Part shown: piece after piece, positions 1-64,000 of the stretch
Layout of the letters: the number at the start of each line of letters is the position of its first letter
Position numbering within the stretch: the stretch's first letter is position 1
From: Isosphaera pallida ATCC 43644
GTDB taxonomy: Bacteria > Planctomycetota > Planctomycetia > Isosphaerales > Isosphaeraceae
DNA: 64,000 bases
Assembly: GCF_000186345.1 (NCBI RefSeq)
Contig: NC_014962.1
Location: 5,174,450 to 5,238,449 of the forward strand
Direction of reading: 5' to 3'
The notes under the pieces: model-generated
Database searches by the model: none
What the model saw: the letters and a program-made list of their open reading frames with translations, nothing else
Told to the model about the DNA's origin: nothing
Translations under genes and position numbers: made by a program

Positions 1-1427
1 CAGTTGGCGAGGTCGTTGACGTCGCCTCGGTCGCCGAAGTCGGCGATTAGGACCAGCAGGCGTTTCCCCGCCAGATCGACCCGCACAGGTTGGGGCGGGT
101 CGCGTAGCGCCAGGTCGCGTTGAAACACTTCGGTGCGATCCACCAGGACGCGGAAACGGACATGACCATGAGTCACGGGGTTTTCCGGGACGCCGCCGGA
201 GTCGTCGATGCCGATTTCGGCGTGGAACGCCTGATCGTCCGGTTCAACCCGGTAGACCGCGATGGTTCGGGAGCGCATGCCTAAGCCGTGGTCGTAGGCT
301 TGGCCATCGAGGATCAGCGGTCCTCCAGCGGCGTTGCGGTTGAGAAACACGACCGAGGCGGGGTCGGTGGCGGAGTCGCCGAAGTAGTCGGCGAACTGGA
401 CGGCCAGCGGAGTCCGGGCCGTCAGCCATTGGAGGCGGTCGGTTCGGGGTTCGATGCGGACCACGTCGGCGAGGGGAACATTGATCGACGCGCCGAAGCG
501 GGTCCGGGCCAGGATTCGACCTCGAACAATCTTGGAATCGACCACGCCGATCCGAGAACCATCCACCAGGGTGAGGGTCAAAACCATCGCTGGGGGAGGC
601 GGCAGGGGATAATCGACCAGGGCCGGGTCGAAACCGATGGCGCGGATGCCGGTCAGATCGAGTTGGGCGGGTTGGGCGGCGTTGTTGAGTTGGAACCGCA
701 GCGCCCGGTTGGGGCCATCCAGACCCAGTACGCCTCCGGTTTGCCGATCGCCGTTAGTGAACCAGACCGAGTCGCCGCCGGGTTCCATACTGGCTAATAG
801 GTCGAGTTGAGCGAGGGTTTCGGCGACCGTGGTAGGCGGCTGCAGCAGCAGGCCCAACGGAGCTAGCAGCGGGGTGTTGAGGGGGCCGAGCAACCGAGTT
901 TGCAGGATCAGGTTGGTGTCGTCGCCGCCGACTCCCACAATCGCCAGCCGCTCGCCGTCGGGAAAAACCGCCAGGTTCGTCGCAAACGGGGGAATCATTG
1001 GCCTCGGACCCTGGCCTGGTTCGCGTGGCGCGGTGCGGGTGATTCGAACCACCTGGGCGAGAGGCAAGGCAATCCGCGACCCGAGGGCCTTGTCGTCCGC
1101 AACCGCGGCGACTTGAACGGGTTGGGGTTGAGGTTGATCCAGGGGGGGCGTGTTCGGGGACGTTTCGGGATGAGGTGGGGACTCCGGTGGGGGTTCGTCC
1201 AGCAGGAGCAGTAGGGTCGGTTCGGTCATCGCCTTGGCGGCCGGGTCGGAGGGGGCGACCAAGCCCTCTAGGCGTCCCACGCGGACGGTGCCGTCGATGA
1301 AGGTCACGTTGAAAATCGGGTCGGCTTGCTGCGCTTCGGCGGGCGAACCAAGCCCCAACCAACCCCGACCCGTACCAAGGCCGACCAACGCGACGACAAC
1401 CAAACGAGTCCAGAAATGCAAGTTCAT
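1..1427 (-). CDS. Secreted NPCBM/NEW2-domain protein, 3' end cut by window edge
   Basis: The reading frame is open from an ATG at 1427 to the window edge, giving about 475 residues without a stop, so the C-terminus is missing. The first ~35 residues look like a signal peptide: a hydrophobic stretch, then Ala-Glu-Ala before Gln-Gln. A proline-rich linker follows at about residues 75-110. The last ~120 residues read like an NPCBM/NEW2 module, a putative carbohydrate-binding fold: a Leu-Asp-Gly-x-x-Tyr-x-x-Gly-Leu-Gly block near residue 370, and a terminal segment with Val-Asp-Leu-Ala-Gly and Asp-Phe-Gly-Asp-Arg-Gly-Asp. This domain is common in planctomycete secreted proteins. The gene lies 98 nt downstream of the squalene-cyclase-like gene on the same strand and may be the last gene of the MoxR cluster seen in this window. 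Cell-surface binding is inference. Confidence 0.8.
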   Translation of the reverse strand, partial: MNLHFWTRLVVVALVGLGTGRGWLGLGSPAEAQQADPIFNVTFIDGTVRVGRLEGLVAPSDPAAKAMTEPTLLLLLDEPPPESPPHPETSPNTPPLDQPQPQPVQVAAVADDKALGSRIALPLAQVVRITRTAPREPGQGPRPMIPPFATNLAVFPDGERLAIVGVGGDDTNLILQTRLLGPLNTPLLAPLGLLLQPPTTVAETLAQLDLLASMEPGGDSVWFTNGDRQTGGVLGLDGPNRALRFQLNNAAQPAQLDLTGIRAIGFDPALVDYPLPPPPAMVLTLTLVDGSRIGVVDSKIVRGRILARTRFGASINVPLADVVRIEPRTDRLQWLTARTPLAVQFADYFGDSATDPASVVFLNRNAAGGPLILDGQAYDHGLGMRSRTIAVYRVEPDDQAFHAEIGIDDSGGVPENPVTHGHVRFRVLVDRTEVFQRDLALRDPPQPVRVDLAGKRLLVLIADFGDRGDVNDLAN

Positions 1428-1525
1428 CGTCAAGAAGAGGTGGTGTTGAGGGCAGGGGGGGGTGAGAGCGGCCGGCCAACCGTCCGGATCAGAAGGGGCG
1501 TACCGCGACCCAGCGGGGTCAACGA

Positions 1526-2611
1526 TTAGCGTTGGAAGATTGGCAGGGTGTTGTTGGGCATTTGGAGAACGATCAGCGCCATTGCGGTGCCGTATTCGCG
1601 GCAGACGGTGTCCATCCAGTAGCCTTGGGCCATCTGTTTGGCTAATAATTCGTCGCGGATCGCTGGGTACCAGTCGTCCCAGTCCTTGCCGCCCCGAATC
1701 CACATCGCCTGTGCTGCGTAGTAATGACCGTAGAAGTAGTGGGGGAATTTGGGCGGACCACCGTCGCGGCCCGAGGGCAGATATTTGTTGAGATAGTCGA
1801 AACCTCGGTCGATCTCCGCCTGATCGTACACCGCGGCGCTGTAGAGGGCGACAATGCCGGCCGCGGAGCGGGGAAAGGCGCTACCGCCGCCTTGGAGCAT
1901 GTAGCGGAAGCCGCCGTCGGGGTTTTGCGAATCCTTGCAGTATTTGATGCAGTTTTCGACGGTTTCCTTGGGCACGAAGATACCCGCGTTGCGGGCGGCC
2001 CGCAGCGCGTTGATTTGGCAGACGGTCACGGAAATGTCAGCATCGCGGGGGGCAGGTTGGTAGCGCCAGCCGCCTTCGTGGTTCTGGGTGTCAATGATCA
2101 GCCGCACGGCCTTTTGCAGCTTCTCGCGCAGTTCGGGACGCCGCGACTGGCCGTAGGCTTCGGCCAGAAACAAGGTGGCGAACCCATGTGAATACATCGG
2201 GCCGTGCGTCATCGAGTTGGGCACGGTGATGAATCCCGAGGCGGTGGTGTTGTCCAATACGAACTTGAGCGCCTTATCGATGACTTCGCCGTAAGGGCCG
2301 CGGCCAGGGCTGGAGCCGGAGGCCATGAAGGCCAGGCCGGCCAGCGAGGTGACCGCCAAGTTGGACTGGTAGGAACCCGAGCCGAACGAGCCATCGGCCG
2401 CTTGTTGTTGGGCCAGCCATTGCAGGCCGTTGCGGATGGCCTCTTCGGTTTCGGAGGTGATCATCGCCGCGACATGGTCGGCGACCTCGCCGGTGCGGAC
2501 TTCCGCGAAGTCGCCGCCTTGGTCGGGCGGTTGACCAGGCAGCAGCCCCGAAGCCGGTCCGGTCAGCAACCCCGTCGCCAGGCATGGAAGCACGAGCAAA
2601 TGAAAATGCAT
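1526..2611 (-). CDS. Prenyltransferase/squalene oxidase repeat-containing secreted protein
   Basis: The protein has 361 residues with a short N-terminal signal sequence ending near an Ala-Ser-Gly block. The body has repeated motifs typical of the alpha/alpha toroid shared by prenyltransferases, squalene cyclases and thioester-domain proteins: Gln-Gln-x-x-Asp-Gly-Ser-Phe-Gly near residue 70, Gln-Asn-His-Glu-Gly-Gly-Trp-Arg, and Ser-Gln-Asn-Pro-Asp-Gly-Gly-Phe-Arg. It is shorter than a true squalene-hopene cyclase (about 600+ residues), and no Asp-x-Asp-Asp-Thr-Ala catalytic motif is visible, so an enzyme role in triterpene synthesis is unlikely. The start has AAGGAG about 8 nt upstream. It begins 4 nt after the preceding gene ends, so it is almost certainly co-transcribed with the proline-rich protein and the DUF4175-like protein. 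Actual function is unknown. Confidence 0.8.
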   Translation of the reverse strand: MHFHLLVLPCLATGLLTGPASGLLPGQPPDQGGDFAEVRTGEVADHVAAMITSETEEAIRNGLQWLAQQQAADGSFGSGSYQSNLAVTSLAGLAFMASGSSPGRGPYGEVIDKALKFVLDNTTASGFITVPNSMTHGPMYSHGFATLFLAEAYGQSRRPELREKLQKAVRLIIDTQNHEGGWRYQPAPRDADISVTVCQINALRAARNAGIFVPKETVENCIKYCKDSQNPDGGFRYMLQGGGSAFPRSAAGIVALYSAAVYDQAEIDRGFDYLNKYLPSGRDGGPPKFPHYFYGHYYAAQAMWIRGGKDWDDWYPAIRDELLAKQMAQGYWMDTVCREYGTAMALIVLQMPNNTLPIFQR

Positions 2612-2615
2612 CGGT

Positions 2616-3599
2616 TCACTCCTTGACGTTCTTGGATTTACGGGCCACCGACAGGTAGTAGCGTTCGATCAGGGCCTTGCGCGCCTCTAGCATTTCCTCC
2701 TTGAACACGTTGTTCATTTCCTCGCGGAGATGTTCGGGCAGGTGTCCCCACTCGTCTTTGAGGTTGGCCAGGGGGTTGGTCCGGGGCTTGGGCTTGTCGG
2801 CGGCCATGTTGCGGGTGCCGTCTTGGGAGTCGTTGGAGGGGCTGTCCTCCTGGAGCATTTGACTAGGATCCCCCTGACGACCCGGTTGCCGGGACCGCTG
2901 GCGACTGATTTGACTCATGCGCCGGGCCATTTCGATGGCTTGGTCGAGGTCCTCAAGGATTTCCTTTTGTTTCTGCCGGGTTTGCTCGCCGGTGTCCGGT
3001 TGCGACAGACGTTGTTCCACGTCGCGCATCTTGCGGATCATCTCGGCCATGCGGCCGGTTTGGGGATCCTGAGGGGGATTGGGTTGTTTCCGCTTGATCC
3101 CGAAGATTTCTTCCAGGCGGTCGTCGATCGCTTTTTGCTCGGGGTTGAGCGGGTCGGCTTCGCCTTGGGCGTCGGGGGGACGGCGATCGGGGGGACCACC
3201 CATGCCAGGCGGACGGGGTTGGTCCTTGGTGTCGGGGCGATCCACCGTTTCGCCCAGACCTTTGAGCAGATCGTCGATTAGGGCGTCCTCTTTGCCGAGC
3301 TCACCCGGTTTGGGTGCGGGAGGGTCGCCCTGGGGTTGGCCGGAGGCGGGGGCTTGATCGGGCTTGGGTTGAGGTGGGGGTGGGAGCTTGGACTCGACTT
3401 GTTCGAGCAGGCGGTCGAGGTCGTCGTCGGGCGGCTGGGCCTGGGAGACTGGAGTTGCCAGCACGAACAGCCACGCCAAGGCCAACCCCGCACCTGCGAA
3501 CCAAGACGATCGAACCGGTGGAACCCGGTGAAATCGAAGTCGCAGGACGAATGCCCGGGCGCGGTGAAGGCTCGCTGTCTGGTTCAGATTCCGGCTCAT
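2616..3599 (-). CDS. Secreted proline/glutamine-rich protein of unknown function
   Basis: I chose the ATG at 3599 because GGAG lies about 9 nt upstream and the codon follows the stop of the upstream gene by 1 nt; in-frame ATGs at 3614 and 3620 would overlap that gene. The product has 327 residues. A long basic n-region and hydrophobic segment ending Val-Ser-Gln-Ala suggest a signal peptide cut near residue 55. The rest is low complexity, rich in Pro, Gln, Asp, Glu and Lys, with a charged helical region after about residue 150 and a basic C-terminus. No recognised domain is visible. Its tight position between the DUF4175-like gene and the squalene-cyclase-like gene suggests it is a periplasmic partner of the coiled-coil protein; this is inference from context. 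Confidence 0.72.
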   Translation of the reverse strand: MSRNLNQTASLHRARAFVLRLRFHRVPPVRSSWFAGAGLALAWLFVLATPVSQAQPPDDDLDRLLEQVESKLPPPPQPKPDQAPASGQPQGDPPAPKPGELGKEDALIDDLLKGLGETVDRPDTKDQPRPPGMGGPPDRRPPDAQGEADPLNPEQKAIDDRLEEIFGIKRKQPNPPQDPQTGRMAEMIRKMRDVEQRLSQPDTGEQTRQKQKEILEDLDQAIEMARRMSQISRQRSRQPGRQGDPSQMLQEDSPSNDSQDGTRNMAADKPKPRTNPLANLKDEWGHLPEHLREEMNNVFKEEMLEARKALIERYYLSVARKSKNVKE

Positions 3600-3600
3600 G

Positions 3601-6600
3601 TTACTGTTCTCCATCGTCACGGATCGGCTTAGTGAGGTCGCGGGCCAGGTCGGCGATGGTTTTCTGTTCCTCCACCAGGCGGCTCGCCTCCCGTTCCTGG
3701 TCGGGCGTTAGCGGGATGCGGCGACGTTGGAGTTCGTCGAGGAGTTCGGTCCGTCTGTTGAGATCCTCTTGAAGCAATTTGAGGAGCTTGAGCTGCGCGA
3801 TGGAGGGCAACCCCTCACCGCCGCCGCCTCCGCCTCCGCCACCTCCTCCCTCGCCGCCGCCTTGTTGTTGGCCGTTGTTGGCTTGGTCGTTACGGATGGC
3901 GTCGCGGAGTTGCTCGAACCGCTTGAGCGCCTGGCGTTCCAGGTCCTGGGTCTCAGCACCGACGTCGGTGGACTTGAGCCGCTGAGCGGCCTCGCTCATG
4001 TTCTCGCCGGCCCGTCGCAGCACCAGGGCCACTACGGGGGCACCGTCGAGACGCTCGGCCAGGTCTAGGGTGTCGGCTTGAATCCCGTCTTGGATGTTGC
4101 CCAGGTTTCGAATCTCGATGGTTTGCCCGCGGGTCAGCTTGCCACCCTTTTCGGTTTTGAGCCGGTCGTAATCGACTGTCTCGGCGATCATCTTCTCTTG
4201 ACGTTCGATCAGAGCTCGAAGCTGATCCCCGATGCGTCCTAGTTGTTCGGCGGCGAGTTGCTCCTCGGCCTCACGGCGGGCCTGTTCCACCTCCTCGCGG
4301 GCCTGTTCGAGGTTGTTGAGGGCGTCCTCCTGGTTTTGCTGGGCGGCTTCGGCGTCGCCCTGGTCGAAATCTTGACGCGCTTGGTCCATGTTTTGGGACG
4401 CACGCGCGCCGGATCGGGCGGCGTTCTCAGCGCGGAGCTTGCTCAGCTTTTGGAGTTGCTTTTTCAGGTCCTCCTGGATGCGTTGCTGTTCCTTGGATAG
4501 CCTCTGAAGCTCTTGGGCACGCTTCTCGGGGTCGGCGAGGTTAGCGGCCTCCTGAGTCCTCCGCAGGTTTTCTCCTTGACGTTGGCGGAGCCGGTCGAGT
4601 TCCGCCTCGGCGTTCTTGAGCTCCTTGACTAGCCGGGAGAGTTCGCGTTCCCGACGATTCTTGAGTTGATCGACCAGATTCTCCAGGTCGGCCTTGGCCT
4701 GATCCTGACCCTGACGCGCCGCCCCCATTTGGTTGCGGCGGAGTTGCTCGGCGGCTTCGGCCATGCGGGCGGCGGTGTTCTGGTCACGCAGACGGTCGGC
4801 GGCTTCCTTGAGCGCTGCGGCGGCCAAGGGGTCCTCGATCTCCATCCGGCGGGCCATTTGATCCATCTTGGCCCGCAGGTCTTCAACATTGCGACCCAGT
4901 TCGTTTTGACGTTCACCCAGGTTGGTGAGGTCGGCGCGTTGTTCCGGAGTCAGTTGCTCGGGGGGTTTGCCTAGAGTATCGGGCCGGGCGGCCGCGTCAA
5001 TCGCCCTCTTGATGGCATCGTTTTGACGATTCAACAAATCTTCCGCGTCCTTGGTGATCGTCCGCATATTCTCGAACTCACCCAGATTGTCAAGCATCTT
5101 CTGGAGTTCGGATTCGATCGCCTTTTGCTGATCGCGGGCCAGGGCCAGCGCCTCAACGCCGGGACGCTCCTCCTCCCGCGCCTGCTGTTCGCCCTGCGGC
5201 TGTTGGTCACCCTGCGGCTGCTGACCACCTTGCGGCTGCTGGCCACCCTGCGGCTGTTGGTCACCCTGCGGCTGCTGGCCACCCTGTGGCTGTTGACCAC
5301 CTTGCGGCTGTTGGTCACCCTGCGGCTGTTGACCACCTTGCGGCTGCTGACCACCTTGCGGCTGCTGACCACCTTGCGGCTGCTGGCCACCCTGTGGCTG
5401 CTGGCCACCCTGCGCCTGCTGACCACCCCGCGCCTGCTGGTCACCCCGCGCCTGCTGGTCACCCTGCGGCTGCTGGCCACCCTGCGGCTGCTGGCCACCC
5501 TGCGGCTGCTGACCACCTTGTGGCTGCTGGCCACCCTGCGGCTGCTGACCACCTTCGAGATTTTTGACAGCGCGGGCGAGGTCTTGTTCGACCTGACCGA
5601 GGTGTTCGGCCTTGAGTCGGTTTAGGCTTTCTTCCAGGGCCAACATTTGATCGCGGGCGTCGGGATTGTTGAGCTTAAGGTTGTTCAGGTCTTCAAGAAA
5701 GCGATCCACCCGACGGTCGAGGCCGTCGATGGGGTTACTCAAACGTCCGTTGACCTGACGTTGGATCATTTCGGCGTTGCGCACGGCGTCGCGTTGGTTT
5801 TGGGGCAGGCGATCGAGTTCTTCGAGGGCGCGCAGGGCCTCGTCTACTGGCAGGGCGGCCTGACGTTGGATGGCCAGGGCGCGTTCGATCTCGTTGCGAA
5901 TTTCCCGCTGGCGGTCGGCCAGGTCGCGGAGGGCCTGTTCGGGAGTAACGATGCGGAGTTGCAGTTTGCGGCTGCGACCGATGTTGGGACCGTCAGGGCT
6001 TTTGAAGTCGGCGGCTTCGGCGTAAAGCGTCAAAACCTGTCCCGGCGCGGGGTTGGTGGCGGCGAGTTCCCAGGTGTAATCGACTTCGCGGTGGGTGATC
6101 GACTGGCGTTGGTCGGGCGGGTCGTTGGGCGAGGGTTCCCAGAGCGGTTTGGCGAGGGCTTCGGTCGGTTCCGAGTTGGTCCCGGCGGTTTCGACCAGGA
6201 GTTTGACGGTGGCCAGGCCGAAGTCGTCGTCGGCGACGATCCGCACCGGGACGGTGGCGTTGGGGGTCACGTCGCGGTCAGCGATGGGTTCCTCAATGAC
6301 CACCCGGGGGGATTCGTCGGGCAGGACGCGAAGTTCGTGACGGGCGGCGTCCTGGTTGGCGAAGCCAAGGGTGTCGGTCAACTCGAACCAGAACGAGGTC
6401 GATCGGGTGATGGGAATGCGAGTGGCCAGGAGTCGGCCTTCTTGGGAGAGGTCCAGGTCGAGGGCAGGAAGAGTTTCGTCCGAGAACCGCAGACGGGCTT
6501 GGGCGACTGGCTTGTTGGCGCGGGCTTGGAGGTCCAGGGTGGTTCCAGCGACAGCGCGGATTTGGGTTTGACCGGCAGGTAGGGTGACGATGGGACGGGC

Positions 6601-7497
6601 GGTGTAAGCGGGAGGGATCAGAGTCATCGCCAGTTCGGCCACCGCGGGAGGCGGCACGACTTCGACCTTGCGCCACTCGGTCACGTCATCGTCGGCGGCG
6701 ACCCGGAACCGGAAGGGGCGGGTGACGGTCTCCAGACGCGCGAGGAAGGAGGTTTCGCCCACCCTCATAGGTTCCTCGACCTCTTCGCCATCCTCGAACG
6801 CGAAGGTGACCCGAGCCGAGTCGGGCAGGCGTTCACCGTCCGCGACGGTGGCTTCGAGTTGGAACGACTCGCCCCGCGCGACGATTGTGGGATAATCCTT
6901 GAGGACGAGGTGGGTTCGTTGGGGCCACTGGGTCGCGCCGAAGGGGTTGAACAATCGGCTGAGGGCGATCCGGGAGGATTCGGGGAAAGTGACTCCCAGT
7001 GCCACGGCGATCGCCACGGCCACCAAGGCGGTGGCGAGGGCGTGTCGCACTGGGCGGGGATCAAGGGCTTGGCGAAAGTCGAGTTCGGCTGTTTCCCGCT
7101 CGGCTTGGCGGATGGTGGCTTGGCGCAAGGCGATCGAGCCGGCCAGAGCGTCGTCGCGGTCACCGAGCTGGAGGAAGGCGATGGCGCTGCTGAGCCGGTC
7201 GTTGAGTCCAGGCCAGCGGCGTTCGATGCGGCGGGCGGCGTCGAGATCCTCGAACCGCGCGATGAGGGGGCGGACCACCCAGCGAGCGACCATCCAGCCG
7301 AGAACGCCCAGGACCACTAGCAGCAGGATGACGCGGACCCAGGGATCGAGCGGGATCAACCAATCGAGAATGCAGAAGGCCACCACCGTCGTCAGGACGG
7401 AGGCGACCGTCAGACTCAGCCCGTGAGCCGCCACGAATCGCCGAACCCGTCCCCGTAGGGACCGGACACGCGCTTCCAGGGGGGACGGTATGGACAT
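3601..7497 (-). CDS. DUF4175-like membrane-anchored coiled-coil protein with GGQQPQ repeats
   Basis: The 1298-residue product has an N-terminal membrane region (hydrophobic stretches near residues 22-75 and 150-172). Next comes a beta-rich region of about 300 residues, then very long charged helices rich in Glu, Gln, Arg and Leu that should form coiled coils. Residues 649-774 are 21 tandem copies of a hexapeptide based on Gly-Gly-Gln-Gln-Pro-Gln. A glycine-only tract of about 11 residues sits near residue 1230. This layout fits the planctomycete proteins annotated as DUF4175, commonly found beside VWA/BatA genes. The start has AGGAG about 9 nt upstream. It follows the VWA membrane gene after a 360-nt gap and is followed directly by the proline-rich gene. 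A scaffold role in the periplasm is inference. Confidence 0.8.
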   Translation of the reverse strand: MSIPSPLEARVRSLRGRVRRFVAAHGLSLTVASVLTTVVAFCILDWLIPLDPWVRVILLLVVLGVLGWMVARWVVRPLIARFEDLDAARRIERRWPGLNDRLSSAIAFLQLGDRDDALAGSIALRQATIRQAERETAELDFRQALDPRPVRHALATALVAVAIAVALGVTFPESSRIALSRLFNPFGATQWPQRTHLVLKDYPTIVARGESFQLEATVADGERLPDSARVTFAFEDGEEVEEPMRVGETSFLARLETVTRPFRFRVAADDDVTEWRKVEVVPPPAVAELAMTLIPPAYTARPIVTLPAGQTQIRAVAGTTLDLQARANKPVAQARLRFSDETLPALDLDLSQEGRLLATRIPITRSTSFWFELTDTLGFANQDAARHELRVLPDESPRVVIEEPIADRDVTPNATVPVRIVADDDFGLATVKLLVETAGTNSEPTEALAKPLWEPSPNDPPDQRQSITHREVDYTWELAATNPAPGQVLTLYAEAADFKSPDGPNIGRSRKLQLRIVTPEQALRDLADRQREIRNEIERALAIQRQAALPVDEALRALEELDRLPQNQRDAVRNAEMIQRQVNGRLSNPIDGLDRRVDRFLEDLNNLKLNNPDARDQMLALEESLNRLKAEHLGQVEQDLARAVKNLEGGQQPQGGQQPQGGQQPQGGQQPQGGQQPQGDQQARGDQQARGGQQAQGGQQPQGGQQPQGGQQPQGGQQPQGGQQPQGDQQPQGGQQPQGGQQPQGDQQPQGGQQPQGGQQPQGDQQPQGEQQAREEERPGVEALALARDQQKAIESELQKMLDNLGEFENMRTITKDAEDLLNRQNDAIKRAIDAAARPDTLGKPPEQLTPEQRADLTNLGERQNELGRNVEDLRAKMDQMARRMEIEDPLAAAALKEAADRLRDQNTAARMAEAAEQLRRNQMGAARQGQDQAKADLENLVDQLKNRRERELSRLVKELKNAEAELDRLRQRQGENLRRTQEAANLADPEKRAQELQRLSKEQQRIQEDLKKQLQKLSKLRAENAARSGARASQNMDQARQDFDQGDAEAAQQNQEDALNNLEQAREEVEQARREAEEQLAAEQLGRIGDQLRALIERQEKMIAETVDYDRLKTEKGGKLTRGQTIEIRNLGNIQDGIQADTLDLAERLDGAPVVALVLRRAGENMSEAAQRLKSTDVGAETQDLERQALKRFEQLRDAIRNDQANNGQQQGGGEGGGGGGGGGGGEGLPSIAQLKLLKLLQEDLNRRTELLDELQRRRIPLTPDQEREASRLVEEQKTIADLARDLTKPIRDDGEQ
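5176..5553. repeat. 21 x 18-bp coding tandem repeat (Gly-Gly-Gln-Gln-Pro-Gln)
   Basis: Twenty-one in-frame 18-bp units lie end to end inside the DUF4175-like gene. Read on the minus strand they encode GGQQPQ, with variants GDQQAR (twice), GGQQAQ, GDQQPQ (three times) and a last GEQQAR. Synonymous changes between units show they are not all recent copies, although several neighbouring units are nearly identical. A whole number of codons per unit means copy-number slippage would keep the frame. The complementary strand also stays open here and would encode a Leu/Thr/Arg-rich repeat, which I treat as an artefact of the repeat composition. Confidence 0.95.
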
Positions 7498-7857
7498 CGC
7501 TTCGACTCCTCTCCTGAGGACGACCGGAGGTCACGGGGGCGGAGGGGCCACGCCGTGCCATGATTGCCTTGCCATTGTATGGCGATGGGTGGGATCGGGA
7601 TGGACGAGGCCGATTGGTTTCGATTTCGGGGCAACCAGTGGACCGCAGCAATCGGCGAAGGGGGTTCCACGCGGCCCAGGCGGGTTCACCTTGATCGGAT
7701 GCGAAGGGGAGGGAGAGGGAGAGGAAAGGGTTCGAAGGTTCGAATCCAGCCGAGAAGGAGGAGAAAACGGCGCGATGGATGCCGCTGGGGACGGGCAGCC
7801 ATCTGGGCGACACGCCCGGCGAACTGGCGGGCCGCCTGGCAGAGGGCTTCACCCGGT
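7498..7857. other. Gap between VWA gene and DUF4175-like gene
   Basis: These 360 nt separate two minus-strand genes of the same cluster. I see no convincing gene. The DUF4175-like ribosome-binding site (AGGAG) lies at the low-coordinate end, and a purine-rich stretch runs from about 7700 to 7770 on the plus strand. The gap is long for an otherwise compact cluster, so an internal promoter is possible, but I cannot point to clear -35/-10 boxes. Confidence 0.4.
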
Positions 7858-10314
7858 CTAGACCAATTGCTTACGTTTTCGTAACACCCACTCCAGTGTG
7901 ATCAACGTCAGGAACAGCGTCAAGACAGGCCACGTATTCCAGAGGGGAATGGGCGGGTCGGTGTCAAGGGGAACCTTCTGGGGCGGCGGCAGATGCTCCA
8001 GCAGACCGTCGAGGCTGGTTAGGGTGTGGAACCGTCCACCGGTCAGTTCGGCCACCCGGCGCAGTTCGCTGGCGTTCATTTGCGAGCGTTCCAGTTCGCC
8101 CGCGGGTGGCTCGATCCGGAACGTGCAGGAGGGCAGATCCCCCTCCAGAACCGGCGGGGGCAGCAGCTTGACGACGTACTCCCCTTCGCGTCCCTGGGGC
8201 AATGCTCCTTCGAACACGCTGGGGTTGCCCGGAACCGCCTCCAGAGTCAGGGTGCGACTTCCCTCTCCTTTGCGTTCGACCTGCACGTTGACCGACTTGA
8301 TCCCCAACGCCAACGCGGGGTTGGGAAAACGCACGCGGACCTGAATCGGTTGGTTGCGCTGGTAGCGCAGACGATCGGTGACGATTTCGGCTTGACGCTG
8401 GCCCAGCAGCTTCGTGCGGGCTAGGAAGCGCAGCGACTGAGTCCAGTAGCGGCCGAAGTAGCGGTCGCCTACCCGGAACCGCCATTTCCAGGTCTCGTCG
8501 ATGCCGCTAAACAAGGTTTTGCCCGCCCCAACAAACTGGTAGCAGATCAAGGGGGCCCGGTCCATGCCGCCCAGCGGCTTAGGATGGACCGCCAAGGTCA
8601 CGGCCGCTGGTTTGGTCCGGGCCACTTCGAAGTACCAGTTGACCGGCGGCAGATTCTCCCAGATCGTCAGGCTGGAAATCGCGTCGTCGCCGAACCGGAA
8701 GATCGGGCTAGCCCGGCCCTCCACGGTGAGCTCGGGACGAAACGGCGGCACCGTCGCGGCCACCGACGGGTCCCGCGCCTCGGCCAGGTCGATCGGCAAC
8801 AAATCCTCCAGCGCTGTGTTCTTGTAGCTGAGAGGATTGAAATATTCCCCCGCCACGAACATCACACCCCCGCCCTTGCGGGTCACGAACTCCACCAACG
8901 CCTCTTGCTGACCGGCGCTGAGAAATGATGGGTCTACATCTCCAAGAATGATGACGTCATAGTTGAACAAGTCGTCGCGTGAGGTGGGGAAGGTGGCCAG
9001 GGCGACCCGGTCTTGTTCGGCGTATTCGGGGTCGGAGGAGAGCAGCAGCACGTGGAGGTCGATGGTGGCTCGTTCCCGTTCCAGGAAGGTTTTGAGGTAG
9101 CGGTATTCGTAGCGGGGTTGGCCGTCCACCAGCAGGGCGCGGAGTTTTTGGTCGCGGACGCTGACGACGCGAACGATTCGGTTGTTCTCCAGTTGGATCT
9201 CGCGTTCCTGGGGTTCGACCTCCAGGACGTAGCGGATGTCGCCGGTTTGTTCGGGAAGGTGGACGATTTCCAGGGGCAGCGGGGTGCCGTCAGCGGGAGC
9301 TTGGACCGTCAGTTCCTTGAGAAGACGATCGGCTTTGGGGTTGGTTTCGTCGGGCTGTTCCAGCAAACGGATGGTCACGGGGCGGCCTTCGTAGCCCATT
9401 GAGAGCAGTTTAGCCTTGAAGGGGATCGGGTCCTCTTTGAACGCGACCTCGTCCACTTGGAGTTCCAGCAGTTCGAGGTCGCGGGGGGCGTCGGGGTCGC
9501 CCAGACCCACCGTGATGATTGGTACCCCTTTGCGCTTGGCCAGCTCGGCGGCGCTGGCGAGATCTTCCCCTTCGGTGGTTTGGCCGTCGGTGAACATGAT
9601 GATTGCGGTGGGGGCGACGCCGCGCAGTTGGGTCAGCACCTGACGAACGCCGGCACCCAGTTTGGAGCTGGAGCCGGAGGCTTCGAGCTTGGCGATCGCC
9701 TCCAGAGCTGGGGCGATTCCGTCTTCGTCCTCGATGACTGCCAGCGTGCGGGTGGCGGTCGAGACCGTTTCAATGCGGACCTTGTGCTTAGCCTGCAGGG
9801 CGCGGAGGAACGCCCCGTTGTCGCGGCTGAGGATGGCCTGGGTCAACGCGATTCGGGGAATCTCCAAGCTGGCTCGTGAGTCGGATTGGGATTGGGAGGC
9901 GGTGGGGTTGGTGGCGATTCCAGGGGCGTATGCGCCAAGGTCGCGGATGGCGCGGGCGAGGTCCGGGTCGGCAGGACGGTCGGAGAGGCCCTGGCTGGCC
10001 GAGTCGTCCACCATAACCACGATGGTGGGCAGGCCGGTGCGTTCGACGGTCAGCGACGCCTCGGAGAGCAGGAACAGGATCAGCAGTACCAGGGAGAGCC
10101 GCACAATGGCCAGGCCCAGACGCCAAGGCCGCGGCGCGGTGGTTTCGCGGCGGTACACCGCAAACACCAGGACCGCGGCGGCCACCACGAGGGCGATCAG
10201 GGTCAGTTGGCTGAACGGTTGCTCGAACCGGATCGCCGGTTCGAGCGCTTCGCCTGAGCCGGCCGGTTCCACGCCCAAACGTTCGGCCAACCACAACAAG
10301 AACGACTGGTACAC
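7858..10314 (-). CDS. VWA-domain membrane protein of MoxR cluster 1
   Basis: The GTG at 10314 is preferred (GAGGAT about 8 nt upstream); a TTG at 10338 would add eight residues. The product of 818 residues has two N-terminal membrane helices (about residues 36-55 and 70-84). A von Willebrand A domain follows, with the metal-site signature Asp-Asp-Ser-Ala-Ser at about residues 103-107 and a second conserved block Phe-Thr-Asp-Gly-Gln-Thr. A long region follows that resembles the glutamine-amidotransferase-like module often joined to such domains, with the segment Asp-Val-Ile-Ile-Leu-Gly-Asp-Val-Asp. A C-terminal membrane helix is followed by a basic tail. This is a typical layout of large planctomycete VWA proteins beside BatA genes. 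It probably acts in the periplasm with the neighbouring MoxR ATPase and DUF58 protein; the substrate is unknown. Confidence 0.82.
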   Translation of the reverse strand: MYQSFLLWLAERLGVEPAGSGEALEPAIRFEQPFSQLTLIALVVAAAVLVFAVYRRETTAPRPWRLGLAIVRLSLVLLILFLLSEASLTVERTGLPTIVVMVDDSASQGLSDRPADPDLARAIRDLGAYAPGIATNPTASQSQSDSRASLEIPRIALTQAILSRDNGAFLRALQAKHKVRIETVSTATRTLAVIEDEDGIAPALEAIAKLEASGSSSKLGAGVRQVLTQLRGVAPTAIIMFTDGQTTEGEDLASAAELAKRKGVPIITVGLGDPDAPRDLELLELQVDEVAFKEDPIPFKAKLLSMGYEGRPVTIRLLEQPDETNPKADRLLKELTVQAPADGTPLPLEIVHLPEQTGDIRYVLEVEPQEREIQLENNRIVRVVSVRDQKLRALLVDGQPRYEYRYLKTFLERERATIDLHVLLLSSDPEYAEQDRVALATFPTSRDDLFNYDVIILGDVDPSFLSAGQQEALVEFVTRKGGGVMFVAGEYFNPLSYKNTALEDLLPIDLAEARDPSVAATVPPFRPELTVEGRASPIFRFGDDAISSLTIWENLPPVNWYFEVARTKPAAVTLAVHPKPLGGMDRAPLICYQFVGAGKTLFSGIDETWKWRFRVGDRYFGRYWTQSLRFLARTKLLGQRQAEIVTDRLRYQRNQPIQVRVRFPNPALALGIKSVNVQVERKGEGSRTLTLEAVPGNPSVFEGALPQGREGEYVVKLLPPPVLEGDLPSCTFRIEPPAGELERSQMNASELRRVAELTGGRFHTLTSLDGLLEHLPPPQKVPLDTDPPIPLWNTWPVLTLFLTLITLEWVLRKRKQLV

Positions 10315-10428
10315 GGCACCATCCTCGGAGCGAAGCAAAGCGAAGGGGAGCGAAGCGAAGCGACGGTTTGAAGAGGACAGGACGCCACAGCGGCGTGTGG
10401 CGCGACGATGCGGGCCACCAAACTCAAC

Positions 10429-12702
10429 TCAGGCGGGGGCGGTGTGATAACCGAACCACCAGGCCAGGACCGACTCGAACAACAGCAGGGCCAGCACCGC
10501 CCAAAGCAGAGGGCGGTGCAACTCGCCTTGACGGGCCAGGGCCGAGGTGGTGGGCGAGTCGCTGGCTTTGGAGGAGGTCACCACGCGGAAGTCCCAACCA
10601 GGGAATTCCGCGCGGAGGTCGGCTTCGCTGATGCGGGCCGGGTCGCTTTCGGCGGGCGGCGGGTTGACCGCGAAGCTCGCTTCGGCGGCCAGGGGGGGGC
10701 CAATCCGGGCCTGATAGACTCCCGACAGGTCGGTGTTTTCATAACGAAACAAGCTGGCTGCGCCATCAGGGTCGTCCCGGAGACGGACGGTGACCACCTC
10801 CTCGTCGGGGCGGGTCAAACGAGCATCCAGTCCTGAACCAGACGGCGGATAGGTCTGGTCCAGCGGTTGGCCGACCGCCGCGTTGCGGGCGGCGAACCGG
10901 CCCGAGGCGGCTTGCAGCAGGATCTGTTCCATCACCGGCGGATAACTCGGGTGCAGTGGCCAGGTGGTCCAATCGGCGTCGGCCGTGGTGGCCGACAGAA
11001 TGACTTTGCCCCGATGCCGATCGATTTCGATCAGCGCGGGGTCGCCAGTCTCAAACGCCAGCGCCACCCGCGCGGGGGAATCCTCAGGTAGTTTGAGTTG
11101 GTAATATCGCCAGGTCCGCACCCCCGTCAGACCGGCGATCACCGACTCGGAGGCACCAGCGAAGGGGGCGACAATCGGGTGGCGCAGACCTAAGGTGTTG
11201 AAGCCGACCGGTTCGCCCCGGCGGGTTTCGTCTCCCACCACGCCGACGATTTCGGCTGGCAGGAGTCCCTTACCGTCCGCGAACAGCAGGCGGTTGGCGT
11301 TGTCGGTCAGGGTTTGGTTGCCCAGGAAGATCGCCACCCCGCCTCCTTGGCGCAGGTACGACTCGAGGATGGTCACTTCACGCTCGGTGAATTGGGCGAC
11401 GTTGCAAACCGCGATCGCGTCGTAGCGCGACAGGTCGCGCCCGGCTAGTTGCGATTCAGAGACCACCTCGACCCGAATCGCTGAGACCGGTTCGTTGAGG
11501 CCCGACGCCCCAGCTGAGGCCGGGGCGAGGGCTTCGGCCAGATAGTCGGTTTCCGACTGAAATGGTTCGGCCTTGGCGTCGCCATCGACCAAAAGCACCT
11601 GGACCACCTCGCGGGTTGGGATCACCAGACGTCGGCGGTCGTCCACCACCAGAGGATCTTCGTCTAACCGGACTTCGACCACGTGGTCGCCCGGGGTCAC
11701 CAGAGTGTGGGTGAAGGCCACTACCGCCTCCTCGCCCGAGGGCCACGACTCGATCACCCGTTCATTGACGAACTGGCCATCCACCACCAGCCGCGCTCGG
11801 GTCGAGTCGGCGGGAATGGTCGAGAAGTTCCGCGCAGTCGCCCGCACCGTAAACGGCGTCCCTACCGTGACCACCTGGGTGTTCAGGTCGAGATCGACCA
11901 CCGCGCGGTTGGCTGTGTTCTCCTTGCCCAGGTCCACCACCACCGAACGGGTCGAACGCCCATCGCGGCTCAACTTGGCCAGCGCCACTTTGACACCCTC
12001 GGCTGCGGCCGGTTGCCGCCAACTTGATGCTTGCAAATCTGTCAAAATAATTAACTGCTTCTGACTGATCGTGGAGGCGTCCATAGCGCGGGCGATCGCG
12101 TCGAAGCTGGCGGCCAGGTCAGTACCGCCGTGGGTGGCTTGAAGGTCGTCGATTTCGCGGGCCACCTCGTCCAACCGGGGCGAGGGTTCGCCCACCACGA
12201 TTCGGGGCGACGCGCCCAGTAGCACGACGCTCGCCACGTCGCCGGGGCGGGCTTCTTTGAGCAGTTGCCGCGCCGCGGCTTTGGCTTGGTCGAACCGGGT
12301 CGATTCGGCGGGTTGGTAGGTCATCGACATCGAGCCATCTAGCGCCAAAATCAGGTGGGTGCGTTGACCGGCGACCAGCGGCAGGCCGGAGGATTCCAGG
12401 AACGGCTTGGCCATTGCCAGGGCAGCCAGCAGTACGATCAGGGTTCGCACCGCCAGCAGCAGCAGCTGTTCGAGTTGGATCCGCCGTTGGTTTTTCTTGA
12501 CCGCTGCCAGCAGGAACTGCATCGCCGCCCACCGCACCCGTTTGAACCGTCTTCGGTTGAGCAGATGAATCAGGATCGGCAGCGAGGCCCCCGCCGCGCC
12601 CCAGAGCATGATGGAGTTGGCGAAGCCCAACGCCCAGACCGGGGCCACGGCCCAAAACAGGGCCGGACCGTTCCAAAGTGAAAGCGCGGGGGAGGGATCC
12701 AC
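10429..12702 (-). CDS. BatA-like VWA membrane protein
   Basis: The 757-residue product begins with a BatA-type N-terminal module: a membrane helix, then Pro-Ile-Leu-Ile-His-Leu-Leu-Asn-Arg-Arg at about residues 42-51 and a second helix near residues 81-97. The VWA domain follows with Asp122-Gly-Ser124-Met-Ser126 as metal-site residues. A central beta-rich region, a predicted amidotransferase-like fold and a C-terminal membrane helix complete it. Family knowledge links BatA to aerotolerance and envelope stress in several phyla, but the biochemical role is unsettled. The annotated start is GTG with a weak, distant AAGGA; a shorter form beginning at the Met in front of Leu-Trp-Gly (residue 32) is possible. 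It lies 123 nt after the DUF58 gene on the same strand. Confidence 0.85.
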   Translation of the reverse strand: MDPSPALSLWNGPALFWAVAPVWALGFANSIMLWGAAGASLPILIHLLNRRRFKRVRWAAMQFLLAAVKKNQRRIQLEQLLLLAVRTLIVLLAALAMAKPFLESSGLPLVAGQRTHLILALDGSMSMTYQPAESTRFDQAKAAARQLLKEARPGDVASVVLLGASPRIVVGEPSPRLDEVAREIDDLQATHGGTDLAASFDAIARAMDASTISQKQLIILTDLQASSWRQPAAAEGVKVALAKLSRDGRSTRSVVVDLGKENTANRAVVDLDLNTQVVTVGTPFTVRATARNFSTIPADSTRARLVVDGQFVNERVIESWPSGEEAVVAFTHTLVTPGDHVVEVRLDEDPLVVDDRRRLVIPTREVVQVLLVDGDAKAEPFQSETDYLAEALAPASAGASGLNEPVSAIRVEVVSESQLAGRDLSRYDAIAVCNVAQFTEREVTILESYLRQGGGVAIFLGNQTLTDNANRLLFADGKGLLPAEIVGVVGDETRRGEPVGFNTLGLRHPIVAPFAGASESVIAGLTGVRTWRYYQLKLPEDSPARVALAFETGDPALIEIDRHRGKVILSATTADADWTTWPLHPSYPPVMEQILLQAASGRFAARNAAVGQPLDQTYPPSGSGLDARLTRPDEEVVTVRLRDDPDGAASLFRYENTDLSGVYQARIGPPLAAEASFAVNPPPAESDPARISEADLRAEFPGWDFRVVTSSKASDSPTTSALARQGELHRPLLWAVLALLLFESVLAWWFGYHTAPA

Positions 12703-12825
12703 GGCGGAGCAATCCTTGAACCAGGTCTATCAGATGGAAAAACGCGCAAGTGGGGTCGGACGAGGCGATGGTGGTGGAACGTGGGCGGGTTTCATCCCGC
12801 TCCCCGCCCTCGCGTTGCCCCCACC

Positions 12826-13785
12826 CTAACGCAACCGGGCGGCGCGGGCGGCTAGGTAGGAGGACAACGCCACGTCCAGCGGTTGATCGGTGCGTAAGGT
12901 CACGAAATCGATGTTGCTGAGTTGGCAGCCTTTGCGGAGTTGGTCGCGGTACGCTTGAAACTCCGCGCGGTAGGCTGCGCGGAGGGCGTGAGGGTGGGTG
13001 AGGATCGGCGCAACCTCCTCCAAGCCCTCGAATAAGGTCGTGTCGCGGAACGGGAATTCGATCTCGTCGGGGTCCAGCACGTGAAACACAATCACCTCGT
13101 GGCGGCGGTGGCGGAAGTGCTTCAAGCCAGTGAGGATCCGTTGGGGATCATCGAACAGGTCGGAGATGATGGCCACCACCCCGCGTTTGCGGAACCGTTC
13201 GGCCAGGTCGTGAAAGGTCTGGCCCAGGTTGGTTTTGGAGCGAGCGGGGGTCGTGTCCATGATCTTGACGAGTTCGCGTAGATGGCTGGCTTGACTGGCC
13301 GGTTTGATGTAGCGTCCGACACCTTCATCAAAGGTGGCCAGACCGACTGAGTCCTGCTGCTGCAACACCAAGTACGCCAGACTGGCCGCCACGATCCGCG
13401 CGTAGCTCAATTTCGTGAGCCGACCGCCCCCGGCATAGCCCATACTTTCCGAAGTGTCCAGAAGAACGTATAAAAGAAGATTGGTTTCTTCTTCGTATTG
13501 CTTGAGGTAATACTTCTCGGTTTTTGACCAAGCTTTCCAGTCGATATGTTTGATGTCGTCGCCGGGGACGTATTCGCGGTGCTGGGCGAATTCGACTGAA
13601 AAGCCGTGGTAGGGACTCTTGTGCAGACCCGAGACGTATCCCTCCACCACTGAGCGGGCCTGGAGGTCCAGCCCGTCCAGGCTGGCGAGGGTCTGAGGGT
13701 CGAAGGCGCTGGGAGCGGCGGCGGAGGAGTCCAAGGGGGGCGGGCCTCGACGAACGCGGACAAAGGCGAAGGGAACGGTGAGCAA
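12826..13785 (-). CDS. DUF58 domain-containing protein (MoxR cluster 1)
   Basis: About 319 residues. The conserved DUF58 block is clear: Tyr-x-Pro-Gly-Asp-Asp-Ile-Lys-His-Ile-Asp-Trp-Lys near residues 73-85, followed by a VWA-like core with Asp-Thr-Ser-Glu-Ser-Met at about 109-114 and Ile-Ser-Asp-Leu-Phe-Asp later on. Proteins of this family are nearly always next to a MoxR ATPase, as here, and are thought to be its adaptor or client. No ATG is available in the N-terminal region; candidates are TTG at 13785 (no clear ribosome-binding site) and TTG at 13734, so the first 17 residues are uncertain. The gene lies 207 nt downstream of moxR in cluster 1. Confidence 0.85.
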   Translation of the reverse strand: MLTVPFAFVRVRRGPPPLDSSAAAPSAFDPQTLASLDGLDLQARSVVEGYVSGLHKSPYHGFSVEFAQHREYVPGDDIKHIDWKAWSKTEKYYLKQYEEETNLLLYVLLDTSESMGYAGGGRLTKLSYARIVAASLAYLVLQQQDSVGLATFDEGVGRYIKPASQASHLRELVKIMDTTPARSKTNLGQTFHDLAERFRKRGVVAIISDLFDDPQRILTGLKHFRHRRHEVIVFHVLDPDEIEFPFRDTTLFEGLEEVAPILTHPHALRAAYRAEFQAYRDQLRKGCQLSNIDFVTLRTDQPLDVALSSYLAARAARLR

Positions 13786-13992
13786 GGGAGTGGGGGGCGA
13801 GGCCGGGGAACGCCTTGGCCTCTTCGGGTTGGACGCGAGGGCTACTGCTTGGTTTGGGGCCCTCGGGTTGCCCGATCATGTCGTGGACGTTCCTTTGGGC
13901 CGCCTGAGCCGATCCCGCTCGGGGTTGTAGTGGGGGGATCGGCTGGTTGGCGGAGGGGGGATTGCGACGGGGCGGCCTTTGGCAGGGCCGAC

Positions 13993-15087
13993 TCATCCGA
14001 CGCGGAAGATTTTGACGCCGCCGGGCGGGTCGCTCTCGTCGATCGGCACATACTTGATGAGACGCGCGACCAGATCGTCGGCCTTGATGCCTTCGGCCTC
14101 GGCGTTGAAGTTGGTCACGATGCGGTGCCGCAGCACCGGCCCGGCGACCGCCTGAATATCCTCGACCGAGACGTGATAGCGACCGTGCAGGACCGCACGG
14201 GCCTTGGCCGCCAGCACCAGATATTGGCTGGCTCGAGGACCGGCTCCCCACATCACGTAATCCCGAATGAAATCCGGAAGCGCCGCGAATTGCCGATCAC
14301 GCTCAGCCCCCTCGCCCCGAGGCGGACGCGAAGTCCGCGCCAAACGCACCGCGTACCGGGCAATGTGGTCGGCCACAGGAACCTTGCGCACGATCTCTTG
14401 AAGTTGAAGAATGTCTTGATCAGCGAACACTTTTTCAACGCGGGCTTTGCTCTCGCCGGTGGTCAGTTTGACAATCTCGACCTCCTCTTCTTCTTCGGGG
14501 TAGTTGACCAGCACGTTGAGCATGAAGCGGTCGAGTTGGGCTTCGGGTAGCGGATAGGTGCCTTCCTGCTCGATGGGGTTTTGGGTCGCCAGCACGAAGA
14601 ACGGTTGCGGCAGGAAGTGCCGTTCGCCCGCCACCGTGACCTGGCGCTCCTGCATCGCCTCCAACAGCGCTGCTTGGGTCTTGGGCGGGGTGCGGTTGAT
14701 TTCGTCGGCCAGCACGATATTAGCGAAAATCGGTCCCTCGAAAAACTTGAACTGACGGGTGCCCGTCGCTTTATCCTCTTGAATGATCTCGGTGCCGGTG
14801 ATGTCTGAGGGCATCAGGTCGGGGGTGAACTGGATGCGGTTGGCGCTGAGGTTGAGCGCTTCGGCCAGGGTCTTAATCATGAGGGTCTTAGCCAGGCCCG
14901 GCACGCCGATCAGCAGGCAGTGGCCTCGGCTAAAGATCGCCATTAGGAGTTCTTCAACCACGTGGGTTTGACCCACGATCACCTTGGACATTTCGACCTT
15001 GAGCTTCTCGAACGCATTTTTGAGCCGCTCGACGGCCTCCACGTCGTCCCGTTGGATCTCGGTGGGTGGTGCGGGGTTGTCGGACAC
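13993..15087 (-). CDS. MoxR-family AAA+ ATPase (cluster 1)
   Basis: I chose the GTG at 15087 because GGGAGC sits about 7 nt upstream and the open frame before it is low-complexity and unlike the family. The 364-residue product has Walker A Gly-Val-Pro-Gly-Leu-Ala-Lys-Thr at residues 61-68, Walker B ending Leu-Ala-Asp-Glu near 126-129, a sensor-like Ala-Thr-Gln-Asn-Pro-Ile-Glu, and the typical Leu-Pro-Glu-Ala-Gln-Leu-Asp-Arg-Phe segment. MoxR ATPases act as chaperone-like remodelers for VWA proteins. The following DUF58 and VWA genes are its expected partners. A second MoxR lies on the other strand at 50440. Confidence 0.93.
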   Translation of the reverse strand: MSDNPAPPTEIQRDDVEAVERLKNAFEKLKVEMSKVIVGQTHVVEELLMAIFSRGHCLLIGVPGLAKTLMIKTLAEALNLSANRIQFTPDLMPSDITGTEIIQEDKATGTRQFKFFEGPIFANIVLADEINRTPPKTQAALLEAMQERQVTVAGERHFLPQPFFVLATQNPIEQEGTYPLPEAQLDRFMLNVLVNYPEEEEEVEIVKLTTGESKARVEKVFADQDILQLQEIVRKVPVADHIARYAVRLARTSRPPRGEGAERDRQFAALPDFIRDYVMWGAGPRASQYLVLAAKARAVLHGRYHVSVEDIQAVAGPVLRHRIVTNFNAEAEGIKADDLVARLIKYVPIDESDPPGGVKIFRVG

Positions 15088-15445
15088 GGGGCGCTCCCTG
15101 GGGGTCGCAAGAGGAAACGGGTGACAAAGCGGAGGGGAAGAAAATGGGGGCGACGGAGAGGACGTCGCTGATCCAGTCGCGTCGAGGTCGGCAACAGCCC
15201 AACCGACGTGAGGCGCAGGATGAGGCGACCCGGCGCAAATCCCTGCGGGTGGACAAGGACAGTCCATTCCAACGGCGGGGCGGGGCGTCGCGTTCAACAA
15301 ACCATAGGTGGTGGTCGGGATCAAGCGGACGCCTACTGGAATCCATGCATTCTCTCAAATCAAGTCTCTTCTCTCTCTTTTCGTTCTTTTCGTTGTCGTC
15401 GCTCGTTCTCTCCGGTGAGGTAGGTGGTGGTGGGAGGAGGACGTT
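15088..15445. other. Leader region upstream of MoxR cluster 1
   Basis: This 358-nt gap lies between the end of the PQQ/TPR gene and the moxR start, both on the minus strand. No gene is supported. From about 15356 to 15420 the plus strand is almost all pyrimidine (so the minus strand is purine-rich), which is distinctive but not a recognised signal. The length suggests that MoxR cluster 1 has its own promoter here. Confidence 0.4.
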
Positions 15446-18400
15446 TCATTCGCGATCCTCCCTTTCGACCGGAGGCGGGGAAGGAGCGGCTGGGGAGGAA
15501 CGACCGGCGGCGAGGAACCAACCGGCTTGGTTGGTGGCGACGGTGAGTCCATCCGCTTCGAAGCGGATGACCAACGCTTGGGTCTCGGCCGTTGGGAAGA
15601 CCAGGCGTTGAAGCAGGCGTCCGTCGTCGAGACGATGCAGGGTGATGGGCAGAAAGTCGCCCACGAAACGACGAGCGGCGACTCGTTGGGGGTCGGGATA
15701 GACTGCCACTCCTTGGTCGAGCGGGGCCAAATTCCACCCTTCCTCGGCCCCGTGCAGCCGTTTTTTCCAGTTCAACCCGCCGTCGCTGATCCGGTGGGAT
15801 TGGAGCAATCCCTGATTGACGGTCAGAATGGCGTTGTCACGGATCAGGATCGCGTCGGGACGTTCCCCCAGGTTCTCTTCGCCCAGCGGCACCGGCTCAG
15901 CCCAAAGGCGTTCGCCGGTGAGGGGGTCGAGGCGGTCGAGGATTCGTCCGTTGATGAGGACCACAAGGGCCGAGGCATCGCCCACCAGCAGGGGGGGAGA
16001 GAGATTGGGCAGGGTGTTGGAGACCGCGCGCGACCAGAGCGGACCACGGCGTTCGAGGTCGAAGACCTGAATCGTGCGACGATCGGCCACCACGCCGACT
16101 TTGCCGCCGCCTAGGAAGATTGGGTCGCGTTCCCAAAGAGCGGCGTCGGCGGCTTGTTCCATTTCGGCCAGCAGCCGTCCCGTGGCCGCGTCCAGGGCGA
16201 CGATGGCGTTGGGCTGGCGAATCTGGAGTAGAACAAAGCCCCGCGCCTCCAAGGAGCCGTCCTCTTGCGGGCGGTCCAACCAGGAGGAGCTGGCATGGGC
16301 CAGGAAGCGGTTATGCAACCGGCCTCGGGCATGCAGGTAGGACCAAACGGGCCGTCCATTGGCCCCTTCCAGCGCGACCAGTTCGGAGTTGCCGCGCAGC
16401 ACCAGGACGCGATCGCCCAGGACCCGGAATTGCTCCAGAGGAGATGAACGGCGGTCCGGGTCGTCGTCGCCTGCTGGCAGGCCGGGGATGCCTACGTTGG
16501 GACGGAACGGGTTGATCGATTCGTTGCCAACCACGCTGGGGTCGGCCGCTGGGTTCGCCGCATCCAGAGGGTCGGGCGGCGCAGGCCAGACCCAGGCGGT
16601 TTGACCGTTGAGCGGGTCGAACGCCCAGACTCGGTTGCGGGTGGCGACCACGATGCGATCGGGCAGCGATCCGCTCCACTCGGCCCGGCCGTCCAACCGG
16701 GCGCTCCAGATAATCGAGCCGTCAGCCGGATCGACGGCCCGGACCTGACGGCCCTGGGTCAGCAGCAGGCGGGGAGTGCGTCGGCTTGAGAGTCGTCCGA
16801 CGGTGACGAGGGGATAGGGCAGAGCGGACACGTCGTCCCCCTCGCGGGGAGACGAGTCGGCGGCCCAGTCGGCGCGCCAGGCGCGTTCCCAGACCCGTTG
16901 TAGCGGCCAGTCGGGTCGGCGGTCGGGGTCGAAATCGGCCACGCCGCGAAACTCAGGCGCTTGGAGCGCTCGGCTGACCAGTTGGCCCAGCGTGACCTGA
17001 GCGGCGTCAGGCGTGGCTTGGGCGCGATCCGGATCGGTCAGCACCACCGTGGCGAACTCGCGTTCGATCCGACGGTACACATCGCGGGCCGAGACCCAGA
17101 GACGTTGCGCTTGGTAGGCCTGGCCCAGCCCCCACAGCGCTTGGGCGCGCAGCGGAGGGTCGATCGCATCGGCCAGATCCAACAGACGTTTGTACGCCAA
17201 GGCAGCTTCAGAGGGTTGGTCGGCGGCCTCGCGCAATCGGGCCAGGCTCAGGAGCGCCTCGGGCAGCGCTTGGGCCACGGGAAACTCTCGTTCGACCCGT
17301 TCTAGCAATCGGGGGTCGCGGTCGCGTCGGCCCCGTTCCACCAACGCCTGGGCGACTTGGTTGGATCGGGCGTAGACTTCCGGCCCGTGGGTTTTGATGA
17401 GGTCTTGCAGGCGACGCACCACCAGGGCGTCGGCTCGGACGATCCGTCCGCCTTCGAGGTTCACTTGGAGGTCGCGCAATTGGGGATCGGCCAGAGCGGT
17501 TTGAAGCGCGGTGACCGCGTCTTCGGGGCGATTGCCCGCGTTGTGGACGTCGGCCAGGCGGAAGAGGGCTGTCAGTCGGTCCTGAGGTTTGTGGGCTTCG
17601 GTTCGCGCTTCCTCGAACCACTCGGCGGCTTCGGCGAATGCGCCGGCGGAGGAACGTGCTTCGCCCAACCTCATGGCCAGACGATATAAACGGTCGCGTG
17701 CCTCTTCGGCCAATGGCCGACCGTCGATGAGGTCGCTGGAGCCCGCTGCGGCGATGGTCTGGCGGTAAAAGGCGCGGGCCTCGTCGGTTTGCCCTTCGCG
17801 TTCCAGAGCCTGGGCCAGCCGGTAACAGGCCGCGGGATCAGCGGGACGTTCGGCCAGGATTTGACGATAGCGTTGGATCACTCGACGGTTCTGGCAATAC
17901 AACACCAGAGCGTCCTGTTGGGCCACCGCGAGGAAGCCGTCACCCACCGCGAGGTTACCGCCGCCGGTTTGGAACATTTTGGCCAGTTCGATCGGCGGTT
18001 GATCCCGCAATCCGGTGGTGATGGAAAGGACGTGGATCTGACTTTGCGTCGGCCAGTAAACCCGGTTGCCCGCCAGCAGTCCACGCCCTTGGCCGGTCAG
18101 TCCGGCAGGGTTTTCGGGCCAGCGTCGGGTCAGGCGGCCTGTGGCCGCGTCGAACAAATACACATGATTGCCGGTGGCGACCAAATGCCCCGAGGCCACC
18201 CCCAGCAGGTGGGCAATGTCGTTGATCGGGGTGTCGGGGTCGGTCTTCCAGAGTAAACGACCGGTCAGCGCGTCGAAGGCGAAGAGGGCGTCGGAGTCGC
18301 GGGGGGCGACGAACACCCGACCATCGGCCACAACGGCCGGATTCAGGTCGCGGGCCTCGCCCGCAGCCGCGCCCGCGGCTCCAGTGGCGCGGGGATAGGT

Positions 18401-20317
18401 GGCCAACCAGCGGATTCGCCCGTCGCTGGCGTCAATCGCGGCGACCGCTCCCAGGTTGGTCTGGTAATACAGGGTGCCTGCCTCCAAGCTGAGCAGACGA
18501 TGACCGGGGTTGGCGGCGGCCAGGCCGAAGTTGCCCATCATTGCTCGGCCTCCCCGCATCATGAAGGCCTCAGGGTCGTCGCCGAGGTTGGATTGAAACA
18601 GGAACCGGGTCCATTTCGGTTCGCCGGTGGCTGGATCCAGACAGGCCACATGGATTTGGCTCATCGGACCTGAGCCCCCTTCGGTCAGCGCCACGTAGAC
18701 CCCGTAATCGTCGGCCACTGGGGTGCCCTCGAAGGCCGCCAACCCACCGCGTCCGCCCTCCTGGTTGGTCAAGGGAATCTGACGGGCATCCTTGATCCAG
18801 AGCTTTTTGCCTTCACGGCTCAGGTCAAAGGCCACCACAGCGCTAGGTTGCAACCGGGTGCGGTAGCCGACCGAGTAGCTAGTGGAGGGCCCCAGACGGG
18901 CGAAGAGACGCCCGCCGTGAGCAGTCAGAGTGAAGCGGGGGGGAGGGCCGGGCAAGCCCTGGGCCAGAGGCGCAGTGACGCCGCCGAAGCGATGTTCCGC
19001 CATCCAGCGGTGAGTCACCTGGCCCTCGACCGGAGCGGGATCGACTGGCGCGGAGGGGGCCCCGTCCGGCTTGGCGGGGGACGCATCGCCGCCGTCCAGG
19101 GGATAGGCCCAGACCTTGGATTCATCGCCCACCAGCACGAGATCGCCCAGAATGATCGGGTGGTAGGCCAAGGTCGGTTTGGCGTTAGCGTTGGGATCGG
19201 GACCGCCGAACCGATTGAATCGGTTGAATTGATTCACTGAGTCGCCGGTGGTGGGGGCCAGTACCGGCGCGAGTTTGACCCGCCACTGGTACGAGCCTTC
19301 ACCTACTTCGATCGCCTCGCGGGCCATCGTCGAGCGGTTGGGAGCGCCCGCGAAGGTTGGCCAGCGGCTTTCCTCGACGCCTGAAAGACTCCAACGGTCC
19401 TCGGCGATCGCTGAGGCCAACACGTCGGCGTAGAGACCCTCCCGGTTAAAGAGGTTGCCACGCGCTTCGGGGTAGGTGGCGCGATACCGTTCCAGGTCGG
19501 CCGGTTCCAGCGGGTAGCCCAACGCGGCGCGACAGAGGAGCTTCTTGGCCGCGACCCGCGCCAGGTCGATGTCGGGGTCGGGGTGAACCAAACCCGGCTC
19601 GATTTTGGTCTGGTCAGTTCGATCCGAGACCAGTTGGCGGTAGCATTCCAAAGCTTCGGCGAACCGACCGGAGCGGAACGCCAAGTCGCCGGCCAAGTCG
19701 AGGGCGTCGTCGCCTCGGGAGGAGGCAAATGCTTCGGTTGCGATCCTTCGGAGTTCTGCTTCGTCGCGGCGGCGGCGGGCTTCCTGATAGCGTGGCTCGA
19801 TCAGACCCTCTACCTTGGCGCGGTAGATCGCCCGGCCCTCGGGCGGCATCGCCGCGATCCGCCGCTGGCAGTATGACCGCAGATCGACGTAGAGGGTCGA
19901 TTCGGCGGCAGGATCGGCGGCGCCATTTGGTCGGGAATCGCGGGGAATCTTGCCGAGGGCTCCGCCATACTGATCCATGACCTTGAGATAGAGCGTGACG
20001 GCTTCGGCGTACTGCCCATCTCGCGCGTGGCTGTCGGCGCTTCGGAGGAACGCTTCGGCTTCCAGACTGGAGTTAGGATAGATGGATCCCCCAGCGCGAC
20101 GGGTGGCGGGGGGTTGGGCGGCCTGAGCTGGCCGAGACGACGGATGAATCGACCACGGTTCGACCAGAACGAGTAAGGCGGCCAGCAGCGACGCTTTGAG
20201 AAACGTCGTCCCCCTTGTCCTCTGGGTTGGCTCACCGTCGCCATCGTGACGACCCGGGCGGGCCGCTGGGTGAGTTGTGGAGGAAGAAGCAGTGGGTTCA
20301 TCGGGTCGCTGACACAT
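15446..20317 (-). CDS. Very large secreted PQQ-propeller/TPR protein
   Basis: The ATG at 20317 is preferred over the longer open frame because a perfect AGGAGG lies 9 nt upstream. The 1623-residue product has an N-terminal hydrophobic segment near residues 38-52, so it is likely exported or anchored. A TPR-like stretch follows (about 75-180). The first set of PQQ/BamB-like propeller blades lies at about 330-790, with repeated Asp-x-x-Thr-Gly-x-x-x-Trp motifs. A second TPR region spans about 815-1130. A second propeller half spans about 1190-1540, with Asp-Pro-Ala-Asp-Gly-Ser-Ile-Ile-Trp and Asp-Pro-Leu-Thr-Gly-Glu-Arg-Leu-Trp. No catalytic residues for a quinoprotein dehydrogenase are evident, so it is more likely a protein-interaction scaffold. 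It is next to MoxR cluster 1, but a link is not shown. Confidence 0.82.
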   Translation of the reverse strand: MCQRPDEPTASSSTTHPAARPGRHDGDGEPTQRTRGTTFLKASLLAALLVLVEPWSIHPSSRPAQAAQPPATRRAGGSIYPNSSLEAEAFLRSADSHARDGQYAEAVTLYLKVMDQYGGALGKIPRDSRPNGAADPAAESTLYVDLRSYCQRRIAAMPPEGRAIYRAKVEGLIEPRYQEARRRRDEAELRRIATEAFASSRGDDALDLAGDLAFRSGRFAEALECYRQLVSDRTDQTKIEPGLVHPDPDIDLARVAAKKLLCRAALGYPLEPADLERYRATYPEARGNLFNREGLYADVLASAIAEDRWSLSGVEESRWPTFAGAPNRSTMAREAIEVGEGSYQWRVKLAPVLAPTTGDSVNQFNRFNRFGGPDPNANAKPTLAYHPIILGDLVLVGDESKVWAYPLDGGDASPAKPDGAPSAPVDPAPVEGQVTHRWMAEHRFGGVTAPLAQGLPGPPPRFTLTAHGGRLFARLGPSTSYSVGYRTRLQPSAVVAFDLSREGKKLWIKDARQIPLTNQEGGRGGLAAFEGTPVADDYGVYVALTEGGSGPMSQIHVACLDPATGEPKWTRFLFQSNLGDDPEAFMMRGGRAMMGNFGLAAANPGHRLLSLEAGTLYYQTNLGAVAAIDASDGRIRWLATYPRATGAAGAAAGEARDLNPAVVADGRVFVAPRDSDALFAFDALTGRLLWKTDPDTPINDIAHLLGVASGHLVATGNHVYLFDAATGRLTRRWPENPAGLTGQGRGLLAGNRVYWPTQSQIHVLSITTGLRDQPPIELAKMFQTGGGNLAVGDGFLAVAQQDALVLYCQNRRVIQRYRQILAERPADPAACYRLAQALEREGQTDEARAFYRQTIAAAGSSDLIDGRPLAEEARDRLYRLAMRLGEARSSAGAFAEAAEWFEEARTEAHKPQDRLTALFRLADVHNAGNRPEDAVTALQTALADPQLRDLQVNLEGGRIVRADALVVRRLQDLIKTHGPEVYARSNQVAQALVERGRRDRDPRLLERVEREFPVAQALPEALLSLARLREAADQPSEAALAYKRLLDLADAIDPPLRAQALWGLGQAYQAQRLWVSARDVYRRIEREFATVVLTDPDRAQATPDAAQVTLGQLVSRALQAPEFRGVADFDPDRRPDWPLQRVWERAWRADWAADSSPREGDDVSALPYPLVTVGRLSSRRTPRLLLTQGRQVRAVDPADGSIIWSARLDGRAEWSGSLPDRIVVATRNRVWAFDPLNGQTAWVWPAPPDPLDAANPAADPSVVGNESINPFRPNVGIPGLPAGDDDPDRRSSPLEQFRVLGDRVLVLRGNSELVALEGANGRPVWSYLHARGRLHNRFLAHASSSWLDRPQEDGSLEARGFVLLQIRQPNAIVALDAATGRLLAEMEQAADAALWERDPIFLGGGKVGVVADRRTIQVFDLERRGPLWSRAVSNTLPNLSPPLLVGDASALVVLINGRILDRLDPLTGERLWAEPVPLGEENLGERPDAILIRDNAILTVNQGLLQSHRISDGGLNWKKRLHGAEEGWNLAPLDQGVAVYPDPQRVAARRFVGDFLPITLHRLDDGRLLQRLVFPTAETQALVIRFEADGLTVATNQAGWFLAAGRSSPAAPSPPPVEREDRE

Positions 20318-20833
20318 CGGCCTTCGCCTCCTGGTCGCGCAGGACTTCGCGGGGCGGGGCAGAACGATCGGTCGAGTCACACCCTTCCCAATTGGAGATG
20401 AGCGACAAGCCACAGCTGCCCGGTCCCTTGGGGGCCATGCTCCGAATTGTAGCAACTTCGATACCGACGACCAGTCCCCATGAGTCGGACCGATCGCCCG
20501 CATGTCCGGGACCGGCATCTCGGAACGACGCTGTTCATTGGCAGCCATTTCCACCAGGGATGGGCCGCGGCGCGTTGGTTGGTGGACTTTGGGTTCGGCG
20601 AGATCAACAAAATCCACGAAATCGTTGGAGTCAGAAAAGCCCGCTGGTCGATACCCGAGGACGGATTTGGAATCCGATCGCGCCTCGTCGCACGGTCAAA
20701 GGGGCCGGGATGGGGAGGCCATCAGTTCCGACTTGACCACCACGGCCGGATGCCGTTTGATTCGCGGCCGAGTTGGTGATGGACCGCGTCGCCCCGTTGC
20801 CAAGGATGGACCAGGCGGCGAAGGCGGTGAAGA
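20318..20833. other. Divergent intergenic region
   Basis: These 516 nt lie between two genes transcribed away from each other and should hold both promoters. The AGGAGG of the minus-strand gene is at its left end. One plus-strand frame from an ATG at 20480 to 20779 (99 codons) is open with moderately gene-like codon use, but it matches no family I recognise and lacks a strong ribosome-binding site, so I do not call it a gene. Confidence 0.35.
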
Positions 20834-22720
20834 GTGGGTTTTTCTTCCATCGAGAGACGAGCAAGGAGGCCAGGCTTGCGTCGCCCCAGTCGCATCTTCG
20901 CCGCGGCGGTCGGGGTCGCCGTCGCGGTGGCGTCGCCCTTGGAATTGCGGGCCCAGCAGCCGTTGACGCCGCCCAACCCGGCAGAGCCGGCGTCCTCGGT
21001 CGTGCCGGTCAGTCCCGGCCGCACGGCGCGTCATTTGTTGCGTAATGGTCAGGACTTCCTCAAGTTCCGCCAATTCAATCGCGCCCTGGAGTTGTTTCAG
21101 GAGGCTCAAGGGCGTCAAGCCGAACTCACTCCGGCCGAACAACGCGCCTTGAGGCGGGGGCTGGAACTGGCTTGGGCGGGCTTGAACGGAACCGATCCGG
21201 GACCGGAGCCGATTCGGCCCGAGGGCCAGGATCTGGTTCCCTCGCGGATCGCCGATCTAGGTGGCAATGGTGCCGGACTTTCGGGCGAGCCGGGCCAATT
21301 GCTGCCCGGCACTACGTTAGAGCCGCCGCCTCCTGTGGGCGATCAGCTTAGCGACCTGGTTGGCCCGATGCGCCAACCCCATCCGGTCGCTTTGCCCCCC
21401 CTGCCGTTGCGACCGCCGACGCAGGCGACCTCCATCCACATCGACCCTCTGCTCAACGCCGATGGCGAACCCACCGCGCGGGTTCGTCAGCGCCGGGAGG
21501 CCGAACGCCAAGCCGCTTTGGTCCCGCCGCCAGTTCCGACTCCGTCCGGCGACTCCCCGTTGAAGGCGGCCACGTCGGTGTCCGCGCCGCTGATGATCGA
21601 GGTTGAACGCGGTCGGCCGTCTTCGTTCCAGATGACCGGCAAGCCGATCGCGTCCCGCTCACGCGACGACCAAGCACGTCCGGTGGCCGCCGCCGACGGC
21701 AACCATGCCAACGGCGACACCGTCAACCATGTCCATGCCAGCGCTATTGGGAATCCCAGCGCCAATCGCCGTGATGGGGACAACACCGGCACGCTGACTC
21801 CTATTTTGACGGCGGTTCCTTCCCAGCCTCCGGCGGAGTCCCGCGAACGGAGCAGTCAGCCTCCTCCTCCGCTGTTGCTGCCAGATCGTCTGCCGCCTTT
21901 GCCCAACGCAGGCGCGGCCAACCCCTCGTCAAGTGCCAACACCGCTCACCCCACCGCGACTCCGGCTCCAGCCGAGTCCACGCCCCGGATGGCTCGGGTA
22001 TCACGTCCGGACTCGCCGCCCGTTCAACCGGGTGAACCTGCGCCGACGCAGCCGCCAGTCGAGGTGGTCATTCCGCCTCTGCCTGCCGAAGTACAGGCGG
22101 AGATCGACCGCATCGCCCGCGTTCAGGAGGAACGGCGGGGATCGCAACCTCCCAAGCCGGCCGGTGGTCTAGGAATGTTCCAGAGCGACCCCGACCTGAT
22201 CGACGACACGCGGTCCCAATCCAGCCTTCAACTCAACTTGCCCCGGCCTCCCAGTCCCACCGAGGCGCGACCTTTGCGGGCGGTCCCGGCCGTGGAGGAC
22301 ACCGCACTTCCCGCCGCCTCTCGACAGTGGAAGCCGTACCGCAAGTATTGGGCCGCCGCCGCGACCAATCATACCACCCTGTATTTCCAGGACCCGGTGT
22401 TGGAACGCTACGGTCAATCGATGGAGGCCAAGCTCGGCCGTGTCGGCGAATACCTGAGCTACCCGCTGGACAAGCCCAGTCAGACCAATCAACGAGGTCA
22501 AATCGCTCAACCGTTCTTCTCGTTCGGTCTGTTTGGCGTGCAGATGGCCACGCTCCCCTATCGCCTGATCGTCAACCCGCCCTGGGAGCATCAGTATGAC
22601 CTGGGCTACTACCGTCCCGGCGACCCGGTGCCGCCCGATCTGTACTACTTCCCCCTTGGCCCGATCAACGGATCGGAGGAAGTCAAGGGCGACGCCGTCA
22701 AACTGATCGAAACACCTTGA
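20834..22720 (+). CDS. Secreted proline-rich TPR-like protein of unknown function
   Basis: The product has 628 residues from a GTG start. A basic n-region and hydrophobic core ending Leu-Arg-Ala before Gln-Gln give a convincing signal peptide (cut near residue 40). A short helical segment resembling one TPR unit follows at about residues 66-95 (Gly-Gln-Asp-Phe-Leu-Lys-Phe-Arg-Gln-Phe-Asn-Arg-Ala-Leu). The centre, about 100-490, is low complexity and rich in Pro, Ala and Arg. The last ~110 residues are compact and aromatic (Phe-Phe-Ser-Phe-Gly-Leu-Phe-Gly, Tyr-Arg-Leu-Ile-Val-Asn-Pro-Pro-Trp-Glu), suggesting a folded C-terminal domain exposed outside the cytoplasm. I do not recognise that domain. 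The gene stands alone, divergent from the PQQ/TPR gene. Confidence 0.7.
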   Translation: MGFSSIERRARRPGLRRPSRIFAAAVGVAVAVASPLELRAQQPLTPPNPAEPASSVVPVSPGRTARHLLRNGQDFLKFRQFNRALELFQEAQGRQAELTPAEQRALRRGLELAWAGLNGTDPGPEPIRPEGQDLVPSRIADLGGNGAGLSGEPGQLLPGTTLEPPPPVGDQLSDLVGPMRQPHPVALPPLPLRPPTQATSIHIDPLLNADGEPTARVRQRREAERQAALVPPPVPTPSGDSPLKAATSVSAPLMIEVERGRPSSFQMTGKPIASRSRDDQARPVAAADGNHANGDTVNHVHASAIGNPSANRRDGDNTGTLTPILTAVPSQPPAESRERSSQPPPPLLLPDRLPPLPNAGAANPSSSANTAHPTATPAPAESTPRMARVSRPDSPPVQPGEPAPTQPPVEVVIPPLPAEVQAEIDRIARVQEERRGSQPPKPAGGLGMFQSDPDLIDDTRSQSSLQLNLPRPPSPTEARPLRAVPAVEDTALPAASRQWKPYRKYWAAAATNHTTLYFQDPVLERYGQSMEAKLGRVGEYLSYPLDKPSQTNQRGQIAQPFFSFGLFGVQMATLPYRLIVNPPWEHQYDLGYYRPGDPVPPDLYYFPLGPINGSEEVKGDAVKLIETP

Positions 22721-22738
22721 GCTCATTTCAAGCTCAAG
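22716..22738 (+). terminator. Possible weak hairpin at end of the 20834 gene
   Basis: CTTGAGCT pairs with AGCTCAAG over 8 bp with a 7-nt loop, overlapping the stop codon. No T-tract follows, so it may be only a stabilising hairpin. Confidence 0.3.
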
Positions 22739-22884
22739 ATAAGTGGAGCTGAGTGCGATCAAATTCGGATCAACCAACGACCTCAATCTCCATCAATCGC
22801 CGCGGTTGAATAAGTCGCGTCCCCGATCCATCGTTCGTTTGTTGGAGATTGGGTCGGGGGCGTGAGCTTGGAATCGTCTCTGCC

Positions 22885-24198
22885 TCACCCGACAGGTTTG
22901 ACCGTTTCGCGGTGTGGACCTAGCCCGAATAGATGACGGACGGCGGTGAGGATCGGATGAGGTTGATCGCCGTGAGGAGTCTCGGCGACCGCCGAACGCA
23001 ACGCGGCCCGGGGTTGATGAAGAAACTGGTTCTGGAGCCGATGCGTCATGTGGGCGATCGCCTGACGATCGGCCTCGCTGAGATCGGGACGGGCGGCGAA
23101 CAACCGCTCCAACTCGCGCTGGCGAATCTCATCGAACCGCGCTCCCAACATCCGTTGCAACTCGCCGGCTGCGCGTTGATGACGCAGGGCGTTGAGGCAG
23201 GCGAGGGTCTCCGATTCGATGATCGCCTGGGCCATTTCGATCCCTTGACGGCGGGCGCGGCGATTGAGCTCGGCCTGACCGTTGAGATCGTCCACATTGT
23301 AGAGCAACACCTGGTCGAGTTCGCCGATCGACGAGTCGAAATCCCTGGGAATCGCTAGATCGAGAATCAGGACCAGACGATTGCGACGGGCCTGTTGCAC
23401 TCGGGTAAAGAGCTCCAGCCCAACGATCGGCTGATCGCTGGCGGTGGTGCTGACGACCAAATCGGCTTCGACCAAGGCGTTGAACAGTTGGTCGAAGGGG
23501 CGGGGGTCGCCCTGGAACCGCTCAGCCATCAGTCGAGCGCGTTCGGGGTTGCGGTTGACGATAACCACCCGACCCGGTTTGAGGGCGGCTAAATGGGTCA
23601 AAGTGAGTTCGGCCATTTTGCCCGCGCCGATGACCAGCACCGTTTTGTCGGCGAACGAGTCGAACACGTCGCGGGCCAGATCGACCGCCACACTGGCCAC
23701 CGAGACCTTGCCCTGGTCTAGGCCGGTGACTTCGCGCACCTTCTTACCGACCCGAAGCGCGTTTTGAAACACGGAATGCAGGATGGGCCCGACGGTGCGG
23801 GCGTGGATGGCCGCTTGGTAGGCTTCTTTGACCTGACCGAGGATCTGACCTTCGCCCAGCACCAGGCTTTCCAAGCTGGCGGCCACCCGGAACAGGTGTC
23901 GGACCGCCTGCTCGTCGGGGTAATCGCGCAGATGGCCGACGAAGAACTCCAGGGGACATCGATGAAACCGCGACAGAAAGCGGGCCACTTCGTCGCGGTG
24001 GGGCACACCGTCCAAATCATCGGCGGCCAAGTGAAGTTCGACCCGGTTGCAGGTCGAAAGGACCACCGCCTCTAGGCCGGGAAACTCGCTGACCAGATGC
24101 CGCAGGCCACGTTCCCGCTTCTCGCCGTCGAAGGCCAGAGCTTCGCGGACCGAGGCGGGAGCGGAACGATGATCGACCCCAAGAGCCAGAAATCTCAC
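22885..24198 (-). CDS. hemA: Glutamyl-tRNA reductase
   Basis: The 437-residue protein reduces glutamyl-tRNA to glutamate-1-semialdehyde, the first step of the C5 route to haem. The catalytic block Ser-Thr-Cys-Asn-Arg is at residues 48-52, with Cys50 as the nucleophile. Gly-Glu-Gly-Gln-Ile-Leu-Gly-Gln-Val-Lys is at 115-124, and the NADPH-binding Gly-Ala-Gly-Lys-Met-Ala-Glu is at 191-197. A C-terminal dimerisation region is present, and the length is normal for the family. The start codon overlaps the stop of the upstream ccsA/hemX-like gene by 4 nt (ATGA), so the two are translationally coupled. Confidence 0.97.
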   Translation of the reverse strand: MRFLALGVDHRSAPASVREALAFDGEKRERGLRHLVSEFPGLEAVVLSTCNRVELHLAADDLDGVPHRDEVARFLSRFHRCPLEFFVGHLRDYPDEQAVRHLFRVAASLESLVLGEGQILGQVKEAYQAAIHARTVGPILHSVFQNALRVGKKVREVTGLDQGKVSVASVAVDLARDVFDSFADKTVLVIGAGKMAELTLTHLAALKPGRVVIVNRNPERARLMAERFQGDPRPFDQLFNALVEADLVVSTTASDQPIVGLELFTRVQQARRNRLVLILDLAIPRDFDSSIGELDQVLLYNVDDLNGQAELNRRARRQGIEMAQAIIESETLACLNALRHQRAAGELQRMLGARFDEIRQRELERLFAARPDLSEADRQAIAHMTHRLQNQFLHQPRAALRSAVAETPHGDQPHPILTAVRHLFGLGPHRETVKPVG

Positions 24199-25241
24199 GA
24201 CGCGCTCCTCCCCGGCTTCGTCGGGAATGCCGGACTTGGGCGGGGGTTGGCGGACGGGAACGGCGACATCATGCCGAGGTCGGGAATCGGCAAGGAGCGG
24301 AGGGGGGATGGTAAGGTCAACGTCTTCGAGGTGAACTCGATCGTGTCGGAACCCGACAAATCGTCGGGGCTGGTCAGACGGCTGGTGGCCGCGCGGGCTG
24401 GGTCCTCATGGCCGGGCACGCCGTGAGCGGTCGGCAGCAACAAATCGACTCCCACCAAGGCGAAGATCAGAAAGCCAAACGCGACGATCGACAGGATCAT
24501 CACCCGACGGCCCCGCATCGCCCAGCGGAATTGAGCGTGCGCCAAGACGGCGAAGACCAGCCACATCGCCAAACCGCTCAGGACCTTGGGGTCGGTCCAG
24601 GAGATCGTCGCCCGATCGTTGGCCCGCATTGCCCAGCCCAGGATCACGCCGATGACCAGCCCAATCGTCAGGGTCGGGAACGCCACCGCCACCCCACCCC
24701 GGTTGAGCCGCTCGGATTGCTCTAAACTCGGCAACACGAAACCGAACCGGATCGGCTGCTTGAGCTTGAGACGACGCGCTTGGAGCAGATACATCAGGCC
24801 CGCGGCAAAAGCCACTGCCGAGGCGGCCGCCCCCACCAAAAGGAACAGGCCGTGGACCGTCCCCCAAAACGCCGCCCATCCCCCCCAATCGGCCCAGGAG
24901 GCCCGAGGCGCAAAGGCGGCGGCCCCCGCCAGACCCAGCACGATCGGCAGCAAAAAAATCCCCACCGCCGTCTTGCGTGAGGCTCGCACACTCAGGTACA
25001 GCGTGGTCGCCGCCACCAGCCAAGCCACCAGCAGAAACGACTCGAAAACCGTGGGCGCTTGCAGCGCGTTGCCCACCACCAAGCGATGCAACAAAAACGC
25101 TGTGTGGACCGCGAAGCCGATCGCCGTCAGCGTCAGAGTCGCGTACCAACGCAACGGCGCTCGGACCACGACCCGCGCCAGGTCGCTGGCCAAGGCCAGA
25201 GCGTAGGTGCCCGCGAAACAAAGTACCTGAAGTCGATCCAT
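24195..25241 (-). CDS. CcsA/HemX-family integral membrane protein
   Basis: I start at the ATG at 25241, with AGAGGG close upstream; a longer open frame from 25325 adds a hydrophilic tail unlike the family. The 348-residue product has about eight membrane helices. The helix ending Gly-Val-Asp-Leu-Leu-Leu-Pro-Thr-Ala-His-Gly resembles the conserved final segment of cytochrome c assembly (CcsA/ResC) and HemX proteins. The last ~55 residues are hydrophilic. CcsA handles haem for c-type cytochrome maturation; HemX sits beside hemA in Bacillus and affects GluTR levels. The ATGA overlap with hemA favours a haem-related role, but I cannot choose between the two names. Confidence 0.85.
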   Translation of the reverse strand: MDRLQVLCFAGTYALALASDLARVVVRAPLRWYATLTLTAIGFAVHTAFLLHRLVVGNALQAPTVFESFLLVAWLVAATTLYLSVRASRKTAVGIFLLPIVLGLAGAAAFAPRASWADWGGWAAFWGTVHGLFLLVGAAASAVAFAAGLMYLLQARRLKLKQPIRFGFVLPSLEQSERLNRGGVAVAFPTLTIGLVIGVILGWAMRANDRATISWTDPKVLSGLAMWLVFAVLAHAQFRWAMRGRRVMILSIVAFGFLIFALVGVDLLLPTAHGVPGHEDPARAATSRLTSPDDLSGSDTIEFTSKTLTLPSPLRSLPIPDLGMMSPFPSANPRPSPAFPTKPGRSAS

Positions 25242-25698
25242 ACCCTCTGGTCCATCTCCCGAGCGGATCACATAAGCTCGACTTGGGCGACCTTCATCGT
25301 GAGAGCGTCGACTGTCACCTTCCAAGCGAGTCGCCGCTCCGACCCTTGCCTTCCATCACGTTTGGTGGAATCCTCTTCGATTCGAGATCGAAGGGCACGC
25401 CTTTGTTTCGGACTTGAGACGCTCGATTGACCCAAGGCGATTGATGGAGCAACAATACGAGTCGGACCCGGCGCGGCGGCGAAAGAACACATCAACCGGG
25501 AGGCAGGGAACTTCACGTCCCAACCCGCGGTCTGACCTGGTCCAGTCTCGGTCCTGCGCCCGACCTGGTCCAGTCGCAGATGGCTCCAGCGAGTGGGGCC
25601 GCCTGATTCTACACGAGAACGGTTCTCATTTTCCAGCGGCGTCTCACCAATAACGAGGCTGGCCTCGTTGCGTTGGGACGACGTGGCGGGGTTCCCAC
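25242..25698. other. Divergent intergenic region with direct repeat and palindrome
   Basis: These 457 nt separate the ccsA/hemX-hemA pair from the plus-strand membrane protein gene. A perfect 14-bp direct repeat, GACCTGGTCCAGTC, occurs at 25534-25547 and 25562-25575 (28 nt apart). A perfect palindrome follows at 25615-25627. An open plus-strand frame at 25414-25653 shows no family resemblance and I do not call it. Confidence 0.5.
25615..25627. promoter_or_regulatory. Operator-like palindrome GAGAACGGTTCTC
   Basis: This is a perfect 6-1-6 inverted repeat (GAGAAC, central G, GTTCTC), 72 nt before the start of the 25699 gene and within the shared divergent region with ccsA/hemX-hemA. The spacing resembles 7-1-7 sites of Fur-family regulators, but assignment to any regulator is inference. 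Confidence 0.35.
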
Positions 25699-26346
25699 AT
25701 GATTCGGGACTGGATTTACGACGATCCGACTTGGCTTTACGTCGTCCTGGCGGCCCTGGCCGGTTTGGCGTTGAGTCTCACCTACATCACCCAGTTGGCC
25801 AAATACCTTTATGGGGCGTTGGTCCTGCTGCTCCTAGCGGGATTGATCGCCCTGGCCGATTGGTGGGTCGTGACGGATCGGGAACGGATCACCGAAGCGG
25901 TTCACGACATGGCCGAGGCGGCCCGACAATCGGACGCTAAACGCCTGCTGTCCTGGTTCGATCTGGAGGCAGTGACGCTGCCACCAATCCCCGGACGTGG
26001 CTCTAAGCGACCCCAGGTCGTCGAGGCAACCATTCAATTCCTTGAACGTCCGTTGACCGCCGCCGCGATGACGCGATTGATTCAGCGCGAACTGGAGGCC
26101 CATCGATTCGAGATGGTGCGTGTCAGCGGCTTGAAGGTCCGCATCCTGGAACAACAGCGTCGCGCGGAGGCGAGATTCCGCGTGTTGGCAGCAGCCACTC
26201 CGCGCCAGCCTGGCCCGAGCGATCGTTACGGGGCGGGCAGCGGCGTGCTGGATCTGACCTTGGGATTCCGCGAGGTTTCCCAAGGGGTTTGGAAAGTGGA
26301 CACGGTCGATTCGCCGGACGAAGCGATCCAGCGGCTCCGTCCTTGA
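25699..26346 (+). CDS. Small membrane protein of unknown function
   Basis: The 215-residue product starts with two membrane helices at about residues 12-31 and 36-56, followed by a soluble domain of about 150 residues that begins with an amphipathic helix. The soluble part has a mixed alpha/beta pattern and ends with a Trp-Lys-Val-Asp-Thr-Val-Asp strand, which recalls NTF2-like folds, but I see no diagnostic motif. The gene is convergent with the FHA-GGDEF gene, 49 nt away. A GC-rich 6-bp hairpin (GGCCGG/CCGGCC, 26351-26373) lies between the two stops and could end both transcripts weakly. Confidence 0.7.
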   Translation: MIRDWIYDDPTWLYVVLAALAGLALSLTYITQLAKYLYGALVLLLLAGLIALADWWVVTDRERITEAVHDMAEAARQSDAKRLLSWFDLEAVTLPPIPGRGSKRPQVVEATIQFLERPLTAAAMTRLIQRELEAHRFEMVRVSGLKVRILEQQRRAEARFRVLAAATPRQPGPSDRYGAGSGVLDLTLGFREVSQGVWKVDTVDSPDEAIQRLRP

Positions 26347-26395
26347 CCCCGGCCGGGTTAGTTCCCTCCGGCCGCGCTGCCAGCCCGCGTTTGGG

Positions 26396-27268
26396 TCAGA
26401 CGCCCAGAATTGGTTCGGGGTTGGAGACGACACAATTGCGTCCAGCGACCTTAGCGCGACTCAGACAAAGTTCGGCGGTGGACAGGGCGAACGAGGGGTT
26501 GCACTGGCCAGGCGGGCTGAAGCCCAGGCCGACACTGACGGTGATCCAGAACATGGCCCGTTCGGTGCGGATCAGGCGGCGGGCGGTCATCTCGCGCAAT
26601 CGTTCGGCCCAGGCGTGGGCGACTGGGAAATCGGGGGCGGTGGCGGCGACCGCAAAGGTGTTGCCGTCAATCCGGGCGATCAGGTCGTCATGACGGGTGC
26701 CTGACCGCAACAGACCGGCCAACTCCGCGAGGGTGGCGTCGCCGGCGTCCCGTCCGTACCGCTGGTTAATCGACTCCAGATGGTCGATATCGAGCAACGC
26801 GATCGCCAGACCGAGGTTGGCCTTGCGGTTGGCTTCGGCCTTGCGACCCACCTGATCCAGAAAATAGGCCAGGGTTGGCAGTTCGGTCAGCGGATCGCGG
26901 ATCGAGCGGTCGAAAAGATCTCGGCGGCGCTGCTCTTGGGCCTTGGTGAGCATCAGAAACTGGGTGACGACCAACGTACCGAATCGAATCTTGCTGCCTT
27001 CAGCAAGGGACGTCGGCATTCCTTGCGGCAGCCGTTCGCCGTTTACAAAGGTTCCGTTGACCGAGTTGAGGTCGGTCAACCGTGTTGGTTGGTCGTCCCA
27101 AACTTCAAGCAGAGCATGGCGCCTTGAGACCGTGCGCTCCAAGAGTTGAATTTCGCTTTCCATCGACCGGCCAATCGTGTTGCCGCCCAGCTTGAGCGGG
27201 AGCAACATGCCCGGGATTCCGCCTTCGATGAGCATCAGATAGGGAGCGCGACGGTCGGTACCGGACAT
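26396..27268 (-). CDS. FHA-domain protein with degenerate GGDEF domain
   Basis: I start at the ATG at 27268 because AAGG lies about 9 nt upstream; a GTG at 27307 is also in frame. The 290-residue product has an N-terminal FHA domain (about residues 10-105) with Gly-Arg-Ser at 33-35, Ser-Arg-Arg-His at 48-51 and Asn-Gly-Thr at 71-73, so phosphothreonine binding looks intact. A GGDEF-type domain follows from about 119. Its Asp-Ile-Asp-His and Ser-Ile-Asn elements are present, but the signature loop at 201-205 is Asp-Gly-Asn-Thr-Phe instead of Gly-Gly-Asp/Glu-Glu-Phe. The acidic catalytic residues are gone, so it is unlikely to make cyclic-di-GMP. It probably works as a phosphopeptide-dependent regulator or nucleotide sensor. 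Confidence 0.88.
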   Translation of the reverse strand: MSGTDRRAPYLMLIEGGIPGMLLPLKLGGNTIGRSMESEIQLLERTVSRRHALLEVWDDQPTRLTDLNSVNGTFVNGERLPQGMPTSLAEGSKIRFGTLVVTQFLMLTKAQEQRRRDLFDRSIRDPLTELPTLAYFLDQVGRKAEANRKANLGLAIALLDIDHLESINQRYGRDAGDATLAELAGLLRSGTRHDDLIARIDGNTFAVAATAPDFPVAHAWAERLREMTARRLIRTERAMFWITVSVGLGFSPPGQCNPSFALSTAELCLSRAKVAGRNCVVSNPEPILGV

Positions 27269-27524
27269 ATCCACAACCCTTGCCGCCCCCAACGCCATTG
27301 CGATCACTCATAAGTCGGCGACAGGAACCGCATCCCGTCCCGGCCCGCTTGGAGGCGCCTCGAACCCACAAGCAGAATTGATTGAGGGGTTCCTTATTCT
27401 AGGTCAATTGCCAGGCCAACGGCAATCGCCCAAGCGAATTTTGGGTCTGGAACTCGACGCTGGATCGCTCGGTGGCGGGGGGGAAGCCGGGGTTGGCTCC
27501 AAGGTTGAACGGAACATACCAAGG

Positions 27525-30026
27525 TCAATGGCGGAATAGGAACTCCTTGGAGTTGATCAGCACCCAGCCGAGATCCTCCACGGCGGCCCGGCGGTCCTGG
27601 GCTTCGACCAGGTGTCGCGTGGCGGTGGCGAGCTCGTAGTCGCTGGGGGGGCGGCTAAGAGCGATTCGATAGAGCTGCTCGACGATCGCCTCGGCGGAGA
27701 GGTCCGACTCGGCCAGGCGGGCCATACGTCCCGCGTCGTCCCGCAGCTTGGCGTGGACCGTTTCCCCACCAATGAGTTGCAGGGCTTGGGACAGATTGGA
27801 GTCGCTCTCGCGCTCGCATTCGCAAGCCAGTTCCCGCGCGGGTTTCCCGAAGGTTTTGAGGAAGGGGTCGTCCAATCCTTCCTCGGCCAGTTGGACCGCG
27901 CGGGTGCCGGGTGGTTGGTTGGGGAACACGGTCGGCGAGTCGGTTAGGGTCGAGATCGCGTCCAGCAACACTTCCGCGGGGAGGAGCTTGCGCACGGCCT
28001 TGGAGAAATAAAGGTCATCCCCGGCGTTGAGTTCGGTCGCCTCGGCGCTGAGGCGGTAGGTTCGGCTGGAGGCAATGGTCCTGACCAGGTGCTTGAGCGA
28101 GAAGTGGGACTGGATGAACGAGGCCTCTAGGTCGTCGAGCAGTTGATCGTTGACCGGCGGGTTGGAGTCGCGGAAGTCGTCCACCGGCTCGACGATCCCC
28201 CGGCCCATGACGTGGTACCAGACCCGGTTGACCATCATCCGGGCGAAGAACGGGTTGTCCTCACGGGTTAGCCAGGCGGCCAGACGGGCGCGACGGTCGG
28301 ACGGCTGGTCCCCCCCGTCGGCCAAAACCGGGCCGCCCAGCGCTTTGGGCGGCATGACCCGTCCCGTGCGGGGTTGGATCACTTCGCCGCCGTCCTGGGC
28401 GAAAATGACCTCATCGCCGCCCAGACCGCCCGGCTTGCGACCAATCCGCGCGAAGAAAGCGGCGAAGCCGTAGTAGTCGTCTTGGGTCCAACGTTCAAAT
28501 GGATGATTATGACACTTGGCACATTGGATCCGCACGCCGAGCCAAAGCTGGGCGGTGGTTTCCACCGCCGCCTCCACGTCGCGGCTGACTCGATAATAGT
28601 TGGCCGCTGGGTTGGCGAAGGTCGAACCCGAGGCGGTCACCAACTCGGCCGCCACCTGGTTCATCGGTGTGTCGGCGGCCACCCGATCGCGCAGCCAGCG
28701 GGCCAACGCCCGCGCCCCTTTGGGCTGGAGCAGACGACTGTTGGCCCTCAGCACGTCGGCCAGCTTGAGTCCCCAGAAGTCAGCGAATTCAGGGCGCTCG
28801 ACAAACCGGTCGACCAAACGGGCGTGGCGATCGGGCCGGGGGTCGTTCTCGAACTCGGCCACTTCTTCGGGGGTGGGCAGCCGTCCTAGCAGATCGAGAG
28901 CCAAACGTCGAACAAAGACATGGTCCTCGGCCTCGGGCGAGGGGGGAATGCGCATCCGGTTGAGTTTGGCGAACACCGCGCGGTCGACCAGCGAGTCGTT
29001 CGGCACCGGAGTGGGGGTGAATCCGGGAACCTCGACGAGATGGGTCAAGCGGGCGATCGCCACCAGGTCGAGATAATGGGCGATGACCGCCGCCTCGCCC
29101 CGGTTGCGGAACCGCGCTTGGCCATCGGCGGAGACCTCGGCCAGGTCGGGCCGCGAAACGTCGAAATAGCACAGATCGGTCACGTCGCGGATCGTGCCGT
29201 CGGGGAAGACCGCCTCGACCGCCAGACGTTGCGCGACGTTCGGGGCGTGTAGGGTTCGCTCGCCGGGGGTGATCCGCAGCGCGACCGGCTTGACCGCTTC
29301 GGGGTCATCGGGCATCCCCTGAGCGATCCAACGGCTTAGCAGACGATGGGCCAATCCGTCGCGTTGGAGCCGCACGCCACCGTCGTGGGGCACGTCACCC
29401 AGCGGCTTGGTGAGGATGAGCGAGGTTTCGGGAGCGAACGGGTTGACTCGCCTCATCCCGGCCTCACGGGTCAACACGACGTGGTCCTCCGCCGGCAGAT
29501 AGCCCCGCAGACTCAGACGAAATCCCCCCTTGCCGGTCGGCGTGCCGTGACAGGCCCCCATGTTGCAATTGGCCTGGCTCAAGGTGGGGATCACCTCCAG
29601 ACGGAAGCTCACCGGCACGTCACGCGGGTGGGAGTGCGTGCCGGGGGAGGCCACCCCAACGACCTCAACGGTCGCCCGCCGTTCGACCCCGCCCCAACGC
29701 GCCGTCACTTCAGTGGAGCCGTCGGCCACGGGCGTCACCCGCCCCCAGGCGTTGACCGCTGCGATGGAGGGATCGGCCACGCTCCAAACCGCCTCGTCGG
29801 TTCGATCCGCCATCGCCCCGTCGGGCAAACGCTCCGTCAGCAGGAACCGCGCTGAGGACCGCGGACCCACTAACCGCGCTACTCCCGACGACCCCGCCCA
29901 TAACTCCAACTCCGGTGCGCCGGGGCTCGGGGAAGCCGTAGCGCATCTCGGCGACCATCCAAACGCCAACGCGAGACCCAACACCAAACCCAGAATGATT
30001 CCGCGTCGTGCCGTCGTTGTGGCCAT
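27525..30026 (-). CDS. DUF1549/DUF1553 protein with bacterial Ig-like domain
   Basis: The 833-residue exported protein begins with a signal peptide (hydrophobic to about residue 22). A bacterial Ig-like (Big_2) region follows at about 45-125. Next come a Cys-x4-Cys-His segment (Cys-Asn-Met-Gly-Ala-Cys-His) near 155, DUF1549 at about 345-545 with Cys-Ala-Lys-Cys-His-Asn-His-Pro-Phe near 500, and DUF1553 from about 582 to the end. Such proteins are greatly expanded in planctomycetes and resemble haem or redox proteins, but the biochemical role is unknown. The usual DUF1501 partner gene is not present next to it. The ATG has GGGAG 9 nt upstream. Confidence 0.9.
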   Translation of the reverse strand: MATTTARRGIILGLVLGLALAFGWSPRCATASPSPGAPELELWAGSSGVARLVGPRSSARFLLTERLPDGAMADRTDEAVWSVADPSIAAVNAWGRVTPVADGSTEVTARWGGVERRATVEVVGVASPGTHSHPRDVPVSFRLEVIPTLSQANCNMGACHGTPTGKGGFRLSLRGYLPAEDHVVLTREAGMRRVNPFAPETSLILTKPLGDVPHDGGVRLQRDGLAHRLLSRWIAQGMPDDPEAVKPVALRITPGERTLHAPNVAQRLAVEAVFPDGTIRDVTDLCYFDVSRPDLAEVSADGQARFRNRGEAAVIAHYLDLVAIARLTHLVEVPGFTPTPVPNDSLVDRAVFAKLNRMRIPPSPEAEDHVFVRRLALDLLGRLPTPEEVAEFENDPRPDRHARLVDRFVERPEFADFWGLKLADVLRANSRLLQPKGARALARWLRDRVAADTPMNQVAAELVTASGSTFANPAANYYRVSRDVEAAVETTAQLWLGVRIQCAKCHNHPFERWTQDDYYGFAAFFARIGRKPGGLGGDEVIFAQDGGEVIQPRTGRVMPPKALGGPVLADGGDQPSDRRARLAAWLTREDNPFFARMMVNRVWYHVMGRGIVEPVDDFRDSNPPVNDQLLDDLEASFIQSHFSLKHLVRTIASSRTYRLSAEATELNAGDDLYFSKAVRKLLPAEVLLDAISTLTDSPTVFPNQPPGTRAVQLAEEGLDDPFLKTFGKPARELACECERESDSNLSQALQLIGGETVHAKLRDDAGRMARLAESDLSAEAIVEQLYRIALSRPPSDYELATATRHLVEAQDRRAAVEDLGWVLINSKEFLFRH

Positions 30027-30105
30027 GCTTGGGGACTCCCACCGGGATCAGTTACTTTCGATGGGTCATTTTCAATCGTCATCAAACAATTTTCAAGCCC
30101 ATGTC

Positions 30106-30167
30106 AAAAAGAAGCCACCCGCGGCGATTGGGACGGCGTGGGGGGCGTCCGCGAATCGCCGGGGTGG
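30106..30167 (-). terminator. Rho-independent terminator of the peroxiredoxin gene
   Basis: On the minus strand, CCACCCCGGCGATT pairs with AATCGCCGCGGGTGG over about 14 bp with a one-base bulge. A smaller inner stem GGACG/CGTCC is present, and TTCTTTTT follows at once. It lies about 40 nt after the peroxiredoxin stop and insulates it from the DUF1549/DUF1553 gene. Confidence 0.75.
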
Positions 30168-30204
30168 TCGAGGGGGAAAAAAGGGTTTAGAACGGTGGGT
30201 GGGG

Positions 30205-30783
30205 TCAGTCGGTCAAACCAAGCTCCTTGACCTTTTTGATGACATCCTCACCCGCGGCGCGGGTGTTCACTTGCTTGTCGATCGCTCGAATGATCCCCTT
30301 TTTATCAATGTAGAAGGTCCAACGTTGGGCGAAGGGACGATCGCCCAGGACCCCGTAAGCCCGGGCGGTTTGCTTGGTGGGGTCGCACAGAATGGGATAG
30401 TCTAGGTCGAGCGAGGCGGCGAAATCAGCGTTGGTTTTTTGTTCGTCCACGCTGGCGGTGAAGTAGGCCACCCCCAGACTCTTCAGACCCGCGCTAGATT
30501 CGCGGAACGACTTGCATTCGGCCGTGCAACCACTGGTGAAGGCGCGGGGGAACCAGGCGATCACCACCGCTTGCTTGCCCTTGAAGTCAGAAAGCTTGTA
30601 GGTCTTGCCGTCGGAGGCTTGCAGTTCAAAATCGGGAGCCGGATCGCCAACTTGGGGGCCTTCGTCGTCTGGGCGAAGCGAGGTCGCGGTGTTGCCTCGA
30701 AGGGGCGCGGCGGTTCCGACCGTCAGACCCAAACTGACCAGACCCAGGCTCAGCATTCGGACCCAGGTTGCGAAACGTGGCAT
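30205..30783 (-). CDS. Exported peroxiredoxin (AhpC/TSA, Bcp/PrxQ-like)
   Basis: The 192-residue protein has an N-terminal hydrophobic signal (about residues 9-25) and a thioredoxin-fold peroxiredoxin domain from about 45. The active-site motif Pro79-x-x-x-Thr83-x-x-Cys86 is intact, so Cys86 is the peroxidatic cysteine. Cys90 could resolve it, though Bcp/PrxQ proteins usually have the second cysteine five positions on. Expected role: thiol-dependent reduction of peroxides outside the cytoplasm. AAGGAG lies 10 nt before the ATG. A strong terminator follows. The gene is divergent from the large membrane-TPR gene. Confidence 0.88.
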
Positions 30784-31163
30784 GGTGGCGGACTCCTTGG
30801 AAAGGGGGGAAACTCAACCACGCGGGGGATGGCCTGAATCGCCGCGACGAACCTCGGCGCGCGACACACATGGACGCCCTCATCGAAGGTCGGACTCCCC
30901 CTGGCGCGTCCGACAAGATCCGCTTGGGCTACAATGGCAAGCGAGGGCGAGTTCCTCGAACGGCCCCACGGCCGATTCCTCCTCCCGCGTTCCTTCAGGC
31001 TACCCGTGACGCTTGCGTCGGATCAATTGGTGAACGCAGACTTGGGACACTAAACCGAGTGAGGCGAGGCAACCTGGCCACCTCTAACCCGATCCCGGCC
31101 AGGAATGGCCGACACACACTTGACGACCCAACCGACCGACCCGACCGGCGGAGACCAGGCGGC
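30784..31163. other. Divergent intergenic region
   Basis: These 380 nt separate the peroxiredoxin gene from the membrane-TPR gene. The plus-strand frame is open back to 30768, but the upstream part is low-complexity and overlaps the start of the other gene, so I treat it as non-coding leader. No clear operator seen. Confidence 0.4.
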
Positions 31164-34061
31164 ATGAGTGGTGGTTCCCCTCCGACTTCAATGACCTCCG
31201 CGACCTCGATCGACTCACCCCGCCGCTTCCGTCCCGCCGGTCATGCCAAGACCGCCGTCGGGAACGGCGCGTCCTGGGCGATCCAGGGTGTCGAGGTGGC
31301 CCTAGTGGCGGCCTTCCTCGCTCTGACCTTCCTTTACGGCTGCTTCCCGGTCAAAGACACCGACCTCTGGTGGCACCTCCGCACTGGCGACCTGATCCGA
31401 GCCGAATGGGTGATTCCGACAACTGATTGGTACACCTACAACGCCGAGGGAGCCGAGTGGATCGACCTTCACTGGGGGTTTCAGATCTTGATTTCGCTGG
31501 GCTGGGAAGTCGGTGGCATCGTCGGTCTGAACTTGGCCAAGTGTCTGGTCACGGTAGGGGCGGTCTGGCTCCTGATCGCGGCGCGGCGTCCTGAGTGGCC
31601 GCGCTGGGTCATGCTGACGGCCTGGTTGCCGGCGCTGTACATGCTGAGCGGGCGGATGTACGTCCGCCCCGAAACGCTGACTCTGCTCTGGTTGGCGGCC
31701 TATCTCGCAGTGCTGTTCCGCTGGCGCGATCAACCGCGGTTGATGTGGGTGCTGCCGATCGTTCAAGTGGCCTGGACCAACACTCAAGGTCTCTTTGCCC
31801 TGGGGCCGTTTCTGCTAGCCGTCGCCCTAATGGACGCGGCCCTCAGTCCAGGGGCGTTCGCCGCCCACCGCCGCCGCTGGTGGCGCGACGCCTTGATCGT
31901 CACCGGCCTAGTGGCCCTAGCCTGCTTCGTGAACCCCTATGGTTGGAAGGGAGCGCTGTTCCCTTTGCAACTGCTCACCACCATGAATGATCCTGTGTTT
32001 GGCCGCCATATCGCCGAGCTCAGTTCCATCCCCAAACTCATCAACGACGCCGGCCAAGGGCCGTATCCTCTTTCGGGCGACCCCGTGGCCATCGCGGGCT
32101 TTCTGATCGACCGCTACCCCAACCTTCCCTTCACCCTGCAAGTTCAGATTGTCACCATTCTGCTGGGAGCCGCCAGCTTCGCGCTGCTCTGGTGGCAAAC
32201 CCTAACGCGTCGTCTGAGGGCGTGGGGTCGGCGCGACGCGGCCAAGCTCAAGGACAAAAACCGCAAGGCGGACTCCCGCGCCAAGGCCGCCGTTGGGGCG
32301 ACGGGACGTTGGGAGAGTCTGGGGATTCAGCCGTTGCGATTGATTCTTTTTGTGGCCTTCACCTATCTCAGTTGGAAGGCGACCCGCAACAGCCACCAAT
32401 TCGCGGCGGTGGTCGGGACCGTGACCGCTTGGAACCTTGGTCAATGGGCCGGAACACTGCTGGCCGAGCGCCCGGGCTGGCGCGACTCGCTCACCCCCCG
32501 CTTCGTCGCGCTGGGGGCGATTCTGGCCTGTCTGGGTCTGCTGGTTTCCGGCACGATTTACCGCTGGGCCGGCGAGGGCCGCACCCTCGGGTTGGGCGAA
32601 GAGCCAATGTGGTACCCCCACGAGGCGGTCGCCTTCGCTGGGGCCCAGGGGATGCCCGAACGTTTTTTAAGTTTCCATGAAGGCCACTCCGCCCTATACG
32701 CTTATCTCCACGGTCCGCAACGCAAAGTCGATTGCGACGCCCGCTTGGAAGTCATGGGGCCAGAACGCTACAGCCGCTATGTCACCCTCAAGGATTGGAT
32801 CACCGAGGAGGCCCCCCGCTGGCGTGCCGAACTCGAAGCCCGGAGACGCCCTGCTATCTTGACTGACCACGCCATGAACGCCGCCACCGGCGCGGTGCTG
32901 ATGACTGACTCCGATTGGCGTTGCGTCTGGTTTGACCCAATTGCGGCGGTCTTCCTGCATCGCCGCGACCTGCCACGCGCTGGGGTCGCCCCGGTGGATT
33001 TCGCTGCACGGGTGTTCGACCCGTCCGGCCCGCATGAACCGACTACCGACCCGGCTCGGCTTGCCCTGGCGATTGGTCTGCGGAACTACGCTGGATTCTG
33101 CAAACGTCCCGGACGACTCGACTGGGCACGCCCCATGACCGTCTGGGGTTCGCGGATCAGCCGGGCCCTACTCGATCTGGACCCCACCCGGATCGACGCC
33201 TGGAAACTCCTAGCTCAGTTCGAGCAACTCCGCGACGAATCGACCGCCAACCTGGTTGGATCCAGCCGATCCCAAGCACCGCGACGCCCCGACCGCCCAC
33301 TCGATCCGATCGACGATGGGCATTCCCTGCGGGCGGCTTACGCCCTCCGACGCGCCTTGGAGATCGCCCCCAACGATTTCCTCTCGCTAGCGCTTCTAGC
33401 CAAGCTCTACCAGGATGGAGGGCTTTGGGACGCGGAACGCAATGTGATTGAGCGTTTGAGCCGTCTGACGGCGATCAATCCACTTCAGACCCGTGAGATT
33501 GAATCCGCTCGTGCTCGTCTAAGCGAACTCAATCGCCTCATTCCCAACCAAACGCCGCCACGCTGGGAGAACCGCGACGACCTGGAACGAAGCTTGGAAC
33601 GTCTGTTGGCCTCGGGCCGCGCCCAAACAGCCGCCGAATGGTTGACCCAATCGGCCCCTGATCTGACCACCTCCTGGGAACGCGCCGATCTGACCGCCCG
33701 CCTGTGGTGCCGCCTGGGCAATCCCGACCAGGCCGCTCGCATCTGGAACGCCGCGCCCGATTCCACCCCGCCGGGTCTCAAAGCCCGCCGCCTGGCGATG
33801 GCGGCGTTTGCCCGATTCGATCTCGACATGACCCAAGCCTACCTGAACGACGCGCGCGCGAGCCGACCCGATGATTTCGAAACCTGGTGGTTGGCCGCGC
33901 TGGTGGCGCTCGATCGCGCCGACGGCCCCACCGCTCTGAACGCCTTAACCCACGCCCGCGACCTGCTGCCCGCTGATCCCCGCCAGCGTGAACGAACCGC
34001 CTTCCCCCTGGAGGCAATGCTCTCCTGGGTGGCCAAGGCAGTTCAATCTGTGCACAAGTGA
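31164..34061 (+). CDS. Large polytopic membrane protein with C-terminal TPR region
   Basis: I choose the ATG at 31164, preceded by a purine-rich GGAGACCAGG; earlier in-frame starts reach into the divergent gene. The 965-residue product has a hydrophilic N-tail of about 45 residues, then about ten membrane helices to about residue 480. The first extracytoplasmic loop contains Asp-Thr-Asp-Leu-Trp-Trp-His-Leu-Arg-Thr-Gly, reminiscent of the aspartate-bearing loop of GT-C glycosyltransferases. From about 640 the chain is helical and TPR-like. A glycosyltransferase-like or oligosaccharide-handling role is inference; no sugar-binding motif is confirmed. The gene has no same-strand neighbour nearby. 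Confidence 0.75.
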   Translation: MSGGSPPTSMTSATSIDSPRRFRPAGHAKTAVGNGASWAIQGVEVALVAAFLALTFLYGCFPVKDTDLWWHLRTGDLIRAEWVIPTTDWYTYNAEGAEWIDLHWGFQILISLGWEVGGIVGLNLAKCLVTVGAVWLLIAARRPEWPRWVMLTAWLPALYMLSGRMYVRPETLTLLWLAAYLAVLFRWRDQPRLMWVLPIVQVAWTNTQGLFALGPFLLAVALMDAALSPGAFAAHRRRWWRDALIVTGLVALACFVNPYGWKGALFPLQLLTTMNDPVFGRHIAELSSIPKLINDAGQGPYPLSGDPVAIAGFLIDRYPNLPFTLQVQIVTILLGAASFALLWWQTLTRRLRAWGRRDAAKLKDKNRKADSRAKAAVGATGRWESLGIQPLRLILFVAFTYLSWKATRNSHQFAAVVGTVTAWNLGQWAGTLLAERPGWRDSLTPRFVALGAILACLGLLVSGTIYRWAGEGRTLGLGEEPMWYPHEAVAFAGAQGMPERFLSFHEGHSALYAYLHGPQRKVDCDARLEVMGPERYSRYVTLKDWITEEAPRWRAELEARRRPAILTDHAMNAATGAVLMTDSDWRCVWFDPIAAVFLHRRDLPRAGVAPVDFAARVFDPSGPHEPTTDPARLALAIGLRNYAGFCKRPGRLDWARPMTVWGSRISRALLDLDPTRIDAWKLLAQFEQLRDESTANLVGSSRSQAPRRPDRPLDPIDDGHSLRAAYALRRALEIAPNDFLSLALLAKLYQDGGLWDAERNVIERLSRLTAINPLQTREIESARARLSELNRLIPNQTPPRWENRDDLERSLERLLASGRAQTAAEWLTQSAPDLTTSWERADLTARLWCRLGNPDQAARIWNAAPDSTPPGLKARRLAMAAFARFDLDMTQAYLNDARASRPDDFETWWLAALVALDRADGPTALNALTHARDLLPADPRQRERTAFPLEAMLSWVAKAVQSVHK

Positions 34062-34120
34062 TTCGATATCATTGCGTTTGGCAAGGCGTTCCCCGATCTT
34101 CCGACTCCGACGTTCAAGGG

Positions 34121-34155
34121 ACCGTCGCCCGCGCTTGAAGACGCGGCGCGACGGT
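34121..34155 (+). terminator. Hairpin downstream of membrane-TPR gene
   Basis: ACCGTCGC pairs with GCGACGGT (8 bp, perfect) with extra GC pairing inside the loop, 60 nt after the stop. Only a short TCTTC follows, so termination is plausible but not certain. Confidence 0.4.
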
Positions 34156-34246
34156 TCTTCGGCGAGTTAGCCGGAGGGATCGGGATTCCGAATCCATTCC
34201 ATCCACCAATCAAGACGTCAAGACGACGCGGTTGGTCGAGGTGTAT

Positions 34247-34290
34247 CTATCGGGTGGCTGGGCGCTGGCTATCGGGTGGCTGGGCGCTGG
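34247..34290. repeat. Perfect 22-bp tandem duplication
   Basis: A 22-bp unit starting CTATCGGGTGGCTGG occurs twice head to tail (34247-34268 and 34269-34290), between the membrane-TPR gene and the convergent lexA gene. The two copies are identical, so the duplication is recent. Confidence 0.9.
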
Positions 34291-34313
34291 TCGTCGCTCG
34301 CCGGCCGGCTAGC

Positions 34314-34919
34314 TCAATACTTGCGGATCACGCCGACCAACACGCCGAGAATCTCGACGTGGTCGCGGTAGATCGGTTTGTAGTTTTTGTTGGCCGGTTC
34401 GAGCCGGTAGCGATTTTTTTCTTTGAAGAACCGTTTGAGAGTAACTTCGTTGTCCCCGTCGGCGACGGCGACGATCTGGCCGTCGCGGGCGACCTTTTGT
34501 TGCTTGATGATCACGTAGTCACCGTCGGCGATATGCTCCTCGATCATGGAGTCGCCGCTGACCTGGAGCGCGAATTTGTCGCCGGCAAGCTGCCAGTCCT
34601 GAACGGCCAGGAATTCCTCCTGTTCGACCGCTTCGATTGGCTGACCGGCGGCGATCCGGCCCCGCAATGGGATGCCGACTGGCTCTGGGGTGGTTGGGTC
34701 GTCTAGCAACTGAATCGCCCGCGCCATGTTGGTTTCGCGGTGAATCAGACCTTTCTTCTGAAGCGCTTTGAGGTGACACATCACCCCGTTGGGACTTTTG
34801 ATGTCGAACTGCTGACCAATCTCGCGGACGGTCGGGCCGTAGCCGCGCCGCTGAATCTTGTCGCGGATGAACTCGTAAATCTCACGCTGACGGGGCGTCA
34901 GCAACTCCAAGTCGGCCAT
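34314..34919 (-). CDS. lexA: LexA repressor (SOS response)
   Basis: I start at the ATG at 34919, with AAAGGA about 10 nt upstream; a longer frame to 35000 adds residues unlike LexA. The 201-residue length is typical. The N-terminal winged helix-turn-helix begins Leu-Thr-Pro-Arg-Gln-Arg-Glu-Ile-Tyr, and the recognition region is near residues 31-55. The self-cleavage site is Ala91-Gly92, and the catalytic dyad is Ser124 (Ser-Gly-Asp-Ser-Met) and Lys162. Cleavage when RecA is active should release SOS genes. The gene stands alone, divergent from the PIG-L gene. Confidence 0.97.
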   Translation of the reverse strand: MADLELLTPRQREIYEFIRDKIQRRGYGPTVREIGQQFDIKSPNGVMCHLKALQKKGLIHRETNMARAIQLLDDPTTPEPVGIPLRGRIAAGQPIEAVEQEEFLAVQDWQLAGDKFALQVSGDSMIEEHIADGDYVIIKQQKVARDGQIVAVADGDNEVTLKRFFKEKNRYRLEPANKNYKPIYRDHVEILGVLVGVIRKY

Positions 34920-35426
34920 ACGTTGGGATCCTTTCGGCAATAAGGCGGGTGAACCGGGTGGAATCGAACCAACAAGAAACCGCCCCGCCCAAGGGGACAC
35001 GTTCCCGGATCGCTTTTCCCCACAACCCGTTGGAGATCGCCAGGTCGCGTCCCCAACGGAAGGTCTCGGGAATCAACTGATCCTTCATCGAAGCCACGGA
35101 CGACCTCGCCGCGCGACCACTTGCCACGCGGATCCACCACCAAACAGAAGAGGCCGCCGGAATCGAGCCCGTCGGTTGGTTCCTTGAGAAAACCATGATC
35201 CACCCAGGCGAACTCCCTCCTTGTCCCGTCTTGGTTGAAGGAAGTCCACCGAACGTGCGATCACCAACTGGCTCTATGACCGCTAATGTACACTGGTGGC
35301 CTAGCGCACGGTAGAACAATCCCCGAAAATTTTCCACTTTTTTTTCTCAAGTCTGGACAAGCACGCGGTCGTGCGGTTTGTTCCGAGATGATTCCCGCTG
35401 GTTTTCCTTTCCTGGAATCCTCGCCG
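34920..35426. other. Divergent region between lexA and PIG-L gene
   Basis: This 507-nt region should contain both promoters and any LexA autoregulatory box. I looked for GAACnnnnGTTC-type boxes and found only a one-mismatch candidate, GAACGTGCGATC near 35255, which is too weak to call. A tRNA T-loop look-alike on the minus strand near 34960 lacks the rest of a tRNA. Confidence 0.4.
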
Positions 35427-36278
35427 ATGAGTACACCCGAGACTCCCGCTGTGCCCTCTTCGACTCGAATTCTGGCGATTCACGCCCATCCCGACGACAT
35501 TGAGTTCCAATGCGCGGGAACGCTCGCCCTGCTGCGTCGCCTTGGTTGTCCGGTCACGATTGCAACCATGACCCCGGGCGATTGCGGCAGCGCTGATCGG
35601 GACGCTGAGGCGATCGCTGAAGTTCGCAGGGCCGAGGCGCGGGCCTCGGCCGATTTGATTGGGGCGGAGTATCTTTGCTTGGAGTTCCGCGATCTGGCGA
35701 TTTTCGACGACGACGAGTCGCGCCGGCGGGTCACCGAGCTGATTCGGCGGATCGACCCCGACTTGGTTCTGACGGCCCCGCCGGTGGATTATCTGATCGA
35801 CCACGAAGTGACCAGTCGCTTGGTACGGGACGCCTGTTTCTGCGCGCCGTTGCCCAACTATAAGACCCGCCAGTGGGAACCGGCTCCGCCGACCCGACGG
35901 ATTCCCCGGCTTTGGTTCGTCGATCCCCTAGGGTTGGTCGATCGGGACGGCCGATTGGTCGAGTGCGACGCGCGGATCGACGTTTCGGAGGTCTTCGCAC
36001 TCAAACAACAGATGTTGGCTTGCCACGACAGCCAGCGTGCTTGGCTGCTGGCCCATCACGGCATCGACGAATACCTGCGGGTTCAAGAGGAGTTTTCGCG
36101 GCGTCGCGGCTCCGAGATTGGCGTTGCGCACGCCGAGGGGTTCACCCGCTACAAAGGCCATCCCTACCCGCAGGACGATCTGCTGTTGACCCTGGTGGGT
36201 CAGGACGGCAAGGGAGGACGGATCACGCCGGCATCGGCGTCAACGGTGGACGCGAGCCCGGACACTCCGGCTTCCTAA
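35427..36278 (+). CDS. PIG-L/LmbE-family deacetylase
   Basis: I take the ATG at 35427; earlier ATGs at 35286 and 35390 are in frame but give a non-conserved leader. The 283-residue product has the metal-binding Ala-His-Pro-Asp-Asp-Ile-Glu motif near residue 20 and a later Asp-His-Glu-Val-Thr segment supplying the third zinc ligand. These are hallmarks of PIG-L/LmbE zinc deacetylases, which remove acetyl groups from N-acetylglucosaminyl substrates (for example in bacillithiol or mycothiol synthesis and glycolipid pathways). The substrate is not deducible. It is convergent with the aldehyde dehydrogenase gene. Confidence 0.9.
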   Translation: MSTPETPAVPSSTRILAIHAHPDDIEFQCAGTLALLRRLGCPVTIATMTPGDCGSADRDAEAIAEVRRAEARASADLIGAEYLCLEFRDLAIFDDDESRRRVTELIRRIDPDLVLTAPPVDYLIDHEVTSRLVRDACFCAPLPNYKTRQWEPAPPTRRIPRLWFVDPLGLVDRDGRLVECDARIDVSEVFALKQQMLACHDSQRAWLLAHHGIDEYLRVQEEFSRRRGSEIGVAHAEGFTRYKGHPYPQDDLLLTLVGQDGKGGRITPASASTVDASPDTPAS

Positions 36279-36409
36279 CCTCGACGTTCCGCGATGGAAG
36301 CGGGCGTCACGTCGTTCGCCCCACAACGGCGGTGCCGGTCGGCGGGGTGGACGGTTGGGCGAGCGGAGGGCGAGGGCTCGGCCCCGTCCTGCCCGCGTGT
36401 TGGGTGGGT

Positions 36410-37957
36410 TCACGCTCCTGTGTCGTCGAGGTCGAACTTGACCCCCTGGGCCAACGGCAGAGTCTTGCCTCGGTTGATGGTGCAGGTCTGACGGCGCATG
36501 TAGGCTTTCCACGAGTCGGACCCGGCCTCCCGCCCCCCGCCGGTGGCCTTCTCGCCACCGAAGGCTCCGCCAATCTCCGCGCCCGAGGTACCAATGTTGA
36601 CGTTAGCGATGCCACAATCGGACCCCTCCGGTCCTAAGAACCGTTCGGCTTCGAGGAGATCGTCAGTGAAAATCGCCGAGGACAGCCCCTGTTCGACCGC
36701 GTTGTGAATGGCCAGCGCCTCGTCGAACTCGCGGTAGGTTAATACGTAAAGGATCGGCGCGAAGGTTTCTTCGCCCACGATCGGCATGTCGGGACGGGCG
36801 CGAACGATTGTCGGTTCGACGAAGAAGCCGGGCCGATCCTCCAGCACCCGGCCGCCCTTCACCAGGTCGCCCCCCTGAGCGCGGGCCGCCTCCAACGCCT
36901 TGCGATAGGCTTCAACCGCCTGGGGACGAATCAGTGGCCCCATTAAGGTCCGTTCGTCGGCGGGGTCACCGATGACGATTCCCTCGAAGGCGCGGGCGAT
37001 CCGGGCGACGAACGGTTCGGCGATCGACTCATGGATAATCAGCCGCCTCAAGGTAGTACAGCGCTGACCAGCGGTGCCCACCGCCGCGAACAGCACTGCA
37101 CGGGTGGCCAGGTCGAAGTTGGCTTTGGGAGTCAGGATCACGGCGTTGTTGCCGCCCAGTTCGAGGATCGTCCGGCCCAGACGTCCGGCCACCACCGCGC
37201 CGACTCGTCGTCCCATCCGACAACTGCCAGTGGCCGAGATCAGGGGCAACCGCGGGTCGGCGATCATCGACTCGCCTACAGTCTGAGCTTCACCCACGCA
37301 GAGGTTGAACACCCCGCTCCAGCCCATTGGCTCCACCACCCGATCGACCAGGTTTTGAACCGCGATCGCGGTCAGGGGGGTCAACGGGGAGGGCTTCCAA
37401 ATCAGGGTGTCGCCGCAGACGGCCGCGATCATCGCGTTCCAGGCCCAGACCGCCACCGGAAAGTTGAACGCGGTGATGACGCCGACCGGTCCCAGCGGGT
37501 GCCATTGTTCCATCATGCGGTGGTCGGGACGTTCCGAAGCGATTGTCAGACCGTACAATTGGCGCGACAACCCCACGGCAAATTCACCCATGTCGATCAT
37601 TTCCTGGACTTCGCCCAGACCCTCGGAGCGGATCTTGCCCACTTCGAGGGTAACCAACATCCCTAAATCCTCCTTGTGGAGCCGCAGCGTCTCGGTGATC
37701 CGCCGCACCACCTCGCCCCGCGCTGGGGCCGGCAACGACCTCCAGGCGCGGAAGGTCTCGGACGCCTTCTGGGCGCAATGGTCGTAATCCTCCTTCGAAC
37801 CGGTCGCCACCCGCGCCAGCGTCGCGCCGCTGGCGGGGTTGATGGACTCGATCACCTCGCCGCCGGGCTTCTCCAGCCGGGAACCGGCGTGAACTCCGCT
37901 GACCACCGCGGCCGGGTCGATCCCCAGCCGTTTCAGCACCGCCGTCGCGTCCACCAC
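36410..37957 (-). CDS. ALDH7-type aldehyde dehydrogenase (aminoadipate-semialdehyde dehydrogenase-like)
   Basis: The 515-residue NAD-dependent dehydrogenase has catalytic Cys300 (Gly-Gln-Arg-Cys-Thr) and general base Glu266 (Leu-Glu-Leu-Gly-Gly-Asn). The C-terminal block Gly-Thr-Ser-Gly-Ala-Glu-Ile-Gly-Gly-Ala-Phe-Gly-Gly-Glu-Lys and the ending Leu-Pro-Leu-Ala-Gln-Gly-Val-Lys-Phe are characteristic of the ALDH7 (antiquitin/AmaB) group, which oxidises alpha-aminoadipate semialdehyde in lysine breakdown. Start is GTG with GGGAG about 10 nt upstream; a second GTG follows directly. No other lysine-degradation gene is nearby, so pathway assignment rests on family resemblance. Confidence 0.93.
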   Translation of the reverse strand: MVDATAVLKRLGIDPAAVVSGVHAGSRLEKPGGEVIESINPASGATLARVATGSKEDYDHCAQKASETFRAWRSLPAPARGEVVRRITETLRLHKEDLGMLVTLEVGKIRSEGLGEVQEMIDMGEFAVGLSRQLYGLTIASERPDHRMMEQWHPLGPVGVITAFNFPVAVWAWNAMIAAVCGDTLIWKPSPLTPLTAIAVQNLVDRVVEPMGWSGVFNLCVGEAQTVGESMIADPRLPLISATGSCRMGRRVGAVVAGRLGRTILELGGNNAVILTPKANFDLATRAVLFAAVGTAGQRCTTLRRLIIHESIAEPFVARIARAFEGIVIGDPADERTLMGPLIRPQAVEAYRKALEAARAQGGDLVKGGRVLEDRPGFFVEPTIVRARPDMPIVGEETFAPILYVLTYREFDEALAIHNAVEQGLSSAIFTDDLLEAERFLGPEGSDCGIANVNIGTSGAEIGGAFGGEKATGGGREAGSDSWKAYMRRQTCTINRGKTLPLAQGVKFDLDDTGA

Positions 37958-38312
37958 GATAGGAACTCCCTCTCATTCCAGGTGCGTCGTCACGTCGCCC
38001 GATCATCCCGCTTACGGATCATCTCCCGGAGCGAACGAGCCTAGCCCCGCGCCGTTGATCCCGCAAGCCGCGCGTTCCATCCCCTCAGCCTTCACGGGGG
38101 CTGGAACAGGCCATGTGGGCTAGGCTGTCCTGACAATCCTTCGGATCGTTCATCTCCTCATGGCGAACCAAATCTTATGGAATTGATATGATTCCATTCA
38201 GACAAGAACTTCGTTTTGTTTTCCAGGCTTCGCTCTGGTCTTGGAGAAGGCCTGCTTCTTCGGGGTCGGGGATTCGGTCCGGTCAGATTAACTGGGATGG
38301 TACGATGGGAGG
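37958..38312. other. Intergenic region with palindrome between ALDH and methylase genes
   Basis: These 355 nt hold no convincing gene. The part from about 38130 to 38230 looks richer in A and T than the surroundings and includes a perfect inverted repeat, ATGGAAT-n7-ATTCCAT, at 38177-38197. The base composition change continues around the neighbouring methylase gene. Confidence 0.5.
38177..38197. promoter_or_regulatory. 7-7-7 inverted repeat ATGGAAT/ATTCCAT
   Basis: A perfect 7-bp inverted repeat with a 7-nt centre lies in an A+T-rich spot downstream of the adenine methylase gene. It could be an operator or a small hairpin; no regulator is evident. Confidence 0.3.
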
Positions 38313-39227
38313 TCAGAACAGCTTCATGGACGCAGCCGGGGACGCCGTGATTTCCATCAACGACTTTGAACGCATAGCGCCAGGGTCGTAGTTGGTCCAA
38401 AGCGCCTCGACCCGCTTGCCTTTGGTCGAATGAATCGTGCGCTCGGGGGCGAGATGGATGCGCCATTGGGGAGCGGGATAAAGCGTTCGCATCAGTTCAC
38501 AATCATAATTACTGATCGCCACCAAACCTGTCGCCGCGTTCAGAGCGGCCGCCAATTCGATGTGCTGCTGGTCCGTCATCTCGTGACCGTAGGCGTTTTC
38601 GTCCCCTCGGGTGTCGTGAACATAAGGCGGGTCGCAATAGAACAAGGTCCCCGGCGTGTCGTAGAGTCGGATCACGTCCAAGGCTGGACGATTCTCGATC
38701 TGCACTCGCAGCAGACGTTCCGCGATGTCGGGCAACGCCTCGACCCCGCCCAGCCATCGGCTGACGACCCCACTCATGCCGGCCCGACTGGTGTTTTTAC
38801 AGTTGGCCCAACGTCCTAGGCTGGCGGTTTGGGCCAGTCCGGTACGCACCTGCCGGGCGCGGACATAAAACCGGCGGGCGCGCTCGATGGGGTCCACGCT
38901 CGCGTCAAACTCGCAGGCACGGCTAAACTCTTCGCGGCTGAACGGAGTCAGGCCGATCTTTTCGACGAGTTCCGCCTTGTGGTCCCGGAGAACCCGGAAG
39001 AAATGAACGACCTCGCCATCTAAGTCGTTGTACGTCTCGACCGGCGACGGTGCGCGGTTGAGCAGAACCGCGGCCGAACCAGCGAACGGTTCGCAGTAAT
39101 GGTGACAATCCGGCAGGAGCGGCAAAAGCCAATCCAGATGGGAGAACTTGCCCCCATACCAGCCAAAGGCGATCCGCTTGCGTCCATGAGGCGTCAACAC
39201 CGGCGGCGGCGCGTTTCGACGGGCCAT
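38313..39227 (-). CDS. Orphan DNA adenine methylase (D12 class, Dam-like)
   Basis: I start at the ATG at 39227, which has GGAGGAGGGAG directly upstream; the longer frame to 39452 reads into the divergent promoter. The 304-residue product carries the D12-class signatures: Trp-Tyr-Gly-Gly-Lys near residue 23 and Pro-Phe-Ala-Gly-Ser-Ala-Ala-Val near residue 46 for S-adenosylmethionine binding, and the catalytic Asp-Pro-Pro-Tyr near residue 195. It should methylate adenine N6 in a short DNA site. No restriction gene or phage gene is nearby. The flanks are somewhat A+T-richer than the rest, which together with its solitary state hints at horizontal acquisition. Confidence 0.9.
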   Translation of the reverse strand: MARRNAPPPVLTPHGRKRIAFGWYGGKFSHLDWLLPLLPDCHHYCEPFAGSAAVLLNRAPSPVETYNDLDGEVVHFFRVLRDHKAELVEKIGLTPFSREEFSRACEFDASVDPIERARRFYVRARQVRTGLAQTASLGRWANCKNTSRAGMSGVVSRWLGGVEALPDIAERLLRVQIENRPALDVIRLYDTPGTLFYCDPPYVHDTRGDENAYGHEMTDQQHIELAAALNAATGLVAISNYDCELMRTLYPAPQWRIHLAPERTIHSTKGKRVEALWTNYDPGAMRSKSLMEITASPAASMKLF

Positions 39228-39452
39228 CTCCCTCCTCCGATCGTCCCTGAAGGTCCCTAGACCGCCCCCGTTCCCAATAAACAAACGCACTGTCTTCAGG
39301 TTGGTTCGTTTGATTGATTGTATCACCAAGCCTATCCCAAAGCGCCGTCCCACGGCCCCCAGGTTCTTGACAAATCCACTCCATTTTCTGCACAATCCAC
39401 TTCCGTTGAAATTGAATCTCAGTCGCAATCTCCAGGTTCGGATCGATAGCAC

Positions 39453-40730
39453 ATGAGGATCGGATGGGGTTGGTTGTGGGTGGGGTTGGGGTTAGGGATC
39501 GGGTCGAGTTGGGTGACGGCTCAAGAGACTCTCGGGCGTCCTCAACCGCGTCCGGAGCGCACGGCGGAGGAGCGGGCGGCGTGGGTGGCGGAGTTGCGTC
39601 GGCTTTACGCGCGGCCGAGGGAGGAATGGCCCGCGCCGATGGTTGATGAGGGGGTGGCGTGGAAGGAGTTCGCCGCGTTGCCTTCGCGTCCCAAGCCGAC
39701 GCCGCTGGAGGAGGAGTGGATCGAATGGGGGAAGCGGCTGTTTTTCGATCCCCGGTTGTCCCGCACGGGGGAAATGGCGTGCGCGTCGTGCCACGACCCT
39801 GACCTAGGATGGGCCGACGGGCGGACCGTCTCGTTCGGGTTGGGGCGTCGTCCTCTCAAACGCAACGCGCCTGGGCTGGTGTTCGCGGCACACGCCTCCG
39901 CGCTGTTTTGGGATGGCCGGGCCGACTCGCTGGAGACTCAGGCTCGCATGGTGTTGCTCAATGAGGAAGAGATGGGTTGCTCTGAGACGATCGCTCGAGA
40001 GTTGCTCGAACGTCCCGAGTATCGCGGTTTGAACGAGTTGCCAATCCCCAAACCAAACGCCGAGCCAACCAAGGATCGGGTGGCGTCGCCTGCTTGCGAC
40101 ACCCCAGCGCTGGATCGGGTCAGCCGGGCTCTAGCTGCCTTCGAGCGGGCGATTCCAGTCATCCGCGCGCCGCTGGATCGGTTCATCGAGGGGGAGGTTC
40201 AGGCGCTTTCCGACGAGGCGTTGATTGGTTTGGATCTGTTTCGCCGCGAAGGGCGTTGTTTGAATTGCCACTACGGGCCGTTGTTGAGCGACGGCCAGTT
40301 TCACGAGGTGGGGTTGAGCTACTTTGGACGCGAGTTGGAAGACCTCGGACGGTTTCACGTCACCGGCGACCCGGCCGATTCGGGGAAGTTCCGCACTCCG
40401 AGCCTGCGTAACGTCGCCCTGACTGCGCCTTATATGCACAATGGATTGTTTCAACTCGACGGCGTGTTGAAGATGTACAACGCTGGGATGCCGACGATTC
40501 CCCGGCGGGGCGACGCGGCCGAGGATCCGCGGTTTCCGGTCAAATCGCCGTTGCTCAAACCGCTGGGTTTGAACCGCCGCGACCTCGCCGATCTCAAGGC
40601 GTTTTTGGTCGAGGGGTTGACCTCGCCGCCCCGACGGGTCCGACCACCCCGGTGGGATCGTCCACTCGATCCGCCGGTTGGCCCTGCGGCGACCTCAAAA
40701 GAGTCAGAGTCGGGTGAAGTGAAGGAATAA
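39453..40730 (+). CDS. Di-haem cytochrome c peroxidase (MauG/CcpA family)
   Basis: The 425-residue exported protein has a signal peptide (about residues 1-23, ending Val-Thr-Ala-Gln). It has two covalent haem sites: Cys110-Ala-Ser-Cys-His114 and Cys269-Leu-Asn-Cys-His273. The Ala-Pro-Tyr-Met-His-Asn-Gly block near residue 330 is typical of the family and supplies a conserved Met. Bacterial members reduce hydrogen peroxide in the periplasm or, in MauG, oxidise protein side chains. The C-terminus is proline/arginine-rich. Divergent from the methylase gene; no electron-donor gene is adjacent. Confidence 0.93.
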
Positions 40731-40887
40731 TAATCAAACGGGCCGAGCAGGCCCGTCACGTCCCGTTTGGTCCCGCGGCTCGCGTCGAAGCATCAAATGT
40801 TCCTCTGGAAGCGAACCGATTCCACGCTTGGTCCGCGTCCGGTTCGCGGCAGACTCGCCTTTGGTCTCCGATTCGGATCATGCGTCC

Positions 40888-41916
40888 ATGATTTCAACAC
40901 GTTCGTTTGGGTTGCGGTTCGGGTTTGCGTCTTCGTTTGGGAGTTGGTTGGACGATCCGGTTTGGGTGGCGTTGCCGGTGACCGGTTCGAGGCTCAAGCG
41001 GATTCGCGGATTCACCTTGATCGAACTGTTGGTGGTCATCGCTATCATCGCGGTGTTGATCGCGTTATTGCTGCCCGCCGTGCAAGCAGCGCGGGAGGCA
41101 GCGCGACGGATGCAGTGCGCCAACAACCTCAAACAGATCGGCCTCGCCACCCACAACTTCGAAAGCGCGCGGGGCGAGCTGCCAACTACGATGGTTAACC
41201 CGACTCACTACTGGGGCGCGATGCTGCTGCCGTTCTTCGAGCAAACGAATCTCAACCATTCGTACAACTTCGAGATTCGGTTCTCCGACCCGCCCAACAG
41301 CACGGCGGTTCAGATTCATTTGAATGTCTTCCAGTGTCCTAGCACACCGGAGCCGTATCGAGTCAATCCGCACTTTCCTGCGCGTCCGGCAGCGGGTCAG
41401 ACGCGCTGGCCGGCGGCGGTGGCTGACTATGCGGCCAGTGCGGGGATCATCTCCAACCTTTGGAACAACCCGCCGGTGATCTCCTCGCCGCGTCCGGCCA
41501 GCCTCGACGGGGTGTTTCAGGGGAATGACTCGACTGGTCAGCGGAGCTTCCGCGAGGTTAGCGACGGGTTGTCCAACACGGTCATGTTCTTCGAGTCGGC
41601 GGGTCGTCCCTACATTTGGCGGGCTGGTCGGCAGATCTCGCGGGCCGAGACCCCTGCGTTGAGCGTGTTGGTGTGCGCCTGGGCGGAGGGCAACCTGTTC
41701 GTGGCGCGGGGATACGATCAGGGGGGAGTTGGTCGGGGGCGATGCATGGTCAATTGCTCGAACCAGTTCGCGGTTTACGGGTTCCATCCCGGCGGGGCCA
41801 ACGTTTGCATGGCGGATGGATCGGTGCGGTTCCTCAAACAGACGATCAGCGCCGAGACATTCGCTGCGTTGTTGACTCGTCAAGGGAGTGAAATCATTTC
41901 ATCCGACCAGTTTTAA
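40888..41916 (+). CDS. DUF1559 prepilin-type protein
   Basis: I prefer the ATG at 40888; a TTG at 40828 is also in frame. The 342-residue product has a prepilin N-terminus: a basic stretch, then Gly41 before Phe-Thr-Leu-Ile-Glu-Leu-Leu, the classic cleavage/methylation site, and a hydrophobic helix with [14 protein letters not shown]. The rest is DUF1559, ending in the His-x9-Asp-Gly element ([14 protein letters not shown]). These proteins are very numerous in planctomycetes; they are thought to be pseudopilins, but their role is unproven. The leader of about 41 residues is long. The gene ends 6 nt from the convergent proA stop. Confidence 0.92.
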
Positions 41917-41922
41917 CAAAGC

Positions 41923-43245
41923 TTAAGCGCGGATGTGACCCGATCCGGTGACGATCCACTTGGTCGTGGTCAGTTCGCGTAGGCCGCAGGGTCCCCGGGC
42001 GTGGAGTTTATCGGTGGAGATGCCGATTTCCGCGCCCAGGCCGAGTTGGCCGCCGTCGTTGAACCGGGTGCTGGCGTTGATCATGACCGCGGCGGTATCG
42101 ACCCGGGCGGCGAAGCGGCGGACGCTCTCCAAGTCGCGTGACACGATGGCGTCGGTGTGTTTGGAGCCGTGGCGGTTGATGTGCTCAATCGCCGCGTCGA
42201 GCGAATCGACCACTGCGACTGCCAGGGTGAGGTCGAGGTATTCGGTATCCCAGTCTTCGGGGGTGGCCGGGGTCATAGCCGGTACTAGGGCGCAGGCTTC
42301 GGGGTCGCCCCGCAGTTCGACGCCGTGGGCCAGCAGGCGTTCGGCGATCCGGGGTAGCATGGTCGCGGCGATAGCGCGATGGATCAGCAAGGTCTCGGCC
42401 GCGTTGCACACACCGGGACGTTGGACCTTGGCGTTGAGGATGATCGCCTCGGCCATGTCGGGATCGGCGTACTGGTCGATGTAAACATGGCAATTGCCGT
42501 CGTAATGTTTGAGGACCGGCATCCGGGCCTCGGCCACGACCCGGCGGATCAGACCCGCGCCGCCTCGGGGAATCGCCAGGTCGATGGCGTCGGAGCGGGT
42601 CAGCAGGTGGCCGACGGCAGCGCGATCGGTGACCGGCACAAGTTGGACCGCCTCGCGGGGCAGGCCGGCCGGTTCCAACGCATCGGCCAAGACCCGATGC
42701 AGGGCGTGGTTGGAGTGGAACGCTTCAGAGCCCCCCCGCAGGATCACTGCGTTGCCGCTTTTGACGCAAAGCGCTGCGGCGTCGGCGGTGACGTTTGGAC
42801 GGCTTTCATAGATCATGAACACCACCCCGAGAGGAACGCGGACCTTGCGGACCTCCAAACCGTTGGGACGGATGGAGGAGGCGAGGGTTTCACCCAAGGG
42901 GTCGGGCAGCGCGGCAATTTCTTCGAGGGCGTGGGCGATCTCGGCAATTCGATTGGAGTCGAGTCGTAGACGGTCGATCGCCGCGCGGCTGAGTCCGGCG
43001 TTTTGAGCGTGGTCCAGATCGCGGGCGTTGGCCGCGAGGATCGCCTCGGTTTGAGCGATCAGGCCGCGGGCCGACGCCTTGAGCCAAGCGTCCTTGGCCG
43101 CCCCTGAGGCGGTCATGAGCTTGCGGGCGGCGCGTTGGGCCGCATCGGCCATGTGGTCGCAGATCGTCTTGAGTTCGTCGGGCGACAGGGCGTCGGCGGA
43201 GGTCGCGGCGTCAGCGGATGCGTGAGCGTGTGGGTCCGGAATCAT
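41923..43245 (-). CDS. proA: Gamma-glutamyl phosphate reductase
   Basis: The 440-residue enzyme reduces glutamate-5-phosphate to the semialdehyde in proline synthesis. Family motifs are clear: Met-Ile-Tyr-Glu-Ser-Arg-Pro-Asn-Val-Thr in the first half, Gly-Asn-Ala-Val-Ile-Leu-Arg-Gly-Gly-Ser for cofactor binding, and the catalytic cysteine in Arg-Pro-Gly-Val-Cys-Asn-Ala-Ala-Glu. GGAG lies 8 nt before the ATG. It follows folP by 81 nt on the same strand; proB is not in the window. Confidence 0.96.
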   Translation of the reverse strand: MIPDPHAHASADAATSADALSPDELKTICDHMADAAQRAARKLMTASGAAKDAWLKASARGLIAQTEAILAANARDLDHAQNAGLSRAAIDRLRLDSNRIAEIAHALEEIAALPDPLGETLASSIRPNGLEVRKVRVPLGVVFMIYESRPNVTADAAALCVKSGNAVILRGGSEAFHSNHALHRVLADALEPAGLPREAVQLVPVTDRAAVGHLLTRSDAIDLAIPRGGAGLIRRVVAEARMPVLKHYDGNCHVYIDQYADPDMAEAIILNAKVQRPGVCNAAETLLIHRAIAATMLPRIAERLLAHGVELRGDPEACALVPAMTPATPEDWDTEYLDLTLAVAVVDSLDAAIEHINRHGSKHTDAIVSRDLESVRRFAARVDTAAVMINASTRFNDGGQLGLGAEIGISTDKLHARGPCGLRELTTTKWIVTGSGHIRA

Positions 43246-43326
43246 GGTCGGGTCTCCAACTCCGCCGGGGTCGCAACGGACTCGCGGCGGTTTGGTCGAG
43301 TTCCAACGTCTGTTCTTCTTCTTGTC

Positions 43327-44241
43327 TCAATGGATCGAATAAGGTGGAGAGGAAGAGGTGGGAAGGGAGTTCCAGCCGACTTGGGCCTCCCAGACGGTCA
43401 GGGCGTCCACGGTAGCGGCGACGTCGTGGACCCGGAGGATGCGGGCTCCCCCGAAGGCAGCGGCCAGCGCCGAGGCGATCGAGGCGGGCAAACGGTCGTT
43501 CACGTCGCGTCCGGTGAGTCGTCCTAGCATCGACTTGCGCGAGGTGCCGATGAGCAAGGGGCGTTCCAGGCGAGCAGTCAACTCGGGCAGGCGTCGGAGC
43601 AACGCCAGGTTGTGGTCGAGGGTTTTGCCAAAGCCCACGCCGGGGTCGAGGCTGACTCGTTCGCGGGCGATTCCGGCCGCCTCCAGCGCGTCGAGGCGTT
43701 GGGCCAGGAAGTCGCCTACCTCGGCGACGACCTCGGTGTAAACCGGGTCGTGTTGCATGGTCCGGGGTTGGCCACGCATATGCATGGCGATCGCGCCGGG
43801 TTCCCCCGGGGCCCGAGCCAACAGGTCGAGCATCGCCGGGTCGCGGAAGCCGCCGATATCGTTGACGATCGCCACGCCGCTCTCCAAAGCGCGGCGGGCG
43901 ACCTCGGGCTTCGTGGTGTCGATCGAGACGACCACGGAGCGATGGTCGCGGGGGTGGCGATGTTCGATCAAACGCTCCAGCACGGGTGCGACGCGATTCC
44001 ATTCGACCTCGAGCGGGACCGGCTCGGCTCCCGGACGGCTTGACTCGCCGCCCAGGTCGATCAGGTCCGCTCCTTCTTCAAGCAGACGCAGCGCATGGTC
44101 CAGCGCGGCGGACGGGTCGAGGTGGCGTCCGCCGTCGGCGAAGCTGTCGGGGGTGACGTTGAGGATGCCCATGACCAGGGGACGGCCGCGGTGTCCGTCC
44201 GATTCGTCGATCAAGGGGCGTCCCTGAACCATCCAACGCAT
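43327..44241 (-). CDS. folP: Dihydropteroate synthase
   Basis: The 304-residue protein joins para-aminobenzoate to the pterin pyrophosphate in folate synthesis. The pterin-binding Asn-Val-Thr-Pro-Asp-Ser-Phe-Ala-Asp-Gly-Gly near residue 28 and Asp-Leu-Gly-Gly-Glu-Ser-Ser-Arg-Pro-Gly-Ala near residue 62 are diagnostic. Later Asp-Pro-Gly-Val-Gly-Phe-Gly-Lys and Gly-Thr-Ser-Arg-Lys-Ser complete the active site. The length is slightly above average. It sits between lptE and proA, probably in one transcript with them. Confidence 0.96.
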   Translation of the reverse strand: MRWMVQGRPLIDESDGHRGRPLVMGILNVTPDSFADGGRHLDPSAALDHALRLLEEGADLIDLGGESSRPGAEPVPLEVEWNRVAPVLERLIEHRHPRDHRSVVVSIDTTKPEVARRALESGVAIVNDIGGFRDPAMLDLLARAPGEPGAIAMHMRGQPRTMQHDPVYTEVVAEVGDFLAQRLDALEAAGIARERVSLDPGVGFGKTLDHNLALLRRLPELTARLERPLLIGTSRKSMLGRLTGRDVNDRLPASIASALAAAFGGARILRVHDVAATVDALTVWEAQVGWNSLPTSSSPPYSIH

Positions 44242-44346
44242 AAGACTTCGTCGAAGTAGCCAGGAGAAAAGCGACGGAGTGCAGTGGGTGGGGGGGAGGA
44301 GGGTTGTTGTGGTCGACTCCGACCCCTTCCTCTCAACGCGCCGAGT

Positions 44347-44901
44347 TTACCAAACCGTTTCGAGATTGCTCACGATCCGCTTAGCGAGTTTGGTCAGCAC
44401 CTTGTCGTAGGCGGTGAGGACAGTTTCGCCCGTTTCGGGGTAGAAGTTGACCACCTCTTGCAGGCGGATGCGGTTTTCGCCCCGCTGGGGGTCGCTGGAG
44501 GCGCTGGGGAAGAAGGCGACACTGACTTGAACCATCGAGGTGACCTGACGGGGCAGGTTGTTGGGGTTCTGGATCAGGGCGTTCTTATCGGCCAGTTCGA
44601 TTTCGCCTTCCAAGATGTAGTCGGCTTGTTCGGGCGAGCCGACCACCTTGTAGGGAGTGCTTGTCTCGATTTCACGGATGACCGCCTCGGTGAGCCTCAG
44701 ATTGAGGTCGCGGCGGAAGGTGTTGACGGTGCGGAAGATTGGCACGTACACCGTGCGGATCGTTTCGTCGAAGGGAGGGCGCAGGCTGTAGCCGCACCCC
44801 GCGCCGCCTACGACCCAGCTAAGCACGGCGACCAGTCCGCCCCGAAGCCAGCGGCGACGCGATGAGGCGGAATCGGGAGACCAAGGAGCCGAAATCGACA
44901 T
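44347..44901 (-). CDS. lptE: LptE-like outer-membrane LPS-assembly lipoprotein
   Basis: The 184-residue product has an N-terminal Ser-Arg-Arg-Arg-Trp-Leu-Arg then a hydrophobic core and Cys36 followed by Gly-Tyr-Ser-Leu, the usual start of mature LptE proteins. The position -3 residue is Gly, so the lipobox is imperfect, and the arginine pattern is reminiscent of a Tat signal. The mature part (Val-Pro-Ile-Phe-Arg-Thr-Val, then Leu-Arg-Leu-Thr-Glu-Ala-Val) fits the LptE fold. LptE plugs the LptD pore for LPS transport. A strong AAGGAGG is 8 nt before the ATG. It follows bamD by 124 nt. Confidence 0.85.
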   Translation of the reverse strand: MSISAPWSPDSASSRRRWLRGGLVAVLSWVVGGAGCGYSLRPPFDETIRTVYVPIFRTVNTFRRDLNLRLTEAVIREIETSTPYKVVGSPEQADYILEGEIELADKNALIQNPNNLPRQVTSMVQVSVAFFPSASSDPQRGENRIRLQEVVNFYPETGETVLTAYDKVLTKLAKRIVSNLETVW

Positions 44902-45025
44902 AGCGTCCGCCTCCTTGCGGCGCGACCGATGGGACGAGGAAGTCCACTCGGTGAGGAAACCAGGTCACGCGGTCGGAGTCGAGCCCAAAGCGGGATCGAA
45001 CCGCGTGTTCCCGCGACATGCGGGA

Positions 45026-46528
45026 TTAGAAGGGGGCCATCGTGTTGCCGATGCCGTTTTGCGCGCCGGCGAAGGGGTCTTCGGCACCGGGGGCGACCAT
45101 CGTTCGGCTGGGGATCGACTCGCGCCGCGGCATTCGGGCCAGGATTTCCAGACGCTCGCGGGCCGGTTCGACGTAGCGGCTCTGAGGCCATTTGCGGGGG
45201 ATCGAACCAAACATGTACTCGGCCGAGGTGACTTTACCGATGCTCATGTAGTACTCGCCGCGCAGGAAAGCGCGTTGGGCCTCCTGATCCTTGATTTGGT
45301 CGAGCGCGCGGTAAAGGGCGGCGTTGATTTCAGGCTGGTCGGGGGCGAGGGTTTGAAACTGGCGGATGAGGGTTTTGCATTCCTCCAAGTGTTGGCCATC
45401 ATAGTTGGGGCCGACGTAGGCTTTGAGTTTGGCGTCAATGGCGTCCAAACGGGCGCGGAGCGCCTCGGGACTCTTGGGGTATTCGGTGACGACCTGAGTG
45501 TAGTAACGGGCCGCCTCGTCATAGGAGCCGATTGAGGCGTAGTAGTCGGCGATGAGCAGGGCGGCGCGGGGGGCCAGTGGTCCCTGGGGGTCGTGGTGGC
45601 GGATGCGTTCGAGAAGTTGGACGCCGTGACCGCCGGAATCGACTAGGGGCAGCCTGCCTTTAAGGCGGTCGATCCAGGACGGTTTGTCGAGCGGAATCTG
45701 GTAGCTGGCCGGGTCGTTGGCTCGGGCGAGCTTGACGACGCGGCCGTCGGCCGTCGTGGAGGCGCTGGTCAGCGCGGCGGTGGTCAGTTTGTCGTCAAAC
45801 TGGCGCAGCGGCGAAGTTTCGGGATCGACAATGCGTCCCTGAGCCAGTTCGGGGCTAGCCATTTTGAGCCAGTATTCGCCCAAGGCGTACTGATGGGCCA
45901 GAATGACGTCGAGGTGCCGGGTGCCAGGATAGGTTTTGATCGCCTTGTCGAACGAGTCCCGAGCGGCGGTGAAGCGTCCTCGCCGGAACTGGACCAGACC
46001 GAGCTTGAACTGGGCAGCCTCGCCCCAGGAGGTGTTTTCGTAACGACGGGCGAGCTTGGCGAAGGCCTCCTCGGCGGCCGCGTCGTCGCCTTGGGCGGCG
46101 AGCTGATCGGCTTGGGCGAGGGCGGCGTCGGCCTCGGGGTCGGGCTGTTCCTTGACCGGGGGCACCCAGGTTTGGGTCGTCCCTTTGATGGTGAAGGGTC
46201 GGGCGATGGTGTTGACGGTGGAACGTGAGCCGTCAAGCCAACGGGCCAGCAGGCTTTGGGGTTGCTCGACCCGTCCACTTTCGCGGGCCCTCATCTTGGC
46301 CTCGTCGAACTCGCGGGCCTCGACCGGGGCGACCAGGCCATCCCCGCCCGAGGCGGTTCGCCAAACCGTCCAGGGACTCGTTCCGGCGTGACAACCGCTC
46401 AAACCGCCCAGCGCCAGGAGAAGCACCAAGCTCTTCGGCCATCCCCCGTTCAAGGCGGGGCGCGTCGCCGCCCGCTTGGGCAAGCCGAACGTCGGCGGCG
46501 CGGCGGCCTGACAACGACCGTTGCTCAT
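45026..46528 (-). CDS. bamD: BamD-like TPR outer-membrane lipoprotein
   Basis: The 500-residue product has a lipobox Leu-Ser-Gly-Cys46. TPR-type repeats of the BamD kind follow from about residue 135: a helix pair ending Arg-Arg-Tyr-Glu-Asn-Thr-Ser-Trp-Gly-Glu-Ala-Ala, then Lys-Ala-Ile-Lys-Thr-Tyr-Pro-Gly-Thr, and near residue 330-350 Tyr-Tyr-Thr-Gln-Val-Val-Thr-Glu-Tyr-Pro-Lys-Ser-Pro-Glu. It is about twice the length of proteobacterial BamD because of an inserted region and a longer N-terminus. Expected role: part of the beta-barrel assembly machine at the outer membrane. GGGAG lies 9 nt before the start, only 4 nt after recO ends. Confidence 0.82.
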   Translation of the reverse strand: MSNGRCQAAAPPTFGLPKRAATRPALNGGWPKSLVLLLALGGLSGCHAGTSPWTVWRTASGGDGLVAPVEAREFDEAKMRARESGRVEQPQSLLARWLDGSRSTVNTIARPFTIKGTTQTWVPPVKEQPDPEADAALAQADQLAAQGDDAAAEEAFAKLARRYENTSWGEAAQFKLGLVQFRRGRFTAARDSFDKAIKTYPGTRHLDVILAHQYALGEYWLKMASPELAQGRIVDPETSPLRQFDDKLTTAALTSASTTADGRVVKLARANDPASYQIPLDKPSWIDRLKGRLPLVDSGGHGVQLLERIRHHDPQGPLAPRAALLIADYYASIGSYDEAARYYTQVVTEYPKSPEALRARLDAIDAKLKAYVGPNYDGQHLEECKTLIRQFQTLAPDQPEINAALYRALDQIKDQEAQRAFLRGEYYMSIGKVTSAEYMFGSIPRKWPQSRYVEPARERLEILARMPRRESIPSRTMVAPGAEDPFAGAQNGIGNTMAPF

Positions 46529-46532
46529 ACGC

Positions 46533-47306
46533 TCAGGCTCCCAGATAGGGGAGGAGATGGGGACGCCGCCCCATCAAATGACTGATGATCGCCGAGACCG
46601 TGCCCCTTAGGGGGCCGAACCGGCCCGATTCGGGCGACAAGTCCAGGTTACGCCACTCGCCGCCGGGGGCCGCCAGCGCCCGCAACGCCGTCAGGGTGCC
46701 GCCATCAAGGACCGCGACGTGGGGTTGGCCGGGACGACAACCCGCACAGATGACCCCGCCGATCGACAAGCCGAACGCCACGTTGGTCTCCTCCCCGTTG
46801 CCTTGAACGTCACGCGGCGCAATCGGTCGGCCGCAATGCACACAGTTCTCCAGAGCCGGGGCGTGGCCCAACTCGCGCAGCAGCGCCAGCTCAAAGCGCA
46901 AGACGCGGTGCCGTCTTAAACGGGAATCGGCCAGATGACGCAACGTCACCCGGGCGGCCTCGAACAGCTTGGGATGGGGCACGTGATGTTCCGTCAGACC
47001 GTCGAGCAGCTCGGCGACGTAATAGCCCGCGTACAACGCCTCCAGATCGGTCTTGAGCGCATCGAACCGTTCCTCCAGGGTCGCCTCGGTCACCAGATCG
47101 AGGGCGTCGGTTCCTTTGTGGATGAGGACCATATCGCACACGCTCAGCAGGTCAAGGGCGGAATGAAACGGACTCTTGAGCCGCCGGGCCCCCTTGGCGA
47201 TCGCCGAAACCTTGCCCAACTCCCGGCTGAAGACCGTCAGCACCTTACTGGTCTCGAAGACCTCGGTGGAACGGATCACCAACGCCAGGGTCCGAACCGT
47301 CGGCAT
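46533..47306 (-). CDS. recO: DNA repair protein RecO
   Basis: The 257-residue protein belongs to the RecFOR pathway that loads RecA on gapped DNA. The N-terminal OB fold (about residues 1-80) includes Gly-Lys-Val-Ser-Ala-Ile-Ala-Lys-Gly-Ala-Arg-Arg, and the central helical part follows. A zinc site is formed by Cys-Val-His-Cys and Cys-Ala-Gly-Cys near residues 155-192. GGAGGTGCG precedes the ATG. It is the first gene of the minus-strand run recO-bamD-lptE-folP-proA and is divergent from the MerR-type regulator. Confidence 0.95.
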   Translation of the reverse strand: MPTVRTLALVIRSTEVFETSKVLTVFSRELGKVSAIAKGARRLKSPFHSALDLLSVCDMVLIHKGTDALDLVTEATLEERFDALKTDLEALYAGYYVAELLDGLTEHHVPHPKLFEAARVTLRHLADSRLRRHRVLRFELALLRELGHAPALENCVHCGRPIAPRDVQGNGEETNVAFGLSIGGVICAGCRPGQPHVAVLDGGTLTALRALAAPGGEWRNLDLSPESGRFGPLRGTVSAIISHLMGRRPHLLPYLGA

Positions 47307-47714
47307 CGCACCTCCCTCCGGTCGCGCCGGGAAGTTGTTGCGTTCTCCCGACCCGAGCCGTCGCCCCGCTCAACCCGCCGCGCCAATCCCCGCCGCGTCA
47401 TCCCCGCTACGGCGCGGAAGGGTAGAGATGCCTTCGCCGATCGTCAAGTCGAACCGCTGGCGGAACCGTGGTCCCCAGATTGCCAGTTGGTCCACAGCCT
47501 TGGCCTTAACCCCGCCAGCAACGGCCGCTCGCCGCCGAGTCAACCGCTTTCTTGCGAATCGCTCGACTTCGTCCGATTCAATCAGGTCGATTTGGTCGGA
47601 TTTGTCGGTTGGCGAATTGTCGCATTTTTTTTCGAAGGAGTTGTCGAGGGGACTTATGGGCGATAGACTGAAAGCGTCCAATCCGCTCAAACCGTCCACA
47701 GTAAGGTCGTGGCG
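47307..47714. other. Divergent region between recO and MerR/B12 regulator
   Basis: This 408-nt region has an unusual composition near 47586-47632: GTCG-starting 9-mers follow each other (GTCGATTTG, GTCGGATTT, GTCGGTTGG, then after 6 nt GTCGCATTT), leading into a run of eight T. Closer to the gene, a 19-bp sequence at 47676-47694 recurs in the coding region. No gene is supported here. Confidence 0.5.
47676..47694 (+). repeat. 19-bp sequence repeated in promoter and inside regulator gene
   Basis: GTCCAATCCGCTCAAACCG here and GTCCAAACCGCTCAAACCG at 47934-47952 differ at one base. The first copy is about 20 nt before the regulator start, the second lies about 220 nt inside the gene between the DNA-binding and B12-binding parts. 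Paired sites are compatible with autoregulation or looping. Confidence 0.5.
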
Positions 47715-48800
47715 ATGCATCAGGGTGACGTTTCCCTCAAAACACGTCAGGTTGCCCAGGCACTCGGGGTCAGCGCCAGCACGGTGAAGCGCTGGGTGAC
47801 CGAGGGGAAGCTGCCGGCGGCCCGCACGGTGGGGAATCACCGTCTGATCGCTTTGAGCGACGCGATTGCGTTTGCGCGCAATCAAGGGATGAACCTCACG
47901 CAACTGGAGGCATTGGCCGAATCGTACCGAAGTGTCCAAACCGCTCAAACCGATCGATCGAACGGCCATTCCGGGTCGGTGGTGGTTCCGCCGCCGTCCT
48001 CGTGGAGGGGGGGCTTTTCGACATCTTTGTCGCGTTCTGAGGTGGCGTCCGACGTGAGGGCAGTGGCCGGGTCCGGGTCGGGTTCGGGCGTGACCCTCGA
48101 CGATTGCGATGAACTGTTTCGCGTGCTGATCGCTGGTCAGTCGCAGGAGGCTCGCGATCTGGTGTTGAGGCTGCATGATCACACGCGCAACGCGGCAACC
48201 TTGACCGAGCAGCTGATCGAACCGGTGATGCGACACATTGGCGACGAGTGGCAGCGTGGCGCGTTGGGGATCGACCAGGAGCATTTAGCCTCTCACATCA
48301 TGTGTGGGATTATCTCGGAGTTGATTCGCCGGGTTCAGACAGATCGTGCGTTCGCCCACTCCGCGACCCACGCGGCCCCGCGTCCTCTGGCGTTGGGTGC
48401 CACCCCGGAAAACGATTGGTCCACGCTGCCCAACCTGATTTGTGAGTTGGCGTTGCTCGAACAGGGTTGGGAGGTGGTCAACCTGGGCTGCAACCTGCCG
48501 ATCGATTCGTTGGTCCGCGCCGCTCGCCGCGAGCGTCCCAACTTGGTCTGGCTGTCGGCGAGCCACTTGAAGGATCCTTTGGGGTTCATCAAGGGAATCA
48601 TCCGCCTGGGTGAACATCTTAAGGCCCAAAACGCCCACTTGATTGTCGGAGGTCGCGCGGTCACCAGCGAGATTCGCTCGAAGCTAGTCAGCGACCTCAC
48701 CAGCGACCTGGGGGAGACGGTGAGGGTGGGACATTCGATGACCGACTTGGTTCAGTCGGCCCGCGAGCTTCAGAGCGATCCGACTTGGCGGACCGCTTGA
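47715..48800 (+). CDS. MerR-type regulator with cobalamin-binding domain (CarH/LitR-like)
   Basis: I prefer the ATG at 47715 (AAGG 8 nt upstream) over the GTG at 47709. The 361-residue product has an N-terminal MerR/excisionase winged helix (about residues 8-55), a low-complexity linker (75-125), a four-helix region with the CarH signature Trp179-x9-Glu189-His190, and a Rossmann-type B12-binding domain (about 225-350). In CarH proteins the cobalamin lower ligand comes from Asp-x-His-x-x-Gly; here the aligned segment is Asp234-Trp-Ser236-Thr-Leu-Pro239, so the His is missing. Known relatives repress carotenoid genes in the dark and are released by light. A sigma factor gene follows on the same strand after 166 nt. 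Confidence 0.88.
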   Translation: MHQGDVSLKTRQVAQALGVSASTVKRWVTEGKLPAARTVGNHRLIALSDAIAFARNQGMNLTQLEALAESYRSVQTAQTDRSNGHSGSVVVPPPSSWRGGFSTSLSRSEVASDVRAVAGSGSGSGVTLDDCDELFRVLIAGQSQEARDLVLRLHDHTRNAATLTEQLIEPVMRHIGDEWQRGALGIDQEHLASHIMCGIISELIRRVQTDRAFAHSATHAAPRPLALGATPENDWSTLPNLICELALLEQGWEVVNLGCNLPIDSLVRAARRERPNLVWLSASHLKDPLGFIKGIIRLGEHLKAQNAHLIVGGRAVTSEIRSKLVSDLTSDLGETVRVGHSMTDLVQSARELQSDPTWRTA

Positions 48801-48966
48801 CTCCCGCCCCTCACCGTTTGGACTCCAGGCCGACGTGGTTTTCACGCTACGTCCTCCGCTCGTGCTTTGCACCGCCGTTTTCCGCATCCCTTTCCCTCGT
48901 TTGTAGACCTGTTTCGGCTTCCTCCGGCCCATCGCGGGCAGACCCAACCAGAAGGGACGTCTCACC

Positions 48967-49935
48967 ATGCGTTCGGTTCGACAGAACGGCGAGATCGACG
49001 GAATGGCTTCCTTGGCCGCCTTCGAAACCAAAGTCCTGGAGCCGGCCGAGGAAAAAGCGCTGCTCCGGGAACTGGCGCAGTGCAAATCCCAACTGGCCCA
49101 GGCACTGGCCAAAGCTCCCGGCTCGCAAATGCCCGCCGACGATCCCCAAGCGCTGGCCAACTACATCGCTCGGGAGCTTTCGGAAGACAGCCTGATGCAG
49201 GCGGAACTCGGCGCGGTCTACTACAAATATGTCGAACTGCGCTCTAAGCTCGCGCTGGCCAACATGAGGCTGGTGGCCCACGTCGCCAAGCGGTTCCGCG
49301 ATCGCGGAGTCTCCTACTCCGACCTGCTGCAGGAAGGCTTCTGCGGTCTTTTGGAGGCGATCGACCGATTCGACTTGGCTCATGGCACCAAGCTGGCCAC
49401 CTACGCGACCTGGTGGATCCGTCAAGCTATGCAACGCGCTGTGGCCGCCACCGCCTACCCGGTTCGGCTCAGCCCCCGCCACCTCCGCCAACTGGCCCGC
49501 AACCAGGAGGAGATTGAACGCGGCGGCCAACCGCGGACCCGCAAGAAAGCCTCCGACGAAGAGTCGGTCTCGCCCGAGATGATCCAACGCATTCACGCCG
49601 CCACCCGTCCCACCGTCTCGCTCGACGCCACGGTGGATTCCGACAGCTCCTTCAGCCTGCTGCACACCATGTCCGACCCTGAAGGCGACCGCACCGGCGA
49701 AGTGGACATGGACGAAACGATCGTCAAGCTGATGGAAAATCTGCGTCCCCGCGAAATCCAGGTGTTGTCGTTGCGGTTCGGCCTCAACGGCGCGACCCGT
49801 CACTCGCTCTCCCAGGTCGGCAAGGTGCTGGATGTGTCCAAGGAGCGGGTTCGTCAGATTCAAGACCGTGCTTTGGAGAAGCTGCGACTCTGCGTGCAGG
49901 AAACCAGTTTGGCCGAGACGTTGATTCCTAGCTGA
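48967..49935 (+). CDS. Sigma-70 family RNA polymerase sigma factor
   Basis: The 322-residue protein has region 2 at about residues 88-165, with Asp-Leu-Leu-Gln-Glu-Gly-Phe-Cys-Gly-Leu for core binding and Tyr-Ala-Thr-Trp-Trp-Ile-Arg-Gln-Ala-Met for the -10 element. Region 4 is at about 255-310, with Val-Ser-Lys-Glu-Arg-Val-Arg-Gln-Ile as the helix-turn-helix. Region 3 is reduced and replaced by a charged linker (about 180-250). The N-terminus lacks the long region 1.1 of a primary sigma. It is therefore an alternative (group 2/3) sigma. AAGGGA precedes the ATG. A strong terminator follows. It is downstream of a CarH/LitR-like gene, and light-responsive MerR/sigma pairs are known in other phyla. 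Confidence 0.92.
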   Translation: MRSVRQNGEIDGMASLAAFETKVLEPAEEKALLRELAQCKSQLAQALAKAPGSQMPADDPQALANYIARELSEDSLMQAELGAVYYKYVELRSKLALANMRLVAHVAKRFRDRGVSYSDLLQEGFCGLLEAIDRFDLAHGTKLATYATWWIRQAMQRAVAATAYPVRLSPRHLRQLARNQEEIERGGQPRTRKKASDEESVSPEMIQRIHAATRPTVSLDATVDSDSSFSLLHTMSDPEGDRTGEVDMDETIVKLMENLRPREIQVLSLRFGLNGATRHSLSQVGKVLDVSKERVRQIQDRALEKLRLCVQETSLAETLIPS

Positions 49936-50040
49936 TTCACGGATGCGTTCTCCCGACAGTCGCCTGGTCCCTGACCCAGCAACGGATTGAACCATCCTGA
50001 TCCTCGCCCCGTCCTCACTCCTCGAAATCGCAACACTGCG

Positions 50041-50106
50041 CCGCGTCCGCCCCGACTCATCCGTCCCCCGACGGAGGCAGCCGAGGCGGACGCGGTTTGC
50101 TTTAGG
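50041..50106 (+). terminator. Rho-independent-type terminator of the sigma gene
   Basis: CCGCGTCCGCC pairs perfectly with GGCGGACGCGG (11 bp) around an inner CCGTC/GACGG stem, and a T-rich run (TTTGCTTTAGG) follows. It lies about 105 nt after the sigma stop and separates that gene from MoxR cluster 2. Confidence 0.72.
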
Positions 50107-50150
50107 TTTGGATTGCGAGGTGGTCCCGCCCCGCCGTAGCCCGCGCCGAC

Positions 50151-50400
50151 GACGATCGTCTGAGACAGCTCATCGAACTTCCAATCACCCCCTTGCGTGG
50201 TCGCCCTGGCTCGTTTACGATCGCCCGAGGACATGCGACAGACGTTGGCGGCATGACCTTGAATGGAATTTCAGGTTGCCCTCTTGACACGGGTGTCGCG
50301 CTTCATTTACGATCGTCTGAAAGCGTCGGCGGCGTCGCGTTAGGATTCCAAATGATTCTCTTGCGTGGTCGCTGCGGCCTGCTTTGACGATCGTCTGAGA
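50151..50400 (+). promoter_or_regulatory. Four-copy degenerate promoter/operator array
   Basis: The palindrome GACGATCGTC occurs at 50151-50160 and 50386-50395, with close variants TACGATCGCC at 50216-50225 and TACGATCGTC at 50308-50317. Upstream of three copies are -35-like boxes: TTGCGT at 50193 (17 nt before TACGAT), TTGACA at 50284 (18 nt before TACGAT) and TTGCGT at 50361 (18-19 nt before TGACGA/GACGAT). The second and fourth copies also share CTTGCGTGGTCGC. The last copy is about 45 nt before the moxR start. This looks like duplicated promoters whose -10 boxes overlap an operator. Confidence 0.6.
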
Positions 50401-50439
50401 ACGTCCGAGATTTTTCATTGGAACCAGGCGAGGTGAGGA

Positions 50440-51498
50440 ATGGCCGAGGCAACCCAGGGTGGTTCGAGCCGCGCGGCGTCTCCCGAGACGACCCGGTTCA
50501 TTCAAGCGATCCGCGACCGGGTAGGGACGGTGGTGGTTGGTCAGGAGGTGGTCGTCGAGCGCATCTTAATCGCTCTGTTCACGGGGGGTCACCTGCTGTT
50601 GCAGGGGGTGCCCGGCCTGGCTAAGACCCTGCTGGTCTCGACCCTCTCCAAAACGATCGACCTGGGATTCAACCGCATCCAATTCACTGTGGACCTGCTG
50701 CCTTCGGACATTCTGGGGGCGGAGATTCTCGACCCCCGGACCAACGAGTTCCGGGTTCACCGGGGGCCGGTCTTCACCAACCTACTGCTGGCCGACGAGA
50801 TCAACCGCGCTGCTCCCAAGGTGCAATCAGCGCTTCTGGAGGCGATGCAGGAGCGTAAGGTGACCATCGGCGGGGTCAACTTCAAACTGCCCACCCCGTT
50901 CCTGGTCATCGCTACCCAAAACCCGATCGAGCAATCCGGCACCTTCGAGCTTCCCGAAGCGCAGCTCGACCGCTTCATGCTCTGCCATCGGCTGACCTAT
51001 CCTCACACCGACGACGAAAAAGAGATGCTCAAGCGTCACCTTCGCTTGGGGGTGCGCCGCGAGGACAACGGGGCCGTGGCCCGCACCGAGTTCGACGTGT
51101 TGGACCATGAGCCGGTGGGCGGCACCGAGGATCTCATCCAGGCGATGGAGGCGGTCCACGAGGTCCACGTCTCCGACGCCTTTGTGGATCACGTCATGGA
51201 GGTGGTGGACCGGACCCGCCGCCACCCCAGCCTGGAACTAGGGGCCTCCCCCCGCGCCGGCATCGCGTTGCTCAAGGCGTCCCGCGCACGGGCGCTGATC
51301 CAGGGACGACGCTACGTCATCCCCGAAGACCTGTTCGCGCTGGCCGAAGACGTGCTGTTGCACCGCATCCGCTTGACCTACGAAGCCTTGGCCGACGGTC
51401 TGACTGGCGGCGGCGTCCTACGCGACCTGTTGGGACGCCTAGGCGCGCCGCTCAACGGCGTGCGTGTCAATTCCTCCGTTTCGCTCGCGCGCTCCTGA
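50440..51498 (+). CDS. MoxR-family AAA+ ATPase (cluster 2)
   Basis: The 352-residue protein has Walker A Gly-Val-Pro-Gly-Leu-Ala-Lys-Thr at 56-63, Walker B ending Leu-Ala-Asp-Glu at 117-120, the Ala-Thr-Gln-Asn-Pro-Ile-Glu sensor and the Leu-Pro-Glu-Ala-Gln-Leu-Asp-Arg-Phe segment. It resembles the cluster 1 MoxR at 13993 but differs in its N- and C-terminal parts, so the two are paralogues, not a recent duplicate. AGGTGAGGA stands directly before the ATG. DUF58 and VWA genes follow as in Bat operons. The repeated promoter-like array upstream suggests it is the first gene of the operon. Confidence 0.93.
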   Translation: MAEATQGGSSRAASPETTRFIQAIRDRVGTVVVGQEVVVERILIALFTGGHLLLQGVPGLAKTLLVSTLSKTIDLGFNRIQFTVDLLPSDILGAEILDPRTNEFRVHRGPVFTNLLLADEINRAAPKVQSALLEAMQERKVTIGGVNFKLPTPFLVIATQNPIEQSGTFELPEAQLDRFMLCHRLTYPHTDDEKEMLKRHLRLGVRREDNGAVARTEFDVLDHEPVGGTEDLIQAMEAVHEVHVSDAFVDHVMEVVDRTRRHPSLELGASPRAGIALLKASRARALIQGRRYVIPEDLFALAEDVLLHRIRLTYEALADGLTGGGVLRDLLGRLGAPLNGVRVNSSVSLARS

Positions 51499-51614
51499 GC
51501 GTGGGTCCACCCACCCACACCGGGCCGACGCAAACGACACCAAACCAACGACACCAGACCGAACCAAACGGATGAGCGGTCCGCGCGTGGTACGCGCCTT
51601 GTAAGCTCAGGGGG

Positions 51615-52490
51615 TTGGCTTTGGAAGGACGCATTGACGAACAACAGGTTCTGGATTCGCGGCGGTTTCAGGTGGCGATTAAGCGGCTGGCCGACAGCCT
51701 GGGCTATGGCAGCGATCGCTCGCTGTTTCTCGGTTCGGGGATCGAATACGCTCAGTCCCGTCCCTACCAGTTCGGCGACCCGGTCAAGTCGATCGACTGG
51801 AAGGTGACCGCGCGGACCCGCAAACCTTACGTCAAGGAATACGAAACGCCCAAACGCCTGTGCGTTCATCTCGTGCTGGACACCTCGGCCTCAATGGCGG
51901 TCTCGTCGATCCCCCGCAGCAAATACGAAACTGCCGTGTTTGTGGCCGGCGGCCTGGCACTGGCCTGTCTGGAACGGATGAGTCCGGTGGGACTGCTCGG
52001 AGCCGGCGGTCGGCCGATCCGGGTCCAACCCAGTCTCTCCAAGGACCAGGTGTTGCGCTGGCTTCACCTCCTACGCACCTATCGGTTCGACGAACCAACC
52101 ACCCTAGCCGACCGCTTGACCGAACTGGGAACCAGCTTGACCGAACGGGTCTTGATCATCGTCCTTTCCGACCTTCACGAACCCGAGGCGCTCGTCCGCC
52201 TCAAACGATTAGGCCAGCGTCACGACTGCGTAGCGCTGCGGTTTCAGGACCCAGCCGAAGAGTCGCAGCACCTAAGCGGAGCCGGGTTCCTCCGGGCTCG
52301 CGAGGCCGAAACCGGACGCGAGTTCGTCACCCGGGGCCGCGACGCCTTTCTGGAACCCAAAGAGGCCGATCGTCAGCTCAAACGCGCGGGGATCGATCAC
52401 TTGACCATCCGGACCGACCTTCCCTACGCCGCTCGTCTGCGGCAATTCCTCCGCGCCCGCGACCTGCTGGGTCGAGGAGCACGGACATGA
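51615..52490 (+). CDS. DUF58 domain-containing protein (cluster 2)
   Basis: The frame has a stop at 51573 and no ATG or GTG before the domain, so the start is TTG at 51615 or TTG at 51621; AGGGGG at 51608 spaces better with the second. The product has about 291 residues. Diagnostic parts are Tyr-Gln-Phe-Gly-Asp-Pro-Val-Lys-Ser-Ile-Asp-Trp-Lys near residues 52-64 and the VWA-like metal site Asp-Thr-Ala/Ser-type (Leu-Asp-Thr-Ser-Ala-Ser-Met) near 88-94. Expected partner of the MoxR ATPase 116 nt upstream. Its stop overlaps the next start (ATGA), indicating translational coupling. Confidence 0.86.
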   Translation: MALEGRIDEQQVLDSRRFQVAIKRLADSLGYGSDRSLFLGSGIEYAQSRPYQFGDPVKSIDWKVTARTRKPYVKEYETPKRLCVHLVLDTSASMAVSSIPRSKYETAVFVAGGLALACLERMSPVGLLGAGGRPIRVQPSLSKDQVLRWLHLLRTYRFDEPTTLADRLTELGTSLTERVLIIVLSDLHEPEALVRLKRLGQRHDCVALRFQDPAEESQHLSGAGFLRAREAETGREFVTRGRDAFLEPKEADRQLKRAGIDHLTIRTDLPYAARLRQFLRARDLLGRGART

Positions 52491-53560
52491 GCAACCTTGT
52501 TCCGATGTTGCCCCCCCCTCATCCTCGTCCTTGTGCTTATTATTGGCGGCGCGTCGCGCGGCCTCGGAGGGTCGTTTGGGCTTTGGTCCGCGGTCTGCTG
52601 CTCCTTGCGATCGGCTCCACCCCGCTGGTTGGTCCTGCGACGTTGGCCCAGGTTTCCGATTCGGAACAAACAGAGACGGAGACAGGAACGCAGACGCAAC
52701 CCAACAACGCCGTGCCCACCGCCACGGTTGGAATGCCGATCCGTTTGGAAGGGATCGTGCTGCCAGGTTCGGAACTGGAGGCCACGCCGCTTTCAGACGA
52801 CCGTGGCAATCGTCTGATGGTCCGGGTGGCGCGGGTCGATCGTCACGGGACCGGCTTCCGCTACACCTTCGAGGTGTACGGTCTGGAACCGGGGCGTTAC
52901 GATGTGACCGAATGCCTGCGACGCAAGGATCGCTCCCCCTTAACGCCGGGGGAACTGCCGTCGCTGCCGATCGAGGTGACCAGCGTGCTGCCGGCGGGTC
53001 AAATCGTGCCCAGACCGGTCGAATTAGCCGAGTCGCCGCGTCCGGGGGGCTATTCCCTGGCGATGTTGATCGGCGCGGCGGTGTGGACCCTTGGTCTGGC
53101 TGGGATTCTGCTGGCCGGCCGCACGGCCCGCGTGCGTCGGGGCACGGCGGTTCCTGTGGCGACCCTGGCCGATCATCTGCGTCCGCTTTTGGAACAAGCC
53201 GCCTCCGGGCGTCTGGACCCCCCTCGTCGCGCCGCGTTGGAGCGGGGCCTGCTGACGCTCTGGCGTCGTCGCCTCAACCTGGTGGAGACCGACCCCGTGG
53301 AGGCGTTGGCCCGTCTCAAAGCCCACCCCGAAGCCGGCCCGTTGCTCAATCGTTTGGAGGATTGGTTGCACCGCCCTCCCGCCGAGTTCGAAGGCGGCCC
53401 CGCCGACAAAGCGGCGGTCGATCCCGAACTGCGGGCGCTTCTGAAACCCTATCGCCGTTGGCCCGCGACGGTCTGGGCCGAACTCGACCGGCCGGCCGCC
53501 GCTTCGCCCACCGGCCTTGAAACCGCGGGCACAGCAGGGAAGGGACGATCCTATGAATGA
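52487..53560 (+). CDS. Anchored envelope protein in Bat-type cluster
   Basis: The 357-residue product overlaps the DUF58 gene by 4 nt and the next VWA gene by 8 nt. It has a basic n-region and a hydrophobic segment (about 29-54) that is a signal or anchor, an extracytoplasmic beta-rich part (80-185), a membrane helix (about 190-210) and a cytoplasmic helical tail with Arg-Arg-Ala-Ala-Leu-Glu-Arg-Gly-Leu. The layout and position recall the small DUF4381-like or BatD-like proteins of other MoxR/VWA operons, but I cannot recognise a family motif. GAGGAGC lies 8 nt before the ATG. Confidence 0.75.
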   Translation: MSNLVPMLPPPHPRPCAYYWRRVARPRRVVWALVRGLLLLAIGSTPLVGPATLAQVSDSEQTETETGTQTQPNNAVPTATVGMPIRLEGIVLPGSELEATPLSDDRGNRLMVRVARVDRHGTGFRYTFEVYGLEPGRYDVTECLRRKDRSPLTPGELPSLPIEVTSVLPAGQIVPRPVELAESPRPGGYSLAMLIGAAVWTLGLAGILLAGRTARVRRGTAVPVATLADHLRPLLEQAASGRLDPPRRAALERGLLTLWRRRLNLVETDPVEALARLKAHPEAGPLLNRLEDWLHRPPAEFEGGPADKAAVDPELRALLKPYRRWPATVWAELDRPAAASPTGLETAGTAGKGRSYE

Positions 53561-54524
53561 AACCGACGCGGTTCAGACAACCGAGTTGGTCCTGCGGCTG
53601 ATTCCGGCGTTGAGCTTCCGCTTCCCTTGGATGTTGACTGCCCTGGCGATCCCTGCGGCGCTGGCGGTCTGGGTCTGGCGGCGTCGGGGCGGAGCGGTCG
53701 CTTTGCCGTTCGACCACGGACGCCTTCGCGCCGGATCCCCCGCGCGGTTCTTCGTCAACCTTGCCGAAACCCTGCCGGCCCTCATCCTGGCGGTGGTCAT
53801 TCTCATGTTGGCCGGGCCGGTTCGGTTCTCCGAACCCCGGACCAAACGGGTGATGACGAACATCGAGCTGTGCGTGGACGTGTCTGGCAGCATGATGTCA
53901 CCGTTCGGCGACGGTACCCGCTACGACATGTCGATGAAGGCAATCGACAAGTTTCTGGATAGCCGCCGGGGCGACGCCTTCGGGTTGACCTTCTTCGGCA
54001 ACAATTACTTGCACTGGGTCCCGTTGACCTCGGACGTGTCGGCGATCAAGTGCGCTCCGCCGTTTATGAAGCCGGAGGTGGCCCCGCTCTGGATGTCCGG
54101 GACCGAGATTGGCAAGGCACTGCTGGGTTGTCGGCGCACCCTGGTCGAACGTCAGGAGGGGGACCGGGCGATCATTCTGATCTCCGACGGCGCGAGTTTC
54201 GACCTAGGCGGCGGCAACGACGAGGAGGTGGCCCGGCTACTCAAGCGGGACGGCATCGTGGTCTACGCCATTCACATCGATGAAACCGAGATCCCCGACC
54301 CGATCGTGACCATCTGTTCGATCACCGGAGGGGACGCCTTTGCGCCCGACGATCCGTCCGCGCTGGAGGCAATCTTCAAACGAATCGACCAGATGACCCC
54401 GACCCGCCTAGAAAAGACCCGTCCCGAAACCCTGGACGACTTCATCCCCTATGGCCTTCTGGGCCTGGGGTTGTTGTCAGTGGCGTCGTTGGCCCTGTTC
54501 GGAGCGAGGTACACGCCGTGGTGA
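53553..54524 (+). CDS. VWA membrane protein, BatA/BatB-like (first)
   Basis: The 323-residue product has membrane helices at about residues 25-42, 73-91 and near the C-terminus (300-318), the standard Bat layout with the VWA domain between. The metal-ion site Asp109-Val-Ser111-Gly-Ser113 is intact, and Ile-Ser-Asp-Gly-Ala-Ser supplies the later aspartate. BatA and BatB form complexes at the inner membrane in organisms where they have been studied. AGGGA lies 9 nt before the ATG; the start overlaps the preceding gene and the stop overlaps the next one. Confidence 0.88.
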   Translation: MNETDAVQTTELVLRLIPALSFRFPWMLTALAIPAALAVWVWRRRGGAVALPFDHGRLRAGSPARFFVNLAETLPALILAVVILMLAGPVRFSEPRTKRVMTNIELCVDVSGSMMSPFGDGTRYDMSMKAIDKFLDSRRGDAFGLTFFGNNYLHWVPLTSDVSAIKCAPPFMKPEVAPLWMSGTEIGKALLGCRRTLVERQEGDRAIILISDGASFDLGGGNDEEVARLLKRDGIVVYAIHIDETEIPDPIVTICSITGGDAFAPDDPSALEAIFKRIDQMTPTRLEKTRPETLDDFIPYGLLGLGLLSVASLALFGARYTPW

Positions 54525-55588
54525 GCGACGGTCTAGACCCTTCCTGGTGGAACCTGAGCCTCTCCCTGGGAACCGAGGCGATTCCCCCCCTTCTGCCGGA
54601 ATTGATCGCCGCGGCGCTGGCCATTCTAGGGGCGATGGCTGAGGCTCTGCACGCCCGGCGGGTCGCGCGGGTGGCCCACCTTGCTTTCGGACCTCGGCGA
54701 CGTCCCGCCGCCTGGGCGGTCGCCGCACCCGTGTTTCGAGTCCTCTCGCTGGCGGCGTTGGCTTGGGGGTTCACTACGTTGATCCTCGAACCACCCACGG
54801 TTCACGGCCAGATCGAGTTACCCGACCGTCAAAAGCGGCACATTCTGCTGCTGCTGGACGTGTCGCCCAGTATGAGGCTCAAGGACGCCGGACCCGAGGG
54901 CAACCAAACCCGCCGCCGTCGCGCTGCCGAACTCATGGAGTCGTTCTTCGAGCGGGTGCCAATCTCCCAGGCGTTGGTGTCGATCGTGGCGTTTTACAAC
55001 GGAGCCAAGCCGGTGGTCGTCGATTCCCGCGACCTGGAGGTGATCCGCAACATTCTCAACGACCTGCCGTTAGAACAGGCTTTTCCCACCGGACGCACCA
55101 CGTTGTTCACCGCGCTTGAGGAGGCCGCAGCAATTGCCAAGCCGTGGAACCCCAAGAGCGCGCTTGTGGTGATCGTCACCGACGGCGACACCGTGCCGGC
55201 CCAAGGGATGCCGGTGTTGCCCGCCTCGGTGCGCGACGTGGTGATCGTCGGAGTGGGCGACCCCCGTGTCGGTTCGTTCATCGGCGGTCGTCAGTCGCGT
55301 CAGGATGTCTCGACGTTGCGTTCGCTGGCCGCGCGTCTCAACGGCACTTACCATGACGGCAACGCCAAGCAGATTCCAACCGCCTTGCTCGCCGAGGTGA
55401 TCGGCGTGGAAGAGTCCGGCATCTTCGAGCGTCTAACCCGCCGCGACTACGCCCTGATCGCCTTGGGCGCGGGTGGCTTAACCCTGGCGGGTCTTCCCTG
55501 GTTGTTGCACCGCTTCGGCACCCGCTGGCGTCCCGGCGTGCCGTCGCCCGAACGGCGTCCCCGCCCTCTCGTTCCCGACGACGCTTGA
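54521..55588 (+). CDS. VWA membrane protein, BatA/BatB-like (second)
   Basis: Two adjacent GTG codons (54518 and 54521) can start this gene; the second makes a GTGA overlap with the previous stop. The 355-residue product has N-terminal helices near residues 27-45 and 68-90, a VWA domain with Asp-Val-Ser-Pro-Ser-Met (Asp at about 113), Val-Thr-Asp-Gly-Asp-Thr as the second metal-site block, and a C-terminal helix near 308-328. As the second VWA protein in tandem it corresponds by position to BatB. A gap of 129 nt leads to the TPR gene. Confidence 0.87.
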   Translation: MSDGLDPSWWNLSLSLGTEAIPPLLPELIAAALAILGAMAEALHARRVARVAHLAFGPRRRPAAWAVAAPVFRVLSLAALAWGFTTLILEPPTVHGQIELPDRQKRHILLLLDVSPSMRLKDAGPEGNQTRRRRAAELMESFFERVPISQALVSIVAFYNGAKPVVVDSRDLEVIRNILNDLPLEQAFPTGRTTLFTALEEAAAIAKPWNPKSALVVIVTDGDTVPAQGMPVLPASVRDVVIVGVGDPRVGSFIGGRQSRQDVSTLRSLAARLNGTYHDGNAKQIPTALLAEVIGVEESGIFERLTRRDYALIALGAGGLTLAGLPWLLHRFGTRWRPGVPSPERRPRPLVPDDA

Positions 55589-55717
55589 GCCCCGACCCGG
55601 CTCGCCACCCTCCCCGCTTCTCTCGCCTCAGCCCATTTTCGCCTGGTTCCGTCCGCTTCACCCCCCCCCACGTTTCCCTTTTTCCCTTCCCTCTTCCTTT
55701 CGCACGGAGTCTCGCCG

Positions 55718-56413
55718 ATGCGAACCGTGGCTCTTCTAGCCTGGCTTTTGATCCCGCTGGCGGCGGTGGGCTACCACTACGGCCCCGGCCAACGCGAATT
55801 GGCGCTCGATGAAGCCCGCCTGATTCTGGTCGCCGCCGACCAGGCCGCCCTCGCGGGTCAGTGGGCCGCGGCAGCCAATGGCTACGACGCCGCGCTGGCC
55901 AAGCTGCCAGACGATCAACGCGACACGATCCGCAAGGTACGCTTGGAACGGGCCAAGGTCTGGATGAAGGACGGCAAGTTGCCCGAAGCGCGAGCCGACC
56001 TCGAAGCCCTAGTCGAAGACCTCACCGCCGATCCGGCCGCCCCCGCCCAACTGCTCACCCAAGCGCGTCGCGTCCTGGCCTGGTCCCAGTACCTCATGAC
56101 CTGGCTAATGCGTCTGGAAGGCCAGCCCCGCGCGGAGTGGGAACCCGAAATCGATTCGGCCCGGCAAAACTACCGCCTGCTGGCCGAACAGGCCGACCAA
56201 ACCGAACGACCCGCCGCTGAAGGCGACCTCGAAGCCGCGATTCGCCTGGCCCGTCTTGACCTTGAGGAACTCCAAGGTTTGCCCATCCCCTCCGAATGCA
56301 AGAACTGTAAAAGCGGCCAGTGCAAAAAGCCCAGCAGGAAACCGATGAAGAATCCCACTACCGACAGCCGTAGCGCCGGCTCCGGCCCCCCGCCCGATGA
56401 CTCCGGCTCCTGA
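55718..56413 (+). CDS. TPR protein with cysteine-rich tail (BatC-like position)
   Basis: The 231-residue product has an N-terminal signal/anchor helix (residues 4-18), then helical repeats resembling TPR units: Leu-Ala-Gly-Gln-Trp-Ala-Ala-Ala-Ala-Asn-Gly-Tyr-Asp-Ala-Ala-Leu and Lys-Asp-Gly-Lys-Leu-Pro-Glu-Ala-Arg-Ala. Near residue 196 three cysteines lie in Cys-Lys-Asn-Cys-Lys-Ser-Gly-Gln-Cys, followed by a disordered Ser/Pro tail. Position after two VWA genes matches BatC, which is also a TPR protein, so the equivalence is inferred from order and fold. GGAG is about 10 nt before the ATG. Confidence 0.75.
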   Translation: MRTVALLAWLLIPLAAVGYHYGPGQRELALDEARLILVAADQAALAGQWAAAANGYDAALAKLPDDQRDTIRKVRLERAKVWMKDGKLPEARADLEALVEDLTADPAAPAQLLTQARRVLAWSQYLMTWLMRLEGQPRAEWEPEIDSARQNYRLLAEQADQTERPAAEGDLEAAIRLARLDLEELQGLPIPSECKNCKSGQCKKPSRKPMKNPTTDSRSAGSGPPPDDSGS

Positions 56414-56550
56414 GCCGCGATCCGATCGCCTCCTGTCTCCACCGGAATCGACGGCGACGGGCGGATGGAGTTGAGTGAGGTTAGGATTGGTGTTGAGGTC
56501 GGTATCATTACGCACGATGGTATTTTCACAACCGGAAATGAGTTTATCTT

Positions 56551-59500
56551 ATGAGCGCGCGGCGTGATGTGACAGCGGCGGCGACGCCGCGACCAATCGG
56601 GCGGAACTGGGGCAACGATGGCGCGATCACAGCGCTGGCGGCAGTGCTGGTCACGGTCACGGTCGCGGTGGGGCTCGATCCTCGGGGGACGCCGGCCCTG
56701 GGTCAGTCGGCGGCGACGGGAACGTCGGCGACCACGTTTCGGATTCAACCGCTTCAGCCCGCCCCTGCCATTCGCGCCGCGTCAGGCGGCACGGCGACGA
56801 TGCGCTCGACGGCTCAAACCGTGGGTGGTTCTAACCCGGTCGCGGCCGCGTCCAACGCCGCGGCGTCCCCTCCGGTGGATCCCCAGGTCGCGGCGATTGC
56901 TGCCAAGTATGATCCGTTGGCCAGCTACGCCCGCTCCGGCTCCTCGGAGCTGCCCGACCCGTTTTCTCCGCCCGTCGGCGCGCCTGATCCTGTGACCGAG
57001 CAACGTCTCGCCAAAATCAATCAACGGACGTTTGATCGTCGGCCTTCGGTCATCCTGCGCGCCAAGATCGAACCTATGATTCGGAACAACGGGTCGGACG
57101 TCCCCACGTCCTCCGCGTCGCGTTCGGGCAGCGCGGCCGACAAGGCCACGCTCACCCAGGTGCTGGCGTCCAGGATGATCGTGAGGGGGGACGTGGTGAT
57201 CGAGGCCGACGACCTTGATGCGCTGGCAACCACGCAGGCTGCCACTTCCAACGCGGCTGGAGCCGAACAACCAGCGGACTCGGCGGTGCCCGACCCGTTC
57301 GACAAGGAGTTGGACGCTCTGGAACGCGAGGTAACACTAGGAGAATGGCAAGCAGCGCGCGAGCGCCTGGCCGGGTTCCCCCCGCGATTGGCGATGGCCG
57401 CATATGATCGCATGATTCAAACCTTGCAGACCCCTCGGGAAAGCCGAATGATGCCGGTCATGGTACCGGTCGAGGAGGAAGGGGTCGATCGTTTCTTCTT
57501 CGGTCCCCGCTTCACTCAACAGACCTACGAATTTGGCGAGCGTAACCTATTCACGTTGGCGGATTTGCTAGGGTTGTTACAGGCGACGCCCGGCGACTTC
57601 AAACGCGACCAGGTCGAACCCCTAGGAGCGATCGTCCGCCAGGGGCTCGATGGTGGTTTGGTGACCGAGGAATTGGTGACTCGTTTGCGCGAAGAGATCG
57701 ACCGCGACCCAGCGACCGCCAAACGGGTCATGGAGGCCGCCGACCGCGTCCGCGAGGCCGAGAGGCGGACCGATTCCCAGGACAAGGCCAACACCCAGAC
57801 CAGGGCGAAGACAGTTCCAATGGGACTGACGGCCCGCTGGGTCTGCCGGATTCTGGACGCGGCCGATCTCGACGTGGAACTTGAGCCGTTCCTGCCCAGT
57901 TTGGACCAGGCCCGCGAGGCCGACGACCGCGAAGCGTTCAACCTCTGGGCCAAACTCGGATTGGCCCGGTTCGCTCAGACCGGACGCATCGTCGATCTCG
58001 AAGCGGCCTGGGAGGCGACTCAATCGGCTTTGGCCGTTGGCGAGATCGCCGACGACCAAAAAGCCGACGCGCTGACCCGCGCGGTGGACCTGGCCACCAA
58101 AGTCCGCGAGGAGTTGGGTCGGTCTTGGCTGGTGGAGAGTTTCACTAAGCGCCCCGAGCGAGGTCGGGAAATTCTGGTGGCCATCGGTCGCGGCGTGGCC
58201 CAGGCACTGCTGAGCGAGGAGGCCTCCGACCCCGACGCGCGGCTCAAACGGCTGGAACTTCAGAAGAAGGCGGTGGAGATCCTCCTGGAATCAGCCCCCA
58301 ACCAGGCCGACCAGTGGGGCGACACCCTTGACCTTCTGGCCGCCGGTTGGCTCCGTGAGGCCGAGTTCTCCCGCCGGTTTGACCGCACGCGGGGCGCGGC
58401 CGCGCCAATGAAGCGCGACCGCTTCGGTAATTTCTACTACTCTGACGATGACGACCCCATGACGGCGATGCTCGGCGGCAATAGTCAACTGCCCCGGCCA
58501 ATCCCAGTAGATCGTTTGCTCGACCAAGCCCCTGATTCCCATTGGCTCGCGTTCGTCGAACCGGGTGTTCGACCTCGTTACGCCCGCATCCTGGCCCAAC
58601 TCCACCTCAAGTTCGCCGAGGAGGACAAGGCGTTTCCTTATATCGAACGCCTCGCCGCCACCCACCCCGACCAAGCGCGGGGACTCGCCGAGGAATTCCT
58701 GGTTGTTTGGACCAAAAATCACAAGCTCAACGTCGCGCCCGAGCAGGAACGCAACCCGTATGTGTTCATTTTCGGCTTCGAGCAACGGGCCTCGGGCATC
58801 CCCCTGACCCGCTCCAAGCAGGAGCGCAACCTCAAGGAACTGGCCGAGTATGTCGGCCGCCTTCGCGCCCTGGAGGGATTGGGCGACCTGGACGAACGCC
58901 TGTTGACCGAGGCGTTCACCGCCTGCCATAGTCCGGCGGAAGTCTATCGGATCGAGACGATCGAAACCGTCTTCGGTCCATTCGACCAACTCAAGCCACG
59001 CACCCTGTCCGCCTTCGCCCAGTCGATGCGCGCCAATCTAACCGGTCTGTGGCGCAACCCCGCCGTCCAAAAGACCCAAAAAACCAACCGCAAGCTTCAG
59101 GACATCAAGGCCGAGGTCGCCCGAGGTTACCAGGTCGCCCGCGCCGTGCTGGATCGGGCCACCCAGGTCCATCCCGACGATTGGTCGATCGCCCTGGCTA
59201 CTGCCGCGCTCGCCCACGACGAACTCGAATTCCGCCGCGAGGTGGCCGTCTCCAGCGATGACGTGCCCCAACGCCTGGCGATCTTCGACCGCTTCGCTCG
59301 CGCTGCCCAACTTTATACCCGCGACGCCGCCCACCGCGCCGAGAACGACGAATCGCTCGACCCGTTCCAAATCTGGTTCTATGCGAGTCTGGGGGCGTGC
59401 GACCTAGGACGGATCACCGAGGAGATGGTGGCTGACCCCAACCAGCCTGCTCGAATCAAGGCCGCGTTGGAGGCGATGCCCGCCGAGGTGGCCGAACGTC

Positions 59501-60888
59501 ATCGCGCCCGGTTCGCCTCCGACCTGTTTGCGCGGATGGGAGCGGTCAACCCGGCGGTCAAGTTCCGCTACCTTAAATCGGCCTTCCAAATCATCGGCGA
59601 CCACGAACACGCCCGCGAGGCTCGACGCATCCTCGACTATTACAACGACCTCGTGACCGAAATCCGCCTCGAAACCCACCTTGACGGCGAGTCCTCCAAC
59701 GTGGGTACCGATCGGCCCTTTGGCCTGTTCGTCACCCTGCGGCACACCCGCGAGATCGAACGCGAGGCCGGCGGCTTCGCCAAGTATCTCCAGAATCAAA
59801 ACAACGGGATGATGTTCTATTACAACTATGGCCGTCCTCTGGAGAACTATCGAGACAAGTTCACCGAAGCCGCCAAGAAAGCGCTGGAGGATCAATTCGA
59901 GGTGGTGTCGGTGACCTTTCAGGCGGAGGACGCCGCCGGATCGCGGGCGACCGCCGAGGATGGCTGGCGGGTCACGCCCTACGCCTACCTGTTGCTCAAG
60001 CCGCGCGGCCCGCAAGTGGACCGGGTGCCGCCCCTCAAGCTCGACCTCGATTTCCTGGACACCTCGGGCTACGTCGTGTTGCCGATCGAGTCGCCGCCGC
60101 TGGCGATCGACGCCCGCGGCAAGTCGCCGGCCCGGGGGTTGCCCGAGAAGCTCGCCATCACCCAAACCTTGGACGAACGCCAAGCCAAGCAAGGACGGTT
60201 GATTCTGGAGGTCAAAGCGGTGGCCCGTGGCCTAGTCCCCGAATTCGACGCCTTGCTCGACCTGCGGCCCGACGGCTTCCGAATCGCTTCCAACGACGAT
60301 CAAGGGGTCTCGGTCGTCTCGTTCGACAACGAGGCCGACACAATCGCCGTGACCACCGAACGTCTCTGGACGATCACCCTAGAGGCCCAACCCAGCCAGG
60401 CCGCCCCGCCTAAAGAGTTCCGCTTCGCCACACCACGGTTCGAAACCATCGACATGACTTATCAGCGGTACAACGACGCCGATCTCGTCAAGGTCGAACC
60501 GATCGTGTCGCTGGAGCAACGCTACGGCCAGCCCGATCGGACCTGGATGTGGGCGGTCCCCCTGGGGATGGTAACGGTTCTGGGCGGTCTGGCGGTGCTG
60601 GTCCGTCTGACCCGGCGCGACGACGCCCAGTCGTTCGACGACGTGATGGCGCTGCCCGCGACCCTCGGTCCCTTCGACACCTTGACCCTCTTGAAGGCGT
60701 TGCGCGACCGTCCCCATTGGACTCCCGACCAGACCCGCGCGCTGGAAGCCGAGATCGAGGCGCTGGAGCAACGCTACTTTGCCGAATCGGCCGATCCCAC
60801 CCCCAACGCCGAGCTTCGCGCAAGGGCGGCCCACTGGTTGCGTCGCGCGGGGGTCGAGGTGGTCGAGGAGGGGAACGTCGCAGCCTGA
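56551..60888 (+). CDS. Giant secreted/anchored protein ending MoxR cluster 2
   Basis: The 1445-residue product has an N-terminal hydrophobic segment (about residues 25-44), an Ala/Ser-rich linker to about 150, a very long helical repeat-like body (about 230-1090), a beta-rich segment (about 1100-1320), one membrane helix at about 1330-1352 (Trp-Met-Trp-Ala-Val-Pro-Leu-Gly) and a cytoplasmic tail of about 90 residues. I recognise no catalytic motif. The layout, mostly outside the membrane with a C-terminal anchor, is like a large BatD- or BatE-type partner. The ribosome-binding site is weak. It lies 137 nt after the TPR gene and is the last gene of the cluster. Confidence 0.75.
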   Translation: MSARRDVTAAATPRPIGRNWGNDGAITALAAVLVTVTVAVGLDPRGTPALGQSAATGTSATTFRIQPLQPAPAIRAASGGTATMRSTAQTVGGSNPVAAASNAAASPPVDPQVAAIAAKYDPLASYARSGSSELPDPFSPPVGAPDPVTEQRLAKINQRTFDRRPSVILRAKIEPMIRNNGSDVPTSSASRSGSAADKATLTQVLASRMIVRGDVVIEADDLDALATTQAATSNAAGAEQPADSAVPDPFDKELDALEREVTLGEWQAARERLAGFPPRLAMAAYDRMIQTLQTPRESRMMPVMVPVEEEGVDRFFFGPRFTQQTYEFGERNLFTLADLLGLLQATPGDFKRDQVEPLGAIVRQGLDGGLVTEELVTRLREEIDRDPATAKRVMEAADRVREAERRTDSQDKANTQTRAKTVPMGLTARWVCRILDAADLDVELEPFLPSLDQAREADDREAFNLWAKLGLARFAQTGRIVDLEAAWEATQSALAVGEIADDQKADALTRAVDLATKVREELGRSWLVESFTKRPERGREILVAIGRGVAQALLSEEASDPDARLKRLELQKKAVEILLESAPNQADQWGDTLDLLAAGWLREAEFSRRFDRTRGAAAPMKRDRFGNFYYSDDDDPMTAMLGGNSQLPRPIPVDRLLDQAPDSHWLAFVEPGVRPRYARILAQLHLKFAEEDKAFPYIERLAATHPDQARGLAEEFLVVWTKNHKLNVAPEQERNPYVFIFGFEQRASGIPLTRSKQERNLKELAEYVGRLRALEGLGDLDERLLTEAFTACHSPAEVYRIETIETVFGPFDQLKPRTLSAFAQSMRANLTGLWRNPAVQKTQKTNRKLQDIKAEVARGYQVARAVLDRATQVHPDDWSIALATAALAHDELEFRREVAVSSDDVPQRLAIFDRFARAAQLYTRDAAHRAENDESLDPFQIWFYASLGACDLGRITEEMVADPNQPARIKAALEAMPAEVAERHRARFASDLFARMGAVNPAVKFRYLKSAFQIIGDHEHAREARRILDYYNDLVTEIRLETHLDGESSNVGTDRPFGLFVTLRHTREIEREAGGFAKYLQNQNNGMMFYYNYGRPLENYRDKFTEAAKKALEDQFEVVSVTFQAEDAAGSRATAEDGWRVTPYAYLLLKPRGPQVDRVPPLKLDLDFLDTSGYVVLPIESPPLAIDARGKSPARGLPEKLAITQTLDERQAKQGRLILEVKAVARGLVPEFDALLDLRPDGFRIASNDDQGVSVVSFDNEADTIAVTTERLWTITLEAQPSQAAPPKEFRFATPRFETIDMTYQRYNDADLVKVEPIVSLEQRYGQPDRTWMWAVPLGMVTVLGGLAVLVRLTRRDDAQSFDDVMALPATLGPFDTLTLLKALRDRPHWTPDQTRALEAEIEALEQRYFAESADPTPNAELRARAAHWLRRAGVEVVEEGNVAA

Positions 60889-61184
60889 GCTGTGGCGGAT
60901 AACGTGAGAAGATCAGTGAGTGCGTGTCGCGTGACGTTCGACCGTCGCGTTGATCCCGCCGGTTCACCGGTCATTCCACCTTGACGAATCATCTCCTCCG
61001 ATCCAGAGTGAATGGATCGGATGGACGTGTCGGTTCGCGTGGTGGAGTTGGAGTCGAGTAGGGCAAACCGGGGTCGTTCGGTCCCTGATGGTGAGGAGGT
61101 TGGATCATCGCCGCGCCGAGTTCGCTTTCCTCGTCCCCCCTACCCGCCACTCCCGCGCCGTCGGCAACGGCCACGGCCACGCGG
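60889..61184. other. Gap between giant gene and transporter gene
   Basis: About 296 nt without a supported gene. A perfect GAGGAGGT lies at 61093-61100, followed 4 nt later by ATC ATC in the transporter frame; no ATG, GTG or TTG follows in that frame until the GTG at 61185. Confidence 0.5.
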
Positions 61185-62126
61185 GTGGAGATCGGTCCCT
61201 CGCCGGCGAGCCGTTCCAAGCCGCTGGACGCCGCTGGCCTGGGTGCGGCGGTGCTTTGCTGCGCCATATGGGGCGGCAACGCGGTGGCGGTCAAGTTCAC
61301 GGTGCCCGACGTGCCGCCTTTGGCCTGCGCGGGGTGGCGGTTTTTGCTGGCGCTGCCGATCCTGGTGGCGGTCTGCCGCTGGACCGGACGCCCTCTCGCC
61401 GTCCCCCGCGCTGCCTGGGGAGTGATGGCGATCCATGTTGCCTTGACAATCGTTCAAATCGGTTCGTTCAACTGGGGCACTGCGCTGGGCCAAGCAGGTC
61501 GGTCAAGCGTGTTCATCAATGTGCATCCCCTAGTCGTCGCGCCGTTGGCCTGGCTGTGGCTAGGGGAGCGGATGACCGGACGCGGGTTGGCCGGGCTGAT
61601 CGCCGCGGCGCTGGGAGTGGCGGTGCTGGTCTCCGAGCCGATCCTCCGCGGCGGCGGCTCGCTGACCGGCGACCTCATCGTGCTGGCCTCGGGAATTGTG
61701 TTTGGTTGTCAAACCGTCTTTCAGAAAAAAACCTTTCATCGGATTCCCGCGCCCACGATGTTGTTGTGGCAGACAATCGGAGCAATGCCGTTTTTTTTAG
61801 CGCTTAGCTGGCTGATCGACGGGACGGTGGTGGAGCGTTATTCGCACCAAGCGATGCTTGGAATCTTATATCAAGGTATCATGGTTTCGGGCTTTTGCTT
61901 CACGGTCTGGATGATCCTGCTGAATCGTCACCCAGCTGGCCAGCTGGCGACGTTGGCGTTTCTCACGCCGCTGTTTGGGATCACCTTCGGCTGCCTAGCG
62001 CGGGGGGAACCATTCACCTGGCCTTTGGGCTTGGGGGCAGCGCTGGTCGGTCTGGGGATTCATCTGACCGCCTCAGGCAGCGCGTCGGCCCGGCGCGGAG
62101 CTTCCTGGGAAGATCGGTCGAATTGA
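61185..62126 (+). CDS. EamA/DMT-family transporter
   Basis: The 313-residue product has about ten membrane helices in two EamA halves. The first half starts with Ile-Trp-Gly-Gly-Asn-Ala-Val-Ala-Val-Lys-Phe, the second with Gly-Ile-Val-Phe-Gly-Cys-Gln-Thr-Val-Phe-Gln. The GTG at 61185 is the only standard start in frame, but a strong GAGGAGGT lies about 85 nt upstream with no usual start codon after it, so the N-terminus may be longer. EamA proteins export or import small metabolites or amino acids; the substrate is unknown. The C-terminal tail is hydrophilic. Confidence 0.88.
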   Translation: MEIGPSPASRSKPLDAAGLGAAVLCCAIWGGNAVAVKFTVPDVPPLACAGWRFLLALPILVAVCRWTGRPLAVPRAAWGVMAIHVALTIVQIGSFNWGTALGQAGRSSVFINVHPLVVAPLAWLWLGERMTGRGLAGLIAAALGVAVLVSEPILRGGGSLTGDLIVLASGIVFGCQTVFQKKTFHRIPAPTMLLWQTIGAMPFFLALSWLIDGTVVERYSHQAMLGILYQGIMVSGFCFTVWMILLNRHPAGQLATLAFLTPLFGITFGCLARGEPFTWPLGLGAALVGLGIHLTASGSASARRGASWEDRSN

Positions 62127-62394
62127 CCGGAGACGACGCAAATTCAGCTGACGCCGACACCTTGACAGTGGCCAACGGTTCTGGGAACTTCGCCGAATCC
62201 TCCCACTCAACCCCCTCCTCTCGCCGTTGCAATCGCGCGGCGTTCCCCTACGCCCTATTGTTAATCTGTGGATTTTAATCTGAACAAGTTCCCACTGTGA
62301 ACGAATCCCTCCGCCGCCTGCGCTCTTGGTTGGTCGCGGTCGGTCGGATGCTTCGAGGGTTCATTGGAGGGGACGCCTCCGGAGACGACCCGAG
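62127..62394. other. Short intergenic region before amino acid permease
   Basis: This 268-nt gap contains an A+T-rich stretch near 62258-62285 that could hold the promoter of the next gene. No gene is supported. Confidence 0.4.
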
Positions 62395-64000
62395 GTGCTG
62401 CACACGCTGTTTCGTCGCAAGCCGCTCGACCAGATTCTGGCCCAGGCCGACCCGGAAACCACGGGGTTGAAGCGCAACCTCAGCGCCTGGAGCATTACCC
62501 TCTTGGGGGTGGGGGCGATCATCGGGGCGGGGATCTTCGGCACGATCGGCACCGCCACCGCCGGCGACACAGCGCGTCCTGGCGCGGGTCCGTCGCTGAT
62601 GCTCTCGTTCGTGATCACGGCGGTGGTCTGCGGCTTCACCGCGCTTTGCTATGCTGAGTTCGCCTCGGTGGTGCCGGTCTCGGGTTCGGCCTACACCTAT
62701 TCCTACGCCACGCTCGGCGAACTGCTCGCCTGGATTCTGGGCTGGAACCTGGTCATCGAGTACGCCATCGGCAACATCGCGGTGGCGATCAGTTGGTCGA
62801 GTTATTTTCAGGCGTTATTGGCAAACCCATCCATCGGGGTGGCGTTGCCGGACTGGTTGGCGACCACCTACCGCAACGCCGACGACAATTTGATCGCCTC
62901 GGCTCCCAAGCTCTTGGGCTGGCCGATCATCTTCAACGCGCCTGCGGTGGGGGTGGTGGCGCTGATCACCGGGGTTCTGGTGGTGGGGATTCGGGAGTCG
63001 GCGCGGTTCAACGCAGTGATGGTGTTGGTCAAAATTTTGGTGTTGGTTTTCTTCATAGGAGCGGCACTCTGGGCGGTGTCGCCCACGACGATGGTAGAGA
63101 ACTGGACTCCGTTCCAGCCCAACGGCTGGGGCGGCACGCTGGCGGCCGCGGCGGTGGTGTTCTTCTCCTACATCGGCTTTGACGCGGTCAGCACCGTCGC
63201 CGAGGAGACCCGCAGGCCGGCACGCGACCTGCCCCTGGGCATTATTGGCTCGCTGGTGATTTGCACGATTTTTTACGTGCTGATCGCTGCCGTCTTTACC
63301 GGGATCGTGCCGTTCGGCGAGTTGCTCCGCTGGACTGACCAGGAACGGGGCGAACCGCTTACCAAAGCATTGGCTCAGGTGTTTCCGAACCTCCCCTGGG
63401 TCAACCTGGTGATGGCCACCGGGGCGGTGATCTCAACCACCGCGGTGTTGTTAGTGTTCCAACTGGGTCAGCCGCGGATCTTCATGGCCATGGCCCGCGA
63501 CGGCCTGCTGCCCAAATTCCTCGCAAGGGTTCACCCGACCTTTGGCACCCCACATGTCACCACGATCCTCACAGGGCTCTTCGTGGCGTTTTTCGCCGCC
63601 TTCGCCAGCCTCGACGAGGTGGTTGATTTGACCAACATCGGCACCCTGTTCGCCTTCACGCTGGTCTGCCTGGGGATCGTGATCCTGCGTCACACCGACC
63701 CGGAACGTCCCCGCGCTTTCAAGGTGCCGTTTGGTCCCTATGTGCTGCCATTGATGGGCGCTGTCTCCTGCGTGTTCCTGGCCTATTACTTGCCACCGGC
63801 CTCGTGGTGGCGGTTCGTGGGCTGGTTGGCTTTGGGGCTGGCGATCTATTTCGGCTACGGCTATTCGCACAGCGTGCTTGGTCGGTCGCTGGGACGTTCG
63901 CCCCGGACCTCCTGGACAGCGCGATTGGTCTCGATCGGGTTCCTCGCCCAGGCGTTGGGGTTGTACACCGTGCCTCACGACCTGGGATTGGCCGAACTGA
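62395..64000 (+). CDS. APC-family amino acid permease, cut by window edge
   Basis: The frame is open from a GTG at 62395 (GGAG about 10 nt upstream) to the window end, 535 residues without a stop. The family start Lys-Arg-Asn-Leu-Ser-Ala-Trp and the first helix Gly-Val-Gly-Ala-Ile-Ile-Gly-Ala-Gly-Ile-Phe are diagnostic of the APC superfamily, closest in character to the cationic amino acid transporter group. The Ala-Glu-Phe-Ala block and Gly-Ser-Ala-Tyr-Thr-Tyr-Ser-Tyr in helix 3 are also typical. About 13-14 helices can be counted. The substrate is not determinable here. It is a separate unit from the DMT transporter gene, 268 nt away. Confidence 0.9.
   Translation, partial: MLHTLFRRKPLDQILAQADPETTGLKRNLSAWSITLLGVGAIIGAGIFGTIGTATAGDTARPGAGPSLMLSFVITAVVCGFTALCYAEFASVVPVSGSAYTYSYATLGELLAWILGWNLVIEYAIGNIAVAISWSSYFQALLANPSIGVALPDWLATTYRNADDNLIASAPKLLGWPIIFNAPAVGVVALITGVLVVGIRESARFNAVMVLVKILVLVFFIGAALWAVSPTTMVENWTPFQPNGWGGTLAAAAVVFFSYIGFDAVSTVAEETRRPARDLPLGIIGSLVICTIFYVLIAAVFTGIVPFGELLRWTDQERGEPLTKALAQVFPNLPWVNLVMATGAVISTTAVLLVFQLGQPRIFMAMARDGLLPKFLARVHPTFGTPHVTTILTGLFVAFFAAFASLDEVVDLTNIGTLFAFTLVCLGIVILRHTDPERPRAFKVPFGPYVLPLMGAVSCVFLAYYLPPASWWRFVGWLALGLAIYFGYGYSHSVLGRSLGRSPRTSWTARLVSIGFLAQALGLYTVPHDLGLAEL

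Follow-up and report, generated by a model that had tools for sequence, protein, structure and literature searches.

Isosphaera pallida is a hot-spring bacterium. Its genome, as analyzed here, comprises 5,529,304 bases in two contigs, and that of strain IS1B has been described as a chromosome of 5,472,964 bp and a plasmid of 56,340 bp (PMC3072084). The window, which is the whole 64,000-nucleotide stretch of DNA under study, covers positions 5,174,450-5,238,449 of the 5,472,964-base contig. Along the locus, a gene with MerR and B12 domains is followed by a sigma-70-family gene, a terminator-like hairpin, an array of four related sites (P0 to P3), and a moxR cluster:

47709-48800: MerR/B12-domain gene, 5' of the array
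48967-49935: sigma-70-family gene, 5' of the array and directly before the hairpin
50041-50095, + strand: terminator-like hairpin 3' of the sigma-factor gene, with arms at 50041-50057 and 50079-50095, then TTTGCTTTAGG
50151-50165, + strand: P0, GACGATCGTCTGAGA, a 15-nt exact match to P3, with GACGAT and no consensus -10
50193-50221, + strand: P1, TTGCGT-17-TACGAT, a weak sigma-70-type promoter candidate with a degraded palindrome (TACGATCGCC)
50284-50317, + strand: P2, TTGACA-18-TACGAT, 10/12 consensus letters, the best promoter candidate, running into CGTC
50361-50395, + strand: P3, TTGCGT-19-GACGAT with the perfect palindrome GACGATCGTC, a putative weak or decayed promoter, closest to the gene
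50440-51498, + strand: moxR-type AAA ATPase gene (AAA_3, AAA_lid_2), the first gene of the cluster

The intergenic region that holds the array measures 505 nt. The inverted-repeat arms of the hairpin are 88% complementary, and the segment 50030-50115 folds with an energy of -42.7 kcal/mol (z -4.2) that none of 200 shuffles reaches. The tail of the hairpin is T-rich and imperfect, and a simple automatic terminator scan of the region reported no terminator, thereby missing this one. On the other side, a Shine-Dalgarno-like GAGGTGAGGA lies just 5' of the moxR ATG at 50440, and after moxR come a DUF58 gene, one with no Pfam match, and then two VWA genes. Located between the terminator-like hairpin and the start of moxR, the array thus occupies the expected place for promoters of the moxR cluster. 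Just before moxR, the stretch CGAGATTTTTCATTGGAAC (50408-50426) resembles by eye GGAATTTTTCACTGGAATC and GGATTTTTTCACTTGCG, found 5' of moxR in two relatives (loci L102 and L099, respectively), and stretches of this type are possibly the remnant of an ancestral promoter.

The MerR-like and sigma genes form a conserved pair, adjacent at 28 of the 29 sigma loci examined in the family. The MerR/B12-domain regulator is weakly CarH-like (51 bits, for a cut-off of 400). The cobalamin motif reads DxHxxG; inspection by eye, not an alignment, places ENDWSTLP at this position of the regulator, and its sequence suggests that it may have lost B12 ligation. Neither gene is found in the flanks of 11 loci of moxR relatives (1.5 kb flanks for nine of them, longer ones for two), and a conserved partnership of the neighbouring regulators with the moxR cluster was therefore rejected; likewise, their adjacency to the array is no evidence that they act there. 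In 9/9 close-group genomes of the family, mostly drafts and inspected by eye, the match to the sigma factor is either on another contig than the moxR orthologue or >600 kb away from it.

An earlier note on this DNA had described four palindrome-related sites spaced by 65, 92, and 78 nt, three of them preceded by -35-like boxes at 17-19 nt, and the positions and distances are as it claimed. The sites start at 50151, 50216, 50308, and 50386. The sequence GACGATCGTC occupies 50151-50160 and 50386-50395, TACGATCGTC occupies 50308-50317, and TACGATCGCC occupies 50216-50225, this second copy (P1) having its palindrome reduced to ACGATCG. The palindrome is hence not kept in every boxed copy, as its core is broken in P1, which retains TTTACGAT without it. 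Boxes of -35 type are found at 50193 (TTGCGT, spacer 17), 50284 (TTGACA, spacer 18), and 50361 (TTGCGT, spacer 19). By eye, no such box is present 16-19 nt 5' of 50151, and P0 is probably a decayed or partial copy. Among the three copies with a -35-like box, P1 and P2 have a TANNNT -10 box, and P3 has none.

The form of sigma-70 promoters in this genome was read from a 464-kb sample, made of 20 stretches of 20 kb (L215-L234) and the window, that contains 290 genes and is 80% coding, the genes being called by a simple codon-usage caller with approximate starts. After upstream regions of less than 70 nt were dropped, 235 regions remained without the array and 236 with it. In the 235 regions, the TTGNNN-N-TANNNT motif peaks at spacers of 17 nt (27 sites, for a shuffle mean of 2.7) and 18 nt (18 sites, for a shuffle mean of 2.9), which amounts to a 6- to 10-fold enrichment; one of the spacer-18 sites spans the joint between two regions, leaving 17 genuine ones and 44 real sites in all. 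The remaining spacers from 10 to 25 nt return 1 to 9 sites each. Read on the opposite strand, these regions return 11 (spacer 17) and 9 (spacer 18), some of which may be divergent promoters. P1 (17) and P2 (18) carry exactly the peak spacers of the genome and possess the sigma-70 form, TTGNNN and TANNNT separated by 16-18 nt. P0 and P3 depart from it, both through GACGAT, P3 through its spacer of 19 nt as well, and P0 through the lack of any visible -35 box. Matches with spacers of 16-18 nt are absent from 186 of the 236 upstream regions, single in 47, and double in three; the array is one of these three, and in one of the three the matches overlap.

A consensus scan of the region with a 9-of-12 threshold reports P2 only (10/12, for a shuffle mean of 0.0). 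Compared with the box letters of the 44 genome sites, P2 scores at or above 34 of them, and P1 at or above only 2. The hexamer TACGAT is not enriched in the 235 upstream regions (three occurrences on the gene strand and nine on the opposite strand, for 5.0 in shuffles), and it is used by none of the 52 TTG-16..18-TANNNT matches in the joined upstream text. Counted over both strands, TACGAT does exhibit a twofold excess in non-coding DNA (0.26 vs 0.13 per kb), which is no evidence for promoters, since upstream-strand enrichment is missing. Its threefold higher count on the strand opposite the gene involves small numbers. Form and spacing of the array favor promoters, its -10 hexamer gives them no special support, and P2 is the sole strong copy.

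The region is a degenerate tandem duplication whose copies are homologous beyond the two boxes. Self-alignment of 50101-50439 yields a best score of 35, for a shuffle mean of 17.9 and a maximum of 29, so that none of 200 shuffles attains it. Local alignment of the copies in pairs, using segments of 65-71 nt and 500 shuffles for each pair, indicates that P1 and P3 can be aligned over about 60 nt, -35 and -10 parts included, and that P2-P3, P0-P3, and P0-P2 are alike around the palindrome, with 0/500 shuffles as good for any of these four pairs. The similarity of P1 and P2 is equalled by 1/500 shuffles. That of P0 and P1 alone is not significant (82/500), which counts against a duplication of promoters. 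The longest exact block, GACGATCGTCTGAGA, is common to P0 and P3, located 235 bp apart and both without a TANNNT box; it argues against a promoter-only reading, as it should have drifted if only the promoter mattered.

Among the 223 of 236 upstream regions that remained once those shorter than 100 nt were dropped, the array ranks fourth in self-similarity, and the existence of three regions with stronger internal repeats also counts against a duplication of promoters. By eye, these three contain repeats of other kinds, with no obvious function. In L222, 338 nt upstream of the predicted gene at 5534 (+ strand), two 43-nt direct repeats beginning CCTCTCGA exceed the array. A dispersed repeat or mobile element was rejected, the best DNA match within the organism's own genome outside the array having an E-value of 0.11, with no match in plasmids.

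The repeats were also compared with chance. With 181 copies in 5.53 Mb, ACGATCGT is expected 0.017 times in the 505-nt intergenic region and is found three times, an event with a Poisson probability of ~0.008 after multiplication by the number of such stretches in the genome. With at most one mismatch, TACGATCGTCTGA has six matches in the genome, three of which are in the array, for none with the reversed-pattern control. The two exact genome copies of TTGCGTGGTCGC are both in the array, and at one mismatch this sequence drops to the control level (57 matches vs 68 for the control). Within the window, the palindrome at one mismatch returns 15 matches for 4.7 in shuffles, an excess that stems partly from CGATCG being common overall (98 copies in the window).

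The earlier note had further suggested that the -10 boxes overlap an operator, and had proposed the frequency of the palindrome in coding and promoter DNA as a check. This check runs against the operator. In the 464-kb sample, ACGATCGT is observed 16 times for 16.1 expected from a maximal-order Markov estimate, and 12 of the 13 copies outside the array lie in predicted coding DNA and one in non-coding DNA (0.032 vs 0.011 per kb). The genome contains 18 copies of GACGATCGTC (reversed-pattern control, 0), two in the array and 16 elsewhere; of the 15 of these 16 that were scored, 11 score as coding and four do not, one of the four spanning the stop codon of a predicted gene. Compared with the 80% coding share of the sample, this ratio indicates no clear preference, the coding score itself passing 438/507 random coding and 8/123 random non-coding places. 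The first 29 of the 181 ACGATCGT sites all lie in open frames of at least 255 codons, a weak test in GC-rich DNA, as the tested copies of the array itself lie in frames of 441, 117, and 117 codons. From the coding and non-coding counts, a genome-wide operator was rejected. An operator shared with the MoxR-type paralogues of I. pallida was likewise rejected, ACGATCGT being found in 0/7 of their 600-nt upstream stretches.

MoxR-type matches are present in 45/45 genomes of the family, and a close group (75-81% identity) is represented in 9 of the 44 others. The upstream sequences of the nine close-group loci and of six further loci chosen from a set of 80, about 430 nt each, were compared with the array; L017/L097 and L022/L098 look identical by eye, which leaves 13 distinct sequences among these 15 loci. 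An operator conserved upstream of moxR orthologues was rejected, since ACGATCGT occurs in 0/15 loci. Two TTG-16..18-TANNNT matches are found upstream of none of the 15 moxR relatives, and a single match upstream of four. When 50100-50440 is compared with the 44 other family genomes, scoring at most 16 candidates per genome, short and weak matches emerge in 11 genomes (E 3.6e-4 to 0.009); of these 17 matches, 15 fall in GC-rich sequence between 50115 and 50180, and the other two between 50310 and 50344. From these comparisons, which include one genome of the genus, the array appears to be lineage-specific and specific to Isosphaera.

With moderate confidence, we interpret the array as the product of tandem duplication: a promoter segment of sigma-70 type, serving the moxR-DUF58-VWA cluster, would have been copied locally and in this lineage only, in units of some 65-92 bp within the intergenic region. 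We infer duplication rather than convergence, and transcription from each copy. P2 would act as the main promoter, with P1 as a weaker promoter of like form; P3 would be weak or decayed, and P0 a copy without -35 box. RNA polymerase carrying a housekeeping-type sigma factor would initiate at about 50320, with weaker initiation at about 50229 and perhaps some at about 50399, and the predicted leaders, of about 120, 210, and 40 nt, respectively, would feed the same moxR cluster. The palindrome would mainly represent the -10 hexamer (TACGAT or GACGAT) and the copied CGTCTGA, and it is probably incidental to the -10 box and the flank duplicated with it. The homology of the copies, the peak spacers, the rare double match, the consensus score of P2, the separation by the hairpin, and the non-conservation were all counted in favor of a duplicated promoter segment, and the low letter score of P1 and the lack of TACGAT enrichment were counted against it. 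Regarding the duplicated promoters of the earlier note, the claim survives in part: the copies are homologous, P2 is good, and P1 has the form and the spacing, but the letters of P1 score low and P3 does not possess TANNNT.

It is possible, though rather unlikely, that the array is a relic of local tandem duplication, with P2 as the only working promoter and no regulatory role for the other copies. P2 alone is retrieved by the 9-of-12 scan, P1 has poorly scoring letters, the array is not conserved, and the stronger repeats of three among 223 upstream regions have no obvious function. However, P1 too displays a preferred spacer and TANNNT, and its likeness to P3 spans the -35 and -10 parts. It is highly improbable that the array encodes a structured or attenuating leader RNA whose self-complementary palindrome copies would pair with each other. 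The palindrome stretches do engage in long-range pairs in the predicted fold of 50230-50445, but the energy of this fold is ordinary (z -0.99, with 30/200 shuffles folding as well), and the sole Rfam match at E<=1, mir-4436 (E 0.14, 20.3 bits for a gathering score of 74), lies on the opposite strand of the terminator-like hairpin. Both a structured leader, with this z-score, and a known RNA family, with no Rfam match near its gathering score, were rejected.

An operator formed by the palindrome and its TGAGA tail, at which a dedicated one-locus regulator would occupy two to four sites overlapping -10 to +1 and repress several starts together, is unlikely. Its best argument is the P0/P3 block, the longest exact one, which comprises a perfect palindrome plus TGAGA and neither TANNNT nor a -10 consensus, and to which the only counter is recent copying. 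In addition, ACGATCGTCTGA, taken with one flanking base, hardly occurs outside the array locus (3/6 genome matches at <=1 mismatch are in it). Several observations argue against such an operator: P1 no longer has the core (TACGATCGCC), the genome contains 181 copies of ACGATCGT, which is not commoner in non-coding DNA (12 coding and 1 non-coding of 13), 11/15 of the GACGATCGTC copies elsewhere score as coding, ACGATCGT is present upstream of 0/15 moxR relatives and 0/7 of the organism's own paralogues, and duplicated copies would look alike without any binding. The broken core of P1, the missing preference for non-coding DNA, and the absence upstream of the 15 moxR relatives thus speak against the proposed overlap of -10 boxes with an operator. 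An operator dedicated to one locus would stay invisible in genome-wide counts, and one used at the array locus only is given a low probability. Similarly low is that of a multi-site GACGATCGTCTGAGA operator array, its sites multiplied with the promoters by duplication, through which a dedicated regulator, possibly the neighbouring MerR/B12-domain or sigma product, would silence all tandem promoters of the moxR cluster.

In cyanobacteria, HIP1-like octamers occur around CGATCG. Palindromes with this core are frequent in I. pallida too (568 in the 464-kb sample), but, unlike HIP1, ACGATCGT is at its expected frequency, and thus the array does not belong to a signal spread over the genome. Tandem sigma-70 promoters are known from rrn P1/P2 and from E. 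coli carAB. Such cases have been described for mycobacterial rrn (PMC10218544) and in a review covering carAB (PMC6245113). As in these systems, several sigma-70-type promoter candidates stand in line before one unit at the I. pallida locus; in contrast to them, the candidates are visible copies of one segment, only one of them is strong, and their starts are predicted. Type II toxin-antitoxin operons exhibit palindromic operators that overlap promoters (PMC7730913), similar to the palindrome of the array overlapping the -10 region. However, the array palindrome is a putative operator, shows no clear promoter preference, and has lost its core in P1.

Searches of the literature retrieved nothing recognisable on planctomycete promoters or start-site maps, and no report on tandem promoters with MoxR or on MoxR-DUF58 in Gemmata. 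The peak of TTG-17/18-TANNNT shows that the rules of sigma-70 promoters are directly legible in the genome of Isosphaera pallida. The array at the moxR cluster, otherwise ordinary, would be a natural case of promoter multiplication.
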